NCBI GenBank assembly: GCA_005223145.1 | Contig: NJBL01000011.1 | Span: 1 to 45,844, forward strand | Length of the DNA stretch: 45,844 nt | Source: a bacterium (candidate division B38) B3_B38 | GTDB taxonomy: Bacteria; Acidobacteriota; B3-B38; Guanabaribacteriales; B3-B38 | Reading direction: 5' to 3' | Part shown: positions 1 to 45,844 of the stretch, in pieces | Numbering within the stretch: the stretch's first letter is position 1 | Layout: every line of letters starts with the position of its first letter | Translations under genes and position numbers: made by a program | The notes under the pieces: model-generated | What the model was told of the DNA's origin: nothing | Seen by the model: the letters and a program-made list of their open reading frames with translations, nothing else | The model's database searches: none

Positions 1-821
1 TCCAGCGGGGAGGACCATCTACTGGATTGCCTACATTAGTAGGGCAGCAGGATATGATGCAGGCTCGGTGGGGTTCGCATGGGGATTACGAGATAATAGC
101 TTTGTGCCCTTCCTCACCGCAGGAGCTGTTTGATTACACTATAAAAGCGTTTAACCTCTCAGAGAAGTATCGGGTGCCGGTGCTGGTCATGGGCGACGAG
201 GTGGTAGGGCATATGTCCGAAAGGGTGGTCATCCCCTCTAAAGAAAAAATAGAGCTGTTCTCCAGAAGAAAGTACACCGGTCCCCCGGAGGAATACCTTC
301 CTTTTAAGCCTGACAAGAACCTCGTGCCGCCGATGGTCACTGCTGGTGAGGGATACCACATCCACATTACCGGACTCACCCACGATGAGAAGGGATATCC
401 AGTAATCAATGCGGAAGCCCAAAATGAACTGGTTCCCCGCCTGATGAATAAGATAATAAAGAATGCCGATAAAATTATTGAAATTGAGGAAACCAACACC
501 AAAGATGCTGAGGTTATTATTATCTCCTACGGTATTTCCGCGCGAACCTCGCTTAGGGCAATTGAGCTGGCAGAAGAAGAAGGAATAAAGGTAGGAATAT
601 TGAGGCTGATTACTGTCTGGCCTTTCCCTGAGAAAAGAATCTACCAGTTAGCAAGCAAGGTTGCGGGCTTCGTGGTGCCCGAGATCAACTTAGGACAGAT
701 AGTTTACGAGGTAGAACGCTGTGCAAAAGGAAAGACCAGGGTCACTCTGGTACCCCACGCTGGCGGTCACATCCACGACCCCAGGGATATTTTCCAAGCG
801 ATAAGGAGTACATTGAAATGA
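1..821 (+). CDS. korA: 2-oxoacid:ferredoxin oxidoreductase, alpha subunit (5' truncated)
   Basis: The reading frame is open at the left edge (first full codon at base 3). The TTG at 27 lies inside the conserved motif RGGPSTGLPT, so it is not the real start and the gene begins outside the window. The subunit family oxidises 2-oxoacids (2-oxoglutarate or a branched-chain analogue) with CoA and ferredoxin in the cytoplasm. Visible features are GPSTGLPT, the following GQQDMMQARWGSHGDYE block, and a C-terminal transketolase-like domain ending near VPHAGGHIHDP. It overlaps korB by 4 bases (ATGA), so the two are translationally coupled. A ferredoxin-type KorD subunit often precedes korA and may lie upstream. 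The family is clear, but the 2-oxoacid preference (Kor versus Vor) cannot be read from the sequence. Confidence 0.9.
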   Translation, partial: QRGGPSTGLPTLVGQQDMMQARWGSHGDYEIIALCPSSPQELFDYTIKAFNLSEKYRVPVLVMGDEVVGHMSERVVIPSKEKIELFSRRKYTGPPEEYLPFKPDKNLVPPMVTAGEGYHIHITGLTHDEKGYPVINAEAQNELVPRLMNKIIKNADKIIEIEETNTKDAEVIIISYGISARTSLRAIELAEEEGIKVGILRLITVWPFPEKRIYQLASKVAGFVVPEINLGQIVYEVERCAKGKTRVTLVPHAGGHIHDPRDIFQAIRSTLK

Positions 822-1648
822 ATGAAAAGCATCCCATGGATTACCTTCTAAGGGAGGACCGCATCCCCCACATCTGGTGTCCTGGTTGTGGCATAGGGAG
901 TTCGGTATCCTGCTTCATTATGGCACTGCAGGAGTCGGGCTTGGATCTGAAGAAGGTAGCTGTGGTCTCAGGAATTGGCTGCACGGGTAGGGTGGCTGGC
1001 TATGTCAAGCTCGATTCCTTTCATACCACCCACGGCAGAGCGATACCCTTCGCCACCGGTCTGGCTTTAGCCAACCCTGAGTTGAAGGTGGTGGTTTACA
1101 GCGGGGATGGTGACCTTATTGCTATTGGGGGGAACCATTTTATCCATGCGGCTCGGCGTAATGTCAATATGACCGTTATTTGCATCAATAATTTCCTCTA
1201 TGCAATGACTGGGGGACAGGTGGGACCCACCACCCCCCTTTATGCTAAGGCTTCCACCTCCCCATACGGGAACTTCGAGCAACCCTTTAATCTGGTCCAT
1301 CTGGCGGCTGCCAGTGGGGCGGTCTATGTGGCACGCTGGACTGCTCTGCACCTTAGAAGGCTGACCAAGTCGATGACCGAAGCCCTCCACAAGAAAGGCT
1401 TCAGCTTCATAGAGGTAATCTCCCCCTGTCCCACCTCTTATGCCCGCAGGAACCGCTTAGGCGATGGCCTGGCGCAGATGAAATTCTATCATGATAACAG
1501 CATCATAAGGCATGGAGCAGACCCCAAGGACACCGACATCGGTTTCCAGACAAAAATCGTGGTGGGTAAATTCATTGACGAGGAACGTCCCGACCATTAC
1601 ACCTTCCTGACACAGGAGCTGGAAAAAGTGACAGGAGGAAAGAAATGA
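818..1648 (+). CDS. korB: 2-oxoacid:ferredoxin oxidoreductase, beta (TPP-binding) subunit
   Basis: This 276-residue protein is the thiamine-diphosphate subunit of the KorABC enzyme. The N-terminal WCPGCGIGSS carries the cysteines that help hold a [4Fe-4S] cluster in this family. The TPP/Mg motif begins with SGDGDLIAIGGNHF and ends about 25 residues later with CINNFLYAMTGGQ, followed by GPTTP. SPCPTSYARRN and the GDGLAQMKFYHDNS segment are also typical of KorB. Length is normal. The start ATG overlaps the korA stop (ATGA), and its own TGA stop overlaps the korC start in the same way, so the three subunits should be made in equal amounts. The use of UGA as a true stop here matters for interpreting the hdrA genes downstream. 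Confidence 0.93.
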   Translation: MNEKHPMDYLLREDRIPHIWCPGCGIGSSVSCFIMALQESGLDLKKVAVVSGIGCTGRVAGYVKLDSFHTTHGRAIPFATGLALANPELKVVVYSGDGDLIAIGGNHFIHAARRNVNMTVICINNFLYAMTGGQVGPTTPLYAKASTSPYGNFEQPFNLVHLAAASGAVYVARWTALHLRRLTKSMTEALHKKGFSFIEVISPCPTSYARRNRLGDGLAQMKFYHDNSIIRHGADPKDTDIGFQTKIVVGKFIDEERPDHYTFLTQELEKVTGGKK

Positions 1649-2208
1649 GCCGACAGGAGATAAAGTTTACGGGATTTGGTGGCCAGGGGATTATCCTCGT
1701 CGGTTACATACTGGGAAAGGCTGCCTCCGTCTACGGTGGAAGAAATTCCACCATGGTGCAGTCCTACGGCCCAGAGGCTCGGGGCAGTGCCTGTAGTTCT
1801 CAGGTGGTTATCGCCGATGGAGGAATTTTTTATCCCTATGTGACTAACCCCGATATGCTGGTGACAATGTCTCAGGAAGCCTATGTCAAGTTCCTCCCTG
1901 AACTGAAGGAGGGGGGAATTCTTATAATTGATGAGGATCTGGTTACACTGAAAAAAACCAAAAAGAAGATGACTATGTTTTCCATACCCGCTACGCGATT
2001 TGCCGAAAAGATGGGGAAAAAAATAGTAGCCAATATTGTGATGCTTGGCTTCTTTACCGAGGTGACCAAGACAGTCAGCTTTGAGGCGATGGAGAAGGCA
2101 GTAGCCACCTCTGTCCCCAAAGGGACTGAGGAGTTGAACTTGAAAGCTCTGCACGAGGGTCGGCAATATGCCCGCAATATATTAGCAGAAGGGAAAAAAG
2201 ATAATTAG
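1645..2208 (+). CDS. korC: 2-oxoacid:ferredoxin oxidoreductase, gamma subunit
   Basis: This 187-residue protein matches the gamma domain of 2-oxoacid:acceptor oxidoreductases. It opens with the signature [18 protein letters not shown] and continues with [21 protein letters not shown], both highly typical. The gamma subunit helps form the CoA site and the contact between alpha and beta. Size is normal and the gene appears intact. It overlaps korB by 4 bases. It ends 58 bases before the first hdrA start, and the short gap contains a weak terminator-like hairpin. The same-strand arrangement suggests that reduced ferredoxin or electrons from KorABC are passed to the Hdr proteins encoded next; that link is inference. 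Confidence 0.92.
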
Positions 2209-2211
2209 TCT

Positions 2212-2238
2212 CCCCTGGGAACCTCGAAGGGGCTTTTT
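2212..2238 (+). terminator. Weak terminator-like hairpin between korC and hdrA
   Basis: CCCCT (2212-2216) can pair with AGGGG (2228-2232) across an 11-base loop, followed by C and a run of five T. The stem is only 5 bp, so it is more likely a partial attenuator between korABC and the hdr genes than a full stop. Confidence 0.3.
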
Positions 2239-2266
2239 ATTAATCAAAGAAACGGTAGCAATAAAG

Positions 2267-5200
2267 ATGAAAGGTGTTCTGGTTATCGGAGGTGGGGTGG
2301 CTGGTATGCAGGCTGCCCTCGATTTAGCCAATGCTGGGGTCAAGGTATTCCTTATGGAACGTAACCCTTCCTTGGGAGGGAGGATGGCTCAGCTTGATAA
2401 GACCTTCCCCTCTATGGATTGCGCTACCTGAATCCTCGGACCCCGCATGCTGGATGTCGGTCGACATCCCAATATAGAGCTCTTGACCCTCTGTCAGCTA
2501 ACAAAAGTTGAAGGGGAAAAAGGAAACTTTCGAGTAAGCTATCTGAAAAAAGCTCGCTATGTAAAAGAGGATGTCTGCACTGCATGTGGAATCTGTGCCG
2601 AGAAATGCCCCATTAAAGTCCCCGATGATTTTGAATTAGGCTTGGGAAAGAGAAAAGCTGTCTATATTTACTGCAGCCAAGGGGTGCCCTCTGTGTATGC
2701 CATCGACCCTGAACACTGCCCTATGATTCTGAAGGGGAAGTGCGGGCTCTGTGACAAACTATGTCAGGCGGGAGCTATTGATTATAACCAAAGGGACGAA
2801 GAGAAAACCATCAATGTAGGAGCTATCGTTGTGGCTACTGGCTTTAGTCAGCTTAAGCCCACTGCTTTGAAAAATTACGGTTACCGGCAATATGCAAATG
2901 TCCTCACCGGGCTGGAATTTGAGCGATTACTCAGCGCTACCGGTCCCACCGGCGGGCATATTCTCCGTCCCTCCGATTCTAAGGCACCCCAAAAAATCGT
3001 TTTTATCCAATGCGTCGGTTCGCGCATGACCAAAGAAAATGGCTATCCCTATTGCTCGGTATACTGCTGCACTAATTCTATAAAATGCGCCCTGCTGGCT
3101 AAAACCCACGACGCCAATATAAAAGATATCTCCATATTGTATATGGACCTTAGAACCTATGGCAAGGGGTTCCAGGAGCTGTTCCTGCGGGCGAAAGAAG
3201 TGGAAGGGGTTAAGTTCTTAAGGGGGCGCCCCGCCCGGGTGCTGGAAAACCCTGAGACCAAAAGCCTGACCATAATGGTGGAGAACACCGATAACAACAG
3301 GATAGAGCCTCTGGAAGCAGATATGGTTGTCCTCTCTACTGCCGCTATCCCTTCAAAAGGTGCGGAGGAGCTGGCTCGGATTTTGGGCATTGAGGTTGAT
3401 AGCTATGGCTTCTTCAAAGAGAGGGATTTCCACCACCCCACAGAGGCAACACGCCCGGGAGTATATATAGCCGGCTCTTGCAGTGGCCCCCGCGATATCA
3501 CCGACTCGGTAGCCTGGGGAACGGCAACGGCTGTAAAAGCCCTTACCCATATGGAGGGAGCCCGGATTGCTAAAAAAGAGATAGATGTAGAGCCGATAGA
3601 CATCTCTGGCGAACCCCGCATAGGTGTCTTTGTATGCCATTGTGGGATAAATATTGCCGGAGTTGTAGATGTGGAGGAGGTTAATCAGTACGCACAAACC
3701 CTTCCGGGGGTGGTTTACTCTGAGCGTATGCTATTTGCTTGCGCTGATGACAGCCAGAGAGAGATCCAGGACAAGATAAAAGAATATCAGCTCAACCGGG
3801 TGGTAGTCGCCTCCTGTACTCCCAGAACCCATGAGCCCATTTTCAGAGAGACCTGCGATTTAGTTGGTTTAAACCCCTACCTTTTTGAAATGGCCAACAT
3901 AAGGGACCAGTGCTCATGGGTTCACGCCTCTAATCCCAAAAAGGCAACCGAAAAAGCAAATGACCTGGTCAGGATGGCGGTGGCTCGTTGCCATCTGTTG
4001 CAGCCCTTGGAATCAAGGCAGATGCCGATGAACCCTGATATGCTGGTAGTAGGGGGGGGAATTACGGGCATCCAGGCTTCTCTCGACCTGGCACGACTGG
4101 GGCATAAAGTAACTTTGGTTGAGAAGGAAGACAGATTGGGGGGAAGGGTTAAGGAGTTAGCCACCTTCTATGAAGAAAATTATGATGGGGAGCAGCTCAT
4201 TAGTGAGAAGGTAAAGCAACTGGAAAAAGCTGGGGTGAATATCTTGACCTCTACCATGGTAAATGAGGTCAGCGGCTTTGTAGGTAATTTCGAGGTATCC
4301 CTGCAATCTCTGAAACAAAAAGAGGAAACGACCACCATTCAATTAGGCTCCATTGTGGTGGCCATAGGCTCCGACCTGTACGACCCCACCGGGAAGTTCG
4401 GCTACGGCTCCTTTCCTAATATCCTGACCAATATGGAGATGGAGAAGCTCCTGAGAGAGGGCTCGTCTGAGCTGACCCCGGATGGTAAAGAAGCCAAGAA
4501 CATCGTTTTTGTTCAATGTGTCGGCTCACGAAATAAGGAGGAGGGCAATCCCGATTGTTCCCGCTATTGCTGTCTTGTTGCCATTAAACAGGCATTGAAG
4601 CTTAGAGAGAAAGGTGCCCGGGTAGTAATCCTCTACCGCGACATCATCGCTTTCGGCAAAGGAGGGGAGGAGCTATATCGCAAGGCAAGGGGCGAGGGTG
4701 TCCTCTTCCTCAGATACGATGCCGAGAATCCCCCTCAGGTCATAGGGAAGGGGAGGGCAACCGGCATCCGATGGATGTTCTCCCCATTAAGCCAGGAGAT
4801 AGAGCTCCCGGTAGACTTAGTGGTGTTGTCGGTAGGAATGGTCCCTCGAAAGGTGGATGCGGAGCAAATTCAAGAACAGTTGAAGATCCCTCGCAGCCTG
4901 GATGGTTTCTTTATGGAGAGACACTCCAAGCTGGGTCCGGTGGAGACCTCCACAGAGGGAATTTATATATGTGGCTGTGCACAATCGGCAAAGGACATCA
5001 CCGATTCTGTAGCTCAAGCTTCAGCAGCAGCAAGTAAGGCAGCGGTGATGGCTTCCAAGGAATTTGTTGAGCTGGAGCCAACTACCTGCGTGGTACGGGA
5101 AGAACTATGTCGAGGCTGCGGAACCTGCCAGGAAGTATGCCAGTTCAACGCTCCTGAGCTGGTGGAGACCCCTGCGGGTTACTATGTTTCCCGCATAAAC

Positions 5201-5326
5201 GAAGCTCTATGCAAAGGATGTGGTACCTGTGCTTCCCTTTGCCCCACCGGGGCTATAGTGGCTCGACACTTCACCGACCTGCAGATTGATAAAATGGTCG
5301 AAGCTATGCTAGCGAGCTCTTTATAA
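2267..5326 (+). CDS. hdrA: Double-module HdrA-type iron-sulfur flavoprotein with selenocysteine (Sec55)
   Basis: HdrA is the FAD/iron-sulfur subunit that bifurcates electrons in heterodisulfide-reductase complexes. Reading through the in-frame TGA at 2429-2431 gives about 1019 residues. Module 1: a Rossmann FAD motif at the N-terminus ([12 protein letters not shown]), then [12 protein letters not shown]-Sec-ILGPRM, where homologues have Cys, and an inserted [4Fe-4S] motif at C104/C107/C110/C114. Module 2: an HdrA N-terminal domain from about residue 451 ([14 protein letters not shown]), a second FAD motif near 590 ([12 protein letters not shown]), and two C-terminal ferredoxin motifs near 946 and 982 ([22 protein letters not shown]). 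Module 2 has neither the MDC-x-x-Sec motif nor the inserted cluster. The ATG at 2267 is the best start; no strong ribosome-binding site is visible. Without Sec, a gene caller would begin at 2447 and lose the FAD motif. Confidence 0.88.
2452..2469 (+). promoter_or_regulatory. Bacterial SECIS-like hairpin of hdrA copy 1
   Basis: GGATGTC (2452-2458) and GACATCC (2463-2469) form a perfect 7-bp stem with loop GGTC. It starts 20 bases after the UGA at 2429-2431. This fits bacterial SECIS elements, which lie inside the coding region just 3' of the UGA and carry a G near the start of a small apical loop for SelB binding. It also encodes the conserved residues DVGRHP. An identical hairpin follows the second hdrA UGA. 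Confidence 0.8.
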
Positions 5327-5345
5327 CCTGGGAGTGATGTATTAC

Positions 5346-5783
5346 ATGGGGAACAAGAAAAAAGAAGAGGAATTTGAACCTAAGATCGTAGTTTTTGCCT
5401 GCAACTGGTGCTCCTACGCAGGAGCAGATACGGCTGGGGTTAGCAAAATCCAATACCCTCCCAATGTCAGACTAATAAGGGTGATGTGCTCTGGAAGGGT
5501 CAACCCCGCCTTCGTCATAAAGGCTTTCGAACGGGGGGCAGATGGGGTTATGGTCTCCGGCTGTCATTTTGGAGATTGCCACTACATGTTTGGTAATTAC
5601 CAGGCCAAGGAGCGGTTTGAAATTTTAAAGAGGCTCATTCATATCCTCGGTCTGGAAAAGGAGAGATTGAGGCTGGAATGGGTCTCTGCTGCAGAGGGGG
5701 GTAGATTTGCTCAAGTCATAAGAGAGTTTGTTGAGGATGTTAAGAAAGTGGGTAGAAGCCCCTTAGCCCCCATTACAATATAA
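5346..5783 (+). CDS. mvhD: MvhD/FrhD-type [2Fe-2S] electron-transfer subunit
   Basis: MvhD is the small protein that passes electrons to or from HdrA; in methanogens it joins the hydrogenase to Hdr. The sequence shows the family blocks VVFACNWCSYAGAD, VMCSGRVNPAFV, SGCHFGDCHYMFGN and RLEWVSAAEGGRFAQ, with all cysteines present. Candidate starts are GTG 5334, ATG 5337 and ATG 5346. The GGGAG at 5330-5334 is 11 bases before 5346, giving about 145 residues; the others are too close to it. The gene follows hdrA copy 1 by about 20 bases. No hydrogenase genes are adjacent, so its donor or acceptor is probably not a hydrogenase. A second MvhD domain is fused to HdrA copy 2. Confidence 0.9.
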   Translation: MGNKKKEEEFEPKIVVFACNWCSYAGADTAGVSKIQYPPNVRLIRVMCSGRVNPAFVIKAFERGADGVMVSGCHFGDCHYMFGNYQAKERFEILKRLIHILGLEKERLRLEWVSAAEGGRFAQVIREFVEDVKKVGRSPLAPITI

Positions 5784-5801
5784 CATAAAGGGTGAGTTCA
5801 G

Positions 5802-6947
5802 ATGGTTGTGAAAGAAGAAGTGCTCAAGAAAACACAGGCGTATTACTGCCTTGATTGTGGTAAATGCACCAGTGTTTGTCCTATATCCCGCTTCAATGGG
5901 GGATTCTCTCCCCGGCGGATTCTCGTCGGCAGCCTCACCGGAAGATACGAAGAAACTTTGAAGGATGAAAAACTTTACACCTGCCTGACCTGCGGCTTAT
6001 GCGGTACCAGGTGCCCATCGGATGTAAAGTTTGGAGAATTTATCAAAAACGCCCGCTTTGAGGGGCAAAAACTGGGTAATCTGATTCCCTGCGCCCATGG
6101 GGGGGCTATCCAGTCTCTCATGCGGATAATGACTTCCCCCTCTCTGGAACAGAGACGCCTGGGCTGGGTTCCTCGTGCAGCTAAGGTTGCGGAGAAAGGT
6201 GAGGTAGCATACTTTGTTGGTTGTCTCCCTTATTTCGATGCCTTTTTCACCGATATAGAGGTGGATAGCCTCAAAATTGCCAAAGCTGCGGTTAAGATTT
6301 TAAATCGGGCGGAGGTGGAGCCTGTCTTGCTGAAGAACGAAAGATGCTGTGGTCATGACCTCCTGTGGGCGGGAGACCTTGACAACTTTAAGAAACTTGC
6401 TGAGCATAATATCAATGCCATAAAGGAGAGCGGAGCCAACACTGTTATCACCACCTGCGCCGAGTGTTACCGCACCTTCAAGATCGACTACCCCATTTAT
6501 ATAGGACCACTCCCCTTTAAGGTGCTGCATATTACGGAGTTTTTAATCGACAGCGTTTCTCAAGGAAAACTCAATTTTAAGAAAACGCGCAAGAAGGTCA
6601 CCTTTCAAGACCCTTGCCGATTGGGAAGGCACTTGGGTATGTATGAGCAACCCAGAATGGTTCTCAGCAGTGTCCCAGAACTCTCTATGGTGGAGATGGA
6701 GAGGAATCAGCAGAGCGCCATTTGCTGTGGCACCAGCGGCTGGATGAACTGCGACGCTATCTCTAAGCGTATACAATCTCACCGCTTGAAAAGCGCCCAG
6801 CAGACAGGTGCTGACCTTCTGGTTACCGGATGTCCCAAGTGCTATATCCATTTCAAATGCGCTATGAAAGACCCCAAGATGGGGAAAGAGTTAGAAATAG
6901 AGATAAAAGATTTGACTTCAATTATAGCTGATGCCTTAGGGAGGTAA
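5802..6947 (+). CDS. HdrC-HdrB fusion (heterodisulfide reductase-like, two [4Fe-4S] motifs plus two CCG domains)
   Basis: This 381-residue protein joins an HdrC-like ferredoxin part to an HdrB/HdrD-like catalytic part. Cys16-19-22-26 (CLDCGKCTSVCP) and Cys61-64-67-71 (CLTCGLCGTRCP) are two [4Fe-4S] motifs. Two complete CCG domains follow. The first runs from YFVGC through ERCCGHD to TTCAEC; the second from FQDPC through ICCGTSGW to TGCPKC. In HdrB these cysteines hold the two noncubane clusters that reduce a disulfide. The true substrate here is unknown: it could be another disulfide, a thiol carrier or a partner redox protein. It sits between mvhD and hdrA copy 2, with 18- and 5-base gaps. 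Its acceptor role in the complex is inference. Confidence 0.87.
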   Translation: MVVKEEVLKKTQAYYCLDCGKCTSVCPISRFNGGFSPRRILVGSLTGRYEETLKDEKLYTCLTCGLCGTRCPSDVKFGEFIKNARFEGQKLGNLIPCAHGGAIQSLMRIMTSPSLEQRRLGWVPRAAKVAEKGEVAYFVGCLPYFDAFFTDIEVDSLKIAKAAVKILNRAEVEPVLLKNERCCGHDLLWAGDLDNFKKLAEHNINAIKESGANTVITTCAECYRTFKIDYPIYIGPLPFKVLHITEFLIDSVSQGKLNFKKTRKKVTFQDPCRLGRHLGMYEQPRMVLSSVPELSMVEMERNQQSAICCGTSGWMNCDAISKRIQSHRLKSAQQTGADLLVTGCPKCYIHFKCAMKDPKMGKELEIEIKDLTSIIADALGR

Positions 6948-6952
6948 GATAA

Positions 6953-9358
6953 TTGGCAATCGAAAGGTCTGAATCTGATGAGTTGAGGATTGGTGTTTTT
7001 ATCTGCTATTGTGGACTTAACATCTCGGGGACTGTCGATTGCGAGGCGGTGGCTGAGTATGCTCAGGGGCTGAAGGATGTGGTAGCAGCCAGCACCAACC
7101 GCTATACCTGCTCGGAACCCGGACAGCAGGAAATCAAAAACGACATAAAGGAGCATAATCTCAACCGGGTGGTCGTCGCATCGTGTTCCCCCAGAATGCA
7201 CGAACCGACCTTCAGGGTTGCCTGTCAGGAAGTAGGGCTAAATCCTTACTTGCTGGAGATGGTAAACCTGCGAGAGCACTGCAGCTGGGTCCACATGCAT
7301 GAGCCCGAAAAAGCAACCGAAAAAGCCAAAGAGATGGTAAAAATGGGAGTGGCTCGTGCCCGCTTCCTCCAGCCTCAGATTGAGAAAGAGGTCCCGGTTG
7401 ATAGAAGCACCATGGTGATCGGGGGTGGAATTGCCGGCATACAGGCTTCTCTCGACCTCGCCAATGCCGGGTATCAGGTATATCTGGTGGAAAAGAAACC
7501 AAGCATTGGCGGGGTTATGGCCCAGATAGACAAGACCTTCCCCACCATGGACTGTTCCATCTGAATATTGGGACCGAAGATGACGGATGTCGGTCGACAT
7601 CCCCGAATCGAGCTTATGACCCTTAGCGAAGTGGTAGATGTCCAGGGGTACATAGGGAACTTCAGGGTCAAGGTTCTTCGCAAAGCCCGCTATGTAGACG
7701 AGAAAGAGTGCACCGCCTGCGGCGATTGTCTTGAGGATTGCCCGGTTACCAAGCCCAACGAGTTCGACCTCGGTCTTTCCACCCGCAAGGCGATCTATCA
7801 ACCCTTCCCTCAGGCAGTACCGGCGGCTTTTGCGCTGAATATGGAAGAATGCCTGGGGAATAACCCTATTGCCTGTGGCAAGTGCTTGGAGAAATGCGAG
7901 AAGGAGTGCATCGACTACGATATGCAGGATAAGGAGGTGGAAATTAAGGTAGGGACTATTATTGTCGCTACAGGAATGGATGTCTACGACCCCACGGAGC
8001 TCGATGAGTTCGGATATACCCGCTTTGAGAATGTGGTCACCAGCCTCGAGTTTGAAAGGCTGATAAACGCCGGCGGACCCACTGAAGGGCATCTCATCCG
8101 ACCCACCGACTGGCAGCTGCCCAAAAGGGTCGCTTTCATACAATGTATAGGCTCCCGCTCAGAAAAGAGGGGGAACCCCTATTGCAGCAATGTCTGCTGT
8201 ATGAACACCATCAAGGATTCCCTCCTCATAAAGAATCACTGGCCCGAGGTGGAGATAAAGGTCTTCTATATGGATATAAGAGCTTTCGGCAAAGGGTTTG
8301 AAGACCTTTATAAACGGAGCAAAGCTGAGGGGGTTATGTATATTCGGGGTATTCCCGGTGACATAAGAGAGGATCAGGAGACCAAGAACCTTTTCCTTTT
8401 GGCCGAAGATAGCAATACGGGTAAAGTTATGGAGCACGAAGTGGACATGGTCATCCTCTCCATCGGGCTGATTCCCAGCACCGAAAATAGCCTTATTCGA
8501 CAGCTCCTGACTCTCTCCCGAACATCGGATGGCTTCTTCATGGAAGCCCACCCTAAGCTGCAACCCGTTGATGCCCCTACCAAAGGGGTCTTCTTTGCTG
8601 GCTGTGCCGAGTCTCCCAAGGATATCAAAGACAGCGTCACCCAGGCTTCTGCGTCGGCTTCCAGGGCAAACATACTGATGAGCGCTGGCAAGTTCACTGT
8701 GGAGGCGATTACCTCTCTGATAAACGAAGAGCTATGTAAGGCTTGCGGTCTCTGCGCCAGGGTATGCCCCTATCATGCCATTGAATTTGACAAGGAGAAG
8801 AAGCTCCCTGCTCGGGTTATCGAAGCCAGCTGTGCCGGCTGCGGCACCTGCGGGGCTGAATGTGCTTTTGATGCTGTTGTTATGCGACACTTCACCGACC
8901 AGCAAATTCTCGGCCAGGTGGAGGCCATCCTGGAGGAAAACCCTCAGGATAAGGTGGTGGTATTTGCCTGTAACTGGTGCTCCTATGCCGGGGCGGACTA
9001 TGCCGGGGTCTCCCGTCTCCAGTACCCTCCCAGTATCAGAATTATCAGGACAATGTGCAGCGGGCGGGTGGATGAGAAATTTGTACTTCATGCATTTAAG
9101 CTGGGTGCTCCAATTGTTCTGGTATCCGGTTGCCATTTCGCCGACTGCCATTATATAAATGCCAATCGCTGGACCCAGAAAAGGGTGGAGAAGCTGTGGG
9201 ATAAGCTGGAAAAGAAGGGTATACGACCAGAGCGCTTACAGTTGGAGTGGATCAGTGCCGCTGAGGGATTAAAATTCGCCAAGGTAATGAAAGAGATGGA
9301 GGAGCTCAGACAAGGTGTCACCCTGGAGGAGATAGACTACACACGGAAGGAGCTCTGA
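6953..9358 (+). CDS. hdrA: HdrA-MvhD fusion with selenocysteine (Sec204)
   Basis: Read through the in-frame TGA at 7562-7564, this is an 801-residue HdrA. The TTG start at 6953 has GGAGG 8 bases upstream (6940-6944). Order: HdrA N-terminal domain (IGVFICYCGLNISG, from about residue 12), FAD motif near 160 (MVIGGGIAGIQ), DKTFPTMDCSI-Sec-ILGPKM, inserted [4Fe-4S] at C253/C256/C259/C263, two ferredoxin motifs near 595 and 627 (CKACGLCARVC, CAGCGTCGAEC), then a fused MvhD domain from about 665 (VVFACNWCSYAGAD, SGCHFADCHY, QLEWISAAEG). The gene ends with TGA at 9356-9358, so the same message uses UGA as Sec and as stop. It is clearly diverged from copy 1. It probably forms the bifurcating core with the neighbouring Hdr proteins. 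Confidence 0.9.
7585..7602 (+). promoter_or_regulatory. Bacterial SECIS-like hairpin of hdrA copy 2
   Basis: GGATGTC (7585-7591), loop GGTC and GACATCC (7596-7602) form the same 18-nt hairpin as in copy 1, again exactly 20 bases after the UGA (7562-7564). The terminal UGA at 9356 is at the end of the gene; I saw no comparable hairpin after it. Confidence 0.8.
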
Positions 9359-9415
9359 GTTTCCATAGAGCGACAAAAACCGATAATAAGAAAATAACCT
9401 TTTGGATAGAAAAAA

Positions 9416-9565
9416 ATGGCTGAAGAGGCCAATTTCAAATGTCTCCGTTGTGGGCATCAGTTTAAAGCCCCATTTTCCCCCAAGGATGAGCCTCAGGAAA
9501 GAGCTTGCCCTGAATGCGGGAGCAATAGTGTCCGGAGAATAAAAGAGAAGGCTAAAAAGAAGTAA
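9416..9565 (+). CDS. Small zinc-ribbon protein (49 aa)
   Basis: ATG at 9416 to TAA at 9563-9565 encodes 49 residues with two CxxC knuckles, FKCLRCGHQF and RACPECGSNSV, and a basic lysine-rich tail (RRIKEKAKKK). This is a single zinc- or rubredoxin-like ribbon of the kind found as stand-alone small proteins in many anaerobes. No function can be assigned. It lies 57 bases after hdrA copy 2 on the same strand and may be the last gene of that unit. No strong ribosome-binding site is visible. The stretch from 9566 to 9690, where it converges with nagZ, shows only a weak TCGC/GCGA hairpin with a short T-run. Confidence 0.6.
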   Translation: MAEEANFKCLRCGHQFKAPFSPKDEPQERACPECGSNSVRRIKEKAKKK

Positions 9566-9690
9566 AGCTCTCAGGGAATCTCGCTCATAACTGCGAAGGG
9601 GAATTTTTGTTCTCTTAAGCCACCCAGCTTATAAAACAAATCTGCGATGAAGAGTTCCTCCTGAGTATTCCTTACTTCCTTAATATCTCA

Positions 9691-11193
9691 TCAAAGCAAT
9701 ATCCCCCTAATGGGGAGTTTACCTCGAGGGGAGATTTCCCCCCACAGCACCCTCAAAGCAGCCCTTATAGAGCTCGGGGTAGGGGAGAAGGCTGCCAGCG
9801 AGCGGAGGAATAGGTTACCCTTGAGGTCTCCTGGTAGTCCCAGGGAGATATGAAAACAGCGGGGAAAATAGCTCTGAACCTCCTGAATAAAGCCCTTCTG
9901 CTGAGGATACCAATGGGCATTATAAGTGAAAATGATGGCTATCTGGCGGGAAGAAAAGGCATCCTTTCTCAAGATAGGGCTCTCTACAGCATAGCTTTCT
10001 TCCACAAACTCAGAGCAAAGTGGCATCAACGCATCACCGATAATAGTACCTCCACTGGGAGAACCAGCTAATACAGGCTTGATCCGGGGGTAAAAGACGA
10101 CCGGCTTTGTGACAGCTTGTATTATGTCTTCTCCACTGGACGGCATTTCTACAATAGAGTCCTCAGCTATCTTTTCAGATAGAATATCTATCTCCTGAAA
10201 CAGTTCAGTTAATTCCTCCTTATGAAAGGATGAAGGCGTTAATCCAGGGGACAGATGTTTTTTAATGGCCATGACTTTCTGAATTGAGTTTGACATCTCC
10301 TGAGCAAATTGAGGGTTTCCGTCAATCTCAGCGCAGAGGTCAGAGACAATCGGCATGACCTGCCGCCCAGGGGAGGAGAACATTACCATATCGTTACCGC
10401 TCTTTAGGGCCTGGATGGTTGCCTCCATCGGGCTGGCAAAGACCGATATTGCCCCCATCTCCAGGTCGTCGGTGATGACCAATCCTTTATAACCCATCAC
10501 CCCGTTAAGGAGGTCGCTGACAATCTCAATGGAGAGAGAAGCCGGTCTCTTTTTATCTGAGATGAGTGCGGGATAGCAGGCATGTCCTGTCATTATAAAA
10601 GGGCTGTAATGGCTCAGCTCCTTGAAAACGAAGACATCATTTTCTAATAGAGGCTCTTTACCAGCCTCGATAAACGGAAGCTCACTATGGGGGTCGACTA
10701 AAGCCCGCCCCAGGCCGGGAAAATGCTTGAGTGTGCTCAGAGCACCTTCCTCTTTTAATCCCCGGAGGTAGGCTCTCCCGAAGTCGATCACCAGCTCGGG
10801 CTGGCTACCGAATGCTCTTATCCCTATGCCATTATTATCTTTGCATGCCAGTAAGTCGATCACCGGAGCCAAATTGAGATTCATCCCCAACATCTTCAGC
10901 AACCGAGCGGTCAATTTTCCCTGCTGGTGAGCATACTCAGGATTGCCAGTAGCCCCCAATGCTAAATTGGAAGGGAAAGAGGGAGCAAAGGGGGAAAGTC
11001 GGTCTACAATCCCACCCTCCTGGTCTATGGCTATGAAAGGGGGTATGGAAGTAGCCCTTCTTAGCTCCTGGCATAGGGTAAATAGCTGGTAGGGAGATTT
11101 AATGTTTCTTGGGAGAAGCAAAATGCCTCCCGCTGAAAACTCGCTGAGCCACTTCCTCTCTTCTTCGGATAGCTGAGCCCCTTCTATCCCCAC
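9691..11193 (-). CDS. nagZ: Beta-N-acetylhexosaminidase, glycoside hydrolase family 3 (NagZ-like)
   Basis: The family removes N-acetylglucosamine from peptidoglycan fragments. Visible motifs are AIDQEGGIVDRL (usually GGRV; here Ile replaces Arg), KHFPGLGRALVDPHSELP with the Asp-x-His pair used as acid/base, and VITDDLEMGAI with the nucleophile Asp. About 500 residues indicates an extra C-terminal domain, as in non-enterobacterial forms. The only usual start is GTG at 11193. Upstream, the frame continues as EQVGQLFFVG, which looks like the conserved first strand of the family, but no ATG, GTG or TTG occurs before the stop further up. It lies 95 bases downstream of mutS. No signal peptide is seen, so a cytoplasmic recycling role is likely. 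Confidence 0.85.
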   Translation of the reverse strand: MGIEGAQLSEEERKWLSEFSAGGILLLPRNIKSPYQLFTLCQELRRATSIPPFIAIDQEGGIVDRLSPFAPSFPSNLALGATGNPEYAHQQGKLTARLLKMLGMNLNLAPVIDLLACKDNNGIGIRAFGSQPELVIDFGRAYLRGLKEEGALSTLKHFPGLGRALVDPHSELPFIEAGKEPLLENDVFVFKELSHYSPFIMTGHACYPALISDKKRPASLSIEIVSDLLNGVMGYKGLVITDDLEMGAISVFASPMEATIQALKSGNDMVMFSSPGRQVMPIVSDLCAEIDGNPQFAQEMSNSIQKVMAIKKHLSPGLTPSSFHKEELTELFQEIDILSEKIAEDSIVEMPSSGEDIIQAVTKPVVFYPRIKPVLAGSPSGGTIIGDALMPLCSEFVEESYAVESPILRKDAFSSRQIAIIFTYNAHWYPQQKGFIQEVQSYFPRCFHISLGLPGDLKGNLFLRSLAAFSPTPSSIRAALRVLWGEISPRGKLPIRGILL

Positions 11194-11288
11194 GAAGAAG
11201 AGTTGCCCTACCTGTTCTTTTATCTTTTGCTTTTTTTCTATGGCTCTCTCTTAAATTAACAAAAGGTTTCTCAGTTGCTCAATATTTC

Positions 11289-13907
11289 CTATTTTAGCCC
11301 TTTCTGGAGGTCATTTAGGAGGGATAAGGCTTCCAAGGGGGTCATTTTGGAGATATCGAGCTTTCTTATTCTCTGCACAATAGGATGATCCTCTGGTCCA
11401 AAAAGGAGCAGCTGGTGCTCGTTCCTGGCCCTGCGGGCGACACGCTTTCCTCTGGCTAATTTCGGTATTCCTTCGGCATCCAGCTCGTTCTTTTCCAGAT
11501 TTTGCAGTATCTCCTTCGCCCTTTCAATCACTTCCCTTGGAATTCCCGCCAGGCGTGCCACCTGGATTCCATAGCTCTTGTCAGAACACCCCTCCACCAC
11601 CTTTCGCAGAAATATGATGCGGTCGTTCCACTCGCGGACCGAGACATTGTAATTTTTAGCCTTGGGCAGGGTACGGGCTAAATCGGCAAGCTCATGATAA
11701 TGGGTGGCAAAGAGGGTCTTGGCAGCGATGCTGGGATTGTTATGGATGGACTCTGCCACCGCCCAGGCAATGCTCACCCCATCGAAGGTGCTTGTTCCAC
11801 GCCCTACTTCGTCAAGGAGGATAAGGCTCTTTCTGGTGGCATGGTATAGAATGCTGGCGGTCTCGTTCATCTCCACCAAAAATGTCGATTGTCCTCGGAC
11901 GATGTTATCAAGAGCTCCGATACGGATAAAAATACGGTCGATCAATCCTATCTCCGCTCGTTTCGCCGGCACAAAGGCTCCCATCTGAGCCATAATAGCT
12001 ATGAGGGCTACCTGCCGGAGATAGGTTGATTTGCCTCCCATATTGGGGCCGGTAATTATCAGGAGCTGGTCGCTATCGGGATTCAAGTAGGTGTCGTTAG
12101 GGATGAATTTCTCGGCTAAATTGGTCTTCTCTACTACCGGATGTCTTCCTTCAATTATCGTGATTTCCTCCCCTTCAGTAATTACCGGACGATTATAGCT
12201 ATTTCGAGCGGCTACCTCTGCCAGGGCAGTTAGCACATCGATGATAGCTAATCTTCTGGCGCTAGTTAATATCCTGGGGGCAGCTTCCGAGACTTTCTCT
12301 CTGATGCGATTGAATATCTCATACTCCAGCAAGCGAATCTCCTCTTCGGCACCGAGCACCCTGCTCTCGTAATCCTTGAGCTCGGGTGTTATGAAACGCT
12401 CGCCCCCTACTAAGGTCTGCTTCCGCATATAATCGTCTGGAACAAGGGATAGGTTAGCCTTGGAGACCTCAATATAGTAGCCAAAGACTTTATTGTATCT
12501 CACCTTTAAGGTAGATATTCCGGTCCTCTTGCGCTCTCGGGCTTCCAAACGGGCAATGAAGCTCTTCCCTTTACGGCTTATCTCCCGAAGCTCATCGAGG
12601 CGCTCATCAAACCCCCCTTTGATCAAGCCTCCCTCGCGCAAGGTGAGGGGAGGCTCCTCTACTATGGCTTTGTCGATTATCTCGCCAATATCAGTTAGCT
12701 CATCCAGCTCTTCCGTCAACTCCTTTAGAAAAGAAGAGGAACAACCCTTAAGCAACTCCCGGAGAGCAGGAATAAGGGTTACCGAGTTCTTCAAGGAGAC
12801 CAGGTCGCGGGCATTAGCGGTATTGAGGGTGACCTTGCTGGTCAGCCTCTCCATATCATGAAACTCTTTTAACTCCTCTCTAATGGAGGCACGCAGGATG
12901 ACCCCTTGGTGGAGTTCTTCTACGGCATCCAGCCGGCGGTCTATTTCTGGTTTATTCAACAAAGGCTTTAGCAGCCAGCTTTTAAGGAGGCGCGCCCCCA
13001 TGCCTGTTACGGTGAGGTCGATTATGGAGAGCAATGAGCCCTCCCGCTTTCCCTCCTGCAGGGAACGCGTAAGCTCCAGGTTCCTTTGAGCGATAGCATC
13101 GAGAATCATATAATCCGAACGCTGGTAAAAGCTGAGACCGGTAATATGGGCGAGGTCTTCCTTCTGTGTTTCACGGAGATAGTGCAAGAGCGCGCCAGCA
13201 GCCCCTATGGCGATAAGGTTACCTTCAATGCCAAAAGGCTCCAGAGAAGCTGTCTTAAACTGCTCCAAAAGTAGCTGGTATCCATAGTCAGGCGCAAAGA
13301 GCCATCCCTCCAAAGGGCTTATAATCATCTCCGCAAACTCTTCCTTAAGCTTTGGTGAAAGATTGAAGTTTTCCGGGATAAGGAGTTCCCTGGGGGAGAA
13401 ATAGTTGAACTCATCAATGAGTTTATTCCACCCTTCGCTTGTTGGAAATTCGGTAGCTTTAAATTCACCTGTAGAAAGGTCAAGGAAGGATACCCCAAAC
13501 CCCTGGGTATCCTCAAACAGAGAGGCAATATAGTTGTTCTCCTTGGGGTCGAGCAGATGCGTATCCAGGGCTGTACCCGGGGTTATCACTCGTACCACTT
13601 CTCGCTTCACAATCCCTTTAGCGGTCCGGGGGTCCTCCACCTGCTCGCAGATGGCTACTTTGTATCCGTTTTTTATCAGCCGGGATATGTAAATGTCGGC
13701 AGCATGATAGGGGATGCCGCACATGGGGGTCTTGGGACCCTTCCCCTTGTCGCGAGAGGTGAGGGCGATATCCAATAGGCGGGAGGCGAGCCTGGCATCC
13801 TCAAAGAACATTTCGTAAAAGTCGCCCATGCGAAAGAAGAGAATAGCATCCGGGTATTCCCTTTTTATCTTCTGATACTGTCGCATGGCGGGGGTCAGGG
13901 GCTTCAT
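11289..13907 (-). CDS. mutS: DNA mismatch repair protein MutS
   Basis: MutS recognises mismatches and recruits MutL. The 872-residue protein has every expected element: the mismatch-binding segment FFRMGDFYEMF (Phe-x-Glu), the connector and lever domains, Walker A GPNMGGKSTYLRQ near residue 620, Walker B LLDEVGRGTSTFDG near 695, and ATHYHEL. The C-terminal part is normal. The ATG at 13907 is preferred because AGGAG lies 7 bases upstream and the protein then begins MKPLTPAMRQY, as in homologues. A TTG 24 bases further up keeps the frame open but lacks such a site. No mutL is visible nearby, and nagZ follows. Confidence 0.95.
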   Translation of the reverse strand: MKPLTPAMRQYQKIKREYPDAILFFRMGDFYEMFFEDARLASRLLDIALTSRDKGKGPKTPMCGIPYHAADIYISRLIKNGYKVAICEQVEDPRTAKGIVKREVVRVITPGTALDTHLLDPKENNYIASLFEDTQGFGVSFLDLSTGEFKATEFPTSEGWNKLIDEFNYFSPRELLIPENFNLSPKLKEEFAEMIISPLEGWLFAPDYGYQLLLEQFKTASLEPFGIEGNLIAIGAAGALLHYLRETQKEDLAHITGLSFYQRSDYMILDAIAQRNLELTRSLQEGKREGSLLSIIDLTVTGMGARLLKSWLLKPLLNKPEIDRRLDAVEELHQGVILRASIREELKEFHDMERLTSKVTLNTANARDLVSLKNSVTLIPALRELLKGCSSSFLKELTEELDELTDIGEIIDKAIVEEPPLTLREGGLIKGGFDERLDELREISRKGKSFIARLEARERKRTGISTLKVRYNKVFGYYIEVSKANLSLVPDDYMRKQTLVGGERFITPELKDYESRVLGAEEEIRLLEYEIFNRIREKVSEAAPRILTSARRLAIIDVLTALAEVAARNSYNRPVITEGEEITIIEGRHPVVEKTNLAEKFIPNDTYLNPDSDQLLIITGPNMGGKSTYLRQVALIAIMAQMGAFVPAKRAEIGLIDRIFIRIGALDNIVRGQSTFLVEMNETASILYHATRKSLILLDEVGRGTSTFDGVSIAWAVAESIHNNPSIAAKTLFATHYHELADLARTLPKAKNYNVSVREWNDRIIFLRKVVEGCSDKSYGIQVARLAGIPREVIERAKEILQNLEKNELDAEGIPKLARGKRVARRARNEHQLLLFGPEDHPIVQRIRKLDISKMTPLEALSLLNDLQKGLK

Positions 13908-14020
13908 CCTTCCACTCCTGGAAATTTTCAAGGGTTTTCTATTTCCACAGATATTATCATAAATCGCTGTAATGGGAAAGGGGGATTTACCCTCAATGTT
14001 AATATGAAGTTATATTTTGC

Positions 14021-14049
14021 TTGACTTTGTGTGTCAAAAGATATATAAA
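14021..14049 (+). promoter_or_regulatory. Sigma70-type promoter of the DUF4870 gene
   Basis: TTGACT (14021-14026), a 17-base spacer and TATAAA (14044-14049). It lies upstream of the ATG at 14082, which has AGGAGG 7 bases before it. Confidence 0.65.
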
Positions 14050-14081
14050 GATTTCTAAAAACAACACAGGAGGTTTTCCCC

Positions 14082-14444
14082 ATGACCCAAAAAACCCCTT
14101 ATCAGGTGAAGGACGAAGATAAGGCAATGTTAGTGCTCAGCTATCTAGGCATCCTCTGTCTTATCCCCTATTTTACCGTTAAGAAGGAAAACGAGTATAT
14201 ACGATGGCATGCCCGTCAGGGCATAATACTCCTGATTGCTGAAGTTGTCCTCTGGGTAGCCCTTATGATTCTCTCTGCCATCATCGCGTTTGTGCCCTTT
14301 CTATTCTTCTTTATTTCTCTGCTCTGGTTCATCTATATAGTGGGATTTCTTGCTCTTTCTATCTACGGCATTGTTCAGTCGCTAAAAGGCTTGAAGTGGA
14401 AAATACCCTTTCTTGGTGACTTTATAGAGAAGATTCCTGCCTGA
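14082..14444 (+). CDS. DUF4870-like small membrane protein
   Basis: This 120-residue protein starts with a short polar segment (VKDEDKAMLVLSYLGILCLIPYF), then a conserved-looking WHARQGIILLIAE block and two strongly hydrophobic spans at roughly residues 50-75 and 80-105, ending in a basic tail. That layout matches the DUF4870 (Tic20-like) family of small bacterial inner-membrane proteins of unknown function. It has its own near-consensus promoter and a strong AGGAGG ribosome-binding site. It stands alone between divergent mutS and convergent nrdJ, so context gives no hint of its job. Confidence 0.7.
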   Translation: MTQKTPYQVKDEDKAMLVLSYLGILCLIPYFTVKKENEYIRWHARQGIILLIAEVVLWVALMILSAIIAFVPFLFFFISLLWFIYIVGFLALSIYGIVQSLKGLKWKIPFLGDFIEKIPA

Positions 14445-14501
14445 TGCTCTTTACAACAAACCATTTAGGATAGGAAACTTGCTGGCGAGGTATGAGGAGA
14501 A

Positions 14502-16808
14502 TTAACTGCAGCGGGTGTATCCGCAATGGCGGCAGGTGACGCACCCTTCTCCAAACTCCAGGAGGCTTCCACACTCAGGGCATTCAGGACAGATGCCGCT
14601 GAAGTTCTTCTTTCCGGGGACCATCCTCTGGGAAGATTTTCCGGTCATGGATTGATGATATTGCTCCAGAGCTTTGGCGATAGCGTCAGAGCAGGAGAGG
14701 ATGATGTTCCCATCCGACCACAGGGGAGAAGGGCAGCGAATACCCCGTAATTGCTCGATAACCGCATCCATATCCACCCCGGAGCGAAGGGCTAAGGAGA
14801 CCAACCTCCCGGTGGCTTCGGCTTGTGAGGCGGGACATCCACCCGATTTCCCCATCAGAGCAAATATCTCGTTGGGTCCCTGCTCATCCTCGTTAATAGT
14901 AATGTATAAGTTTCCACAGCCAGTACCTATCTTCTGAGTGGTACCTCTGGTCTGATATGGACGGGGACGGGGGGTTATAGTACCTCTTGGTTGTTTCTTA
15001 TCTTTTTCAGGCTTTTCGATGGTCAGCACCCCTTCGCGGCTCCCTTCACGGTAAACGGTGATTCCCTTACATCCCTCTTTATAAGCCAGCAAATATGCTT
15101 TCTCTATATCCTGCGCGGTAGCGTGGCGAGGGAAATTAACCGTTTTAGAGACAGCGTTATCGACATGTTTCTGGAAAGCTGCTTGCATCTTTATATGCCA
15201 TTCAGGGCTGATGTCATAGGCGGTGACAAACAGTTTCTTTATATGATCGGGCACCCCAGGAACTTCCTTCAGGGAGCTACGCTTCCCGATTTCCTGGATG
15301 ATTTCCTCGTTATAGAAGCCCTCACTCGTGGCTACCTCTATAAATATAGGGTTCACCTCCACCATCTTTTCATCATCGAGTATATGCTGTCTGATGTAAG
15401 AGATAGCATATAAAGGCTCGATGCCACTGGAGCAGTTGGCGATGATGCTTATGGTACCAGTGGGGGCTATGGTGGTGGTGGTGGCGTTGCGGAGCTTCCC
15501 CCAGGGGGAATCAACCCAGATACTCTTATCAAATTTGGGGAACTCACCCCGCTCTTCGGCTAATTCATGGGATGCCTTTTTCGATTCATCGTTGATAAAC
15601 TCCATCAATTCTTCTGCTACCTTGAGTGCTCTGTCCGAATCATATGGAATACTTAGCTGTATTAGCATATCGGCGAACCCCATCAATCCCAAACCTATTT
15701 TTCGATTAGCAAGGGTAGCTTTTTTGATCTCTGGCAAGGGGAAACGATTAGCATCTATCACATCGTCGAGGATGCGAACAGCCAGTTTGATTACCTTAGC
15801 CAGGTGGGGGTAGTCTATAAGCGCTTTCCCATCTTGATAACGCACCATCTTGGAGAGGTTGATGGAGCCCAGATTGCACGATTCATAAGGAAGGAGGGGC
15901 TGCTCTCCACAGGGATTGGTGCTCTCAATCTTTCCAAGAGAAGGGATTGGATTTCCCTTGTTCAAACGGTCAAGAAAAACGATACCCGGCTCCCCACTCT
16001 TCCAAGACGCCTCTACAATCTTCTTGAATACTGTGCGGGCATCTAAACGCTTGACCTCCTTGTTAGTACGCGGGTTTATGAGGGGGTAATCGGAACCACC
16101 TTCCACCGCTTTCATAAACCCTTCAGTCAGCCCTACTGAGAGATTGAAATTATTAAGCCTCCCGGTGTCCTCCTTGGCAGTGATAAACTCCAATATATCG
16201 GGGTGGTCAGTGCGCAATATGCCCATATTAGCGCCGCGCCGGGTCCCCCCTTGCTTAACCGTCTCAGTAGCTGCATCAAAGACAGTCATAAAAGATATAG
16301 GACCACTGGAAATGCCCTGCGTGGTTTTCACCACATCGTTTTTAGGGCGAATGCGGGAGAAGGAGAAGCCGGTACCTCCGCCACTTTTATGAATAAGGGC
16401 GGTGTTCTTTATGGCCTCGAAGATAGAATCCATAGAGTCCTCGATTGGCAAAACAAAGCAGGCGGAAAGCTGCTGTAATTCCCGCCCTGCATTCATCAAG
16501 GTGGGAGAGTTAGGAAGAAACTCCAGCTTTCCCATCAGCTCATAGAACTCTCGGGCAACCTGAGGAGTATTGCTGGTAGGGTGGTACTTCTTTTCTACTT
16601 GGGCAATATTCAGGGCTACCCGCCAGAACATATCGCTTGGTCTCTCAATAGGGACTCCCTTCTCATTTTTTTTCAAATATCTGCGCTCCAGCACCCGCAG
16701 AGAGTTCTCCGACAGCAAAGGCTCTATTTCCCATGGGGGGGCAGTGGTCCTTTTTCCTTTTCTTACTTTCTTTTTAGCTGACTTTGTTTCTTCAGGTGAA
16801 GTTTTCAT
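14502..16808 (-). CDS. nrdJ: Vitamin B12-dependent (class II) ribonucleoside-diphosphate reductase
   Basis: The enzyme makes deoxyribonucleotides using adenosylcobalamin, so it works without oxygen. The 768-residue protein has the N-terminal WRVALNIAQVE and FLPNSPTLMNAGRELQQLSACFVLP (active-site Cys of the redox pair), SGGGTGFSFS, GGTRRGANMG, STNPCGEQPLLPYESCNLGS (thiyl-radical Cys in NPCGE and the second redox Cys in SCNLG) and APTGTISIIANCSSGIEP. The C-terminus carries a multi-cysteine zinc-ribbon-like tail (CPECPECG, CVTCRHCGYTRC). This is the NrdJ type typical of anaerobes and thermophiles. It starts 21 bases after the 131-residue unknown gene and is probably expressed from the strong promoter in front of it. 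Confidence 0.95.
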   Translation of the reverse strand: MKTSPEETKSAKKKVRKGKRTTAPPWEIEPLLSENSLRVLERRYLKKNEKGVPIERPSDMFWRVALNIAQVEKKYHPTSNTPQVAREFYELMGKLEFLPNSPTLMNAGRELQQLSACFVLPIEDSMDSIFEAIKNTALIHKSGGGTGFSFSRIRPKNDVVKTTQGISSGPISFMTVFDAATETVKQGGTRRGANMGILRTDHPDILEFITAKEDTGRLNNFNLSVGLTEGFMKAVEGGSDYPLINPRTNKEVKRLDARTVFKKIVEASWKSGEPGIVFLDRLNKGNPIPSLGKIESTNPCGEQPLLPYESCNLGSINLSKMVRYQDGKALIDYPHLAKVIKLAVRILDDVIDANRFPLPEIKKATLANRKIGLGLMGFADMLIQLSIPYDSDRALKVAEELMEFINDESKKASHELAEERGEFPKFDKSIWVDSPWGKLRNATTTTIAPTGTISIIANCSSGIEPLYAISYIRQHILDDEKMVEVNPIFIEVATSEGFYNEEIIQEIGKRSSLKEVPGVPDHIKKLFVTAYDISPEWHIKMQAAFQKHVDNAVSKTVNFPRHATAQDIEKAYLLAYKEGCKGITVYREGSREGVLTIEKPEKDKKQPRGTITPRPRPYQTRGTTQKIGTGCGNLYITINEDEQGPNEIFALMGKSGGCPASQAEATGRLVSLALRSGVDMDAVIEQLRGIRCPSPLWSDGNIILSCSDAIAKALEQYHQSMTGKSSQRMVPGKKNFSGICPECPECGSLLEFGEGCVTCRHCGYTRCS

Positions 16809-16829
16809 AATATATAACTCTTTTGATAA

Positions 16830-17225
16830 TTATTTTTTTAATGGACAACTTACAAATAAACCGTTAGTATCCCCTTGGGCTACTAAATTTCCTTTATTGT
16901 CGAAAAACATACCGTAGATATAGGTGATTCTGTTTCCCTGTTCGTCCCTGAAGGTCTCCGTTACCATCACATCTCTGTTTACACCGTCATCGATGCGGAA
17001 GCCATTAAAGAAGAGAATCTGCTTGAACTCAGGGTTTGAATTATTGAATAGCTGATTGTTCCTGAGTTCAAATAGAAATTTTCCTTTTGGTCCGTAAAAT
17101 CGCCCAGAGACGAGCACCTGATTCTCAAATACCTCCCCTTTGAGATAGAAATTATTAGTTTGCTGATCCCAGCCAATAGTCAACGGCGCTTCAATTAATC
17201 GGCTGCCAATCTTGAAAAAGTGCAT
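16830..17225 (-). CDS. Conserved-looking protein of unknown function upstream of nrdJ (131 aa)
   Basis: I do not recognise this protein. It is 131 residues, rich in aromatic and beta-prone segments (FYLKGEVFENQVLVSGRFYG, FLFELRNNQLF, NRITYIYGMFFDNKGNLV), with no transmembrane span, no signal peptide and one Cys near the C-terminus, so it is probably a small soluble beta-sheet protein. GGGAG lies 5 bases before its ATG. A full-consensus promoter sits about 45 bases upstream and nrdJ begins 21 bases after its stop, so the two are likely co-transcribed. A link to ribonucleotide reduction is possible but not shown. Confidence 0.6.
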   Translation of the reverse strand: MHFFKIGSRLIEAPLTIGWDQQTNNFYLKGEVFENQVLVSGRFYGPKGKFLFELRNNQLFNNSNPEFKQILFFNGFRIDDGVNRDVMVTETFRDEQGNRITYIYGMFFDNKGNLVAQGDTNGLFVSCPLKK

Positions 17226-17270
17226 ATGAACTCCCTTTGCTTCAAAATTGTAATGAGCTTTTTGCTTCTT

Positions 17271-17298
17271 ATTATATATTAAATAGCCCCTTTGTCAA
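17271..17298 (-). promoter_or_regulatory. Consensus sigma70 promoter driving the unknown gene and nrdJ
   Basis: On the minus strand, TTGACA (17298-17293), a 16-base spacer and TATAAT (17276-17271): both hexamers match the consensus exactly. The predicted transcript starts near 17264, about 40 bases before the ATG at 17225. Confidence 0.75.
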
Positions 17299-17365
17299 GA
17301 GAAAAAATACAAGATATTGTACTTCTTAATTTAGTTAACACGACAAATTGTATTTTAATGGCTTT

Positions 17366-18367
17366 TTATTCGACTACTCTGACTTTCAATCCCCTTGCAG
17401 AGAGTCCGAAGTCAATGGCTCTGGCTCCCTTTTCTTGCAGGAGCTTTTTTGCTAATTGTTTATGCCCCTTTTCCACCCAGACGAGGACACACCCTCCGCC
17501 CACGGCGCCACAGCTTTTGACAGCTACGCCCCCATAGGGAACTACCATCTCAAACAATTGGTCAATTCTCCGGTACCAGGGGGCAGGGGAGAGGGCTTTT
17601 CGGTTTTCCCATTCCTGAACCAACAGGTTCCCCATTCTCTCCCAATCCTGCTGGAAGACCGCCTCTCTCATTCGCTGAGAGATGTTCCTTATCCTCTCAA
17701 ATATGGCAAATATATTGGAGTCGCCATCAATATGTCTCTTCATTATCCTCCAGTTGGGCTTGCCAGAGAACCGTGGTTTACCAAGATAGACAAGCAACAT
17801 CCAATCCCTTAGCTCATCAAGGTCAATATCAATCTTCTCAATTTCAATTTTGTGAGGTCGAAGCCAGATAGCATTAACACCCCCGAAGACAGCAGCATAG
17901 TGGTCTTGTACTCCTGTGGGGACGCCTAAAACCCTACACTCTAAGTCTCTGGCTAAGCTGATCAACTCTTCAGGCTGATAAGGATTTTCGGTAAGCCTGT
18001 TGAGAGCCCCTAACAGGGAGATGAGAAGGGCTGAAGACCCCCCTAATCCGCTACCTGCCGGTGCGAAGCAGTGTACCGTTATCTCCATCCCTTGATGGTG
18101 CCCAAAAAACCTGAGAGCCTCAACAATCAGCTCCAGCCCGGGTGGTGAGCCCAGGGAAGGCAGGTCTGGAGCGCTGGCCTTCAGCTTCTGGTCAACGGAA
18201 CGGATGGTGATAGAGGAGTCTTCCCTGGTGTTAATCCTGGTCACCGCGTAGAGGTCGATGGCAACATTTAAGGTCAAGGCACCGTGATGGAAAAGGTAGA
18301 GCGGCCATATATCAATAGTCCCTCCAGCAAGGTCGATCCGGGCAGGTGCTGAGCTTTCAATTATCAT
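17366..18367 (-). CDS. GHMP-family sugar kinase (HddA-like)
   Basis: This 333-residue protein has the GHMP kinase layout: an N-terminal SAPARIDLAGGTIDIWP, the glycine-rich ATP loop PAGSGLGGSSALL near residue 105, and a C-terminal motif VKSCGAVGGGCVLVW. It would phosphorylate a small alcohol, most likely a sugar. The N-terminus and length resemble D-glycero-D-manno-heptose 7-phosphate kinases and related orphan sugar kinases, but the substrate cannot be assigned. No heptose-pathway genes are adjacent. It has its own promoter, divergent from the tetR promoter. Confidence 0.8.
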   Translation of the reverse strand: MIIESSAPARIDLAGGTIDIWPLYLFHHGALTLNVAIDLYAVTRINTREDSSITIRSVDQKLKASAPDLPSLGSPPGLELIVEALRFFGHHQGMEITVHCFAPAGSGLGGSSALLISLLGALNRLTENPYQPEELISLARDLECRVLGVPTGVQDHYAAVFGGVNAIWLRPHKIEIEKIDIDLDELRDWMLLVYLGKPRFSGKPNWRIMKRHIDGDSNIFAIFERIRNISQRMREAVFQQDWERMGNLLVQEWENRKALSPAPWYRRIDQLFEMVVPYGGVAVKSCGAVGGGCVLVWVEKGHKQLAKKLLQEKGARAIDFGLSARGLKVRVVE

Positions 18368-18409
18368 CGTTCTTCCATCTTAATTTTTAGAACCTGTAAA
18401 AGATGCTTT

Positions 18410-18438
18410 AGGTTAAAGATATTTTCCATTTTTGTCAA
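18410..18438 (-). promoter_or_regulatory. Promoter of the GHMP kinase gene
   Basis: On the minus strand, TTGACA (18438-18433), a 17-base spacer and TAACCT (18415-18410). It is back to back with the tetR promoter; the two -35 boxes are 23 bases apart. Confidence 0.55.
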
Positions 18439-18461
18439 GCGGTTTTTTTCTCAATGAAAGC

Positions 18462-18508
18462 TTGACAGGGAGAGAGGTTAGTTTTAAAATATTTAACTAA
18501 AAAGTTAA
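18462..18508 (+). promoter_or_regulatory. tetR promoter with overlapping palindromic operator
   Basis: TTGACA (18462-18467), a 17-base spacer and TAAAAT (18485-18490). Directly after the -10 box is the palindrome TTAACT-AAAA-AGTTAA (18493-18508), which covers the expected start of transcription. Such a position suits repression by the TetR protein encoded 5 bases later. The leader is only about 17 bases and has no ribosome-binding site. Confidence 0.65.
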
Positions 18509-18513
18509 TTAAA

Positions 18514-19122
18514 ATGACACAAAAAGTTACCAGAGATAAAATTTTAAGAGCGGCAGAAGAGGTTTTTGCCAGAGATGGATTCGCTGGGGCTCGTATCCAG
18601 CGAATTTCCCACAAGGCTGGTATCAATCAGGCTATGATCTATTACTATTTCTCCAGCAAAGAAAGCCTCTACCAAGCGGTTCTGAAAAAAACTTTCCTCC
18701 GATTAAATCTGGAGCTCTCCCAAGCACTGACTGAAAATTTGGGCTTCGCCCACAAGCTTCGCCGATTAATCGGGTTTCATTTTGACCTTATCTCCCAGAA
18801 TAATAACCTTCTTCGGATAATACAGAAGGAGCTTGTCGATGGAGGAAAGCATGCCCGGCAAATTGCCCCCCAATATATCAAACAACTCTATATGATGGTA
18901 AGAAAGCTCTTTGAGGAAGGCATGGCCTCTGGGGAGTGTCGTTCCATGGATATCGACAGCCTTCTGCTCGCCGTTTTCACCCTGATCACCTTCCATTATG
19001 CCACCTCCTCAATGGTGAGCTTTGGCCAGGATGCCTATACCTTGGAGCCTGCAGCGATGGAAAGAAGAAAAAGAGAGTTGATAGAATTGATTCTAAAGGG
19101 GATTAGAAAGGATAAGGGATAG
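18514..19122 (+). CDS. TetR-family transcriptional regulator (CecR-like context)
   Basis: This 202-residue protein has a typical TetR N-terminal helix-turn-helix: TRDKILRAAEEVFARDGF, IQRISHKAGINQAMIYYYFSSKESLYQAV. The C-terminal ligand domain is helical and does not identify the inducer. It is the first gene of a tight run (gaps of 4 and 3 bases) with an HlyD-type adaptor, ABC ATPase and two permeases, the same order of functions as E. coli cecR-ybhG-ybhF-ybhS-ybhR. The palindrome in its promoter suggests autoregulation of the whole export operon, released by a small toxic molecule. The resemblance is by architecture, not verified orthology. Confidence 0.88.
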   Translation: MTQKVTRDKILRAAEEVFARDGFAGARIQRISHKAGINQAMIYYYFSSKESLYQAVLKKTFLRLNLELSQALTENLGFAHKLRRLIGFHFDLISQNNNLLRIIQKELVDGGKHARQIAPQYIKQLYMMVRKLFEEGMASGECRSMDIDSLLLAVFTLITFHYATSSMVSFGQDAYTLEPAAMERRKRELIELILKGIRKDKG

Positions 19123-19126
19123 AGCT

Positions 19127-20134
19127 ATGGAAAGGGAGTTAAAGACAATCTATATTCTATTGGTGATGTTACCTTCCTTAATGGTGAGCTGCAGCGGAGA
19201 AAAAGGCTCGGAAGGTCTTATCACCGCATCGGGAACCATAGAAGCCACCGATGTCTATGTCAGGACAGAGGTCCCCGGGATAATACTGGACTACAAGCTA
19301 AAGGAGGGCGATAGAGTAGAGCAGGGGGATCTAATATGCCGCCTGGACTCCGAGAAGCTTGAAATCCAGCTCCAGCAAGCCAGAGCCAGGCAGAAGGAGC
19401 TTCAGTATAGACTCGCGCTCATCCGAAAAGGGGCGCGTACGGAAGAAATAGAGAGGGCAAAATCTTCCCTGGAGAAAGCCTTAAGCAATCTGAAAGATGC
19501 TGAACGGAACTACCAGAGGGCAAAAGAGCTTTTCCAAGATGAGGCATTGCCTCCGGCAGAGCTTGATAAGGCAAAGCTGAGGGTAGAGGTCAACCAGAGG
19601 CTTGTTGAAATTTCTCAAAAAGAGTACGAGATATTACAGCAGGGCTCCCGCCCTGAGGAGGTCAAAATGGCAGAAGCAGCCCTGGAGGGGGTGAAGCATC
19701 AGGTGGCTTACATTCAAGCCCAGTTAGCCGATACTTTCATCTACACCCCTCGCAAAGGGATAATTGCCCAGAAGCTGGCGGAGGAAGGAGAATATCTGCC
19801 CCCCGGTGGTTTGGTGGCTAAAATAATCGATGTGGATAACCTGTGGCTGATGGTATATCTCACCGAAGTCGAATTCGGCAGGGTAAAACTTGGAGACCAG
19901 GTCAGGGTAACCGTCGATTCTTATCCAGAGCACGAATTCACCGGCAGGATAATCTATCTCTCACCAGAAGCAGAGTTTACCCCCAAGAACATCCAGACCA
20001 AAGAGGAGCGGGTCAAACTGGTCTTCGGGGTGAGGGTGGGGCTGGAAGACCCATCTGGATTGCTGAAGCCCGGTATGCCGGCTGATGCTGTGCTTAAGCC
20101 CCATAAAATAGGCACCTCTGAGGAGGAAAAGTGA
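19127..20134 (+). CDS. HlyD/YbhG-type periplasmic adaptor, probable lipoprotein
   Basis: This 335-residue membrane-fusion protein has a hydrophobic N-terminus (IYILLVMLPSLMVSC) whose Cys22 sits in a plausible lipobox, so it is probably lipid-anchored. A first lipoyl half (GTIEATDVYVRTEVPGIILD) is followed by a long coiled-coil hairpin from about residue 80 to 195 (many Lys/Glu/Gln heptads, with RKGARTEEI and QQGSRPEEV repeats), then the second lipoyl half (TFIYTPRKGIIAQKLAEEGEYL) and a beta-barrel domain. It bridges the inner-membrane ABC exporter to the outer envelope, consistent with a diderm cell. Confidence 0.88.
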   Translation: MERELKTIYILLVMLPSLMVSCSGEKGSEGLITASGTIEATDVYVRTEVPGIILDYKLKEGDRVEQGDLICRLDSEKLEIQLQQARARQKELQYRLALIRKGARTEEIERAKSSLEKALSNLKDAERNYQRAKELFQDEALPPAELDKAKLRVEVNQRLVEISQKEYEILQQGSRPEEVKMAEAALEGVKHQVAYIQAQLADTFIYTPRKGIIAQKLAEEGEYLPPGGLVAKIIDVDNLWLMVYLTEVEFGRVKLGDQVRVTVDSYPEHEFTGRIIYLSPEAEFTPKNIQTKEERVKLVFGVRVGLEDPSGLLKPGMPADAVLKPHKIGTSEEEK

Positions 20135-20137
20135 GAA

Positions 20138-21082
20138 ATGTATACCATTGAAGCCGATGGGTTGACTAAAAAATTTGGTGACCTGGTGGCGGTCAACAAT
20201 CTTAGCCTGCGGATAAAAAAGGGGGAGATCTACGGATTCCTGGGACCCAACGGGGCGGGGAAGAGCACCACCATCAGAATGTTGTGCGGACTTCTGCGAC
20301 CCACCTCGGGCTCTGCCATAGTGGGGGATTTTAGCATACTTGAAGAGCCAGAGAAGGTGAAGCAGGTTATCGGCTATATGGCGCAGCGCTTTGTCCTCTA
20401 CGATGACCTGACCGTAGAGGAGAACCTCCGTTTTTATGCCCAGATATACCTCAAAGATTATAAGCAGGCAGTCCGTCAGGTAGCGGAGATGATAGACTTT
20501 TTCGATCTCCAACCTTATAGGAAGATGTTAGCCCGCAACCTCTCAGGAGGGCTGAAGCAGCGGCTTTCCCTCACCTGCGCTGTGGTGCACCAGCCATCAA
20601 TCCTCTTCCTGGACGAGCCGACCGCGGGGATTGACCCTGTCTCACGCCGTGTAATGTGGGATATGCTCTACCAATTAGCCGGCAAGGGGATCACCCTTTT
20701 TGTCACTACTCATTACATGGAAGAGGCAGAGCGGTGCAACACCATCGGCTTCATCTGGCAGGGGAAGCTGGTAGCTAACGACACCCCCCAGCGAATAAAG
20801 GAGACTCTGATAGAGCATGATATTTTAAACCTCAAGGCAACTCCTCTCCAGCAGGCTTTCGATATACTGAAGGGACTTCCTTCAATAATCGATGTCAATA
20901 TCTATGGTGATGAGCTCCATGTGGTGGTGCAAGAGGCAACAGCTGCCATTCCACACATAAAAAAAGAATTAGAGAGCAACGGCATCTTGTTGGAAGAGGC
21001 TTTTCAGATGAAGCCCACCATAGAGGATGTCTTTGTGCATCTGTCCAAAGAAGAGGGAGAAAAAAGGGGGGAAGATGAATAA
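20138..21082 (+). CDS. ABC exporter ATP-binding protein (YbhF-like, single ATPase)
   Basis: This 314-residue ATPase has Walker A GPNGAGKSTT, Q-loop region GYMAQRFVLYDDLTVEENL, signature LSGGLKQRLSL, Walker B LFLDEPTAGIDP and switch HYMEEAERC. About 90 residues follow the ATPase core, as in drug and multidrug exporters of the ABC-2 type. E. coli YbhF has two ATPase domains, whereas this protein has one and would act as a homodimer. Its stop overlaps the next gene, whose ATG is at 21075. It powers the two permeases downstream. Confidence 0.93.
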   Translation: MYTIEADGLTKKFGDLVAVNNLSLRIKKGEIYGFLGPNGAGKSTTIRMLCGLLRPTSGSAIVGDFSILEEPEKVKQVIGYMAQRFVLYDDLTVEENLRFYAQIYLKDYKQAVRQVAEMIDFFDLQPYRKMLARNLSGGLKQRLSLTCAVVHQPSILFLDEPTAGIDPVSRRVMWDMLYQLAGKGITLFVTTHYMEEAERCNTIGFIWQGKLVANDTPQRIKETLIEHDILNLKATPLQQAFDILKGLPSIIDVNIYGDELHVVVQEATAAIPHIKKELESNGILLEEAFQMKPTIEDVFVHLSKEEGEKRGEDE

Positions 21083-22211
21083 AAGGCTAACTGCGGTAGC
21101 CAAAAAGGAGATACTCCACATCCTGAGAGACAGACGTACGTTAGGAATGGTGATATTTCTCCCGCTGTTAATGATTTTGCTCTATGGTTATGCCCTGACC
21201 TTCGACATCCGCCTGGTCAATATGGCTTTGCTGGATGAGGATAACTCTTCAGAGTCACGGCAATTGATTGATAAGTTTATCAGCTCGGGTTATTTTAAGG
21301 TTAGACATCGCCTTTCCACTCCTGCCGAGATGGGGAAGTATCTGGACAGAGGAGAGGTTAAAATGGTTTTGCACATCCCCACTAACTTCTCTCGCCAGCT
21401 TCTGGCAAAGAGAGCAGCTCCTGTGCAAATAATCCTTGATGGGAGCGATAGCAACACTGCCAACCAGATATTCGGTTATACCAGGGTCATCAGCGAGAGC
21501 TACGGGAGAAAGATTATGATGAATCTGCTTGATAAAGAGGGGCTGCACACATCCCAGTTTCGCCGCCCCATAGACTTCCGACCCCGAATCTGGTATAACC
21601 CAGAGCTTAAAAGCACTAACTTTTTGATTCCTGGCATCATCGGCATCATAATGACGCTAATTACGGTAAACTTTGTCTCTCTGGCGATAGTCAGGGATAA
21701 AGAAAGGGGGACCATAGAGGGAATTATGGCTTCTCCTATCAGCAAGCTCGAATACATATTGGGGAAAATTCTTCCTTACCTGGGAATTTCGTTTATAGAC
21801 CTGATTTTAGTGTTACTTGTCGGAGTATGGGTGCTTAAGGTCCCCTTCCGGGGGAGCCTCCTGCTGTTTTTTGCCCTCTCCTTCCTGTTCTTCCTTTTCA
21901 CCGTAGGAGCAGGGCTTTTTATATCTACCCTCACCTCCTCCCAGCAAGTCGCCTGGATGGCAAGCTTTCTGGGGACAATGCTCCCCTCCATTATATTATC
22001 AGGATTTGTCTTCCCCATAGAAAATATGCCCCGTCCTTTGCAGATGATTACTTATTTAATCCCTGCCCGATACTTCATCTCTATTCTGCGAGCCATCGTC
22101 CTAAAAGGGTTAGGCTTATCATATCTTGTGCAGGAGACGGTAATATTGACCCTCTTTGGGATTATTATGATATCCTTAAGCACCTTAAGGTTCAAAAAGC
22201 AGATTGCTTGA
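21075..22211 (+). CDS. ABC-2 type permease 1 (YbhS/YbhR-like)
   Basis: This is a membrane protein of 378 residues from ATG 21075, which has a G-rich ribosome-binding site (GGGGGG) just upstream and overlaps the ATPase gene by 8 bases. A longer open frame from 21027 only repeats ATPase coding sequence. The N-terminus MNKRLTAVAKKEILHILRDRR precedes transmembrane helix 1, a large extracytoplasmic domain of about 140 residues, then five more helices. REKERGTIEGIMASPISKLEYILGK-type sequence after helix 2 is the ABC-2 permease hallmark (here RDKERGTIEGIMASPIS). It is homologous to permease 2 and they likely form a heterodimer. Confidence 0.9.
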   Translation: MNKRLTAVAKKEILHILRDRRTLGMVIFLPLLMILLYGYALTFDIRLVNMALLDEDNSSESRQLIDKFISSGYFKVRHRLSTPAEMGKYLDRGEVKMVLHIPTNFSRQLLAKRAAPVQIILDGSDSNTANQIFGYTRVISESYGRKIMMNLLDKEGLHTSQFRRPIDFRPRIWYNPELKSTNFLIPGIIGIIMTLITVNFVSLAIVRDKERGTIEGIMASPISKLEYILGKILPYLGISFIDLILVLLVGVWVLKVPFRGSLLLFFALSFLFFLFTVGAGLFISTLTSSQQVAWMASFLGTMLPSIILSGFVFPIENMPRPLQMITYLIPARYFISILRAIVLKGLGLSYLVQETVILTLFGIIMISLSTLRFKKQIA

Positions 22212-22230
22212 AGGTGCCGGAGTGCCTTAA

Positions 22231-23394
22231 ATGGTCTTTTTATCCTCTGTTTTGAATATGGTACGCAAGGAATTTCTCCAGCTCCGAAGGGACAGACGGA
22301 TGCTCGGAATTTCTATTGTTGCCCCTTTAGTTCAACTTATCATTTTCGGATACGCTGCCAATCTCGATTTAAAGCATTTGCCCATGGCGGTTTTCAACCA
22401 GGACCACAGCCAGCTCAGCCGTGAGTTTGTGGATAAATTCGCCTCTTCAGGCTATTTCGATATTAAATACCAGATGGAGAATCTTCGACAGATTGAGCAG
22501 GCGGTAGATGCGGGCATGGCAAAGGTTGCTCTTATCATCCCTCTCGATTTTGAGAAGCGCCTGCGAAGGGGCGAGACTGCTATCCTCTCTTTGATTCTGG
22601 ACGGCTCCGATGGTAATGTAGCGGGAATTAGCTTGAATTATGCCACAATAATAGTGGAACGCTTTTCCCAGAACTGGTTGATGAAAAGCTTGAACGAAAA
22701 CCTTATCCGGATTGCCGGTACTAACCTGGGACCCATACTCAGCAGTAAGGGGCAACTGGTAGACGACAGAATAAGAGTCTGGTATAATCCCGCACTGGAA
22801 AGCAGGTACTATATGCTCCCCGGGGTTATTGCTATGATTCTTCTGCTGGTAACCACCCTCCTCACCGCCGTCAGCATAGCTAAAGAGAAAGAGCTGGGCA
22901 CTATGGAACAGCTTATAGTCACTCCCCTCGGGCGAGCGGAGATTCTCGTCGGTAAGTTGATACCATATATCATCATCGGATTTGCCGATATGACACTGGT
23001 GATATTGGTAGGGGTCTATTGGTTTCACCTGGAGGTTAAGGGAAGCATCCTCCTTCTTTTTCTTTTGTCTATCCTCTTTCTTATGAATACTCTGGCTTTG
23101 GGGCTATTGATATCCGTTGTCTCCCAAACCCAGCAGCAGGCGATGATGACCACCTTCTTTGTCATTTTACCTTCCATTCTCCTTTCCGGCTTCATTTTCC
23201 CCATCGAAAATATGCCGCCAGCAGTTCGGTATCTTACTTATGCTATTCCCTTTAGATATTTTCTGACCATAGTGCGAGGGATATTTCTCAAAGGGGTAGG
23301 GATGGGGGTGTTATGGGATGAATCCCTAATCCTTTTCCTCTTTGGCCTATCTTTGCTAATGGTGAGTATTTTAACCTTCAGAAAGCATCTGTAA
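22231..23394 (+). CDS. ABC-2 type permease 2 (YbhS/YbhR-like)
   Basis: This 387-residue permease has the same plan as its upstream neighbour: MVRKEFLQLRRDRRMLGISI at the start, one helix, an external domain (ILDGSDGNVAGISLNYA parallels ILDGSDSNTANQIFGYT in permease 1), then AKEKELGTMEQLIVTPLGR and five helices. Shared motifs such as GFIFPIENMPPAVRYLTYAIP and PARYF/PFRYF show that the two arose by duplication. GGAG lies 8 bases before the ATG. It completes the exporter; the substrate cannot be deduced, although CecR-type systems in enterobacteria affect drug sensitivity. Confidence 0.9.
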   Translation: MVFLSSVLNMVRKEFLQLRRDRRMLGISIVAPLVQLIIFGYAANLDLKHLPMAVFNQDHSQLSREFVDKFASSGYFDIKYQMENLRQIEQAVDAGMAKVALIIPLDFEKRLRRGETAILSLILDGSDGNVAGISLNYATIIVERFSQNWLMKSLNENLIRIAGTNLGPILSSKGQLVDDRIRVWYNPALESRYYMLPGVIAMILLLVTTLLTAVSIAKEKELGTMEQLIVTPLGRAEILVGKLIPYIIIGFADMTLVILVGVYWFHLEVKGSILLLFLLSILFLMNTLALGLLISVVSQTQQQAMMTTFFVILPSILLSGFIFPIENMPPAVRYLTYAIPFRYFLTIVRGIFLKGVGMGVLWDESLILFLFGLSLLMVSILTFRKHL

Positions 23395-23415
23395 GCGTTG
23401 CCAGGAGGTGGGGAA

Positions 23416-23871
23416 TTGCTTTCCTTCAGGAAACTGAAGCAGAAAGACCTCTACCATGTCTATCAGCTCGACCAGCTATGCTTTCCTCAGGGGATAGCGT
23501 ACAGCTTTGATGGCTTTTTGTATTTCTACTTTTATATCGACCACTACTCTCTGGTAGCAGAGGAGGATGGGGGAATTGTCGGCTTCATTATTGCCTCCAT
23601 TGAAAGGAATAAAACCTCACAGATAATAACTCTGGACATCCACCCTTACCACAGAAGGAGGAAAATAGGGTCTAAGCTGTTGAGCAGGGTGGAAGACCAC
23701 CTCATCTCTTTGGGGGTTAAAAATGTTTACCTTCAGGTGGGAATAAATAACATCCCCGCCATCAATCTCTATAAAAAATGTGGCTTTACCGAAGCGAAGC
23801 GTCTCCCCAAATACTACCTTAACAAAATAGATGCCCTTTTAATGAGAAAGAACTTAGCAGAGCAAAGCTGA
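23416..23871 (+). CDS. GNAT-family N-acetyltransferase (RimI-like)
   Basis: The best start is TTG at 23416, with AGGAGG 7 bases before it (23403-23408), giving 151 residues; an earlier TTG at 23398 lies upstream of this site. The fold signatures are LYHVYQLDQLCFPQGIAYSFD, VGFIIASIE, LDIHPYHRRRKIGSKLLSRVE (acetyl-CoA loop) and LQVGINNIPAINLYKKCGFTE, the last two strongly RimI-like. It may acetylate a protein N-terminus or small amine. It follows permease 2 by 21 bases and could share its transcript. Confidence 0.85.
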   Translation: MLSFRKLKQKDLYHVYQLDQLCFPQGIAYSFDGFLYFYFYIDHYSLVAEEDGGIVGFIIASIERNKTSQIITLDIHPYHRRRKIGSKLLSRVEDHLISLGVKNVYLQVGINNIPAINLYKKCGFTEAKRLPKYYLNKIDALLMRKNLAEQS

Positions 23872-23906
23872 TTATACTATTCCTGATAGGGAAAGGAGAG
23901 GACAGC

Positions 23907-24665
23907 ATGATTGACCTCAAAGGGTACACTTCCATTATTACCGGAGGTTCCCGGGGAATTGGGCGGGCAACGGTTCTAAAGTTTGCCGAGGCGGGCTCCC
24001 ATGTGGTGATAGTTTACCTTAAAAATCAGAAAGAAGCTGAAGAGGTAGCCAGCTTAGCCGAGGCGAAGGGGGTAAATGCACTTTCGATTAAGGGAGATGT
24101 CTCCTCCCGCAGGGATATGGAGAGAGTTGTTGACCAAACCCTGAGGCACTTCGGCAAAATAAATATTCTGGTCAACAACGCTGGCATATGGGAACGGGCT
24201 CCCATTCACATCATGAAGGAAGAGGAGCTGGAGCGAACCCTCAGTATCAACCTCAGAGGGGTCTTCTACGGCTGTCAGCTGGTCTGCCAACCAATGATGT
24301 CCCAAGGCAGCGGGAGAATCGTAAACATCTCCTCTACCGCCGGACAGCGAGGTGAACCCTTTTACTCCCACTATGCAGCGACCAAAGGGGCTATCATAAG
24401 TTTGACCAAATCATTGGCGGTTGAACTCGCCCCTTACGGGATTACCATCAACGCTGTTGCCCCAGGCTGGGTGGATACCGATATGGCAGCTATTCCCCTC
24501 TCCAATAAAGAGGAAAGAGAGAGTATTCTCTCCCTTATCCCTCTGAGAAGGGTGGCTCGCCCTGAGGAGATCGCCGATTCTGTCCTCTTTCTGGCCTCGG
24601 ATATGGCAAGTTTTATCACGGGAGAGATTCTTAATGTCAACGGCGGGGCGGTGCTGTGCGGTTGA
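23907..24665 (+). CDS. Short-chain dehydrogenase/reductase (FabG-like)
   Basis: This 252-residue SDR is close to 3-oxoacyl-ACP reductase. It has the NAD(P) motif TGGSRGIGRA, LVNNAGIW, a catalytic Ser near 142-143 (NISSTAG), and Tyr156 and Lys160 (YAATKGA). PGWVDTDMA and FITGEILNVNGG complete the family pattern. It is not in a fatty-acid cluster, so it could be an alternative reductase for another carbonyl substrate. It sits 35 bases after the acetyltransferase. The reaction is certain only at family level. Confidence 0.87.
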   Translation: MIDLKGYTSIITGGSRGIGRATVLKFAEAGSHVVIVYLKNQKEAEEVASLAEAKGVNALSIKGDVSSRRDMERVVDQTLRHFGKINILVNNAGIWERAPIHIMKEEELERTLSINLRGVFYGCQLVCQPMMSQGSGRIVNISSTAGQRGEPFYSHYAATKGAIISLTKSLAVELAPYGITINAVAPGWVDTDMAAIPLSNKEERESILSLIPLRRVARPEEIADSVLFLASDMASFITGEILNVNGGAVLCG

Positions 24666-24702
24666 GATGGGTTCTGATTTTAAGAAATATCAAAATTTAC
24701 AG

Positions 24703-24746
24703 TTGATTTTGACTTGACTCTATGTTAAACTTTGGCTCTTTATAAA
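24703..24746 (+). promoter_or_regulatory. Probable metK promoter region
   Basis: This stretch has several promoter-like hexamers: TTGATT (24703-24708) with TAAACT 17 bases further on (24726-24731), and overlapping TTGACT copies at 24709 and 24714 with TATAAA at 24741. The exact pair is unclear. I see no SAM riboswitch in the 112 bases before metK. Confidence 0.4.
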
Positions 24747-24777
24747 ACCTGATTGTTGGCAAAAAGGAGGATATTTC

Positions 24778-27188
<2,411 letters not shown>

Positions 27189-27215
27189 TCCCTGCTTGGG
27201 CTAATTCTTTCTATT

Positions 27216-29930
27216 TTATGTCCGGATGGTGGCCATCATATAGACCCCACCTATCCCAAAAATAAAGTTAGCAGCCCACGCCCCTAAAAATGGGGAGACC
27301 ACCCCCACACTCCCAAGGCTCTTAAAAAGGCTGACAAAACCCCAATAGACTATTACCAGACCCAAACTGAGAAAAATGCCAGAAAGAGCACCTTTTCTCC
27401 CTACCCGAAAAGAGAAGGGTACCCCTATAAGGACGACGATCAGGGTTATCAGGGGGAAGGAGAGCTTCCAATGGAGGTCGACCTCGTATTTGGTGACATC
27501 ATACCCTCGGCGTTTTATCTCTTTAATGTAAAGCTTCAATTCTCTATAGCTCATTTGTTCGGGAAGGGTCACCTCTTGCCTGAAATAAGATATATCCTCA
27601 GCCAGCTTCATCCTTTGATGCAAGCCGAAAAAAGTAATGGTAGGTGCCGGCTGGGTGAAATCCTGAACCCAGCCATTACTTAAAAGCCATTCCTCCATCT
27701 TCTCGTCCCACCTCGCCTGTTCAGCATAGATCCTACGGGTCAGTCTGAAGCTCTCAGGGTCGTAATCGAATAAAGAAAACTGGCTGACAATGTTATTGTC
27801 CACATCCAACAGGGCATAGAAGTATATCCGCCCCTCTTTCCCTATGACCCATCTTTGCCCCAGATATTGGCGATGGGTTTGGGTGGGACCGCCCTTTATC
27901 TCCTCCAACACCGTCCCCAGCCGCCGGCTGGCATAGGGGAGAACCGTCTCGTAAATCCCAAAGCCCAATCCGCTGATTATAATAGCCATAAGCAAAATAG
28001 GAGCAGAAAGGCGATAGAGACTTATACCACCCGCCTTGAAGGCATGTATCTCGTTATTCTTTGATAACAACCCGAAGGTCACCATGCTCGCCATCAGGGT
28101 AGCCACCGGAAGAATATAGGAGAGCACCTCGGGCAGCTTGAACTTGTAAAAATCGAGCAGCTTCGTATAAGGGACATTGTTCTTGTACATCTCTTCGCTG
28201 ATGTCTATGAAGTCGGTCAGGGCTAACACACAGTAAACTGCCACCGCCACCAAAAGGAACATCTTACCGAAGGTTATCAGGATATACCGGTCTATGATAG
28301 GGGGAAAACCCCCATAGCGGGCTTTTCTCCCCTTGCCTTTCGACCAGAGCCTTACCCTAACAGCGGGACGGGAAGCTCTCAGAAAGAAATTGATAAACCT
28401 CTTCTTCGGCCATCTCACAGCCTTAGCTAAAAAGTGGGTGTCGACCTCTTTCCCCCTATGAAATAGGAGGAATATTCCCAGAGCACCGAATAGAATATTC
28501 GCCGACCACATGCCAAGAAATGGGGGTATCTCCCCTTTATCCCCAAGTGCTTCCCCGTTTATCAAAAATAACCAGTATACAATAAATATGATAAGCCCTA
28601 TGATATAGCAGAGGGACTTGCCTCCTCGACGCATTCCGATGCCCAGAGGGAGAGCCAATATGCCGAAAACCACACAGGCGAAGGGGATGGAGAACTTCTT
28701 ATGAAGTTCAACCATTAATGAGTTGTAGTCCTGCGGGAGGTCCACTTTGTCCAGCTTTAAATCGGTGAATACCAGAATATCTCCACCCTTTACCCGCTTT
28801 TGGAGCAAAGCGTCTTTGTTTAATATGTCCTTTGTTTTCAATAAGTTAGGTAAAGAATAGACACGATTGAAGAGAAGCTCCCCCTCTGAGACTCCCTCCT
28901 CAGGTGGTGTACGATAGATGGATATGGCAAGAAAGACCTTCTCCAGAGAGGAGGGTAGGTAATAGGGAGCCCGAACTAGTACCTTATCCCGGGGCTTTAT
29001 ATGATGTTCGCTGCTCCCTTGCCAGAACATACCTATACCGGTAGTGGCCACCTTTAGTTTAAGAAGAATTCTCTGTTCAAGGTCGCTATTGTTATCTACC
29101 AGCATACTGAGCTCATTTCTCCCTTTCCTTTTTTGAATTTCCTCCCATAGCTCTGCGGGTGTCATAGCCCTCTCATCGGTGACTACATGGAATTGAGTGT
29201 TTATGAAATCTTTTTCCTCAAAAAGGACCATTTGCATCTCCTGGAAAGAGTTCATTCGGGGAGTTTGCGAGCTGGTAGGGGGTTCGTAGAGAGCTCCTTC
29301 AACTAATTGTATACCAATTTTTTTCATCTCAGGGTCATATATCGGCCTTCCTTGATTGGCAAATACAACCCTCGGTTTTCCTATCTCTCTGGTCTCGCAG
29401 AGGAAGACCTTCTTCCATATTTCACCCTTTTTGTCCATATCGGAGACATATAAGACATGATGGGGGAAGTTTTCCTCAAAGACTCTTGGTTTGATTTCCC
29501 CGGAGATAGTCCTGGCAGACATTATCTTAAACTGCAGCTCATTGGTGGAACGGTTACCCCAGGGCAGTGCTTCGGTCATCAGGTAGGTATCCAATATCCA
29601 TGCTGCTGCGCAGAAGATAAGCACAGGGACGAGCATCTTGTATATGCTAATGCCAGCGGAGCGATAGGCTACTATCTCGCTATCCGACGACAGCCTGCTC
29701 ATACCTATCATCGTTCCTAAAAGGGTGGCCATGGGTAATGTAAGCACGATAATGCTGGGCAACATATAAATGAGGAACCTCATCACATTGTCAAGACCTA
29801 CCCCTCTCTGGATGAACATATTTGCTAACAGTAGGAGCTGATTCATAAGTATGATAAAGGTGAACACCAACATTCCAAGCAAAGATGGCGATAGTATCTC
29901 TTTTATAATGTAGCGGTGCATTATCTTCAT
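27216..29930 (-). CDS. LptF-LptG fusion, lipopolysaccharide-export permease
   Basis: LptF and LptG are normally separate permeases of the LptB2FG exporter that extracts lipopolysaccharide from the inner membrane. Here both are one 904-residue chain. The first half (about 1-490) begins MHRYIIKEILSPSLLGMLVF, with three helices, RLSSDSEIVAYRSAGIS, a periplasmic beta domain, then three helices. A basic linker of about 50 residues follows. The second half (from about 540) begins PPIIDRYILITFGKMF, with LLSKNNEIHAFKAGGIS, another beta domain and final helices with LIVVLIGVPFSFRVGRKG. No in-frame stop or missing segment is visible. Both coupling-helix motifs (SDSEIVA and KNNEIHA) are kept. No other lpt gene is in the window. 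Confidence 0.9.
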   Translation of the reverse strand: MKIMHRYIIKEILSPSLLGMLVFTFIILMNQLLLLANMFIQRGVGLDNVMRFLIYMLPSIIVLTLPMATLLGTMIGMSRLSSDSEIVAYRSAGISIYKMLVPVLIFCAAAWILDTYLMTEALPWGNRSTNELQFKIMSARTISGEIKPRVFEENFPHHVLYVSDMDKKGEIWKKVFLCETREIGKPRVVFANQGRPIYDPEMKKIGIQLVEGALYEPPTSSQTPRMNSFQEMQMVLFEEKDFINTQFHVVTDERAMTPAELWEEIQKRKGRNELSMLVDNNSDLEQRILLKLKVATTGIGMFWQGSSEHHIKPRDKVLVRAPYYLPSSLEKVFLAISIYRTPPEEGVSEGELLFNRVYSLPNLLKTKDILNKDALLQKRVKGGDILVFTDLKLDKVDLPQDYNSLMVELHKKFSIPFACVVFGILALPLGIGMRRGGKSLCYIIGLIIFIVYWLFLINGEALGDKGEIPPFLGMWSANILFGALGIFLLFHRGKEVDTHFLAKAVRWPKKRFINFFLRASRPAVRVRLWSKGKGRKARYGGFPPIIDRYILITFGKMFLLVAVAVYCVLALTDFIDISEEMYKNNVPYTKLLDFYKFKLPEVLSYILPVATLMASMVTFGLLSKNNEIHAFKAGGISLYRLSAPILLMAIIISGLGFGIYETVLPYASRRLGTVLEEIKGGPTQTHRQYLGQRWVIGKEGRIYFYALLDVDNNIVSQFSLFDYDPESFRLTRRIYAEQARWDEKMEEWLLSNGWVQDFTQPAPTITFFGLHQRMKLAEDISYFRQEVTLPEQMSYRELKLYIKEIKRRGYDVTKYEVDLHWKLSFPLITLIVVLIGVPFSFRVGRKGALSGIFLSLGLVIVYWGFVSLFKSLGSVGVVSPFLGAWAANFIFGIGGVYMMATIRT

Positions 29931-29963
29931 AACTATAAAAATATCATAATTTCTGCACTTTTT

Positions 29964-29992
29964 AAAGATAATAATATGATATTGTTATCTTT
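29964..29992. repeat. 29-bp near-perfect AT-rich palindrome upstream of lptFG
   Basis: The 14-base arms 29964-29977 and 29979-29992 are inverted repeats with a single central base and one G-T mismatch. It lies 34 bases upstream of the lptFG start. It could be an operator or a cruciform or hairpin; no clear promoter pair is visible beside it. Confidence 0.5.
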
Positions 29993-30496
29993 AATATGTC
30001 CGATAAGATATATTATGTAAACTATAAATTGAAAAATGAATGCTTCAAGCTAAACTCAGATAAGAAATAGATGAATTTATATATCTAAAATATCAGACAA
30101 AGACTGGACAAAGAGAGCGAAAAATTTAAGATAATGAAGATAGAGCTCGAGAGGAAAATCAAGGTAGTTTATGAGCAAGTACTGGAAATTGAGAGATTGC
30201 TCAAAGAAAAGAAGATGATCAGGTTTTATGGAGAAGATTAGATGGAGGAAAATTGGGTGAAAGTATGAGGATCACAGGAAGTATGAACGGAAGAATCCTG
30301 TAGGAAGATAGCCTTCCAAAATAGATGTATCAAATTTTTTAACTGCTACATAAAATATCATTTAACTTATTAGGTAAGTTTTTAATATAGTTTTATAAGT
30401 GCTCATGATAAAAAGCATCAAACAAGCCATAAGCTTCTGATGCTAATATCCCCTCCCCTGCTATAGCAAAAATTAATACTTAGATAAATTAATTAG
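29993..30496. other. AT-rich intergenic stretch, no convincing gene
   Basis: About 500 AT-rich bases between lptFG and parB. The only candidate is a 35-codon frame on the plus strand (ATG 30134 to TAG 30239-30241) that would encode a charged helical peptide (KIELERKIKVVYEQVLEIERL), with no ribosome-binding site; I do not call it a gene. AGCATCA (30414-30420) pairs with TGATGCT (30438-30444) over a 17-base loop. No tRNA or CRISPR was seen. Confidence 0.4.
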
Positions 30497-30522
30497 ATGT
30501 CGGCACGCCGACATTCTTTTTT
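30497..30522. terminator. Strong hairpin after parB, probable terminator
   Basis: ATGTCGG (30497-30503), loop CACG and CCGACAT (30508-30514), followed on the plus strand by TC and six T. It lies just beyond the parB stop (30529), so on the minus strand the A-rich side precedes the stem. It probably ends the parAB transcript and could work in both directions. Confidence 0.6.
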
Positions 30523-30528
30523 GAGGCG

Positions 30529-31341
30529 TTACCCCTCGATATGCCTCAGAATCTCTTTGAGGGCTCTTATTATATCCTCCCTGCTGGCTTCTTTTTTGGC
30601 GAACCTGAGGTTAAGGACGAAGCTACTGCCGGCTCCTTTATATGTAAAGGAAAAACGCCTTTCTCTGCCGCTGCTCTTCCGCCTCGCATCCCGGGCGCGA
30701 TCACGAGTCCATCGACCACCTATTATGGAACTAACAAGGGAATTCATATCTTTATCTGTGGGTTGCCGCGCGATCTCTAAAAGGAGGGATTTGGAGGTAA
30801 TGTTCTCCTTCTGGCAAAGCTGACGGATTTTATCGGGTATCCTGTTCAATCTGATTGTTTCGGTGATGCTAACACGCGATTTTGCAATTCGTTTGGCAAT
30901 CTCCTCGTGAGTGTAATGGAACTTCTCACAAAGAAACTGCAAGCCCGATGCTTCTTCAAAGGGCGAAAGGTCTTTTCTTTGTAGATTCTCAATCAAGCCG
31001 AGCTCCGCCGCTTCTGCCCGATCAACCTCCCGCTCAACGCAAGGAACTTCCTTAAGCCCCAGCTCACAACACGACCGAAACCTTCTCTCCCCCGCTATTA
31101 TGTGATATTTTCCTTGATGGAAACGAACTATCAGAGGCTCCAGGAGCCCTTTCTCCCGTATAGAATTTTTCAATTCCTCTAAGTCTCCCAGGGAACTCCT
31201 CGGCTGATCGGGATTGGGCACAATATCCTCAATGGGTATCATCATACCTATAGGAGCTCCCAAACGGGAGGATAGATGCTCCACAAAATGCCGGTCGTGT
31301 CGCATCTTAATTACTTTTGGTAGTCCTTTCCTGCTGGACAC
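30529..31341 (-). CDS. parB: ParB-family partition protein
   Basis: ParB binds parS sites and works with ParA to segregate DNA. The 270-residue protein has the N-terminal nuclease-like domain (IPIEDIVPNPDQPR, EKGLLEPLIVR, IIAGERRFRSCCELG with the CTP-binding GERR box, LIENLQRKDLSPFEEA) and a helix-turn-helix (YTHEEIAKRIAKSRVSITETIRL). The C-terminal region is short and basic. GTG at 31341 has GAGG 9 bases upstream and overlaps parA by 35 bases. ATG at 31305, directly after the parA stop, is an alternative. I found no full parS consensus in the window. Confidence 0.87.
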   Translation of the reverse strand: MSSRKGLPKVIKMRHDRHFVEHLSSRLGAPIGMMIPIEDIVPNPDQPRSSLGDLEELKNSIREKGLLEPLIVRFHQGKYHIIAGERRFRSCCELGLKEVPCVEREVDRAEAAELGLIENLQRKDLSPFEEASGLQFLCEKFHYTHEEIAKRIAKSRVSITETIRLNRIPDKIRQLCQKENITSKSLLLEIARQPTDKDMNSLVSSIIGGRWTRDRARDARRKSSGRERRFSFTYKGAGSSFVLNLRFAKKEASREDIIRALKEILRHIEG

Positions 31342-32086
31342 GGTTTATTACCTCTTGGCAAAGCTGTTTATATTCTATAGCCCCTTTTGAGCCAGGGGCA
31401 AAGGTAAAAATAGACTCCTTGTAAGCGGGGCTCTCTTCTAACCTCACACTCTTGGAGATGACTACACGGAAGACCTTTTTGCCGAAGACCCTCTTTATCT
31501 GGCGAACTATATCCCGCCCAAGGACGGTCCGGTGATCGTGGATGGTGACGAGGACACCCAGGATCTGCAGGCCAGGATTTGGTCTTTTCTTGATTTTTTC
31601 AATAGTTTCCAGCAGATCATCAGTCCCCTCTAAAGAGAAGTAGGATGATTGAATGGGAATGAGGACATGTGAGGCAGCCACCAAGATGTTAACCGTTATG
31701 AGTCCCAAAGATGGAGGGCTATCGATGATAATGAAGTTGTAGTCACCCTTAATCTGCTGCAGCCTATCTTTCAGTCTGAAGTGACCATCAAGCTCTCCTA
31801 ACAGCTTGCTCTCCAGCTTGGCGAGGGAGATTCTGGCTGGTGCCAGGTAAAGTCGCTCGAATTTGGTGGGTATGATGACCTCTGGAAAAATCGACTCACC
31901 GATGAGAACTTCATAATTAGTGATATCGACCTTATCGGGGTCAGTAAAGGCTATGGTGCTGTGCCCCTGGGGATCCATATCTAAAAGAAGGGTAGTATAG
32001 CCCTGCCTGGCTAAGCCAGCGGCCATATTTATCGCGGTGATGGTCTTCCCTACCCCGCCCTTCTGGTTAGTGATAGAAATAATCAT
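31307..32086 (-). CDS. parA: ParA/Soj-type partition ATPase
   Basis: ParA is the Walker-type ATPase that moves ParB-parS complexes. From ATG 32086 the protein has about 259 residues and begins MIISITNQKGGVGKTITAINMA, with the deviant Walker A KGGVGKT, then DMDPQGHST and FIIIDSPPSLGLITVN. The frame stays open to a TTG at 32125, but those bases form the -35 and -10 boxes of the promoter, so ATG 32086 is the better start. It is the first gene of a two-gene operon with parB. The absence of an N-terminal helix-turn-helix points to the chromosomal Soj type. Confidence 0.9.
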   Translation of the reverse strand: MIISITNQKGGVGKTITAINMAAGLARQGYTTLLLDMDPQGHSTIAFTDPDKVDITNYEVLIGESIFPEVIIPTKFERLYLAPARISLAKLESKLLGELDGHFRLKDRLQQIKGDYNFIIIDSPPSLGLITVNILVAASHVLIPIQSSYFSLEGTDDLLETIEKIKKRPNPGLQILGVLVTIHDHRTVLGRDIVRQIKRVFGKKVFRVVISKSVRLEESPAYKESIFTFAPGSKGAIEYKQLCQEVINRVQQERTTKSN

Positions 32087-32096
32087 CTTTAAATAA

Positions 32097-32125
32097 ATAA
32101 TAAGATAGTTTTGAGCACAAGTCAA
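32097..32125 (-). promoter_or_regulatory. parA promoter, predicted nearly leaderless transcript
   Basis: On the minus strand, TTGACT (32125-32120), a 17-base spacer and TATTAT (32102-32097). The ATG at 32086 is only 10 bases after the -10 box, so the RNA would start about 3-4 bases before the start codon, without a ribosome-binding site. Confidence 0.65.
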
Positions 32126-32240
32126 GGAAATAAAAGCTAATAATATACTTTAAGAAATGAAATGTATAAATGTCATTTATTTATAAATAGTTAATTAATG
32201 TAAGCTATAAATAAGATTAAGAATATATTTTTTAATCAGC

Positions 32241-34640
32241 TTAGCCTATATTCTTTTGAATGTTGTCCTTAGAGGATGAGTCTATAGTGAAGCTATGGCG
32301 AAAGAAAGATGCTTGGGAGATTAACTCGTCTACTGAGAAAGATGTGATAGGGTAAGAGCTATAGCCTGCTGACATGCTAACAGGGAGCAGATCATCTTTT
32401 ATACTTGAAGGCTTTTTGGAAAAGTGGTTGATTAGTCTACTAAGAATATTTTTTATCTGATTACCCATCTCGGGAAATATGATGGCGAACTTATCGGGTG
32501 CAAGATGAAAAAATATGTCGCAGCTACGGAAGAGTTTCTCTAAATCAGCGCCGATACGGGAAATTAGTAAGCTCTGGCGGCCGGGAGAGAGGTTACTCAG
32601 ATCTTCAATTTTCAGCACTATCAAAGAAAGCTCCCTTTTATAGCGGTCAGCCCGCTGAGTCTCCTCATGGAGGCGATGCCGAAGATATCTCTCATTGAAC
32701 ATACCAGTGAGCTCATCTATTGTCTGAAGCGATTTTTTCCGATTAAGCTCTTGAAGGTTGACTATTGACTTGCTCACATAAGAGGTGAACTTCCCTAAGA
32801 TCTCCCTATCATCCATAGTAAACTGTGGAGAGAACAAAAACTTGTCCTCTATTTTATTATAGAGGGAGAGGGTACCCAGAAGAGTTTTTTCTTCTACCAA
32901 GGGGGAGCATAAGGCAGATTTAAGCGGGAATAGCTTATCCACCCCATAATGAGAAGAGTACAAATCAGGGATAAGTAGGGGGAGTTTGCTCTTAAAGACT
33001 TCCAAGCATATCCTCCCATCTAATTTTTGTACTTCCCTATATAATTGAGGCTCTTTAAATCCATAGGAGGAGCGAACCAGCAACTTATTGGCACTCTCTT
33101 GATATAATCTCAAGATGCACATCTCAGCTTCCAGTAGCTGGGCAGCTGAGGCGGTTATTACGAAATAGAGCTTCTCTTCATTGGATATATTAATCAGGTC
33201 CATTCCTGATTCATTAATAGCTGAGATTTTAAGCATCTTTTGTTGCCACCGTTCCTTCTCCAGTTCCTGATATATGCGATGAGCCAAAAAACCGCTGATT
33301 TCCCTGCAATAGGTGAGAAGCTGGTCAGTAAGGTTAGGGTCACCGGAAAAATGGAAGGTAATTACACCCAAGAGCTTAAAGTTAACTATCATAGGCAATA
33401 AGTAGAGAAACTCCTCTCTGGCGTTTGGCTCCTGTCCAGAGAATAATCCGCTGGCATATTCTTTCAGCAGAAGGGGTCTCTTCAGTTTCAGCACCTTCCC
33501 TATTGTTCCTTGATAGTCGCGGTAGGTGATTAAACCAAAAAGATTGGGGTTTATTTGTAGAGAAGCCTGAAGGGTAACTTCGGGTAAGGTGGAATAGGGG
33601 TCTCTAAGATAGAGGTCACAGGAATCTATTTTCAGCTCCTCATGTATCTTCTTCACGCTCTGTTGCAATTTTTCCTTTATGGGCAGGGAGGAATCCCATA
33701 TCTCACTGATGGACCCCCGGACAACCTGTTCATCTCGGGAATCTTGGAGCTTCTGGTAGGTTCTAATCTCTGCTAAATACTTAGCCGATTTGGCGGCGAG
33801 CTCTGTCATAAAGGCGAGATGGTGGCGGCTGAAAGCATCGGTAAAGCTGTTGTGCCCAACTGAGATGACTCCCAAGGGCGACCCCTTCGTCTTTATAGGG
33901 ACAGAGATAAGCGACTTCATTCCCTCCTCCTCCAGCAGATGTCTGTAGCGGAGGTCATCGTAATTCCCCGATAGGAGTAGCGCTTCGCCTATCTGAGCAA
34001 CCCTGCCGGCAATCCCCTCCCCTATCTTAGGAAATCTCAATTCCGGCTTTCGGGTGATAGCCTGGGAAAGCCCCTTCTGGGCTACCATAAGGAGATTCTT
34101 CTCATTCCGGTTCATTAACATTAGAGAACCTGCATTTCCACCACAACCTTGCAGACCAACATTAAGGAGGAGATGATAGAACTCCTCAGGGTTATGGGTT
34201 AAGTCTATGGAATTAGCCGTCTCCAGAAAAAGATTAAGGGCAAGGAACTGTTGGGGGGAGAATTCTCTCTGCAGACTTTCTTTCCCCCCCTCTACTTCGA
34301 TGGAGGCTTTCATTTTCCTTATCAGCTTGGCGCTGTTCGCTTTCATTATTTGGGCTTCAGGGGGGCTAAACTGGTAGATCTGCTGGTGAAGGGATTCACT
34401 GTTAGAGGCGTCAACTATAATATCAATTTCGGGTATCTCCATTAATATCTGCAGGTCGTGATAAAAGCTGACCGATATCTCATCGCTAAACCGATATCCA
34501 TACTTCTCCAGATTGAACCCCAATGCCTCCTTATCAGGGTCTATTAAGGCGACAACCTCTATTTGAGGGTCTTTGCGCATCAGAGCCATTATCTCTAATC
34601 CCTCAAGATTCGCCCCTACTATGACAACCTTCTCCGACAT
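32241..34640 (-). CDS. Signalling protein: Rossmann-like domain, GAF domains, degenerate GGDEF
   Basis: This 799-residue protein has an unusual N-terminus of about 110 residues resembling an NAD(P)-binding Rossmann fold (KVVIVGANLEGLEIMALM, VVALIDPDKEALG, DIIVDAS). Two or three GAF-like sensor domains follow (for example GIAGRVAQIGEALLLSGN, LISVPIKTKGSPLGVISVG, LCSPLVEEKTLLGTLSLYN). A C-terminal GGDEF domain begins DELTGMFNERYL. Its active-site motif reads APDKF at 714-718 instead of GGDEF, and the metal-binding Asp region reads LKIEDL, so cyclic-di-GMP synthesis is unlikely. The RxxD inhibitory site (R705-S-C-D708) is intact, so it may bind cyclic-di-GMP as a receptor. It starts 2 bases after the upstream response-regulator gene. 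Confidence 0.82.
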   Translation of the reverse strand: MSEKVVIVGANLEGLEIMALMRKDPQIEVVALIDPDKEALGFNLEKYGYRFSDEISVSFYHDLQILMEIPEIDIIVDASNSESLHQQIYQFSPPEAQIMKANSAKLIRKMKASIEVEGGKESLQREFSPQQFLALNLFLETANSIDLTHNPEEFYHLLLNVGLQGCGGNAGSLMLMNRNEKNLLMVAQKGLSQAITRKPELRFPKIGEGIAGRVAQIGEALLLSGNYDDLRYRHLLEEEGMKSLISVPIKTKGSPLGVISVGHNSFTDAFSRHHLAFMTELAAKSAKYLAEIRTYQKLQDSRDEQVVRGSISEIWDSSLPIKEKLQQSVKKIHEELKIDSCDLYLRDPYSTLPEVTLQASLQINPNLFGLITYRDYQGTIGKVLKLKRPLLLKEYASGLFSGQEPNAREEFLYLLPMIVNFKLLGVITFHFSGDPNLTDQLLTYCREISGFLAHRIYQELEKERWQQKMLKISAINESGMDLINISNEEKLYFVITASAAQLLEAEMCILRLYQESANKLLVRSSYGFKEPQLYREVQKLDGRICLEVFKSKLPLLIPDLYSSHYGVDKLFPLKSALCSPLVEEKTLLGTLSLYNKIEDKFLFSPQFTMDDREILGKFTSYVSKSIVNLQELNRKKSLQTIDELTGMFNERYLRHRLHEETQRADRYKRELSLIVLKIEDLSNLSPGRQSLLISRIGADLEKLFRSCDIFFHLAPDKFAIIFPEMGNQIKNILSRLINHFSKKPSSIKDDLLPVSMSAGYSSYPITSFSVDELISQASFFRHSFTIDSSSKDNIQKNIG

Positions 34641-34642
34641 GG

Positions 34643-35491
34643 CTATCTCCCGATTTTCTTAATCAGACCAAGGGCTTCAATCCTTTCGAGACCCTTTTGT
34701 AAATCCGGGGTGAGGTTTAAGGGAGCCTCCTGACCAAATAGCTTATCCAGCATCGGCTCTTGCAGAGTGGCTTTTCTATCATTGTCCAGACGCGTAAGCT
34801 GCGTCAGCAAGAGAGCTTCGGGCTTTTTATCAATGGTGGTCTCGTAAACATTAGAAATTCCATCCTTTATAATAATCTCAGCATCCGTGAGCCTCAGTTG
34901 CTCATAGACGGCAACATCACCATGAAGGTCACCCAAGAAAGCATGTTTTATTACCCCTCCTTCCATAAATATCTTCCCCTTTAGCTCCCCTTTTTCAATC
35001 ATTATGGTGCAAGTCTTCTGATTCATTCCTAAAACCTGAAGAAGATCTGCCAGGCTTAAATGACTAGAGCTGGCAGAGGCAGTTTTACTCTGGAAGGAGG
35101 GGCTCTCTTTTTTATCGGAGACCCTCTTAAGAATTATCTCCACCCGTGCTAACAAGTCTTCAAAGCCGAAGGGTTTGACCAGAAAATCGTCACTTCCCAC
35201 CTCCACAGCCTTAAGAGGGCTAAAATCCTCCTTCTTATTTGCCACCAAGATAAAGGGGGTATCCTCAGTTAGTGGGTTAGTTTTGACCAGTTGACAAAAG
35301 CTCCATCCATCAAGTTTCGGCGAGTCGATGTTGGATATTATCAGATCGGGTCTTACTCGTTGGGCAATCTCCATGCCCTCACGACAGTTATTGGCAGTGT
35401 AAACCTGAAATCGATCGGCAGAGAATCGGGATTTCATGTTTTTGAGGAAATTGTTATCGCCGTCTACTATAAGAAGATTAACCTGAGGCAT
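34643..35491 (-). CDS. Pseudo-receiver protein with DUF4388 (PATAN) domain
   Basis: The protein has about 282 residues from ATG 35491, with GGAGG 4 bases upstream (a GTG sits one codon earlier). Residues 1-120 form a CheY-like receiver: LLIVDGDNNF keeps acidic residues, and LVKPFGFEDLLARVE keeps the conserved Lys. The phosphorylation site reads SNIDSPKLDGW, with Asn54 where Asp is normal, and the conserved Thr/Ser is Ala (ILVANK). It is therefore probably not phosphorylated in the usual way. A Ser-rich linker is followed by a DUF4388-like domain (SLADLLQVLGMNQKTCTIMIE, GKIFMEGGVIKHAFLGDLHGD) and a helical tail. It is co-transcribed with the degenerate-GGDEF protein. Confidence 0.83.
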   Translation of the reverse strand: MPQVNLLIVDGDNNFLKNMKSRFSADRFQVYTANNCREGMEIAQRVRPDLIISNIDSPKLDGWSFCQLVKTNPLTEDTPFILVANKKEDFSPLKAVEVGSDDFLVKPFGFEDLLARVEIILKRVSDKKESPSFQSKTASASSSHLSLADLLQVLGMNQKTCTIMIEKGELKGKIFMEGGVIKHAFLGDLHGDVAVYEQLRLTDAEIIIKDGISNVYETTIDKKPEALLLTQLTRLDNDRKATLQEPMLDKLFGQEAPLNLTPDLQKGLERIEALGLIKKIGR

Positions 35492-35568
35492 CACTCCTCC
35501 ACCCTCTTTCCACTTCCAGATAAATTAAAAAGTTCTCCTTAAAAATGCTTAATTTAATACTATTTTAT

Positions 35569-35597
35569 AAGATACTACAAAAATAGCTCCCTGTCAA
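35569..35597 (-). promoter_or_regulatory. Promoter of the pseudo-receiver/GGDEF operon
   Basis: On the minus strand, TTGACA (35597-35592), a 17-base spacer and TATCTT (35574-35569). The leader to the ATG at 35491 is about 70 bases. Confidence 0.6.
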
Positions 35598-35677
35598 GAC
35601 ATTTTATGCCTTATAAATGAAAATATGATATGACTATGCCAAATATTGTCACTATTGTGCTTTGGCATTCAACTCCC

Positions 35678-35706
35678 TTTACTTTGGTCTGCATATATGG
35701 TATAAA
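35678..35706 (+). promoter_or_regulatory. Promoter of the glycosyltransferase pair
   Basis: TTTACT (35678-35683), a 17-base spacer and TATAAA (35701-35706). The ATG at 35709 is only 2 bases after the -10 box, so it would lie at or before the transcript start. This argues for the later ATG at 35751. Confidence 0.55.
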
Positions 35707-35750
35707 AGATGAACTCAAAGGATAGGAAAGGGTTTATTTCCCTGCGGGAG

Positions 35751-36872
35751 ATGTCAATAAGCATATTACATATAGATATGAGCAAGGGCTGGCGGGAGGG
35801 TGAATCACAACTGTTGCCATTAGGGAGAGCATTGCAGAAAAGGGGTCACAACCTTTGGATAGGAGCCCCTCCCAAAAGCGGGCTATTGCTTAAGAGCACT
35901 GAGTTAAGGTTGAAAACCATACCTATTCGGGGAGTAAGGCTATTCACACTGCTGGAAGCTAAAAGAATAGGGAAGACCGTGGAGAAGAAAGGGATTTCCA
36001 TATTACATCTGCATGGTCTTAACTCCCTTAGATTTGGGCTAGGGGTGAAGCAAAGGACCAGGGATGCAGTGATAGTAATTATTTCGCTTCAGGAGGTTTC
36101 CCCATCCTTTAAAAAGGGGCGCCGGCTAAAAGAAGGAAGAGGGGTGGAGCAGATAGTGGTTAGCTCCAAAGTGGTCCAAAAGAGGTTGGAATCCATGGGG
36201 ATAACATCTGAGAGACTAAGTCTTATCCGCAGTGGAGTCGACCTGATAAGATTTAGCCCTGCGGTAAAGCCGTATGACCTATTTGAAGAGTACTGCTTTC
36301 CGCCCGAAACGACCATTATCGGCTATGTGGCTCCCTCGCTTTGTGATAAGGGTGAGCGAATCCTCATTGAAGCTGCCAGAGAGGTGGTATCCATTAACTC
36401 GGAGATAATCTTCTTGATGGCAGGAGAAGGGAGGGATAGTAGGAAGAGTTTGGAAGCTATGATTGAGCAGTATGGTTTATCCCAAAATTTTATCTTCTGC
36501 GGGTTTCCAGACAAGCTGCCCGCCATCCTGGCTGCCCTCGACCTCTTCGTCCTCCCAGCTGTTGAGGGAGATCCAGGTTTAACCACCCTCAAAGCCATGG
36601 CGACCGCAGTGCCAGTGATTACTACCAATCTTTCCGGCGTGAAGGAGATTATTAAAGATGGGGTTAACGGGGTGGTAGTGCCTCCTGGTGACTCCCATGC
36701 TTTAGCCAGAGTCATAATGGAGTTTATAGAGGACCGGCAAAGGTGGAAGATAATGGGACAAGAGGGGCGAAGGGTAGCAGAGGTGAAGTTTGACATTAAT
36801 AAATCTGCAAGAAAAATAGAAAAGCTCTATCAGCAGCTCCTTAAAAAAAGGGGGCACCATGGAGATGCTTAA
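35751..36872 (+). CDS. Glycosyltransferase family 4
   Basis: The protein is a retaining GT-B transferase that would move a sugar from a nucleotide donor to an envelope glycan or lipid. From ATG 35751 it has about 373 residues and begins MSISILHIDMSKGWREGESQ, the usual N-terminus of this subgroup. Later motifs are ISILHLHGLNSLRFGL, IVVSSKVVQKRLESMGI, LIRSGVDLIRFSP, GYVAPSLCDKGERILIEAA, and the donor-binding stretch FVLPAVEGDPGLTTLKAMATAVPVI, where the EGDPG segment replaces the more common EGxPxxxxEA. An ATG 42 bases upstream falls too close to the promoter. It overlaps the next glycosyltransferase by 14 bases. Confidence 0.87.
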   Translation: MSISILHIDMSKGWREGESQLLPLGRALQKRGHNLWIGAPPKSGLLLKSTELRLKTIPIRGVRLFTLLEAKRIGKTVEKKGISILHLHGLNSLRFGLGVKQRTRDAVIVIISLQEVSPSFKKGRRLKEGRGVEQIVVSSKVVQKRLESMGITSERLSLIRSGVDLIRFSPAVKPYDLFEEYCFPPETTIIGYVAPSLCDKGERILIEAAREVVSINSEIIFLMAGEGRDSRKSLEAMIEQYGLSQNFIFCGFPDKLPAILAALDLFVLPAVEGDPGLTTLKAMATAVPVITTNLSGVKEIIKDGVNGVVVPPGDSHALARVIMEFIEDRQRWKIMGQEGRRVAEVKFDINKSARKIEKLYQQLLKKRGHHGDA

Positions 36873-37644
36873 AATCTCGGCGGTAATCATAACCAAGGAC
36901 GAAGAGAAAAGGATCATCCCCACCCTTCAAAGTCTGCATTGGGTGGACGAGATTGTGGTAGTCGATGCCCACAGTCAGGACCGCACCAGGGAGCTCTGCC
37001 GGAAATATACCGATAAAGTGTATGTGAGGGAATGGAATGGTTATGTGGAGCAGAAGAACTACGCTCTGCAATTTGCCTCTCACGATTGGGTATTAAGCCT
37101 TGATGCCGACGAGAGGGTTTCTGAGGAGCTTAGGATGGAGATTGAGGAGTTGAGAAGAAGGGGGCAGGATTGCGACGGTTACTACATTCCCCGAAAGGTT
37201 TTTTACCTCGGTAGATGGATAAAGCATTGTGGCTGGTACCCCGACTACAAGATGAGGCTATTCAGGAAGTCCCGGGCAAGATGGGTTGGGGGTTCGGTTC
37301 ACGAATCGTGCCAGGTAGAGGGAAAGGTGGGCTACCTACGCTCTCCCTTGCTCCATTTCACCTACCGGAACATTACGGAGCACCTGAGCCGCAACAACCT
37401 CTATGCCAAGCTCAGCGCCCAGGATAAATTCCGCCAGGGCGAACGGGCAGGGATAGTAAAGATGGTCTTTTTCCCTATGGCTACCTTCATCAAAACCTAC
37501 TTTATAAAATTAGGCTTTTTGGAAGGTGTAGCGGGTCTAATAATCTCTGTCCTTTCCGCCACTTATGTCTTTCTCAAATATGCCAAGCTGTGGGATATGC
37601 GGAGAAGGGAGAAGGAAGGAAAAACTTCGCCAGGGATCAAGTGA
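36859..37644 (+). CDS. Glycosyltransferase family 2 (WaaE/KdtX-like)
   Basis: This 261-residue inverting GT-A transferase resembles the LPS inner-core glucosyltransferase Waa[37 protein letters not shown], the donor-binding DADER ([13 protein letters not shown]), [29 protein letters not shown], and [27 protein letters not shown]-terminal hydrophobic stretch of about 30 residues near 205-240 may anchor it to the membrane. It is translationally linked to the upstream GT4. Its last 8 bases overlap the convergent pyrC. Together with LptFG it supports an LPS-bearing envelope. Confidence 0.88.
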
Positions 37645-38926
37645 TGGGCTTAGAAGACCAGACCACGTTTCCAGCGACAATAGTCATTACCGCCCTTCCT
37701 TTCAAATCCCACCCGTGGAAGGGGGAATTTCTGCTTTTCGATTGAAAGCTGTTCACATCTATTTTAACCACTTCCGATAGATTGAGAAGAGTCACATCAG
37801 CAGCAGCTTCAAGGGAGAGGGTCCCTCGCTCAATTTTGAGGATTCTGTCAGGGTTAACGGTGAACATAGCTATCATCCGGGAAATGCTAATCACACCCCT
37901 GTTTACCAGTCTATCAAGGGCAAGGGGCACGGCAGTCTCCAGTCCTATGATGCCGAACGGGGCATCGGCATATTCAACATTTTTCTCATCCCCCCGGTGA
38001 GGGGCATGGTCGGTGGCTATGGCATCGATGGTCCCATCCTTGATTCCCTGGAGGATGGCCTCTATATCCTCAGCGCTCCTCAGAGGGGGGTTCATTTTGG
38101 TATTGGTATCATAACGGCACACCTCTTTATCGGTGAGGGTAAAATGGTGGGGAGTGACCTCGGCGGTAACCTTCAATCCTTGCGCCTTTGCCCACCTCAG
38201 CAGCTCTACTGAGCCTTTGGTAGAGATGTGAGCTATATGGAGCTGACCTCCGGTCAAAACAGACAGGATGATGTTTCTGGCTACCATAGTCTCCTCAGCC
38301 GCGGCGGGAATGCCGGGCAATCCCAACAGGGTGGAGTAGTATCCTTCATTCATAACTCCGTGAGCCGACAGCTCCTTGTCCTCGCAATGGTCTATAACCG
38401 GCAAATCGAACATGCTGGCATACTCCAGTGCTTTGCGCATCAGGTTGCTATTGTAAATTGGATGGCCATCGTCGGAAACTGCCACAATCCCTGCCCCCTT
38501 AAGCTCCCCTATTTCAGCCAGCTCCTCGCCTAAAAGCCCTTTTGTGGCAGCACCGATGGGGAAAATATTCACTATCCCCTTTTCCGACGCCTGCTTAAGT
38601 ATAAAATCTGTCACTGACTGGCTGTCATTTGGAGGGTTGGTATTGGGCATGCAAGCAACTGAGGTAAAGCCCCCGGCAGCAGCTGCCCGGCAGCCGCTCT
38701 CGATAGTCTCCTCATCCTCCCTGCCAGGTTCCCTCAGGTGACAATGCATATCAATAAAGCCCGGGGCAACTATTAACCCACGGGCATCTATTATCTGCGC
38801 CTCTTTATCCTCAAGCTGTTTTCCTATCTGGGCGATCTTCCCATCGGCAATAAGGAGGTCCCGATGCTCATCCAGGTTGTTAGCCGGGTCAATCACCCTC
38901 CCCCCTTTAACTAACAACTTCTTCAT
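37637..38926 (-). CDS. pyrC: Dihydroorotase (class I)
   Basis: The enzyme closes carbamoyl-aspartate to dihydroorotate, step 3 of UMP synthesis. Starting at ATG 38926 (GGAGG 6 bases upstream), the 429-residue protein has the zinc motif [23 protein letters not shown]-like sequence ([12 protein letters not shown]), [34 protein letters not shown] and ATDHAPH. An open frame extends 17 codons upstream into pyrB but is not needed. The gene overlaps pyrB by 20 bases. Confidence 0.96.
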
Positions 38927-39845
38927 ATTTTCCTCCCATAAGGAGATAGAGGACAGCCATCCTGACCGCCACCCCATTGGTTACCTGTTCGAGGATAACA
39001 GAATAAGGACCATCGGCTACCTCTGAGGAGATTTCCACCCCCCGGTTCAGAGGACCGGGATGCATTATTATCACATCCTTTTTAGCTCTTTTTAGCCGTT
39101 CGGGAGTGAGACCGAAGAGATTGAAATATTCCCTCAATGAAGGAAGGTAAGATTTATCCTGTCTCTCACGCTGAATGCGAAGCATCATCACCACATCGCA
39201 TCCCTCAAGGGCGGCGTCGATATGGTGGAAGACTTTGACTCCCAATTTTTCAATCTCTACCGGGATGTAAGTAGCTGGACCGGCTATCCTCACCTCTGCC
39301 CCCAGTTTGGTGAGCAGATGGATGTTTGAGCGAGCAACCCGGCTGTGAAGTATGTCCCCTATGATGGCTACCTTTAACCCCTTGATTTGCCCTTTATTTT
39401 CCCTGATGGTGAAGGCATCTAATAGGGCCTGGGTGGGATGCTCATGGGCGCCATCACCAGCATTTATAATGGAGGCGCGGCAGATATTCGCCAGAAGATG
39501 AGGTGCACCAGCCCGGCTGTGCCGGATAATGATAATATCAGGGTACATAGCTTCCAGATTCTTTGCCGTATCGATGAGCGTTTCCCCCTTAACCACACTG
39601 CTGGTAGAAGATGAGATGTTCAGGATGTCGGCGCTCAGCCTTTTCCCGGCAATCTCAAATGAGGTGCGGGTTCTGGTGCTGGGTTCGAAGAAGAGGTTAA
39701 TTATGGTCTTTCCCCTCAAAGTAGGCACCTTCTTTATATCCCTGGTGGAGACCTCCTTGAAAGCTTTGGCAGTGTCGAGGATGAGATTGACCTCCTCCAC
39801 TGACAAAGGCTCAATTCCTAATAAATCCTTCCTATTTAACGGCAT
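38907..39845 (-). CDS. pyrB: Aspartate carbamoyltransferase catalytic subunit
   Basis: PyrB joins carbamoyl phosphate and aspartate, the committed step of pyrimidine synthesis. The 312-residue protein has [15 protein letters not shown] (carbamoyl-phosphate loop), [41 protein letters not shown] and [12 protein letters not shown]. No regulatory pyrI is nearby, as in Firmicutes-type operons where PyrR controls expression. It follows pyrR by 41 bases and overlaps pyrC. Confidence 0.96.
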
Positions 39846-39886
39846 AAAGCCCCTCCTTTGGCTCGCTATTGAAGGTTAGGATGCAT

Positions 39887-40444
<558 letters not shown>

Positions 40445-40456
40445 TTAAATCGGGCA

Positions 40457-40484
40457 CAAAAAAAGCCCCCTCTTCAGGGAGGCT
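40457..40484 (-). terminator. Attenuator terminator in the pyrR leader
   Basis: In the RNA sense (minus strand) AGCCTCC pairs with the 3' arm GGGGGCT over a short loop (40484-40464), with one T-G pair, followed by about seven T. It lies between the PyrR site and the pyrR start, the classic place for the terminator that forms when PyrR-UMP binds. Confidence 0.8.
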
Positions 40485-40519
40485 CCTCTTTTTGATGCAA
40501 ATAATGCTCATCTACCCTT

Positions 40520-40539
40520 TTTGGCCTCTCGGGACCAAA
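40520..40539 (-). promoter_or_regulatory. PyrR-binding loop in the pyrR leader
   Basis: The RNA reads TTTGG-TCCCGAGAGG-CCAAA (40539-40520): a 5-bp stem around TCCCGAGAGGC, which closely matches the TCCAGAGAGGC core of PyrR sites in Bacillus pyr leaders. It lies about 20 bases after the predicted transcript start. Confidence 0.75.
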
Positions 40540-40564
40540 TTAAAGAGTTCATTAAATTCTTAAA

Positions 40565-40593
40565 ATGATAACATCTCCCTGAAAGAGTGTCAA
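40565..40593 (-). promoter_or_regulatory. pyrRBC promoter
   Basis: On the minus strand, TTGACA (40593-40588), a 17-base spacer and TATCAT (40570-40565). The transcript would start near 40558, giving a leader of about 120 bases that holds the PyrR site and attenuator. The rest of the 40594-40726 gap shows nothing clear. Confidence 0.7.
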
Positions 40594-40726
40594 GAAGAAA
40601 ATAAGATTTCTTTATAAGGGGGTTGCTTGAAGGGAGAAAGCGCTGTTTCCCTCTGCGAAAGAAGCTACTTTTTAGTTGGCTATCTATTCCAGAACTCAGG
40701 AGCGATTTATTAGCTCCAGATTCATA

Positions 40727-40755
40727 TTTACAGCTCAAGGGTTTTTTGCTATAGT
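40727..40755 (+). promoter_or_regulatory. pyrKDF promoter
   Basis: TTTACA (40727-40732), a 17-base spacer and TATAGT (40750-40755). The transcript starts about 20 bases before pyrK, too short for a PyrR attenuator, so this half of the pathway seems not to be under that control. Confidence 0.65.
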
Positions 40756-40781
40756 GTTAATAAGATTTTTTAGCGCGGAGT

Positions 40782-41618
40782 GTGGGGTCTCAGCTATTGG
40801 AAAAGAGAATCTATCATTTGAGCCTTCCTGTGCAGAAGCAGGAATCCATCGCTCCCGGCTATTGGCTACTTTCTCTTCACTCCCCTCAGATTGCTTCGGC
40901 AGCTGCTCCGGGGCAATTTGTTATGTTAAAAATTGATAAAAGCTTCGACCCCCTTCTCCCCCGCCCTATGAGCATCCACTCTGTAATCAAGGAAGACAAC
41001 AATCGCATCGGTTTCACTATCCTGTACAAAGTTATGGGAAAAGGGACCAGACTACTCTCAGAGAAGAGAAGTGGAGAGAGCCTGGTGGTAATCGGTCCAT
41101 TAGGTAAAGGGTTCAATCTAAACCATATATCCTCTGGCTGTGAGCCAATAGTCGTAGGAGGAGGGATTGGAATCGCCCCGCTGCTCTTTTTAGCCCACAA
41201 GCTGCTGGAGAGGGGGTGGACCCCTTCGGTCCTTTTAGGGGCTAATTCACAGCAAGAGCTGCTCAGGCTCGATGAATTTGAATCGTCAGGGCTCATTCCC
41301 AAGGTCAGCACCGAAGACGGGAGCAAAGGGGTAAAAGGAATGGTAACTGACCTGCTGGGTTCATACCTTGAGGACAGAAAGGGTGTGCACGGGGAGGTCT
41401 TCGCCTGTGGACCCTCTCCTATGCTTGAGAAAGTAGCTTCACAAGCGAAGGAATACGGGCTGAATTCTCAGCTCTCGCTCGAGCAGCGTATGGCGTGCGG
41501 ACTGGGGGCTTGCCTGGGATGCGTGGTGCGAATCAGAGATAAAGAAGGTAGCCAGCTCTCCTTCCAGCGGGTCTGCACTGAGGGACCGGTCTTCAACGGG
41601 GAGGATATAATATGGTAG
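40782..41618 (+). CDS. pyrK: Dihydroorotate dehydrogenase electron-transfer subunit
   Basis: PyrK carries FAD and a [2Fe-2S] cluster and passes electrons from PyrD to NAD. The 278-residue protein has an FAD domain (APGQFVMLKI, LPRPMSIHSV), the NAD motif VGGGIGIAPLLFLA, FACGPSPMLEKV, and C-terminal cysteines C239, C244, C247 and C265 for the cluster. GTG 40782 is used here; TTG 40797 (MEKRIYHL...) is an alternative. The gene overlaps pyrD by 7 bases, and the two form the type 1B enzyme. Confidence 0.93.
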   Translation: MGSQLLEKRIYHLSLPVQKQESIAPGYWLLSLHSPQIASAAAPGQFVMLKIDKSFDPLLPRPMSIHSVIKEDNNRIGFTILYKVMGKGTRLLSEKRSGESLVVIGPLGKGFNLNHISSGCEPIVVGGGIGIAPLLFLAHKLLERGWTPSVLLGANSQQELLRLDEFESSGLIPKVSTEDGSKGVKGMVTDLLGSYLEDRKGVHGEVFACGPSPMLEKVASQAKEYGLNSQLSLEQRMACGLGACLGCVVRIRDKEGSQLSFQRVCTEGPVFNGEDIIW

Positions 41619-42541
41619 CAGAATCCAGCCCTATCTTATCGATAGAGCTCAACGGGCTGAAGCTTAAAAATCCCATTATAGCTGCCAGCGGAACCTTTGG
41701 CTATGGACTTGAATATGTCCCTTTGGGCGACCTGAGTAAACTGGGCGGGATGGTGACCAAGGGACTTTGCATGTGGGAAGAAAAAGGGAACCCTCCGCCG
41801 CGCATCTGCGAGACTCCGGCGGGTATGCTCAACTCCATTGGGCTGGAAAACATTGGAATAGAAAATTTTATCACCGAAAAGCTCCCTCAGTTAATTCAAT
41901 ACGATACGGCAATCATAGTAAACATCTGGGGAAGAGAGATAGACGATTATATAAAAGCAGCTGAGAGATTGGATGCGGTAAATGGAATTGCCGCTTTAGA
42001 GGTTAATATCTCCTGCCCTAATATAAAGAAAGGGGGACTCACCTTTGGGACCGACCCCTCAGTTACCTTTGAGCTGGTTCAACAAGTGAGAAAAAGAACC
42101 TCCCTTCCCCTAATGGTGAAGCTTACTCCCAATGTCACCGATATAACCCTTATTGCCCGCAGTGCAGAGGATGCCGGGGCGAATGCCCTGTCTTTGATTA
42201 ACACTCTGCTGGGAATGGAGATTGATGTGTCCACCCGACGCCCTTCTCTGGCTAATATTACCGGAGGACTTTCGGGTCCTGCCATCCGCCCGGTTGCCCT
42301 GCGAATGGTTTACCAGACTGCCAGGCAGGTGAACATTCCCATTGTGGGTTTAGGGGGGATCTCCTCCCTGGCGGATGTAATAAAGTTTTTGTTGGCAGGG
42401 GCTTCAGCAGTGCAGATTGGGACAGCTAATTTTTTTGACCCCACTATCTGCTGGAGGCTGGTGGATGAGCTGGAAGAGTACCTCCGCAACGAAAATATAT
42501 CAGATGTGAATCAACTGGTGGGCGCTATTATAGAGGAGTAA
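41612..42541 (+). CDS. pyrD: Dihydroorotate dehydrogenase, class 1B catalytic subunit
   Basis: PyrD oxidises dihydroorotate to orotate with FMN. The 309-residue protein has LKNPIIAASGTFGYG, GNPPPRICETPAGMLNSIGLEN, LEVNISCPNIKKGG with the catalytic Cys135 that marks class 1, LMVKLTPN, GLSGPAIRPVALRMV and GLGGISSLADVIKFLLAGASAVQIGTA in the phosphate site. The partner PyrK upstream makes this the NAD-linked 1B type, suited to an anaerobe. It is followed 3 bases later by pyrF. Confidence 0.96.
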   Translation: MVAESSPILSIELNGLKLKNPIIAASGTFGYGLEYVPLGDLSKLGGMVTKGLCMWEEKGNPPPRICETPAGMLNSIGLENIGIENFITEKLPQLIQYDTAIIVNIWGREIDDYIKAAERLDAVNGIAALEVNISCPNIKKGGLTFGTDPSVTFELVQQVRKRTSLPLMVKLTPNVTDITLIARSAEDAGANALSLINTLLGMEIDVSTRRPSLANITGGLSGPAIRPVALRMVYQTARQVNIPIVGLGGISSLADVIKFLLAGASAVQIGTANFFDPTICWRLVDELEEYLRNENISDVNQLVGAIIEE

Positions 42542-42544
42542 AAA

Positions 42545-43288
42545 ATGGAGGTTCCGGGGAAAAAGATAAAGGACAGTTTGATAATAGCCCTCGATGTCCC
42601 TGCTGCCGACAGAGCGCTGGAACTGGTCAATCTTCTGAGAGGTAAGGTCGGCATGTTCAAGGTGGGAAGCCAGTTGTTCACCTCCGCAGGACCACAATTA
42701 GTGCAGGAGATAGTGTCCGGCGGGGATAATGTCTTCTTAGACCTTAAATTTCACGATATACCCCGGACCGTCGTTAATGCTGCTATAGAGGCGGTGAAGA
42801 TGGGCGTCTCCATGTTTAACCTCCACACCATGGGCGGAATGGAGATGATGAGGCTCACAGTACACGAGACCGCCCGCTACTGCTCAGCCTTTAAGCTCCG
42901 CCGTCCTAAAATTGTGGGGGTTACTGTATTGACCAGCCTTGATCAGGAGAACTTGCAGAGAATGGGGTTAAAAGAGTCGGTTGATGAGATGGTTATCCGC
43001 TTATCCCTGTTAGCCTTAGAGGGGGGGTTGGATGGGGTGATCGCCTCCCCCAGAGAGATAAGGGCAATACGAGGAGCCTGTGGTGAAGGTTTTATTATTG
43101 TAACCCCCGGGATTCGCCCCTCCTGGGCCAGTGCTGATGACCAGAGGAGGTTTTCCACCCCCAGGGAAGCAATTGAAGCGGGAGCCGATTACATCGTTAT
43201 TGGAAGACCGATAACAGGTTCAAAGGATCCCCTTTTATCTCTGGAGCGAATTCTGTCTGAGTTACCACCGCTGCAAGGAGGCAAATAA
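42545..43288 (+). CDS. pyrF: Orotidine 5'-phosphate decarboxylase
   Basis: PyrF makes UMP, the last step. The 247-residue protein has LIIALDVPAADRAL, the catalytic block D66-L-K68-F-H-D71-I-P, VTVLTSLDQENL, VIASPREIRAIR, and TPGIRPSWASADDQRRFSTPREAIEAGADYIVIGRPI. It is the group-1 enzyme. pyrE and carAB are not in the window. Its 3' end contains AAGGAGG (43275-43281), which serves as the ribosome-binding site for the next gene, rnc. Confidence 0.96.
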   Translation: MEVPGKKIKDSLIIALDVPAADRALELVNLLRGKVGMFKVGSQLFTSAGPQLVQEIVSGGDNVFLDLKFHDIPRTVVNAAIEAVKMGVSMFNLHTMGGMEMMRLTVHETARYCSAFKLRRPKIVGVTVLTSLDQENLQRMGLKESVDEMVIRLSLLALEGGLDGVIASPREIRAIRGACGEGFIIVTPGIRPSWASADDQRRFSTPREAIEAGADYIVIGRPITGSKDPLLSLERILSELPPLQGGK

Positions 43289-43291
43289 GAA

Positions 43292-44029
43292 ATTATTGAA
43301 CAATTTAACGATAAGATTAAGGAGCTGGAGCAAAAAATAGCTTATCAGTTCCAGAAAAAGGAGCTTCTGCTCCGCGCTCTGACCCATCGCTCCTATGCCC
43401 ATGAGCACCCTGAGTCTGTACATGGGGATAATGAGCTGCTGGAGTTTCTGGGAGATGCTATTTTAGGATTCATCACCAGCGAGATTCTCCTCTCAGGTTT
43501 TCCCAATTCCTCGGAAGGGGAACTCACTAAAATGAAAGCCTTCATCGTCTGCACAGAGTGCCTGGCTCAGCAGGCACACAAGCTGGGGCTGGGAGACTAC
43601 CTTCTTTTAAGCCACGGAGAGGAGAAGACCATGGGAAGGGAGAAGGAATCCCTTTTGGCTGATGCTTATGAGGCGCTTACTGCCGCTATATATCTCGATG
43701 GCGGACTAGAAGCTGCTAGAGAATTCGTTCAGAACTCCCTTGCTGATCGGCTCTCTCGCATAGGGGAGCTTGCGGTGCCGGGCAACGATTATAAATCCTC
43801 CTTTCAGGAATATGTGCAGGCTAAAGACCTCCCCTTGCCCACTTACACGGTGGTGGAGGAGTGGGGTCCTCAGCACCGTAAGCATTTCCTGGTGGAGCTT
43901 AGAATTGGCGAGGTACTGATCTCTACCGGGAGGGGAAAAACCAAGAAAGAAGCCCAACAGGAGGCAGCCAAAAGAGCCTGCCAGATGATTCACTCCATCC
44001 CTTTGAATAATGATATCAACAAAGATTAA
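43292..44029 (+). CDS. rnc: Ribonuclease III, apparent non-standard ATT start
   Basis: RNase III cuts double-stranded RNA in rRNA and mRNA maturation. The conserved N-terminal half, AYQFQKKELLLRALTHRSYAHE and the catalytic signature NELLEFLGDAILGF, lies upstream of the first ATG (43532). The downstream part has SLLADAYEALTAAIYLDGG and a C-terminal double-stranded-RNA-binding domain (YKSSFQEYVQAKDLPLPTY, GKTKKEAQQEAAKRA). Between the pyrF stop and 43532 there is no in-frame ATG, GTG or TTG. AAGGAGG at 43275-43281 points to ATT at 43292 (10 bases on) or ATT at 43295, giving about 245 residues, the normal size. A base-call error is the alternative. Confidence 0.85.
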   Translation: MIEQFNDKIKELEQKIAYQFQKKELLLRALTHRSYAHEHPESVHGDNELLEFLGDAILGFITSEILLSGFPNSSEGELTKMKAFIVCTECLAQQAHKLGLGDYLLLSHGEEKTMGREKESLLADAYEALTAAIYLDGGLEAAREFVQNSLADRLSRIGELAVPGNDYKSSFQEYVQAKDLPLPTYTVVEEWGPQHRKHFLVELRIGEVLISTGRGKTKKEAQQEAAKRACQMIHSIPLNNDINKD

Positions 44030-44049
44030 AAAAGTCGGCAGTTAAGAGG

Positions 44050-45135
44050 ATGAAGTGCAAAACCAGAATTATCCCCGTTTTTGTCCCTCAGAATAGCTGC
44101 CCTTACCGTTGTATCTTCTGCAATCAGGTAGCGGTGGTGGGTAAGAAAAAGCCCCTCTCATCACGGGAGATAGAATCTTATATTCATAAATGCTTACAAA
44201 CTATACAGCTATCTTCGCCCGAAGGAGAATTGCCTTATGTCGAAATAGCCTATTATGGGGGGAGTTTCACCCTTCTTCCCCGCCAGCTCCAGGAAGAGTA
44301 TCTTCATCCGGCATCAGAGGCTCTTAAAAGGGGGTTCATCAGAGGGATACGTCTCTCCACTCGCCCCGACTGGATTGATACTACAATTCTCTGCTTCTTG
44401 AAGGAAAAAGGGGTGAGTGTGATTGAGCTGGGTGTTCAGACAATGGACGACCAGCTCCAGGCTTATATCCGCAGAGGACACACATCAGAAGATGTGCTGC
44501 GGGCAATGGAATTGTTGAGGGATTTTGGGTTTAAGACCGCAATCCAGCTTATGATAGGCTTGCCCGGAGAGGATGATGCCACTCTTAGCTCATCTATGGC
44601 TAAGGTTAAGTCCTTAAAGCCCGATATGGTTCGCATCCATCCCACTCTGGTTATCAGAGATACCCCTCTGGAGAAGCTCTATCTCGGAGCTAAATACAAA
44701 CCCTTGAGTCTGGAAAAGGCGGTGACGATATTGAAGCAGTTGGTGCTATCCTTTGAGGCAGAGGGGATAAAGGTCATCCGTCTGGGACTGCAGCCGAACC
44801 GGGCACTGGAAGAGCCTGGCACCATAGTAGCAGGACCCTACCACCCTGCTTTAGGGCAGATGGTCGCATCGAGCATCTTTTACGACTTGATTATGAGGGG
44901 TATGGAAAGGCTTCAGCTTGAGACAATGAATAGGATTCATATTGAGGTCTCCCCGGAGAATATATCCAATGTGATAGGAAACAGAAGAGAAAACTTAGCC
45001 CGCTTAAAAGAGAGCTTCCCTTCCTGTGAGATAATGGTAAAGGGGAATATCAGTCTCCGCGAAGACCAGATGCGCTTGAGTGTTGGTGATAAATCTATCC
45101 TATTGAGTAAGAAAGAACTATTATACCGGCATTAA
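44050..45135 (+). CDS. Radical SAM protein, Elp3/MiaB-like fold
   Basis: This 361-residue radical SAM enzyme has the cluster motif C17-PYR-C21-IF-C24 (NSCPYRCIFCNQ), then EIAYYGGSFTLLP, GIRLSTRPDWID, VIELGVQTMDDQ, AIQLMIGLPGEDD and RIHPTLVIRDTPLEKLY. It matches the stand-alone Elp3-like radical SAM proteins often found next to rnc in Firmicutes. The reaction is unknown; it lacks the acetyltransferase domain of true Elp3 and the TRAM domain of MiaB. It begins 20 bases after rnc and is probably the last gene of the pyrK-to-rnc run. Confidence 0.85.
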   Translation: MKCKTRIIPVFVPQNSCPYRCIFCNQVAVVGKKKPLSSREIESYIHKCLQTIQLSSPEGELPYVEIAYYGGSFTLLPRQLQEEYLHPASEALKRGFIRGIRLSTRPDWIDTTILCFLKEKGVSVIELGVQTMDDQLQAYIRRGHTSEDVLRAMELLRDFGFKTAIQLMIGLPGEDDATLSSSMAKVKSLKPDMVRIHPTLVIRDTPLEKLYLGAKYKPLSLEKAVTILKQLVLSFEAEGIKVIRLGLQPNRALEEPGTIVAGPYHPALGQMVASSIFYDLIMRGMERLQLETMNRIHIEVSPENISNVIGNRRENLARLKESFPSCEIMVKGNISLREDQMRLSVGDKSILLSKKELLYRH

Positions 45136-45149
45136 TGTGGTTTCCTTGG

Positions 45150-45175
45150 TTTTTTCCTCAATTGTAAGGAAAAAA
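45150..45175. terminator. Probable terminator after the radical SAM gene
   Basis: TTTTTTCCT (45150-45158) and AGGAAAAAA (45167-45175) form a 9-bp stem with an 8-base loop. Being T/A-rich at both ends, it could stop transcription from either side. The rest of 45176-45306 is very AT-rich with no gene seen. Confidence 0.5.
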
Positions 45176-45306
45176 TATATTTAAATAACAATTTAAAAAT
45201 TTACTTAAAGCAAAAAGTTTTTGATTTTCGACTATCACAAATTATTATTCTATTTTATGTATTAGAATCTATCTCTTTAATTGATTTTTTCATTTCTATT
45301 TTTCAA

Positions 45307-45844
45307 CTAACTTGTTAATACCTTAATAATATAGCCAGTTGCAAAAGCTAATCCAAAGCTCAATAGGGAACCAATCAAGATATATTCAGTTTCTTTTCTT
45401 CTTGCAGGTTCTTTTATCTCACCAAAACGGAAAACTGATTTAGCTGCAACTAAGAGACCAACTGCTTCCACATATCCAAATAATATGAAGGTATAAGTAA
45501 AAAGCCGTTCCAAACTGCCAATCCAAAAGCCAGCTTTTTCTAGACCCCGATTATCTTGATTTTTAAAGTGTTTACGAAAAGGTTCTAAAAGATTATCTAT
45601 AAAATATCCAAATGGCCATAGAATTATTAAATAACCGAGAATTATTAATAAGATATTAGGCGAATTCCATACTTTCTGAATTAAGTATTTGATTAAAGAT
45701 ATACTTTCTAGCGATATAATAATCCATATCACTATGACAACTAATAAATGACTAAGTTGGTCAAGAAGATACTTTTTTAAATTATCACCCAGCCTAGCTT
45801 CAGATCCATGTATTAGCAAGTGAGAAGTGAATATTACTGGTATA
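45307..45844 (-). CDS. DUF3307-like multi-pass membrane protein (5' truncated)
   Basis: The frame runs off the right edge: codons upstream of the TTG at 45819 (PVIFTSHLLIHGSE) stay open to the end, so the start is outside. At least 178 residues are visible, with about four hydrophobic spans, a DQLSHLLVVIVIW segment, and a C-terminal half (WIGSLERLFTYTFILFGYVEAVGLLVAAKSVFRFGE, EYILIGSLLSFGLAFATGYI) like that of DUF3307 membrane proteins. Function is unknown. The gene is notably more AT-rich than the rest of the window. Confidence 0.65.
   Translation of the reverse strand, partial: IPVIFTSHLLIHGSEARLGDNLKKYLLDQLSHLLVVIVIWIIISLESISLIKYLIQKVWNSPNILLIILGYLIILWPFGYFIDNLLEPFRKHFKNQDNRGLEKAGFWIGSLERLFTYTFILFGYVEAVGLLVAAKSVFRFGEIKEPARRKETEYILIGSLLSFGLAFATGYIIKVLTS

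Follow-up and report, generated by a model that had tools for sequence, protein, structure and literature searches.

An in-frame UGA codon very probably encoding selenocysteine in a double HdrA beside korABC in Aminicenantes

In the bacterium B3_B38 (contig NJBL01000011.1, assembly GCA_005223145.1), an hdrA-like frame near the contig start is open over 1019 codons, provided that a TGA at codon 55 is read through. This locus raises the question of whether the UGA encodes selenocysteine (Sec), or reflects an error, a decaying gene or a variant genetic code, and of what role a selenocysteine at this position might play in the encoded protein. We addressed these questions within the window, meaning the whole 45,844-nucleotide stretch analysed, and among homologous loci in the same and other genomes.

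Two HdrA frames with an internal UGA

The gene, hereafter copy 1, belongs to a cluster of the order korABC-hdrA-mvhD-hdrD/glpC-hdrA::mvhD (positions 27-9358), which is syntenic in the same-genus genome G002 and at loci L055 and L105, and partly so in Zixibacteria (L035/L036); synteny extends, in part or in full, to other phyla. Its features are as follows.

27-2208, forward strand: korA (cut off at its 5' end by the contig edge), korB and korC, 2-oxoacid:ferredoxin oxidoreductase (Pfam/NCBIfam; synteny in G002, L036, L055 and L105)
2267-5326, forward strand: hdrA copy 1, a fused double HdrA of 1019 residues with Sec55, open when TGA is read as Sec
2429-2431, forward strand: in-frame TGA at codon 55, taken to encode selenocysteine; aligned with Cys197 in 5odc HdrA and X in 9sfi_A, and conserved in G002
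2452-2469, forward strand: bacterial-type SECIS hairpin GGATGTC-GGTC-GACATCC, seven perfect base pairs with loop GGTC, starting 20 nt after the TGA (fold and homologue comparison)
5334-5783, forward strand: mvhD-like subunit, all Cys (Pfam FlpD, 189 bits)
5802-6947, forward strand: HdrD/GlpC-like subunit with Fer4 and two CCG domains (Pfam CCG and Fer4_8)
6953-9358, forward strand: hdrA copy 2, an HdrA2-MvhD fusion carrying Sec204, whose stop codon is an ordinary TGA at 9356-9358 (NF040770, 1236 bits, above the cut-off of 1100)
7562-7564, forward strand: second in-frame TGA, Sec204, context MDCSI-U-ILGP, at the site equivalent to that of copy 1 (translation, homologue alignment)
7585-7602, forward strand: SECIS hairpin of copy 2, 18 nt identical to that of copy 1 (fold, sequence comparison)

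The TGA at 2429-2431 is the sole internal TGA of the copy 1 frame and, when translated as Sec, stands in the context MDCAT-U-ILGP. An earlier note on this DNA had proposed an unbroken frame from ATG 2267 through this codon, and had predicted that standard gene calling would begin at 2447; both proposals hold, as reading through the TGA yields a single 1019-residue HdrA, while the longest ORF under the standard code runs from ATG 2447 and encodes 959 residues. Copy 1 scores 1064 bits against the HdrA2 profile NF040770 and 830 bits against NF041778, the former lying just below the equivalog cut-off of 1100, plausibly on account of the double architecture of the protein. The PDB HdrA chain 5odc_A matches copy 1 with E=1.8e-206 in an alignment of three segments, through which the N-domain, the FAD domain, and the inserted and C-terminal ferredoxin domains of HdrA are all recovered, in permuted and doubled order.

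The earlier note had overlooked both the TGA of copy 2 and the hairpin that follows it. This second TGA lies in the context MDCSI-U-ILGPKMTDVGRHP, and the 18-nt element GGATGTCGGTCGACATCC begins 20 nt past it, exactly as in copy 1. Around the site, 22 of the 49 codons for residues shared by the two copies are identical outside the hairpin, compared with all of the codons within it. Copy 2 is co-linear with 5odc_A over 653 residues. Reading the TGA at codon 802 of this frame as a further Sec was rejected, as only a short tail and no conserved site would follow, and we regard it as the true stop; a TGA at 20132-20134, which separates two ORFs of the same frame, was likewise rejected as a Sec codon and marks an ordinary gene boundary.

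Codon, hairpin and Sec machinery

Homologous loci were gathered by peptide patterns, such that synonymous codon choice was not itself selected for. Across 113 deduplicated positions aligned at the D/E-C-x-x site, the codon is TGA in 70, TGC in 25 and TGT in 18, and nothing else, in keeping with the earlier expectation that residue 55 would align with Cys or Sec. The 70 TGA-bearing homologues are spread over several phyla, and Sec and Cys have interchanged at least nine times on the tree, five of these changes being forced by well-supported branches. Cys197 in 5odc, and TGA in the methanogen genes at L038 and L039 and in bacterial homologues, bear out the earlier statement that HdrA has Cys at this site, and Sec in some methanogens and bacteria. 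PDB chain 9sfi_A carries a non-standard residue, X, in the column of U55, which we infer to be Sec. Within the genome itself, four HdrA genes contain the TGA, namely the two in this cluster and two more on C95 and C67 (L157/L140 and L160), all with the hairpin, and a further two HdrA genes, on C39 and C25, encode Cys. At L055 and L105, copy 1 of the equivalent cluster has Cys and copy 2 has TGA. Among named relatives, a Candidatus Aminicenantes genome comes closest, at 84% identity.

The hairpin described in the earlier note, of 7 bp with a GGTC loop and 20 bases beyond the TGA, was located at 2452-2469 and folds as described. Its stability in a 52-nt fold does not exceed that of shuffled sequence (z = +0.18), and because this value is near zero we set stability aside as evidence for a SECIS element, the weight coming instead from comparison. 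A hairpin with a GGTC loop and a stem of 6 bp or more follows 59 of the 67 bacterial Sec (TGA) sites and none of the 24 bacterial Cys sites (Fisher p = 1.8e-15, a value that overstates independence as the sequences are related). All 54 bacterial Sec genes containing the peptide DVGRHP encode it as GAT GTC GGT CGR CAT CC, whereas the three bacterial Cys genes that share this peptide (L058, L063, L093) use GTG GGA/GGC, synonymous codons that break the hairpin. The same contrast occurs within Desulfobulbus rhabdoformis, in which a Sec copy has the hairpin and a Cys copy lacks it. At one hairpin pair both bases have changed, from U-A to C-G, in five sequences, including the copy on C95 of this genome; covariation is limited to that pair since most of the base pairs are invariant.

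Eight bacterial TGA-containing HdrA genes (L047, L049, L056, L060, L062, L068, L099, L110) lack the standard hairpin and have alternative candidate hairpins with AGGT or GGC loops. The TGA-containing HdrA genes of Methanocaldococcus have no downstream hairpin, which is expected, as archaeal SECIS elements sit elsewhere. Separately, two Cys-encoding HdrA genes of Asgard archaea (L040:3998 and L073:1432) carry a GGTC hairpin resembling the bacterial SECIS, which may be due to chance or be a remnant of transfer from bacteria. An Rfam scan of the window returned no match.

These observations bear on whether the TGA simply arose through faulty sequencing or assembly, or is a premature stop acquired by a gene that is decaying, leaving translation to start at 2447 or the gene dead. 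The source is a draft metagenome-assembled genome, and the standard-code ORF does begin at that ATG; nevertheless we consider this explanation very improbable, given that G002 has the same TGA, that copy 2 has one at the equivalent site, that 70 homologues of several phyla share it, and that the hairpin follows TGA sites and not Cys sites. Further, codons 1-54 differ between B3_B38 and G002 by 16 synonymous and two nonsynonymous changes with the TGA kept, a pattern which fits a single gene extending across the TGA; this sister-species comparison indicates that purifying selection acts on codons both before and after it.

Selenocysteine insertion also requires dedicated machinery, and the earlier note had held that a genome without sel genes, or homologues with neither Cys nor Sec at the site, would speak against the assignment. 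We found selA (576 bits), selB (360 bits, 645 residues) and selD (344 bits), and only Cys or UGA at the site. The selD gene itself contains one in-frame TGA (L033:7658-7660), which occupies the position where SelD normally has Cys or Sec (GSGUASK) and precedes a hairpin with GGUC in it. The remaining component, selC, was detected only in the same-genus G002, as a tRNA-Sec (anticodon TCA) that neighbours a recombinase fragment and alr. In the 93%-complete assembly of B3_B38, tRNA-Sec was not found by Rfam, by ARAGORN on candidate loci, by two tRNA-Sec patterns or with the G002 locus as query, and those Rfam tRNA-Sec matches in the genome that were checked by ARAGORN proved to be tRNA-Leu, Tyr, Gly, Arg, Trp or Cys. 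As the G002 query matched neither the tRNA nor the neighbouring alr, an assembly gap is suggested rather than a loss of selC. The tRNA-Sec of G002 directly adjoins the tyrosine-recombinase fragment (L156:10481-11163), suggesting that selC serves as an integration site in that genome.

A variant genetic code, in which TGA is an ordinary sense codon for Trp or Gly, for example, has in its favour just the open frame beyond the TGA, and we regard it as exceedingly improbable. It is refuted by normal TGA termination, which ends 10 of the 36 ORFs in the window and copy 2 itself, where TGA is both internal and terminal; moreover, the site is otherwise always Cys, and selA, selB and selD are present. 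Given the restriction of the site to Cys or UGA, the Sec-specific hairpin, the three sel genes and the X in 9sfi_A, hdrA copy 1 is very probably a selenoprotein gene with Sec at UGA55, as the earlier note had proposed. On this sequence evidence we infer that Sec is actually inserted: SelB charged with Sec-tRNA would bind the GGUC-loop hairpin starting 20 nt past UGA55, and the ribosome would then incorporate selenocysteine rather than stop, with UGA204 of copy 2 presumably decoded by the same route.

Sec55 and the putative Kor-linked complex

If Sec is inserted, its function may be sought either at the flavin or at an iron-sulfur cluster. The alignments divide copy 1 as follows.

2273-3580, forward strand: first HdrA half, an FAD domain with U55 and an inserted two-cluster ferredoxin domain, without the N-terminal domain (aligned to 5odc_A 146-510 and to copy 2)
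3611-4015, forward strand: HdrA N-terminal Fe-S domain, residues 449-583, with Cys457, 459, 492, 517 and 549 (aligned to 5odc_A 3-137)
4034-5323, forward strand: second HdrA half, an FAD domain without a Cys197 equivalent or inserted ferredoxin, then a C-terminal 2x[4Fe-4S] domain (Pfam, 5odc_A alignment, Cys positions)

The earlier note proposed that Sec alters how the flavin domain behaves in redox reactions. The site does lie in a thioredoxin-reductase-like FAD domain, in the form C-x-x-U, a motif that often serves redox functions in other selenoproteins, and the residue might thus act mainly beside the flavin, for instance as a thiol/selenol pair with Cys52 of the kind found in thioredoxin-like motifs. 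We find this role unlikely, however, as U55 aligns with Cys197 of 5odc_A, which in methanogen HdrA is described as coordinating, in the partner HdrA, the N-terminal [4Fe-4S] cluster through which electrons travel to ferredoxin (PMC9012536, a secondary description of the published structure). The location in the FAD-domain fold stands, and the site probably serves the Fe-S cluster. Fused HdrAs exhibit a complementary loss of the N-domain and of Cys197 (PMC9012536), and copy 1 is complementary in just this manner: U55 sits in a half that has no N-domain, and the N-domain belongs to a half that has no Cys197 site. Together, the role of Cys197 and this complementarity suggest that Sec55 is a selenolate ligand between the halves, and, by analogy, it is probably a ligand to the [4Fe-4S] cluster of the N-terminal domain. 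Sec55 would then take the place of the methanogen Cys197, the ligand being supplied in trans from one HdrA half to the other, with donor and acceptor in copy 1 both within one polypeptide. The copy 2 unit carries both the N-domain and Sec, like methanogen HdrA, and may work as a dimer.

The adjacent korABC genes are a probable functional partner of the Hdr genes, and a scan for terminators and promoters between korC and hdrA found nothing. From gene content and order, a Kor-linked Hdr complex appears somewhat favoured. Such a soluble complex of Kor, HdrA, MvhD and HdrD would probably bifurcate or confurcate electrons among ferredoxin, an MvhD/HdrD-linked acceptor and an unspecified third partner, and oxidation of 2-oxoacids would likely be coupled to ferredoxin and Hdr.

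Elsewhere in these genomes, we observed a candidate double-selenocysteine MvhD (FlpD; G000:C95:6761-7129, L179) in which two Cys sites (CNWU and GGUKFGECHY) are each occupied by an in-frame TGA, and the same in G002 (L180), and hence in two species. A further MvhD (G000:C25:55326-55694, L177) has one in-frame TGA (GILVAGULEGTCHY) and is conserved in three genomes (G000, G001, G002).

Relation to known Sec-HdrAs and significance

HdrA is a known family of bacterial selenoproteins, to which the present gene adds a member, not a new type. Sec-HdrAs of bacteria, among them HdrA pairs that cluster with FrhD and GlpC, date in the literature from 2006 (PMC1794560), and are recorded in Syntrophobacter, Syntrophus, Desulfobacterium autotrophicum and Moorella (Zhang 2006, PMC1794560; PMC2702500); according to the literature, D. 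autotrophicum and D. multivorans also have a selenoprotein HdrA. The present case shares with these the protein family, the exchange of Sec for Cys, the bacterial-type in-frame SECIS, the MvhD/FrhD and GlpC-like neighbours, and the paired or fused HdrA, but it occurs in Aminicenantes, adjoins korABC, and has GlpC-like and MvhD genes that are all-Cys. It likewise shares the residue position with the methanogen Sec-HdrAs (M. jannaschii and M. maripaludis HdrAU; PDB 9sfi_A; TGA in L038 and L039), from which it differs in having a hairpin downstream of the TGA and, in copy 1, a double HdrA. The fused HdrAs of ANME archaea and Moorella thermoacetica also hold two HdrA units per chain, which complement each other with respect to the N-terminal domain and Cys197 (PMC9012536); in contrast to the ANME fusions, the order in copy 1 is reversed, with the site-bearing half first and the N-domain half second, and the predicted ligand is Sec. 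A search of a literature library found no paper on Aminicenantes selenoproteins.

More broadly, we judge it an evenly balanced proposition that, inside the single chain of the fused HdrA, the [4Fe-4S] cluster of one half is ligated in trans by a selenolate from the other; that Sec would thus tune the Fe-S cluster of the ferredoxin branch in a Kor-linked Hdr complex of Aminicenantes; and that a single near-invariant 18-nt SECIS drives this arrangement across several bacterial phyla. Standard gene calling shortens both HdrAs of the cluster and conceals the Sec site, so that the complex will be misinterpreted in metabolic reconstructions of Aminicenantes. The locus also frames a testable question, namely what has led a bifurcating flavoprotein to swap Cys and Sec so repeatedly at a position that ligates an Fe-S cluster.

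Follow-up and report, generated by a model that had tools for sequence, protein, structure and literature searches.

LptF and LptG, the transmembrane pair of the LptB2FGC exporter of LPS, appear to be made in the bacterium studied here as a single twelve-helix chain encoded by a genuine lptF-lptG fusion gene, and among the sampled members of its phylum the fusion is the rule; a probability of about 0.85 is given to this reading. The gene lies in the window, that is, the whole stretch of 45,844 nucleotides that was analyzed, which belongs to a genome (G000) of 2.25 Mb, 102 contigs and 93% completeness. The family and the machine are known ones, with a different and widely distributed subunit architecture.

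The Fused Gene and Its Protein

The gene is a single open frame of 904 codons on the minus strand, with an ATG start and no internal stop (Table 1). In a Pfam search, the protein matches PF03739 (LptF_LptG) with 526 bits in three stretches, and in NCBIfam searches it passes the curated equivalog cut-offs of both LptF (TIGR04407, 366.5 bits against 230) and LptG (TIGR04408, 342.3 bits against 240, with the best stretch at residues 545–900). By phmmer against the PDB, residues 3–238 and 406–490 match solved LptF chains and residues 545–898 match solved LptG chains. The initial annotation, in which an intact 904-residue frame was read as LptF plus LptG, is therefore confirmed by the uninterrupted ATG-to-stop frame and by the two NCBIfam cut-offs. 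Of the make-up of the chain described there, the two halves and the linker stand, but an extra periplasmic domain of about 130 residues in the LptF half (residues 271–401) had been overlooked. No further member of the LptF/LptG family was found in G000, so in place of the two genes that canonically supply LptF and LptG there is one frame only. A separate lptF or lptG elsewhere in G000 was also considered, and none is present in the assembly.

The same single frame is present in two congeners, 87% identical, that come from other assemblies; in one of the two it ends 8 residues short at a contig edge. Among records with a name, the closest is “Candidatus Aminicenantes bacterium isolate 8_1_Oct_SF_Bin20” (L034, 87% identity). 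The Aminicenantes sit in the Acidobacteriota according to GTDB, and from this placement and the matches to the acidobacterial permease ADOP given below, the sampled phylum is probably the Acidobacteriota. A full-length structural model from five sequences had low confidence (pLDDT 40, pTM 0.24), and nothing in this paper is drawn from it.

Table 1. Features of the fused lptFG gene and their positions in the window.
Feature	Position	Strand	Residues	Basis or remark
lptFG, fused LptF-LptG permease	27216..29930	-	904 aa	open frame, PF03739, NCBIfam scores
LptF half, with inserted domain; six membrane segments	28461..29930	-	1–490	TIGR04407, PDB matches, hydropathy
LptF-half coupling-helix motif (glutamate 85)	29646..29681	-	84–95	E in 57 of 59 fused proteins
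Inserted periplasmic β-domain, between jellyroll and TM4	28728..29120	-	271–401	five of the genomes examined; AlphaFold2
Basic linker, cytoplasmic, without ATG	28293..28460	-	491–546 (56 aa)	alignment; side inferred from hydropathy
LptG half; six membrane segments	27219..28292	-	547–904	TIGR04408, PDB matches
LptG-half coupling-helix motif (glutamate 627)	28020..28055	-	626–637	E in 51 of 59 fused proteins, Q in 8

The neighborhood of lptFG (window positions 24778–32125, loci L038–L097) is partly kept among 60 stretches searched by tblastn at E 1e-15, with homologues of parA and of parB in 13, of metK in 19 and of ahcY in 8. Two other parts of the window were read by eye. Positions 27–9358 appear to hold subunits of a 2-oxoacid:ferredoxin oxidoreductase followed by long HdrA-like heterodisulfide reductase proteins, and positions 43289–44029 hold an RNase III-like frame that is open throughout; since its first ATG, GTG or TTG lies beyond the region of the catalytic motif, this frame may use a rare start codon.

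Membrane Topology, Coupling Helices and Linker

A hydropathy scan, in which overlapping segments were merged, gives six membrane segments in the LptF half (residues 8–41, 49–78, 91–119, 411–435, 436–464 and 471–490) and six in the LptG half (545–579, 602–623, 633–665, 817–845, 847–872 and 875–893). A long gap follows the third segment in both halves, and this is the LptF/LptG-type topology, with six helices per half and a periplasmic domain between TM3 and TM4. Because of the six segments per half, the linker should be on the same side as the N-terminus, that is, in the cytoplasm, which fits its charge, and the fusion is therefore topologically simple. The glutamate of the coupling helix, which we take from E. 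coli work to be a contact with LptB, is mostly kept in both halves, so each half should still bind one LptB, as judged from sequence conservation.

The linker of the window protein has 56 residues by alignment, 16 of them basic and 2 acidic, which bears out the basic linker of “about 50” residues described initially. Among 59 fused proteins (that of the window, one protein from each of 57 relatives and, for G018, its second copy as well), the median length of the linker is 55 residues and its net charge is positive in all 59. It is conceivable that the DNA frame is fused and that two proteins are nevertheless made, through cleavage of the linker or an internal start of LptG. The variable length of the linker (33–142 residues) would suit this, as would the presence of an ATG in 29 of the 59 linkers and of a start codon with a Shine-Dalgarno-like motif in nine, and in these nine genes LptG may, as far as the motif goes, be translated separately. 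However, 50 of the 59 linkers have no motif-bearing start, and that of the window has no ATG and one GTG only, which lacks the motif, so that separate translation of LptG is unlikely in the window gene. Furthermore, if separation still mattered, the loss of separate genes throughout the sampled part of the phylum would be odd. Two-protein production is thus considered improbable, and a single permease chain is the reading kept below.

The Other Components of the Lpt Machine

On contig C74 of G000, a protein of 688 aa (L124:4787–6853) is encoded in front of LptB (241 aa), which is followed by sigma-54 (rpoN). LptB passes the cut-off of TIGR04406 (362 bits against 240) and is below that of a second NCBIfam LptB model, NF008144 (310.4 against 381). 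The 688-aa protein passes the cut-offs of both LptC (TIGR04409, 54.5 against 38) and LptA (TIGR03002, 103.2 against 71.7, in three stretches), and consequently LptC and LptA are one chain in G000; another LptA model, NF008143, is below its own cut-off on this protein. LptA was searched for in four genomes, namely G000 and the relatives G003, G023 and G008, and in all three relatives an LptC-LptA chain is likewise over both cut-offs. In G003 the chain precedes lptB and a gene that is sigma-54-like by eye. Of the 60 genomes of the first survey, 22 pass the LptC cut-off, all of them in frames of at least 607 codons, and 38 are below it or without a match; some of these long frames could be LptD, as is the weak second LptC match of G003. 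The phylum of L037 (MAG SKW228) has LptF and LptG as separate proteins; there, 13 of 16 genomes pass the LptC cut-off, with the best matches in frames of 163–320 codons and a second match, in G078, in a frame of 403 codons. The LptC-LptA fusion, so far as model matches and frame lengths indicate, probably shares the phylum with the LptF-LptG fusion.

LptD of G000 has 765 aa, lies on contig C69 and passes the cut-off of PF04453 (77.9 bits against 22.4), while the NCBIfam LptD models score below their cut-offs (136.6 against 683 and 108.3 against 944). PF03739 is broader than the proven LPS exporters, and the fused permease might accordingly transport a lipid other than LPS; in keeping with this, PF04453 LptD was not found in three of the seven genomes tested (G014, G008 and G023). 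Against it, NCBIfam cut-offs are passed in G000 by LptB, LptC and LptA and the Pfam cut-off by LptD, and both halves of the permease are above the equivalog cut-offs of LptF and LptG. A non-LPS substrate is therefore a little less probable still than production of two proteins, and LPS export is preferred; on the strength of its genes for LptB, LptC/A and LptD, the lineage would be a producer of LPS.

Distribution across the Phylum

The first survey comprised G000 and 59 relatives with 35 family codes. The search of related genomes for the fusion, which had been proposed as a check, gave one open frame of 754–987 codons in 57 of the 58 relatives that have the family; in the remaining one (G056) the family is cut by contig ends, the halves lying at the ends of two contigs, and in G031 no match to the family was found. 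The order of the halves is F then G wherever the second half is recognizable as LptG. In the family code f22, the second half of G028 and G052 gave only a weak alignment, which fell on the query's LptF portion, and that of G040 aligned in part only. These three f22 genomes have strongly diverged frames of 756–757 codons, which the family models recognize weakly and which form a long branch in the tree.

In a wider draw of 149 genomes of the phylum, 140 match at E 1e-30 or better. Among the matches listed, which represent 98 of these 140 genomes with G000 included, the frame reaches 700 codons or more in 96, and in G056 and G156 it is cut by contig ends. G156 was considered as an unfused case, but its 391-aa frame (L111) starts open at a contig edge, so it is a cut gene and uninformative. 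Fifty-seven of the 98 listed genomes are new with respect to the first survey, and 56 of them have fused-length frames (743–906 codons), the fusion being read in these from frame length alone. Of the nine genomes without a strong match, six have the code f22; in two members of that code, G028 and G052, a divergent frame of 756 codons is nevertheless present. A few extra copies occur elsewhere than, and in addition to, the fused gene, namely a separate LptG-like frame of 362 aa in G014 (C48, L052) and a separate frame of 495 aa in G147 (C53, L112), and G018 has two fused copies (L056 and L057); the extra copies in these three genomes may be contamination or paralogues.

The window assembly is in 102 contigs, and a lost stop or a frameshift in this one MAG could have joined two neighboring genes, but such an artefact is ruled out by the presence of a like single frame in 57 of the 58 relatives with a match, the one-contig genomes G012 and G058 among them, and by the fused-length frames of 56 further genomes among the matches listed. 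Two separate genes at this place, named initially as the observation that would speak against a fusion, were seen in none of the relatives in the phylum sample, and the suggestion that the fusion may mark a lineage is supported for a wider group than proposed: besides the fused and fused-length frames in the phylum, two outgroup phyla have the genes separate.

Separate Genes in Other Phyla

No fused LptF-LptG pair was found in the matched genomes of either of the other two phyla (n = 15 and n = 16). In the phylum of L037, 15 of 16 genomes match the family and one does not, and the matches lie in frames of 358–479 codons, save one in G074, which is in a frame of 24350 codons on a different contig from the first match of that genome and which we take to be a run of unread bases. 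L037 and its phylum have the same two permeases as the window, but in two frames rather than one; in L037 itself, lptF and lptG are adjacent and in the same order as in the window, with frames of 417 and 374 codons, and separate neighbors in this order offer a simple route to the fusion. The lptF-lptG pair of E. coli also has the F-then-G order of the fused gene. In the Marinimicrobia (the phylum of L036), all 16 genomes match, every match over the cut-off is in a frame of 361–511 codons and one match below the cut-off is in a frame of 806 codons.

The Inserted β-Domain in LptF

The segment from the end of the jellyroll to TM4 (residues 236–420 in the window protein) has 185 residues in the window, G001 and G002, 165 in G003 and 187 in G014, against 49–81 in the other fused relatives. 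These five carriers of the insert are exactly one clade (SH-aLRT 99) in a quick-search tree of the 59 fused proteins, which was built without the columns of the insert and the linker and from which six rows were excluded (the two cut halves of G056, the extra copy of G014 and three outgroup proteins); G014 was flagged in it for an odd letter make-up. Since the carriers group without the insert columns, a single gain accounts for this most simply. Searched against 149 genomes, a profile of the insert finds only the five genomes from which it was built.

Given the window copy of the insert together with two congeners, AlphaFold2 yields a nearly all-β model with pLDDT 71.3 and pTM 0.67; the remaining four models from this prediction have pLDDT 62.7, 61.2, 38.0 and 37.2. 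Foldseek with the insert model gave no match at E ≤ 0.001, the best being GH2 enzymes and a C2 domain at E 6e-3. VIA-align gave Z 9.0 for 9q0x_A, 8.0 for the C2 domain 7a1r_A and 7–8 for other C2 and GH2 chains, scores which, at 7–9, may reflect a merely common arrangement according to the note of the tool. The fold matches are weak, so the predicted domain is named a β-sandwich and placed in no closer class, such as Ig-like or C2-like. Pfam gave zero matches for the insert of the window; for the stretch of G003, which includes LptF sequence, it gave PF03739 over the cut-off and CD225 below it, and for that of G014 five weak matches, all under the cut-offs and the best being UL148 (E 0.004). 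The profile against the PDB gave one weak match (E 0.82).

By topology, the insert would be periplasmic and beside the exit of LPS, which leaves LptF for LptC. It could thus offer the LptCA chain an additional surface for docking, a tentative role about as likely as the alternative, namely that the domain is neutral decoration at a tolerant site without a role in transport. Neutrality would agree with the poor conservation of the insert, the window copy having 26% identity to that of G003 and 12% to that of G014, and with the extra residues that LptF of the Marinimicrobia has at the same site; on the other hand, the insert was retained by all five members of a clade that is recovered without the insert columns. 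In the Marinimicrobia, the segment between the jellyroll and TM4 has 133 residues in L036:5001–6398, against 49–81 in most fused relatives, and looks helical by eye; extra residues are noted for G171 and G172 as well, so the site takes inserts in more than one lineage.

Proposed Mechanism

Docking, transport route and stoichiometry are inferred by homology to the solved LptB2FGC, and the fused chain would go through the normal cycle of that exporter with its two halves tethered. Each of the two halves would receive one LptB ATPase at its coupling helix, and LPS would enter the cavity between the halves and be pushed upward through the jellyrolls in the periplasm until it reaches LptC and LptA, here a single chain, which would pass it on to LptD. 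The basic cytoplasmic linker would take the place of the boundary between two genes. Since one chain contains one of each half, the ratio of LptF to LptG should be 1:1, and equal amounts of both would be automatic; owing to the tether, the two chains would no longer need to find each other. The periplasmic β-domain that the window clade gained just before TM4 could perhaps serve this cycle as an additional docking site for the LptCA bridge.

Relation to Known Systems and Significance

In comparison with the E. coli-type LptB2FG(C) exporter (PDB 6mhu, 6s8h, 5l75 and 8frl), the protein families are the same and the partners LptB, LptC, LptA and LptD are present, whereas LptF and LptG here are one chain with a basic linker of 56 residues, LptF has an extra periplasmic domain and LptC and LptA are joined. 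ADOP (TIGR03434), the acidobacterial duplicated orphan permease, is likewise a long single-chain permease of the same phylum but is of the unrelated MacB/FtsX type and not LptF/LptG. The ADOP model is over its cut-off in 17 of the 60 genomes of the relatives set and in none of 14 control genomes; 24 of the 60 give matches at E 1e-60, with none in G000, G002 and G003.

A natural LptF-LptG fusion was not found described in the literature searched, subscription papers and preprints being outside its scope, and the available parts of PMC10094684, PMC11130926 and PMC8787282 do not describe one. In the last of these, the available text takes the occurrence of LptF/LptG in an Acidobacteria genome to indicate a Gram-negative envelope and makes no mention of a fusion. 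In the available part of PMC8871954, on the other hand, lptF and lptG are reported as “apparently lacking in Acidobacteria”. The fusion is the likely reason for this report, since a double-length protein could be lost from such a survey, giving a false absence.

A wider picture is put forward as a conjecture, in which the machine of the Acidobacteriota throughout would have three chains (LptB, LptFG and LptC-LptA) instead of five, the absence of lptF and lptG given in the literature would be explained by a tethered machine of fixed ratio, and the β-sandwich gained by LptF in a single deep clade would aid the handover of LPS to LptCA; this picture taken as a whole is possible but rather doubtful. 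Inferences about which phyla possessed an LPS outer membrane, and at what time, make use of the presence of LptF/LptG, and correction of a false absence of lptF and lptG would alter the trait table. Moreover, a natural single-chain LptFG + LptCA exporter would aid structural work, because its subunits come in a fixed ratio and one half can readily be mutated alone to give asymmetric mutants, and the LptF-LptG fusion is a candidate genomic marker of the phylum.

Follow-up and report, generated by a model that had tools for sequence, protein, structure and literature searches.

Among the closest described systems, PelD couples a GAF domain to a degenerate GGDEF domain and binds c-di-GMP through an RxxD motif and a third Arg, and some PelD proteins carry an N-terminal Rossmann-type SDR/epimerase domain with altered cofactor residues (PMC7112168). 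PopA of Caulobacter is a receptor with a REC-REC-degenerate GGDEF architecture in which RxxD is kept (PMC10333796). In aspartate-less receivers, Asn is the second commonest replacement of the Asp, at 16% (PMC4395418), and what switches pseudo-receivers in bacteria is still an open question (PMC12632262). Moreover, PATAN regulators bind the pilus motor PilB (PMC10519157), and the pilus motor is their target in cyanobacteria (PMC7690835, PMC10519157).

In this study, a gene pair was analysed within the window, that is, the whole stretch of 45,844 nt of contig NJBL01000011.1 in which all positions are counted. Both genes lie on the minus strand, and the layout is as follows:

34643 to 35491, minus strand: first gene, protein 2, 282 residues, pseudo-receiver and DUF4388 (ORF; Pfam Response_reg 9.3e-18, DUF4388 2.6e-10; conserved in 4 genomes)
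32241 to 34640, minus strand: second gene, protein 1, 799 residues, Rossmann-like module, three GAF domains and degenerate GGDEF domain (ORF, Pfam)
35569 to 35597, minus strand: promoter-like site TTGACA-17-TATCTT upstream of protein 2 (consensus scan, 10 of 12 matches; weak evidence)

By the ORF positions, the stop of protein 2 is separated from protein 1 by a gap of 2 bases. The pair was present in the same order in all four genomes of the class that were examined, with two orthologues from the same genus at 84-85% identity and one from another family at 39-40%; a scan of the genome contigs recovered only the two same-genus orthologues. The loss of the signature and of the phospho-site is more than a chance event, as the pair, its order and the substitutions recur in three other genomes, the independent lineages that carry it being only two (two families). 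Furthermore, dN/dS was 0.06-0.27 in every domain of both proteins, and these are therefore working genes under purifying selection.

Downstream of the pair on the same strand of the window lie parAB and, beyond them, an LptF-LptG fusion gene, and in the other family the fused gene follows the pair directly. The parAB genes (30529-32125, minus strand) stand between the pair and lptFG in one genus; the other family lacks them at this position. LptF and LptG are normally encoded by two genes; in this lineage they form one ORF of about 900 residues (27216-29930, minus strand, in the window; 10671-13475 in L036; 10317-12995 in L136), and the LptF_LptG Pfam match falls in three stretches of the window copy.

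The features of protein 2, with residues such as Asn54 numbered from the ATG at 35491, are the following:

35138 to 35473, minus strand: receiver domain with degenerate active site (Pfam; D54N, T84A, DD2 is Gly11, Lys106 kept)
35330 to 35332, minus strand: Asn54 codon at the phospho-Asp position (invariant in 4 orthologues; Asp in the nearest relatives outside the class)
34781 to 35065, minus strand: DUF4388 (PATAN-like) output domain (Pfam)

The receiver of protein 2 scored 64.9 bits against the PF00072 profile. In the alignment, the phospho-Asp was replaced by Asn54, the second acidic residue by Gly11 and the Thr/Ser by Ala84, and Lys106 was retained together with the Pro and Gly landmarks. 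A receiver family match in which D, DD2 and T are all lost marks the domain as a pseudo-receiver. The first-pass annotation had already read Asn in place of the phospho-Asp and Ala in place of the Thr/Ser, and the alignment bears this out; its domain description was right for the receiver and GGDEF sites but missed the three GAF domains of protein 1 and the DUF4388 domain of protein 2 (PF14332, 40.8 bits vs a curated cut-off of 25), which from its InterPro name we take to be PATAN-like. The same Asp to Asn change is found in the pseudo-receiver RitR (PMC4395418). RitR, FrzS and ShkA are likewise pseudo- or aspartate-less receivers, but protein 2 differs in that DUF4388 takes the place of a fused DNA-binding or kinase domain. 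The PATAN response regulators PixG, PixE and LsiR combine a receiver with a PATAN-like domain as protein 2 does (PMC7690835); however, protein 2 puts the receiver first, unlike these three, and the cyanobacterial regulators serve light-controlled systems.

Receiver-DUF4388 proteins were common in the phylum. The nearest of them outside the class had Asp, Thr/Ser and Lys intact, so the loss of Asp54 is a derived trait of the class, and no intact-site receiver-DUF4388 protein was found among the class relatives examined. Close homologues with intact sites, which had been named at first pass as the mark of a local oddity, thus exist outside the class and were not found inside it. A REC-GAF-HD-GYP gene lay beside the receiver-DUF4388 gene in 5 of 26 loci (L111, L113, L119, L121 and L126; two of the five confirmed by Pfam), and in 3 of the 26 (L118, L127 and L131) the receiver-DUF4388 unit was fused behind HD-GYP, both counts being lower bounds with loci only a few kb long. 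By gene context, these neighbours and fusions tie the family of protein 2 to the metabolism of c-di-GMP, a connection that does not depend on RxxD. In the three HD-GYP fusions, the receiver adjoining DUF4388 was also degenerate.

Behind its N-terminal module, protein 1 carries the following features:

33789 to 34196, minus strand: GAF domain 1, residues 149-284 (Pfam GAF and GAF_2)
33273 to 33713, minus strand: GAF domain 2, about residues 310-456 (one of three Pfam GAF stretches; limits estimated)
32763 to 33233, minus strand: GAF domain 3, about residues 470-626 (Pfam GAF_3 at 499-626; start estimated)
32310 to 32723, minus strand: degenerate GGDEF domain, residues 640-777 (PF00990, 50.7 bits, over the cut-off)
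32610 to 32612, minus strand: Lys677 at the metal-binding Asp position (Lys in 4 of 4 orthologues; Asp in 28 of 28 intact GGDEF domains)
32517 to 32528, minus strand: RxxD (RSCD, residues 705-708), primary I-site (4 of 4 orthologues)
32487 to 32501, minus strand: APDKF (residues 714-718) at the GGDEF position (SPDKF and EDDVF in orthologues)
32436 to 32438, minus strand: Arg735, equivalent of PleD Arg390 and of the third I-site Arg of PelD (invariant in 4 orthologues)

The sequence of protein 1 looks soluble; a full-length AlphaFold model from three sequences had a mean pLDDT of 34.7 and was set aside. The domain belongs to PF00990 (cut-off 23.8 bits), and on alignment with 28 intact GGDEF domains RSCD, APDKF and Lys677, the last within the strand VLKIED, fall on RxxD, GGDEF and the metal Asp, in agreement with the initial reading of APDKF, a Lys in the metal-binding strand and RxxD at 705-708. 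Neither the GG[DE]EF signature nor the metal Asp of an active cyclase is present, and both are lost in all orthologues, the signature varying between APDKF and SPDKF and reading EDDVF in the most distant genome. The I-site elements are both present, with RxxD exactly five residues ahead of the GGDEF position, as in solved DgcR, and with Arg735 at 30 residues past the I-site Arg; a shorter loop brings it one residue closer than the 31 of most intact domains. Asn54, Arg705, Asp708 and Arg735 are invariant in the four orthologues. At the place of the Arg in RxGGDEF, two residues ahead of the GGDEF position, every orthologue has His, and a secondary I-site Arg could not be identified in the degenerate GGDEF domain.

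The 28 intact GGDEF domains share 44 conserved columns, and 15 of these are retained by all four orthologues. When columns were allocated to catalytic or substrate roles or to the I-site on the basis of what is established for PleD, the survivors included 3 of 3 I-site positions (Arg705, Asp708 and Arg735) and only 1 of about 10 catalytic or substrate positions (Asp716). RxxD was also present in nearly all active GGDEF domains checked in the phylum, with the third Arg as consensus. Since RxxD is ancestral in GGDEF domains and just two lineages carry the pair, its retention is only suggestive and not diagnostic; the survey of homologues for RxxD proposed at first pass thus found the motif kept in 4 of 4 orthologues but also found it to be the norm in intact domains.

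Protein 1 resembles PelD in having GAF and catalytically dead GGDEF domains with RxxD and the third I-site Arg, but it has three GAF domains, another Rossmann type and a pseudo-receiver partner. An identification with PelD was ruled out, as there is no PelD-type GGDEF Pfam match in protein 1 and PelG was not found in the genome, which is 93% complete. With PopA, the pair shares a dead GGDEF domain with RxxD and the combination of receivers and GGDEF in one pathway; however, receiver and GGDEF are here on separate proteins, and Rossmann and GAF domains replace the fused receivers. The best solved-structure match of the GGDEF domain was DgcR of Leptospira, in which R206xxD209 aligns with RSCD and which, unlike protein 1, is an active cyclase.

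The N-terminus of protein 1 holds a further domain:

34305 to 34640, minus strand: Rossmann-like module, residues 1-112 (Pfam GFO_IDH_MocA, model, relatives)

The isolated domain matched Pfam GFO_IDH_MocA at 4.8e-6, and full-length protein 1 gave a sub-threshold Rossmann match at this end. A model from three sequences (pLDDT 67) had strands alternating with helices, and NAD(P)-dependent dehydrogenases were its top PDB matches (E 6e-4 to 1e-3); a profile search against PDB sequences gave marginal matches only. In a profile search of about 400 genomes of the phylum, related N-terminal domains were found on sigma-54 activators (L079, L080), PAS histidine kinases (L082 and L086, of which L086 is truncated at the end of its contig) and MCP-like proteins (L081, L083, L084, L085, L087, L089, L091 and L092), with ordinary dehydrogenases as weaker matches lower in the list. 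The N-terminal domains of these signalling relatives gave weak dehydrogenase-family matches in Pfam and have no family of their own, and a literature search found no N-terminal Rossmann sensor of this kind. The idea that the domain is unique to protein 1 was dropped in view of the relatives on other signalling proteins. The domain proposed by the first-pass annotation is supported by sequence and, tentatively, by the predicted fold, as a recurrent signalling module and not as an unusual extra. Its suggested NAD(H) sensing is weak: GxGxxG is replaced by GANLEG here and GGDYPG in L009, with GAGNGG or GGGRGG in relatives, and because the glycine motif is eroded, NAD(H) binding by the protein 1 version is doubtful. 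The module may instead bind a different ligand or serve structure alone.

Elsewhere in the genome, four GGDEF domains retain intact signatures and three HD-GYP-type domains are present, so c-di-GMP should be both made and degraded in the cell. No PilZ or EAL domain was found in this 93% complete genome. Five MshEN matches were found; the pair is thus not the only possible c-di-GMP receptor, and the MshEN domains probably mark the presence of type IV pilus or secretion motors.

Taken on sequence alone, the domains, the lost catalytic and phosphorylation residues, the kept I-site residues, the conservation of the operon and the purifying selection suggest, at slightly under an even chance, that the pair is a cytoplasmic, non-catalytic c-di-GMP-receptor/adaptor unit resembling PelD and PopA, for which we infer the binding, the contact and the output. 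Protein 1 would integrate what its Rossmann and GAF domains sense with c-di-GMP, which would be supplied by the other diguanylate cyclases of the cell and be bound by the I-site left in the dead GGDEF domain. Protein 2 would be an unphosphorylated pseudo-receiver adaptor, probably docking on protein 1, and its DUF4388/PATAN-like domain would relay the state to machinery of the envelope or the pilus; the lptFG neighbourhood, seen in two lineages, may hint at an envelope output. The receiver could also act alone.

The receptor reading is favoured because all three I-site residues are kept while nearly all active-site columns are lost, and because the two lineages have broken the GGDEF signature in different ways and Asn54 is invariant in both; the change of the RxGGDEF Arg to His, the shortened small loop and the missing secondary I-site Arg count against it, as do the partly expected inheritance of RxxD and the third Arg, the small number of lineages and the MshEN candidates. 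The GGDEF remnant might instead be a structural or dimerisation domain, or bind another nucleotide such as GTP, with RxxD as a relic and with the Rossmann and GAF domains signalling to the pseudo-receiver independently of c-di-GMP. This is possible, at well below an even chance: RxxD is the inherited state in nearly all intact domains checked, the GAF and Rossmann domains give enough ligand sites, and the MshEN proteins offer other receptor candidates, but the persistence of all three I-site residues in both lineages, with nearly all active-site columns gone, speaks against a relic.

The retention of Lys106 and of the Pro and Gly landmarks, together with the Asn to Asp reversion reported in receivers (PMC4395418), would allow protein 2 to be a conventional response regulator in which Asn54 is deamidated to Asp or Asp56 is weakly phosphorylated, with protein 1 as a side partner. 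We consider this very unlikely, as Gly11 and Ala84 are present too and metal and phosphoryl binding should fail; moreover, Asp56 is Ser in L009, and neither the window nor L136 shows an evident histidine kinase gene next to the pair. Decay of a former cyclase gene and a former response regulator gene would agree with the loss of both active sites, but it is highly improbable, being contradicted by the purifying selection (dN/dS 0.06-0.27 in all domains), the intact ORFs and the synteny held in four genomes of two families.

A non-catalytic, ligand-driven pair is thus the best reading of the sequences, with c-di-GMP as a reasonable candidate ligand, and both proteins have been kept by selection, probably to sense small molecules such as c-di-GMP directly. 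The first-pass proposal of a ligand-binding pathway in place of a phosphorylation or cyclase pathway stands in so far as both sites are lost and the I-site is kept across two families, and is weakened in so far as GGDEF domains here carry RxxD by default. A more ambitious and rather unlikely extension is that one dead-enzyme scaffold combines the readings of a Rossmann-fold metabolite sensor and of a c-di-GMP I-site, which the pseudo-receiver-DUF4388 protein relays, the Rossmann module being an unrecognised cytoplasmic input domain that protein 1 has in common with sigma-54 activators, histidine kinases and MCP-like proteins.

In conclusion, the locus is a new combination of known parts. If the extended reading is true, the pathway would work with neither phosphotransfer nor cyclase chemistry. 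The Rossmann module, which has no Pfam family of its own, may indicate a general cytoplasmic metabolite-sensing input, and the pseudo-receiver beside a candidate c-di-GMP receptor offers a small, testable case in which ligand occupancy would replace phosphorylation.
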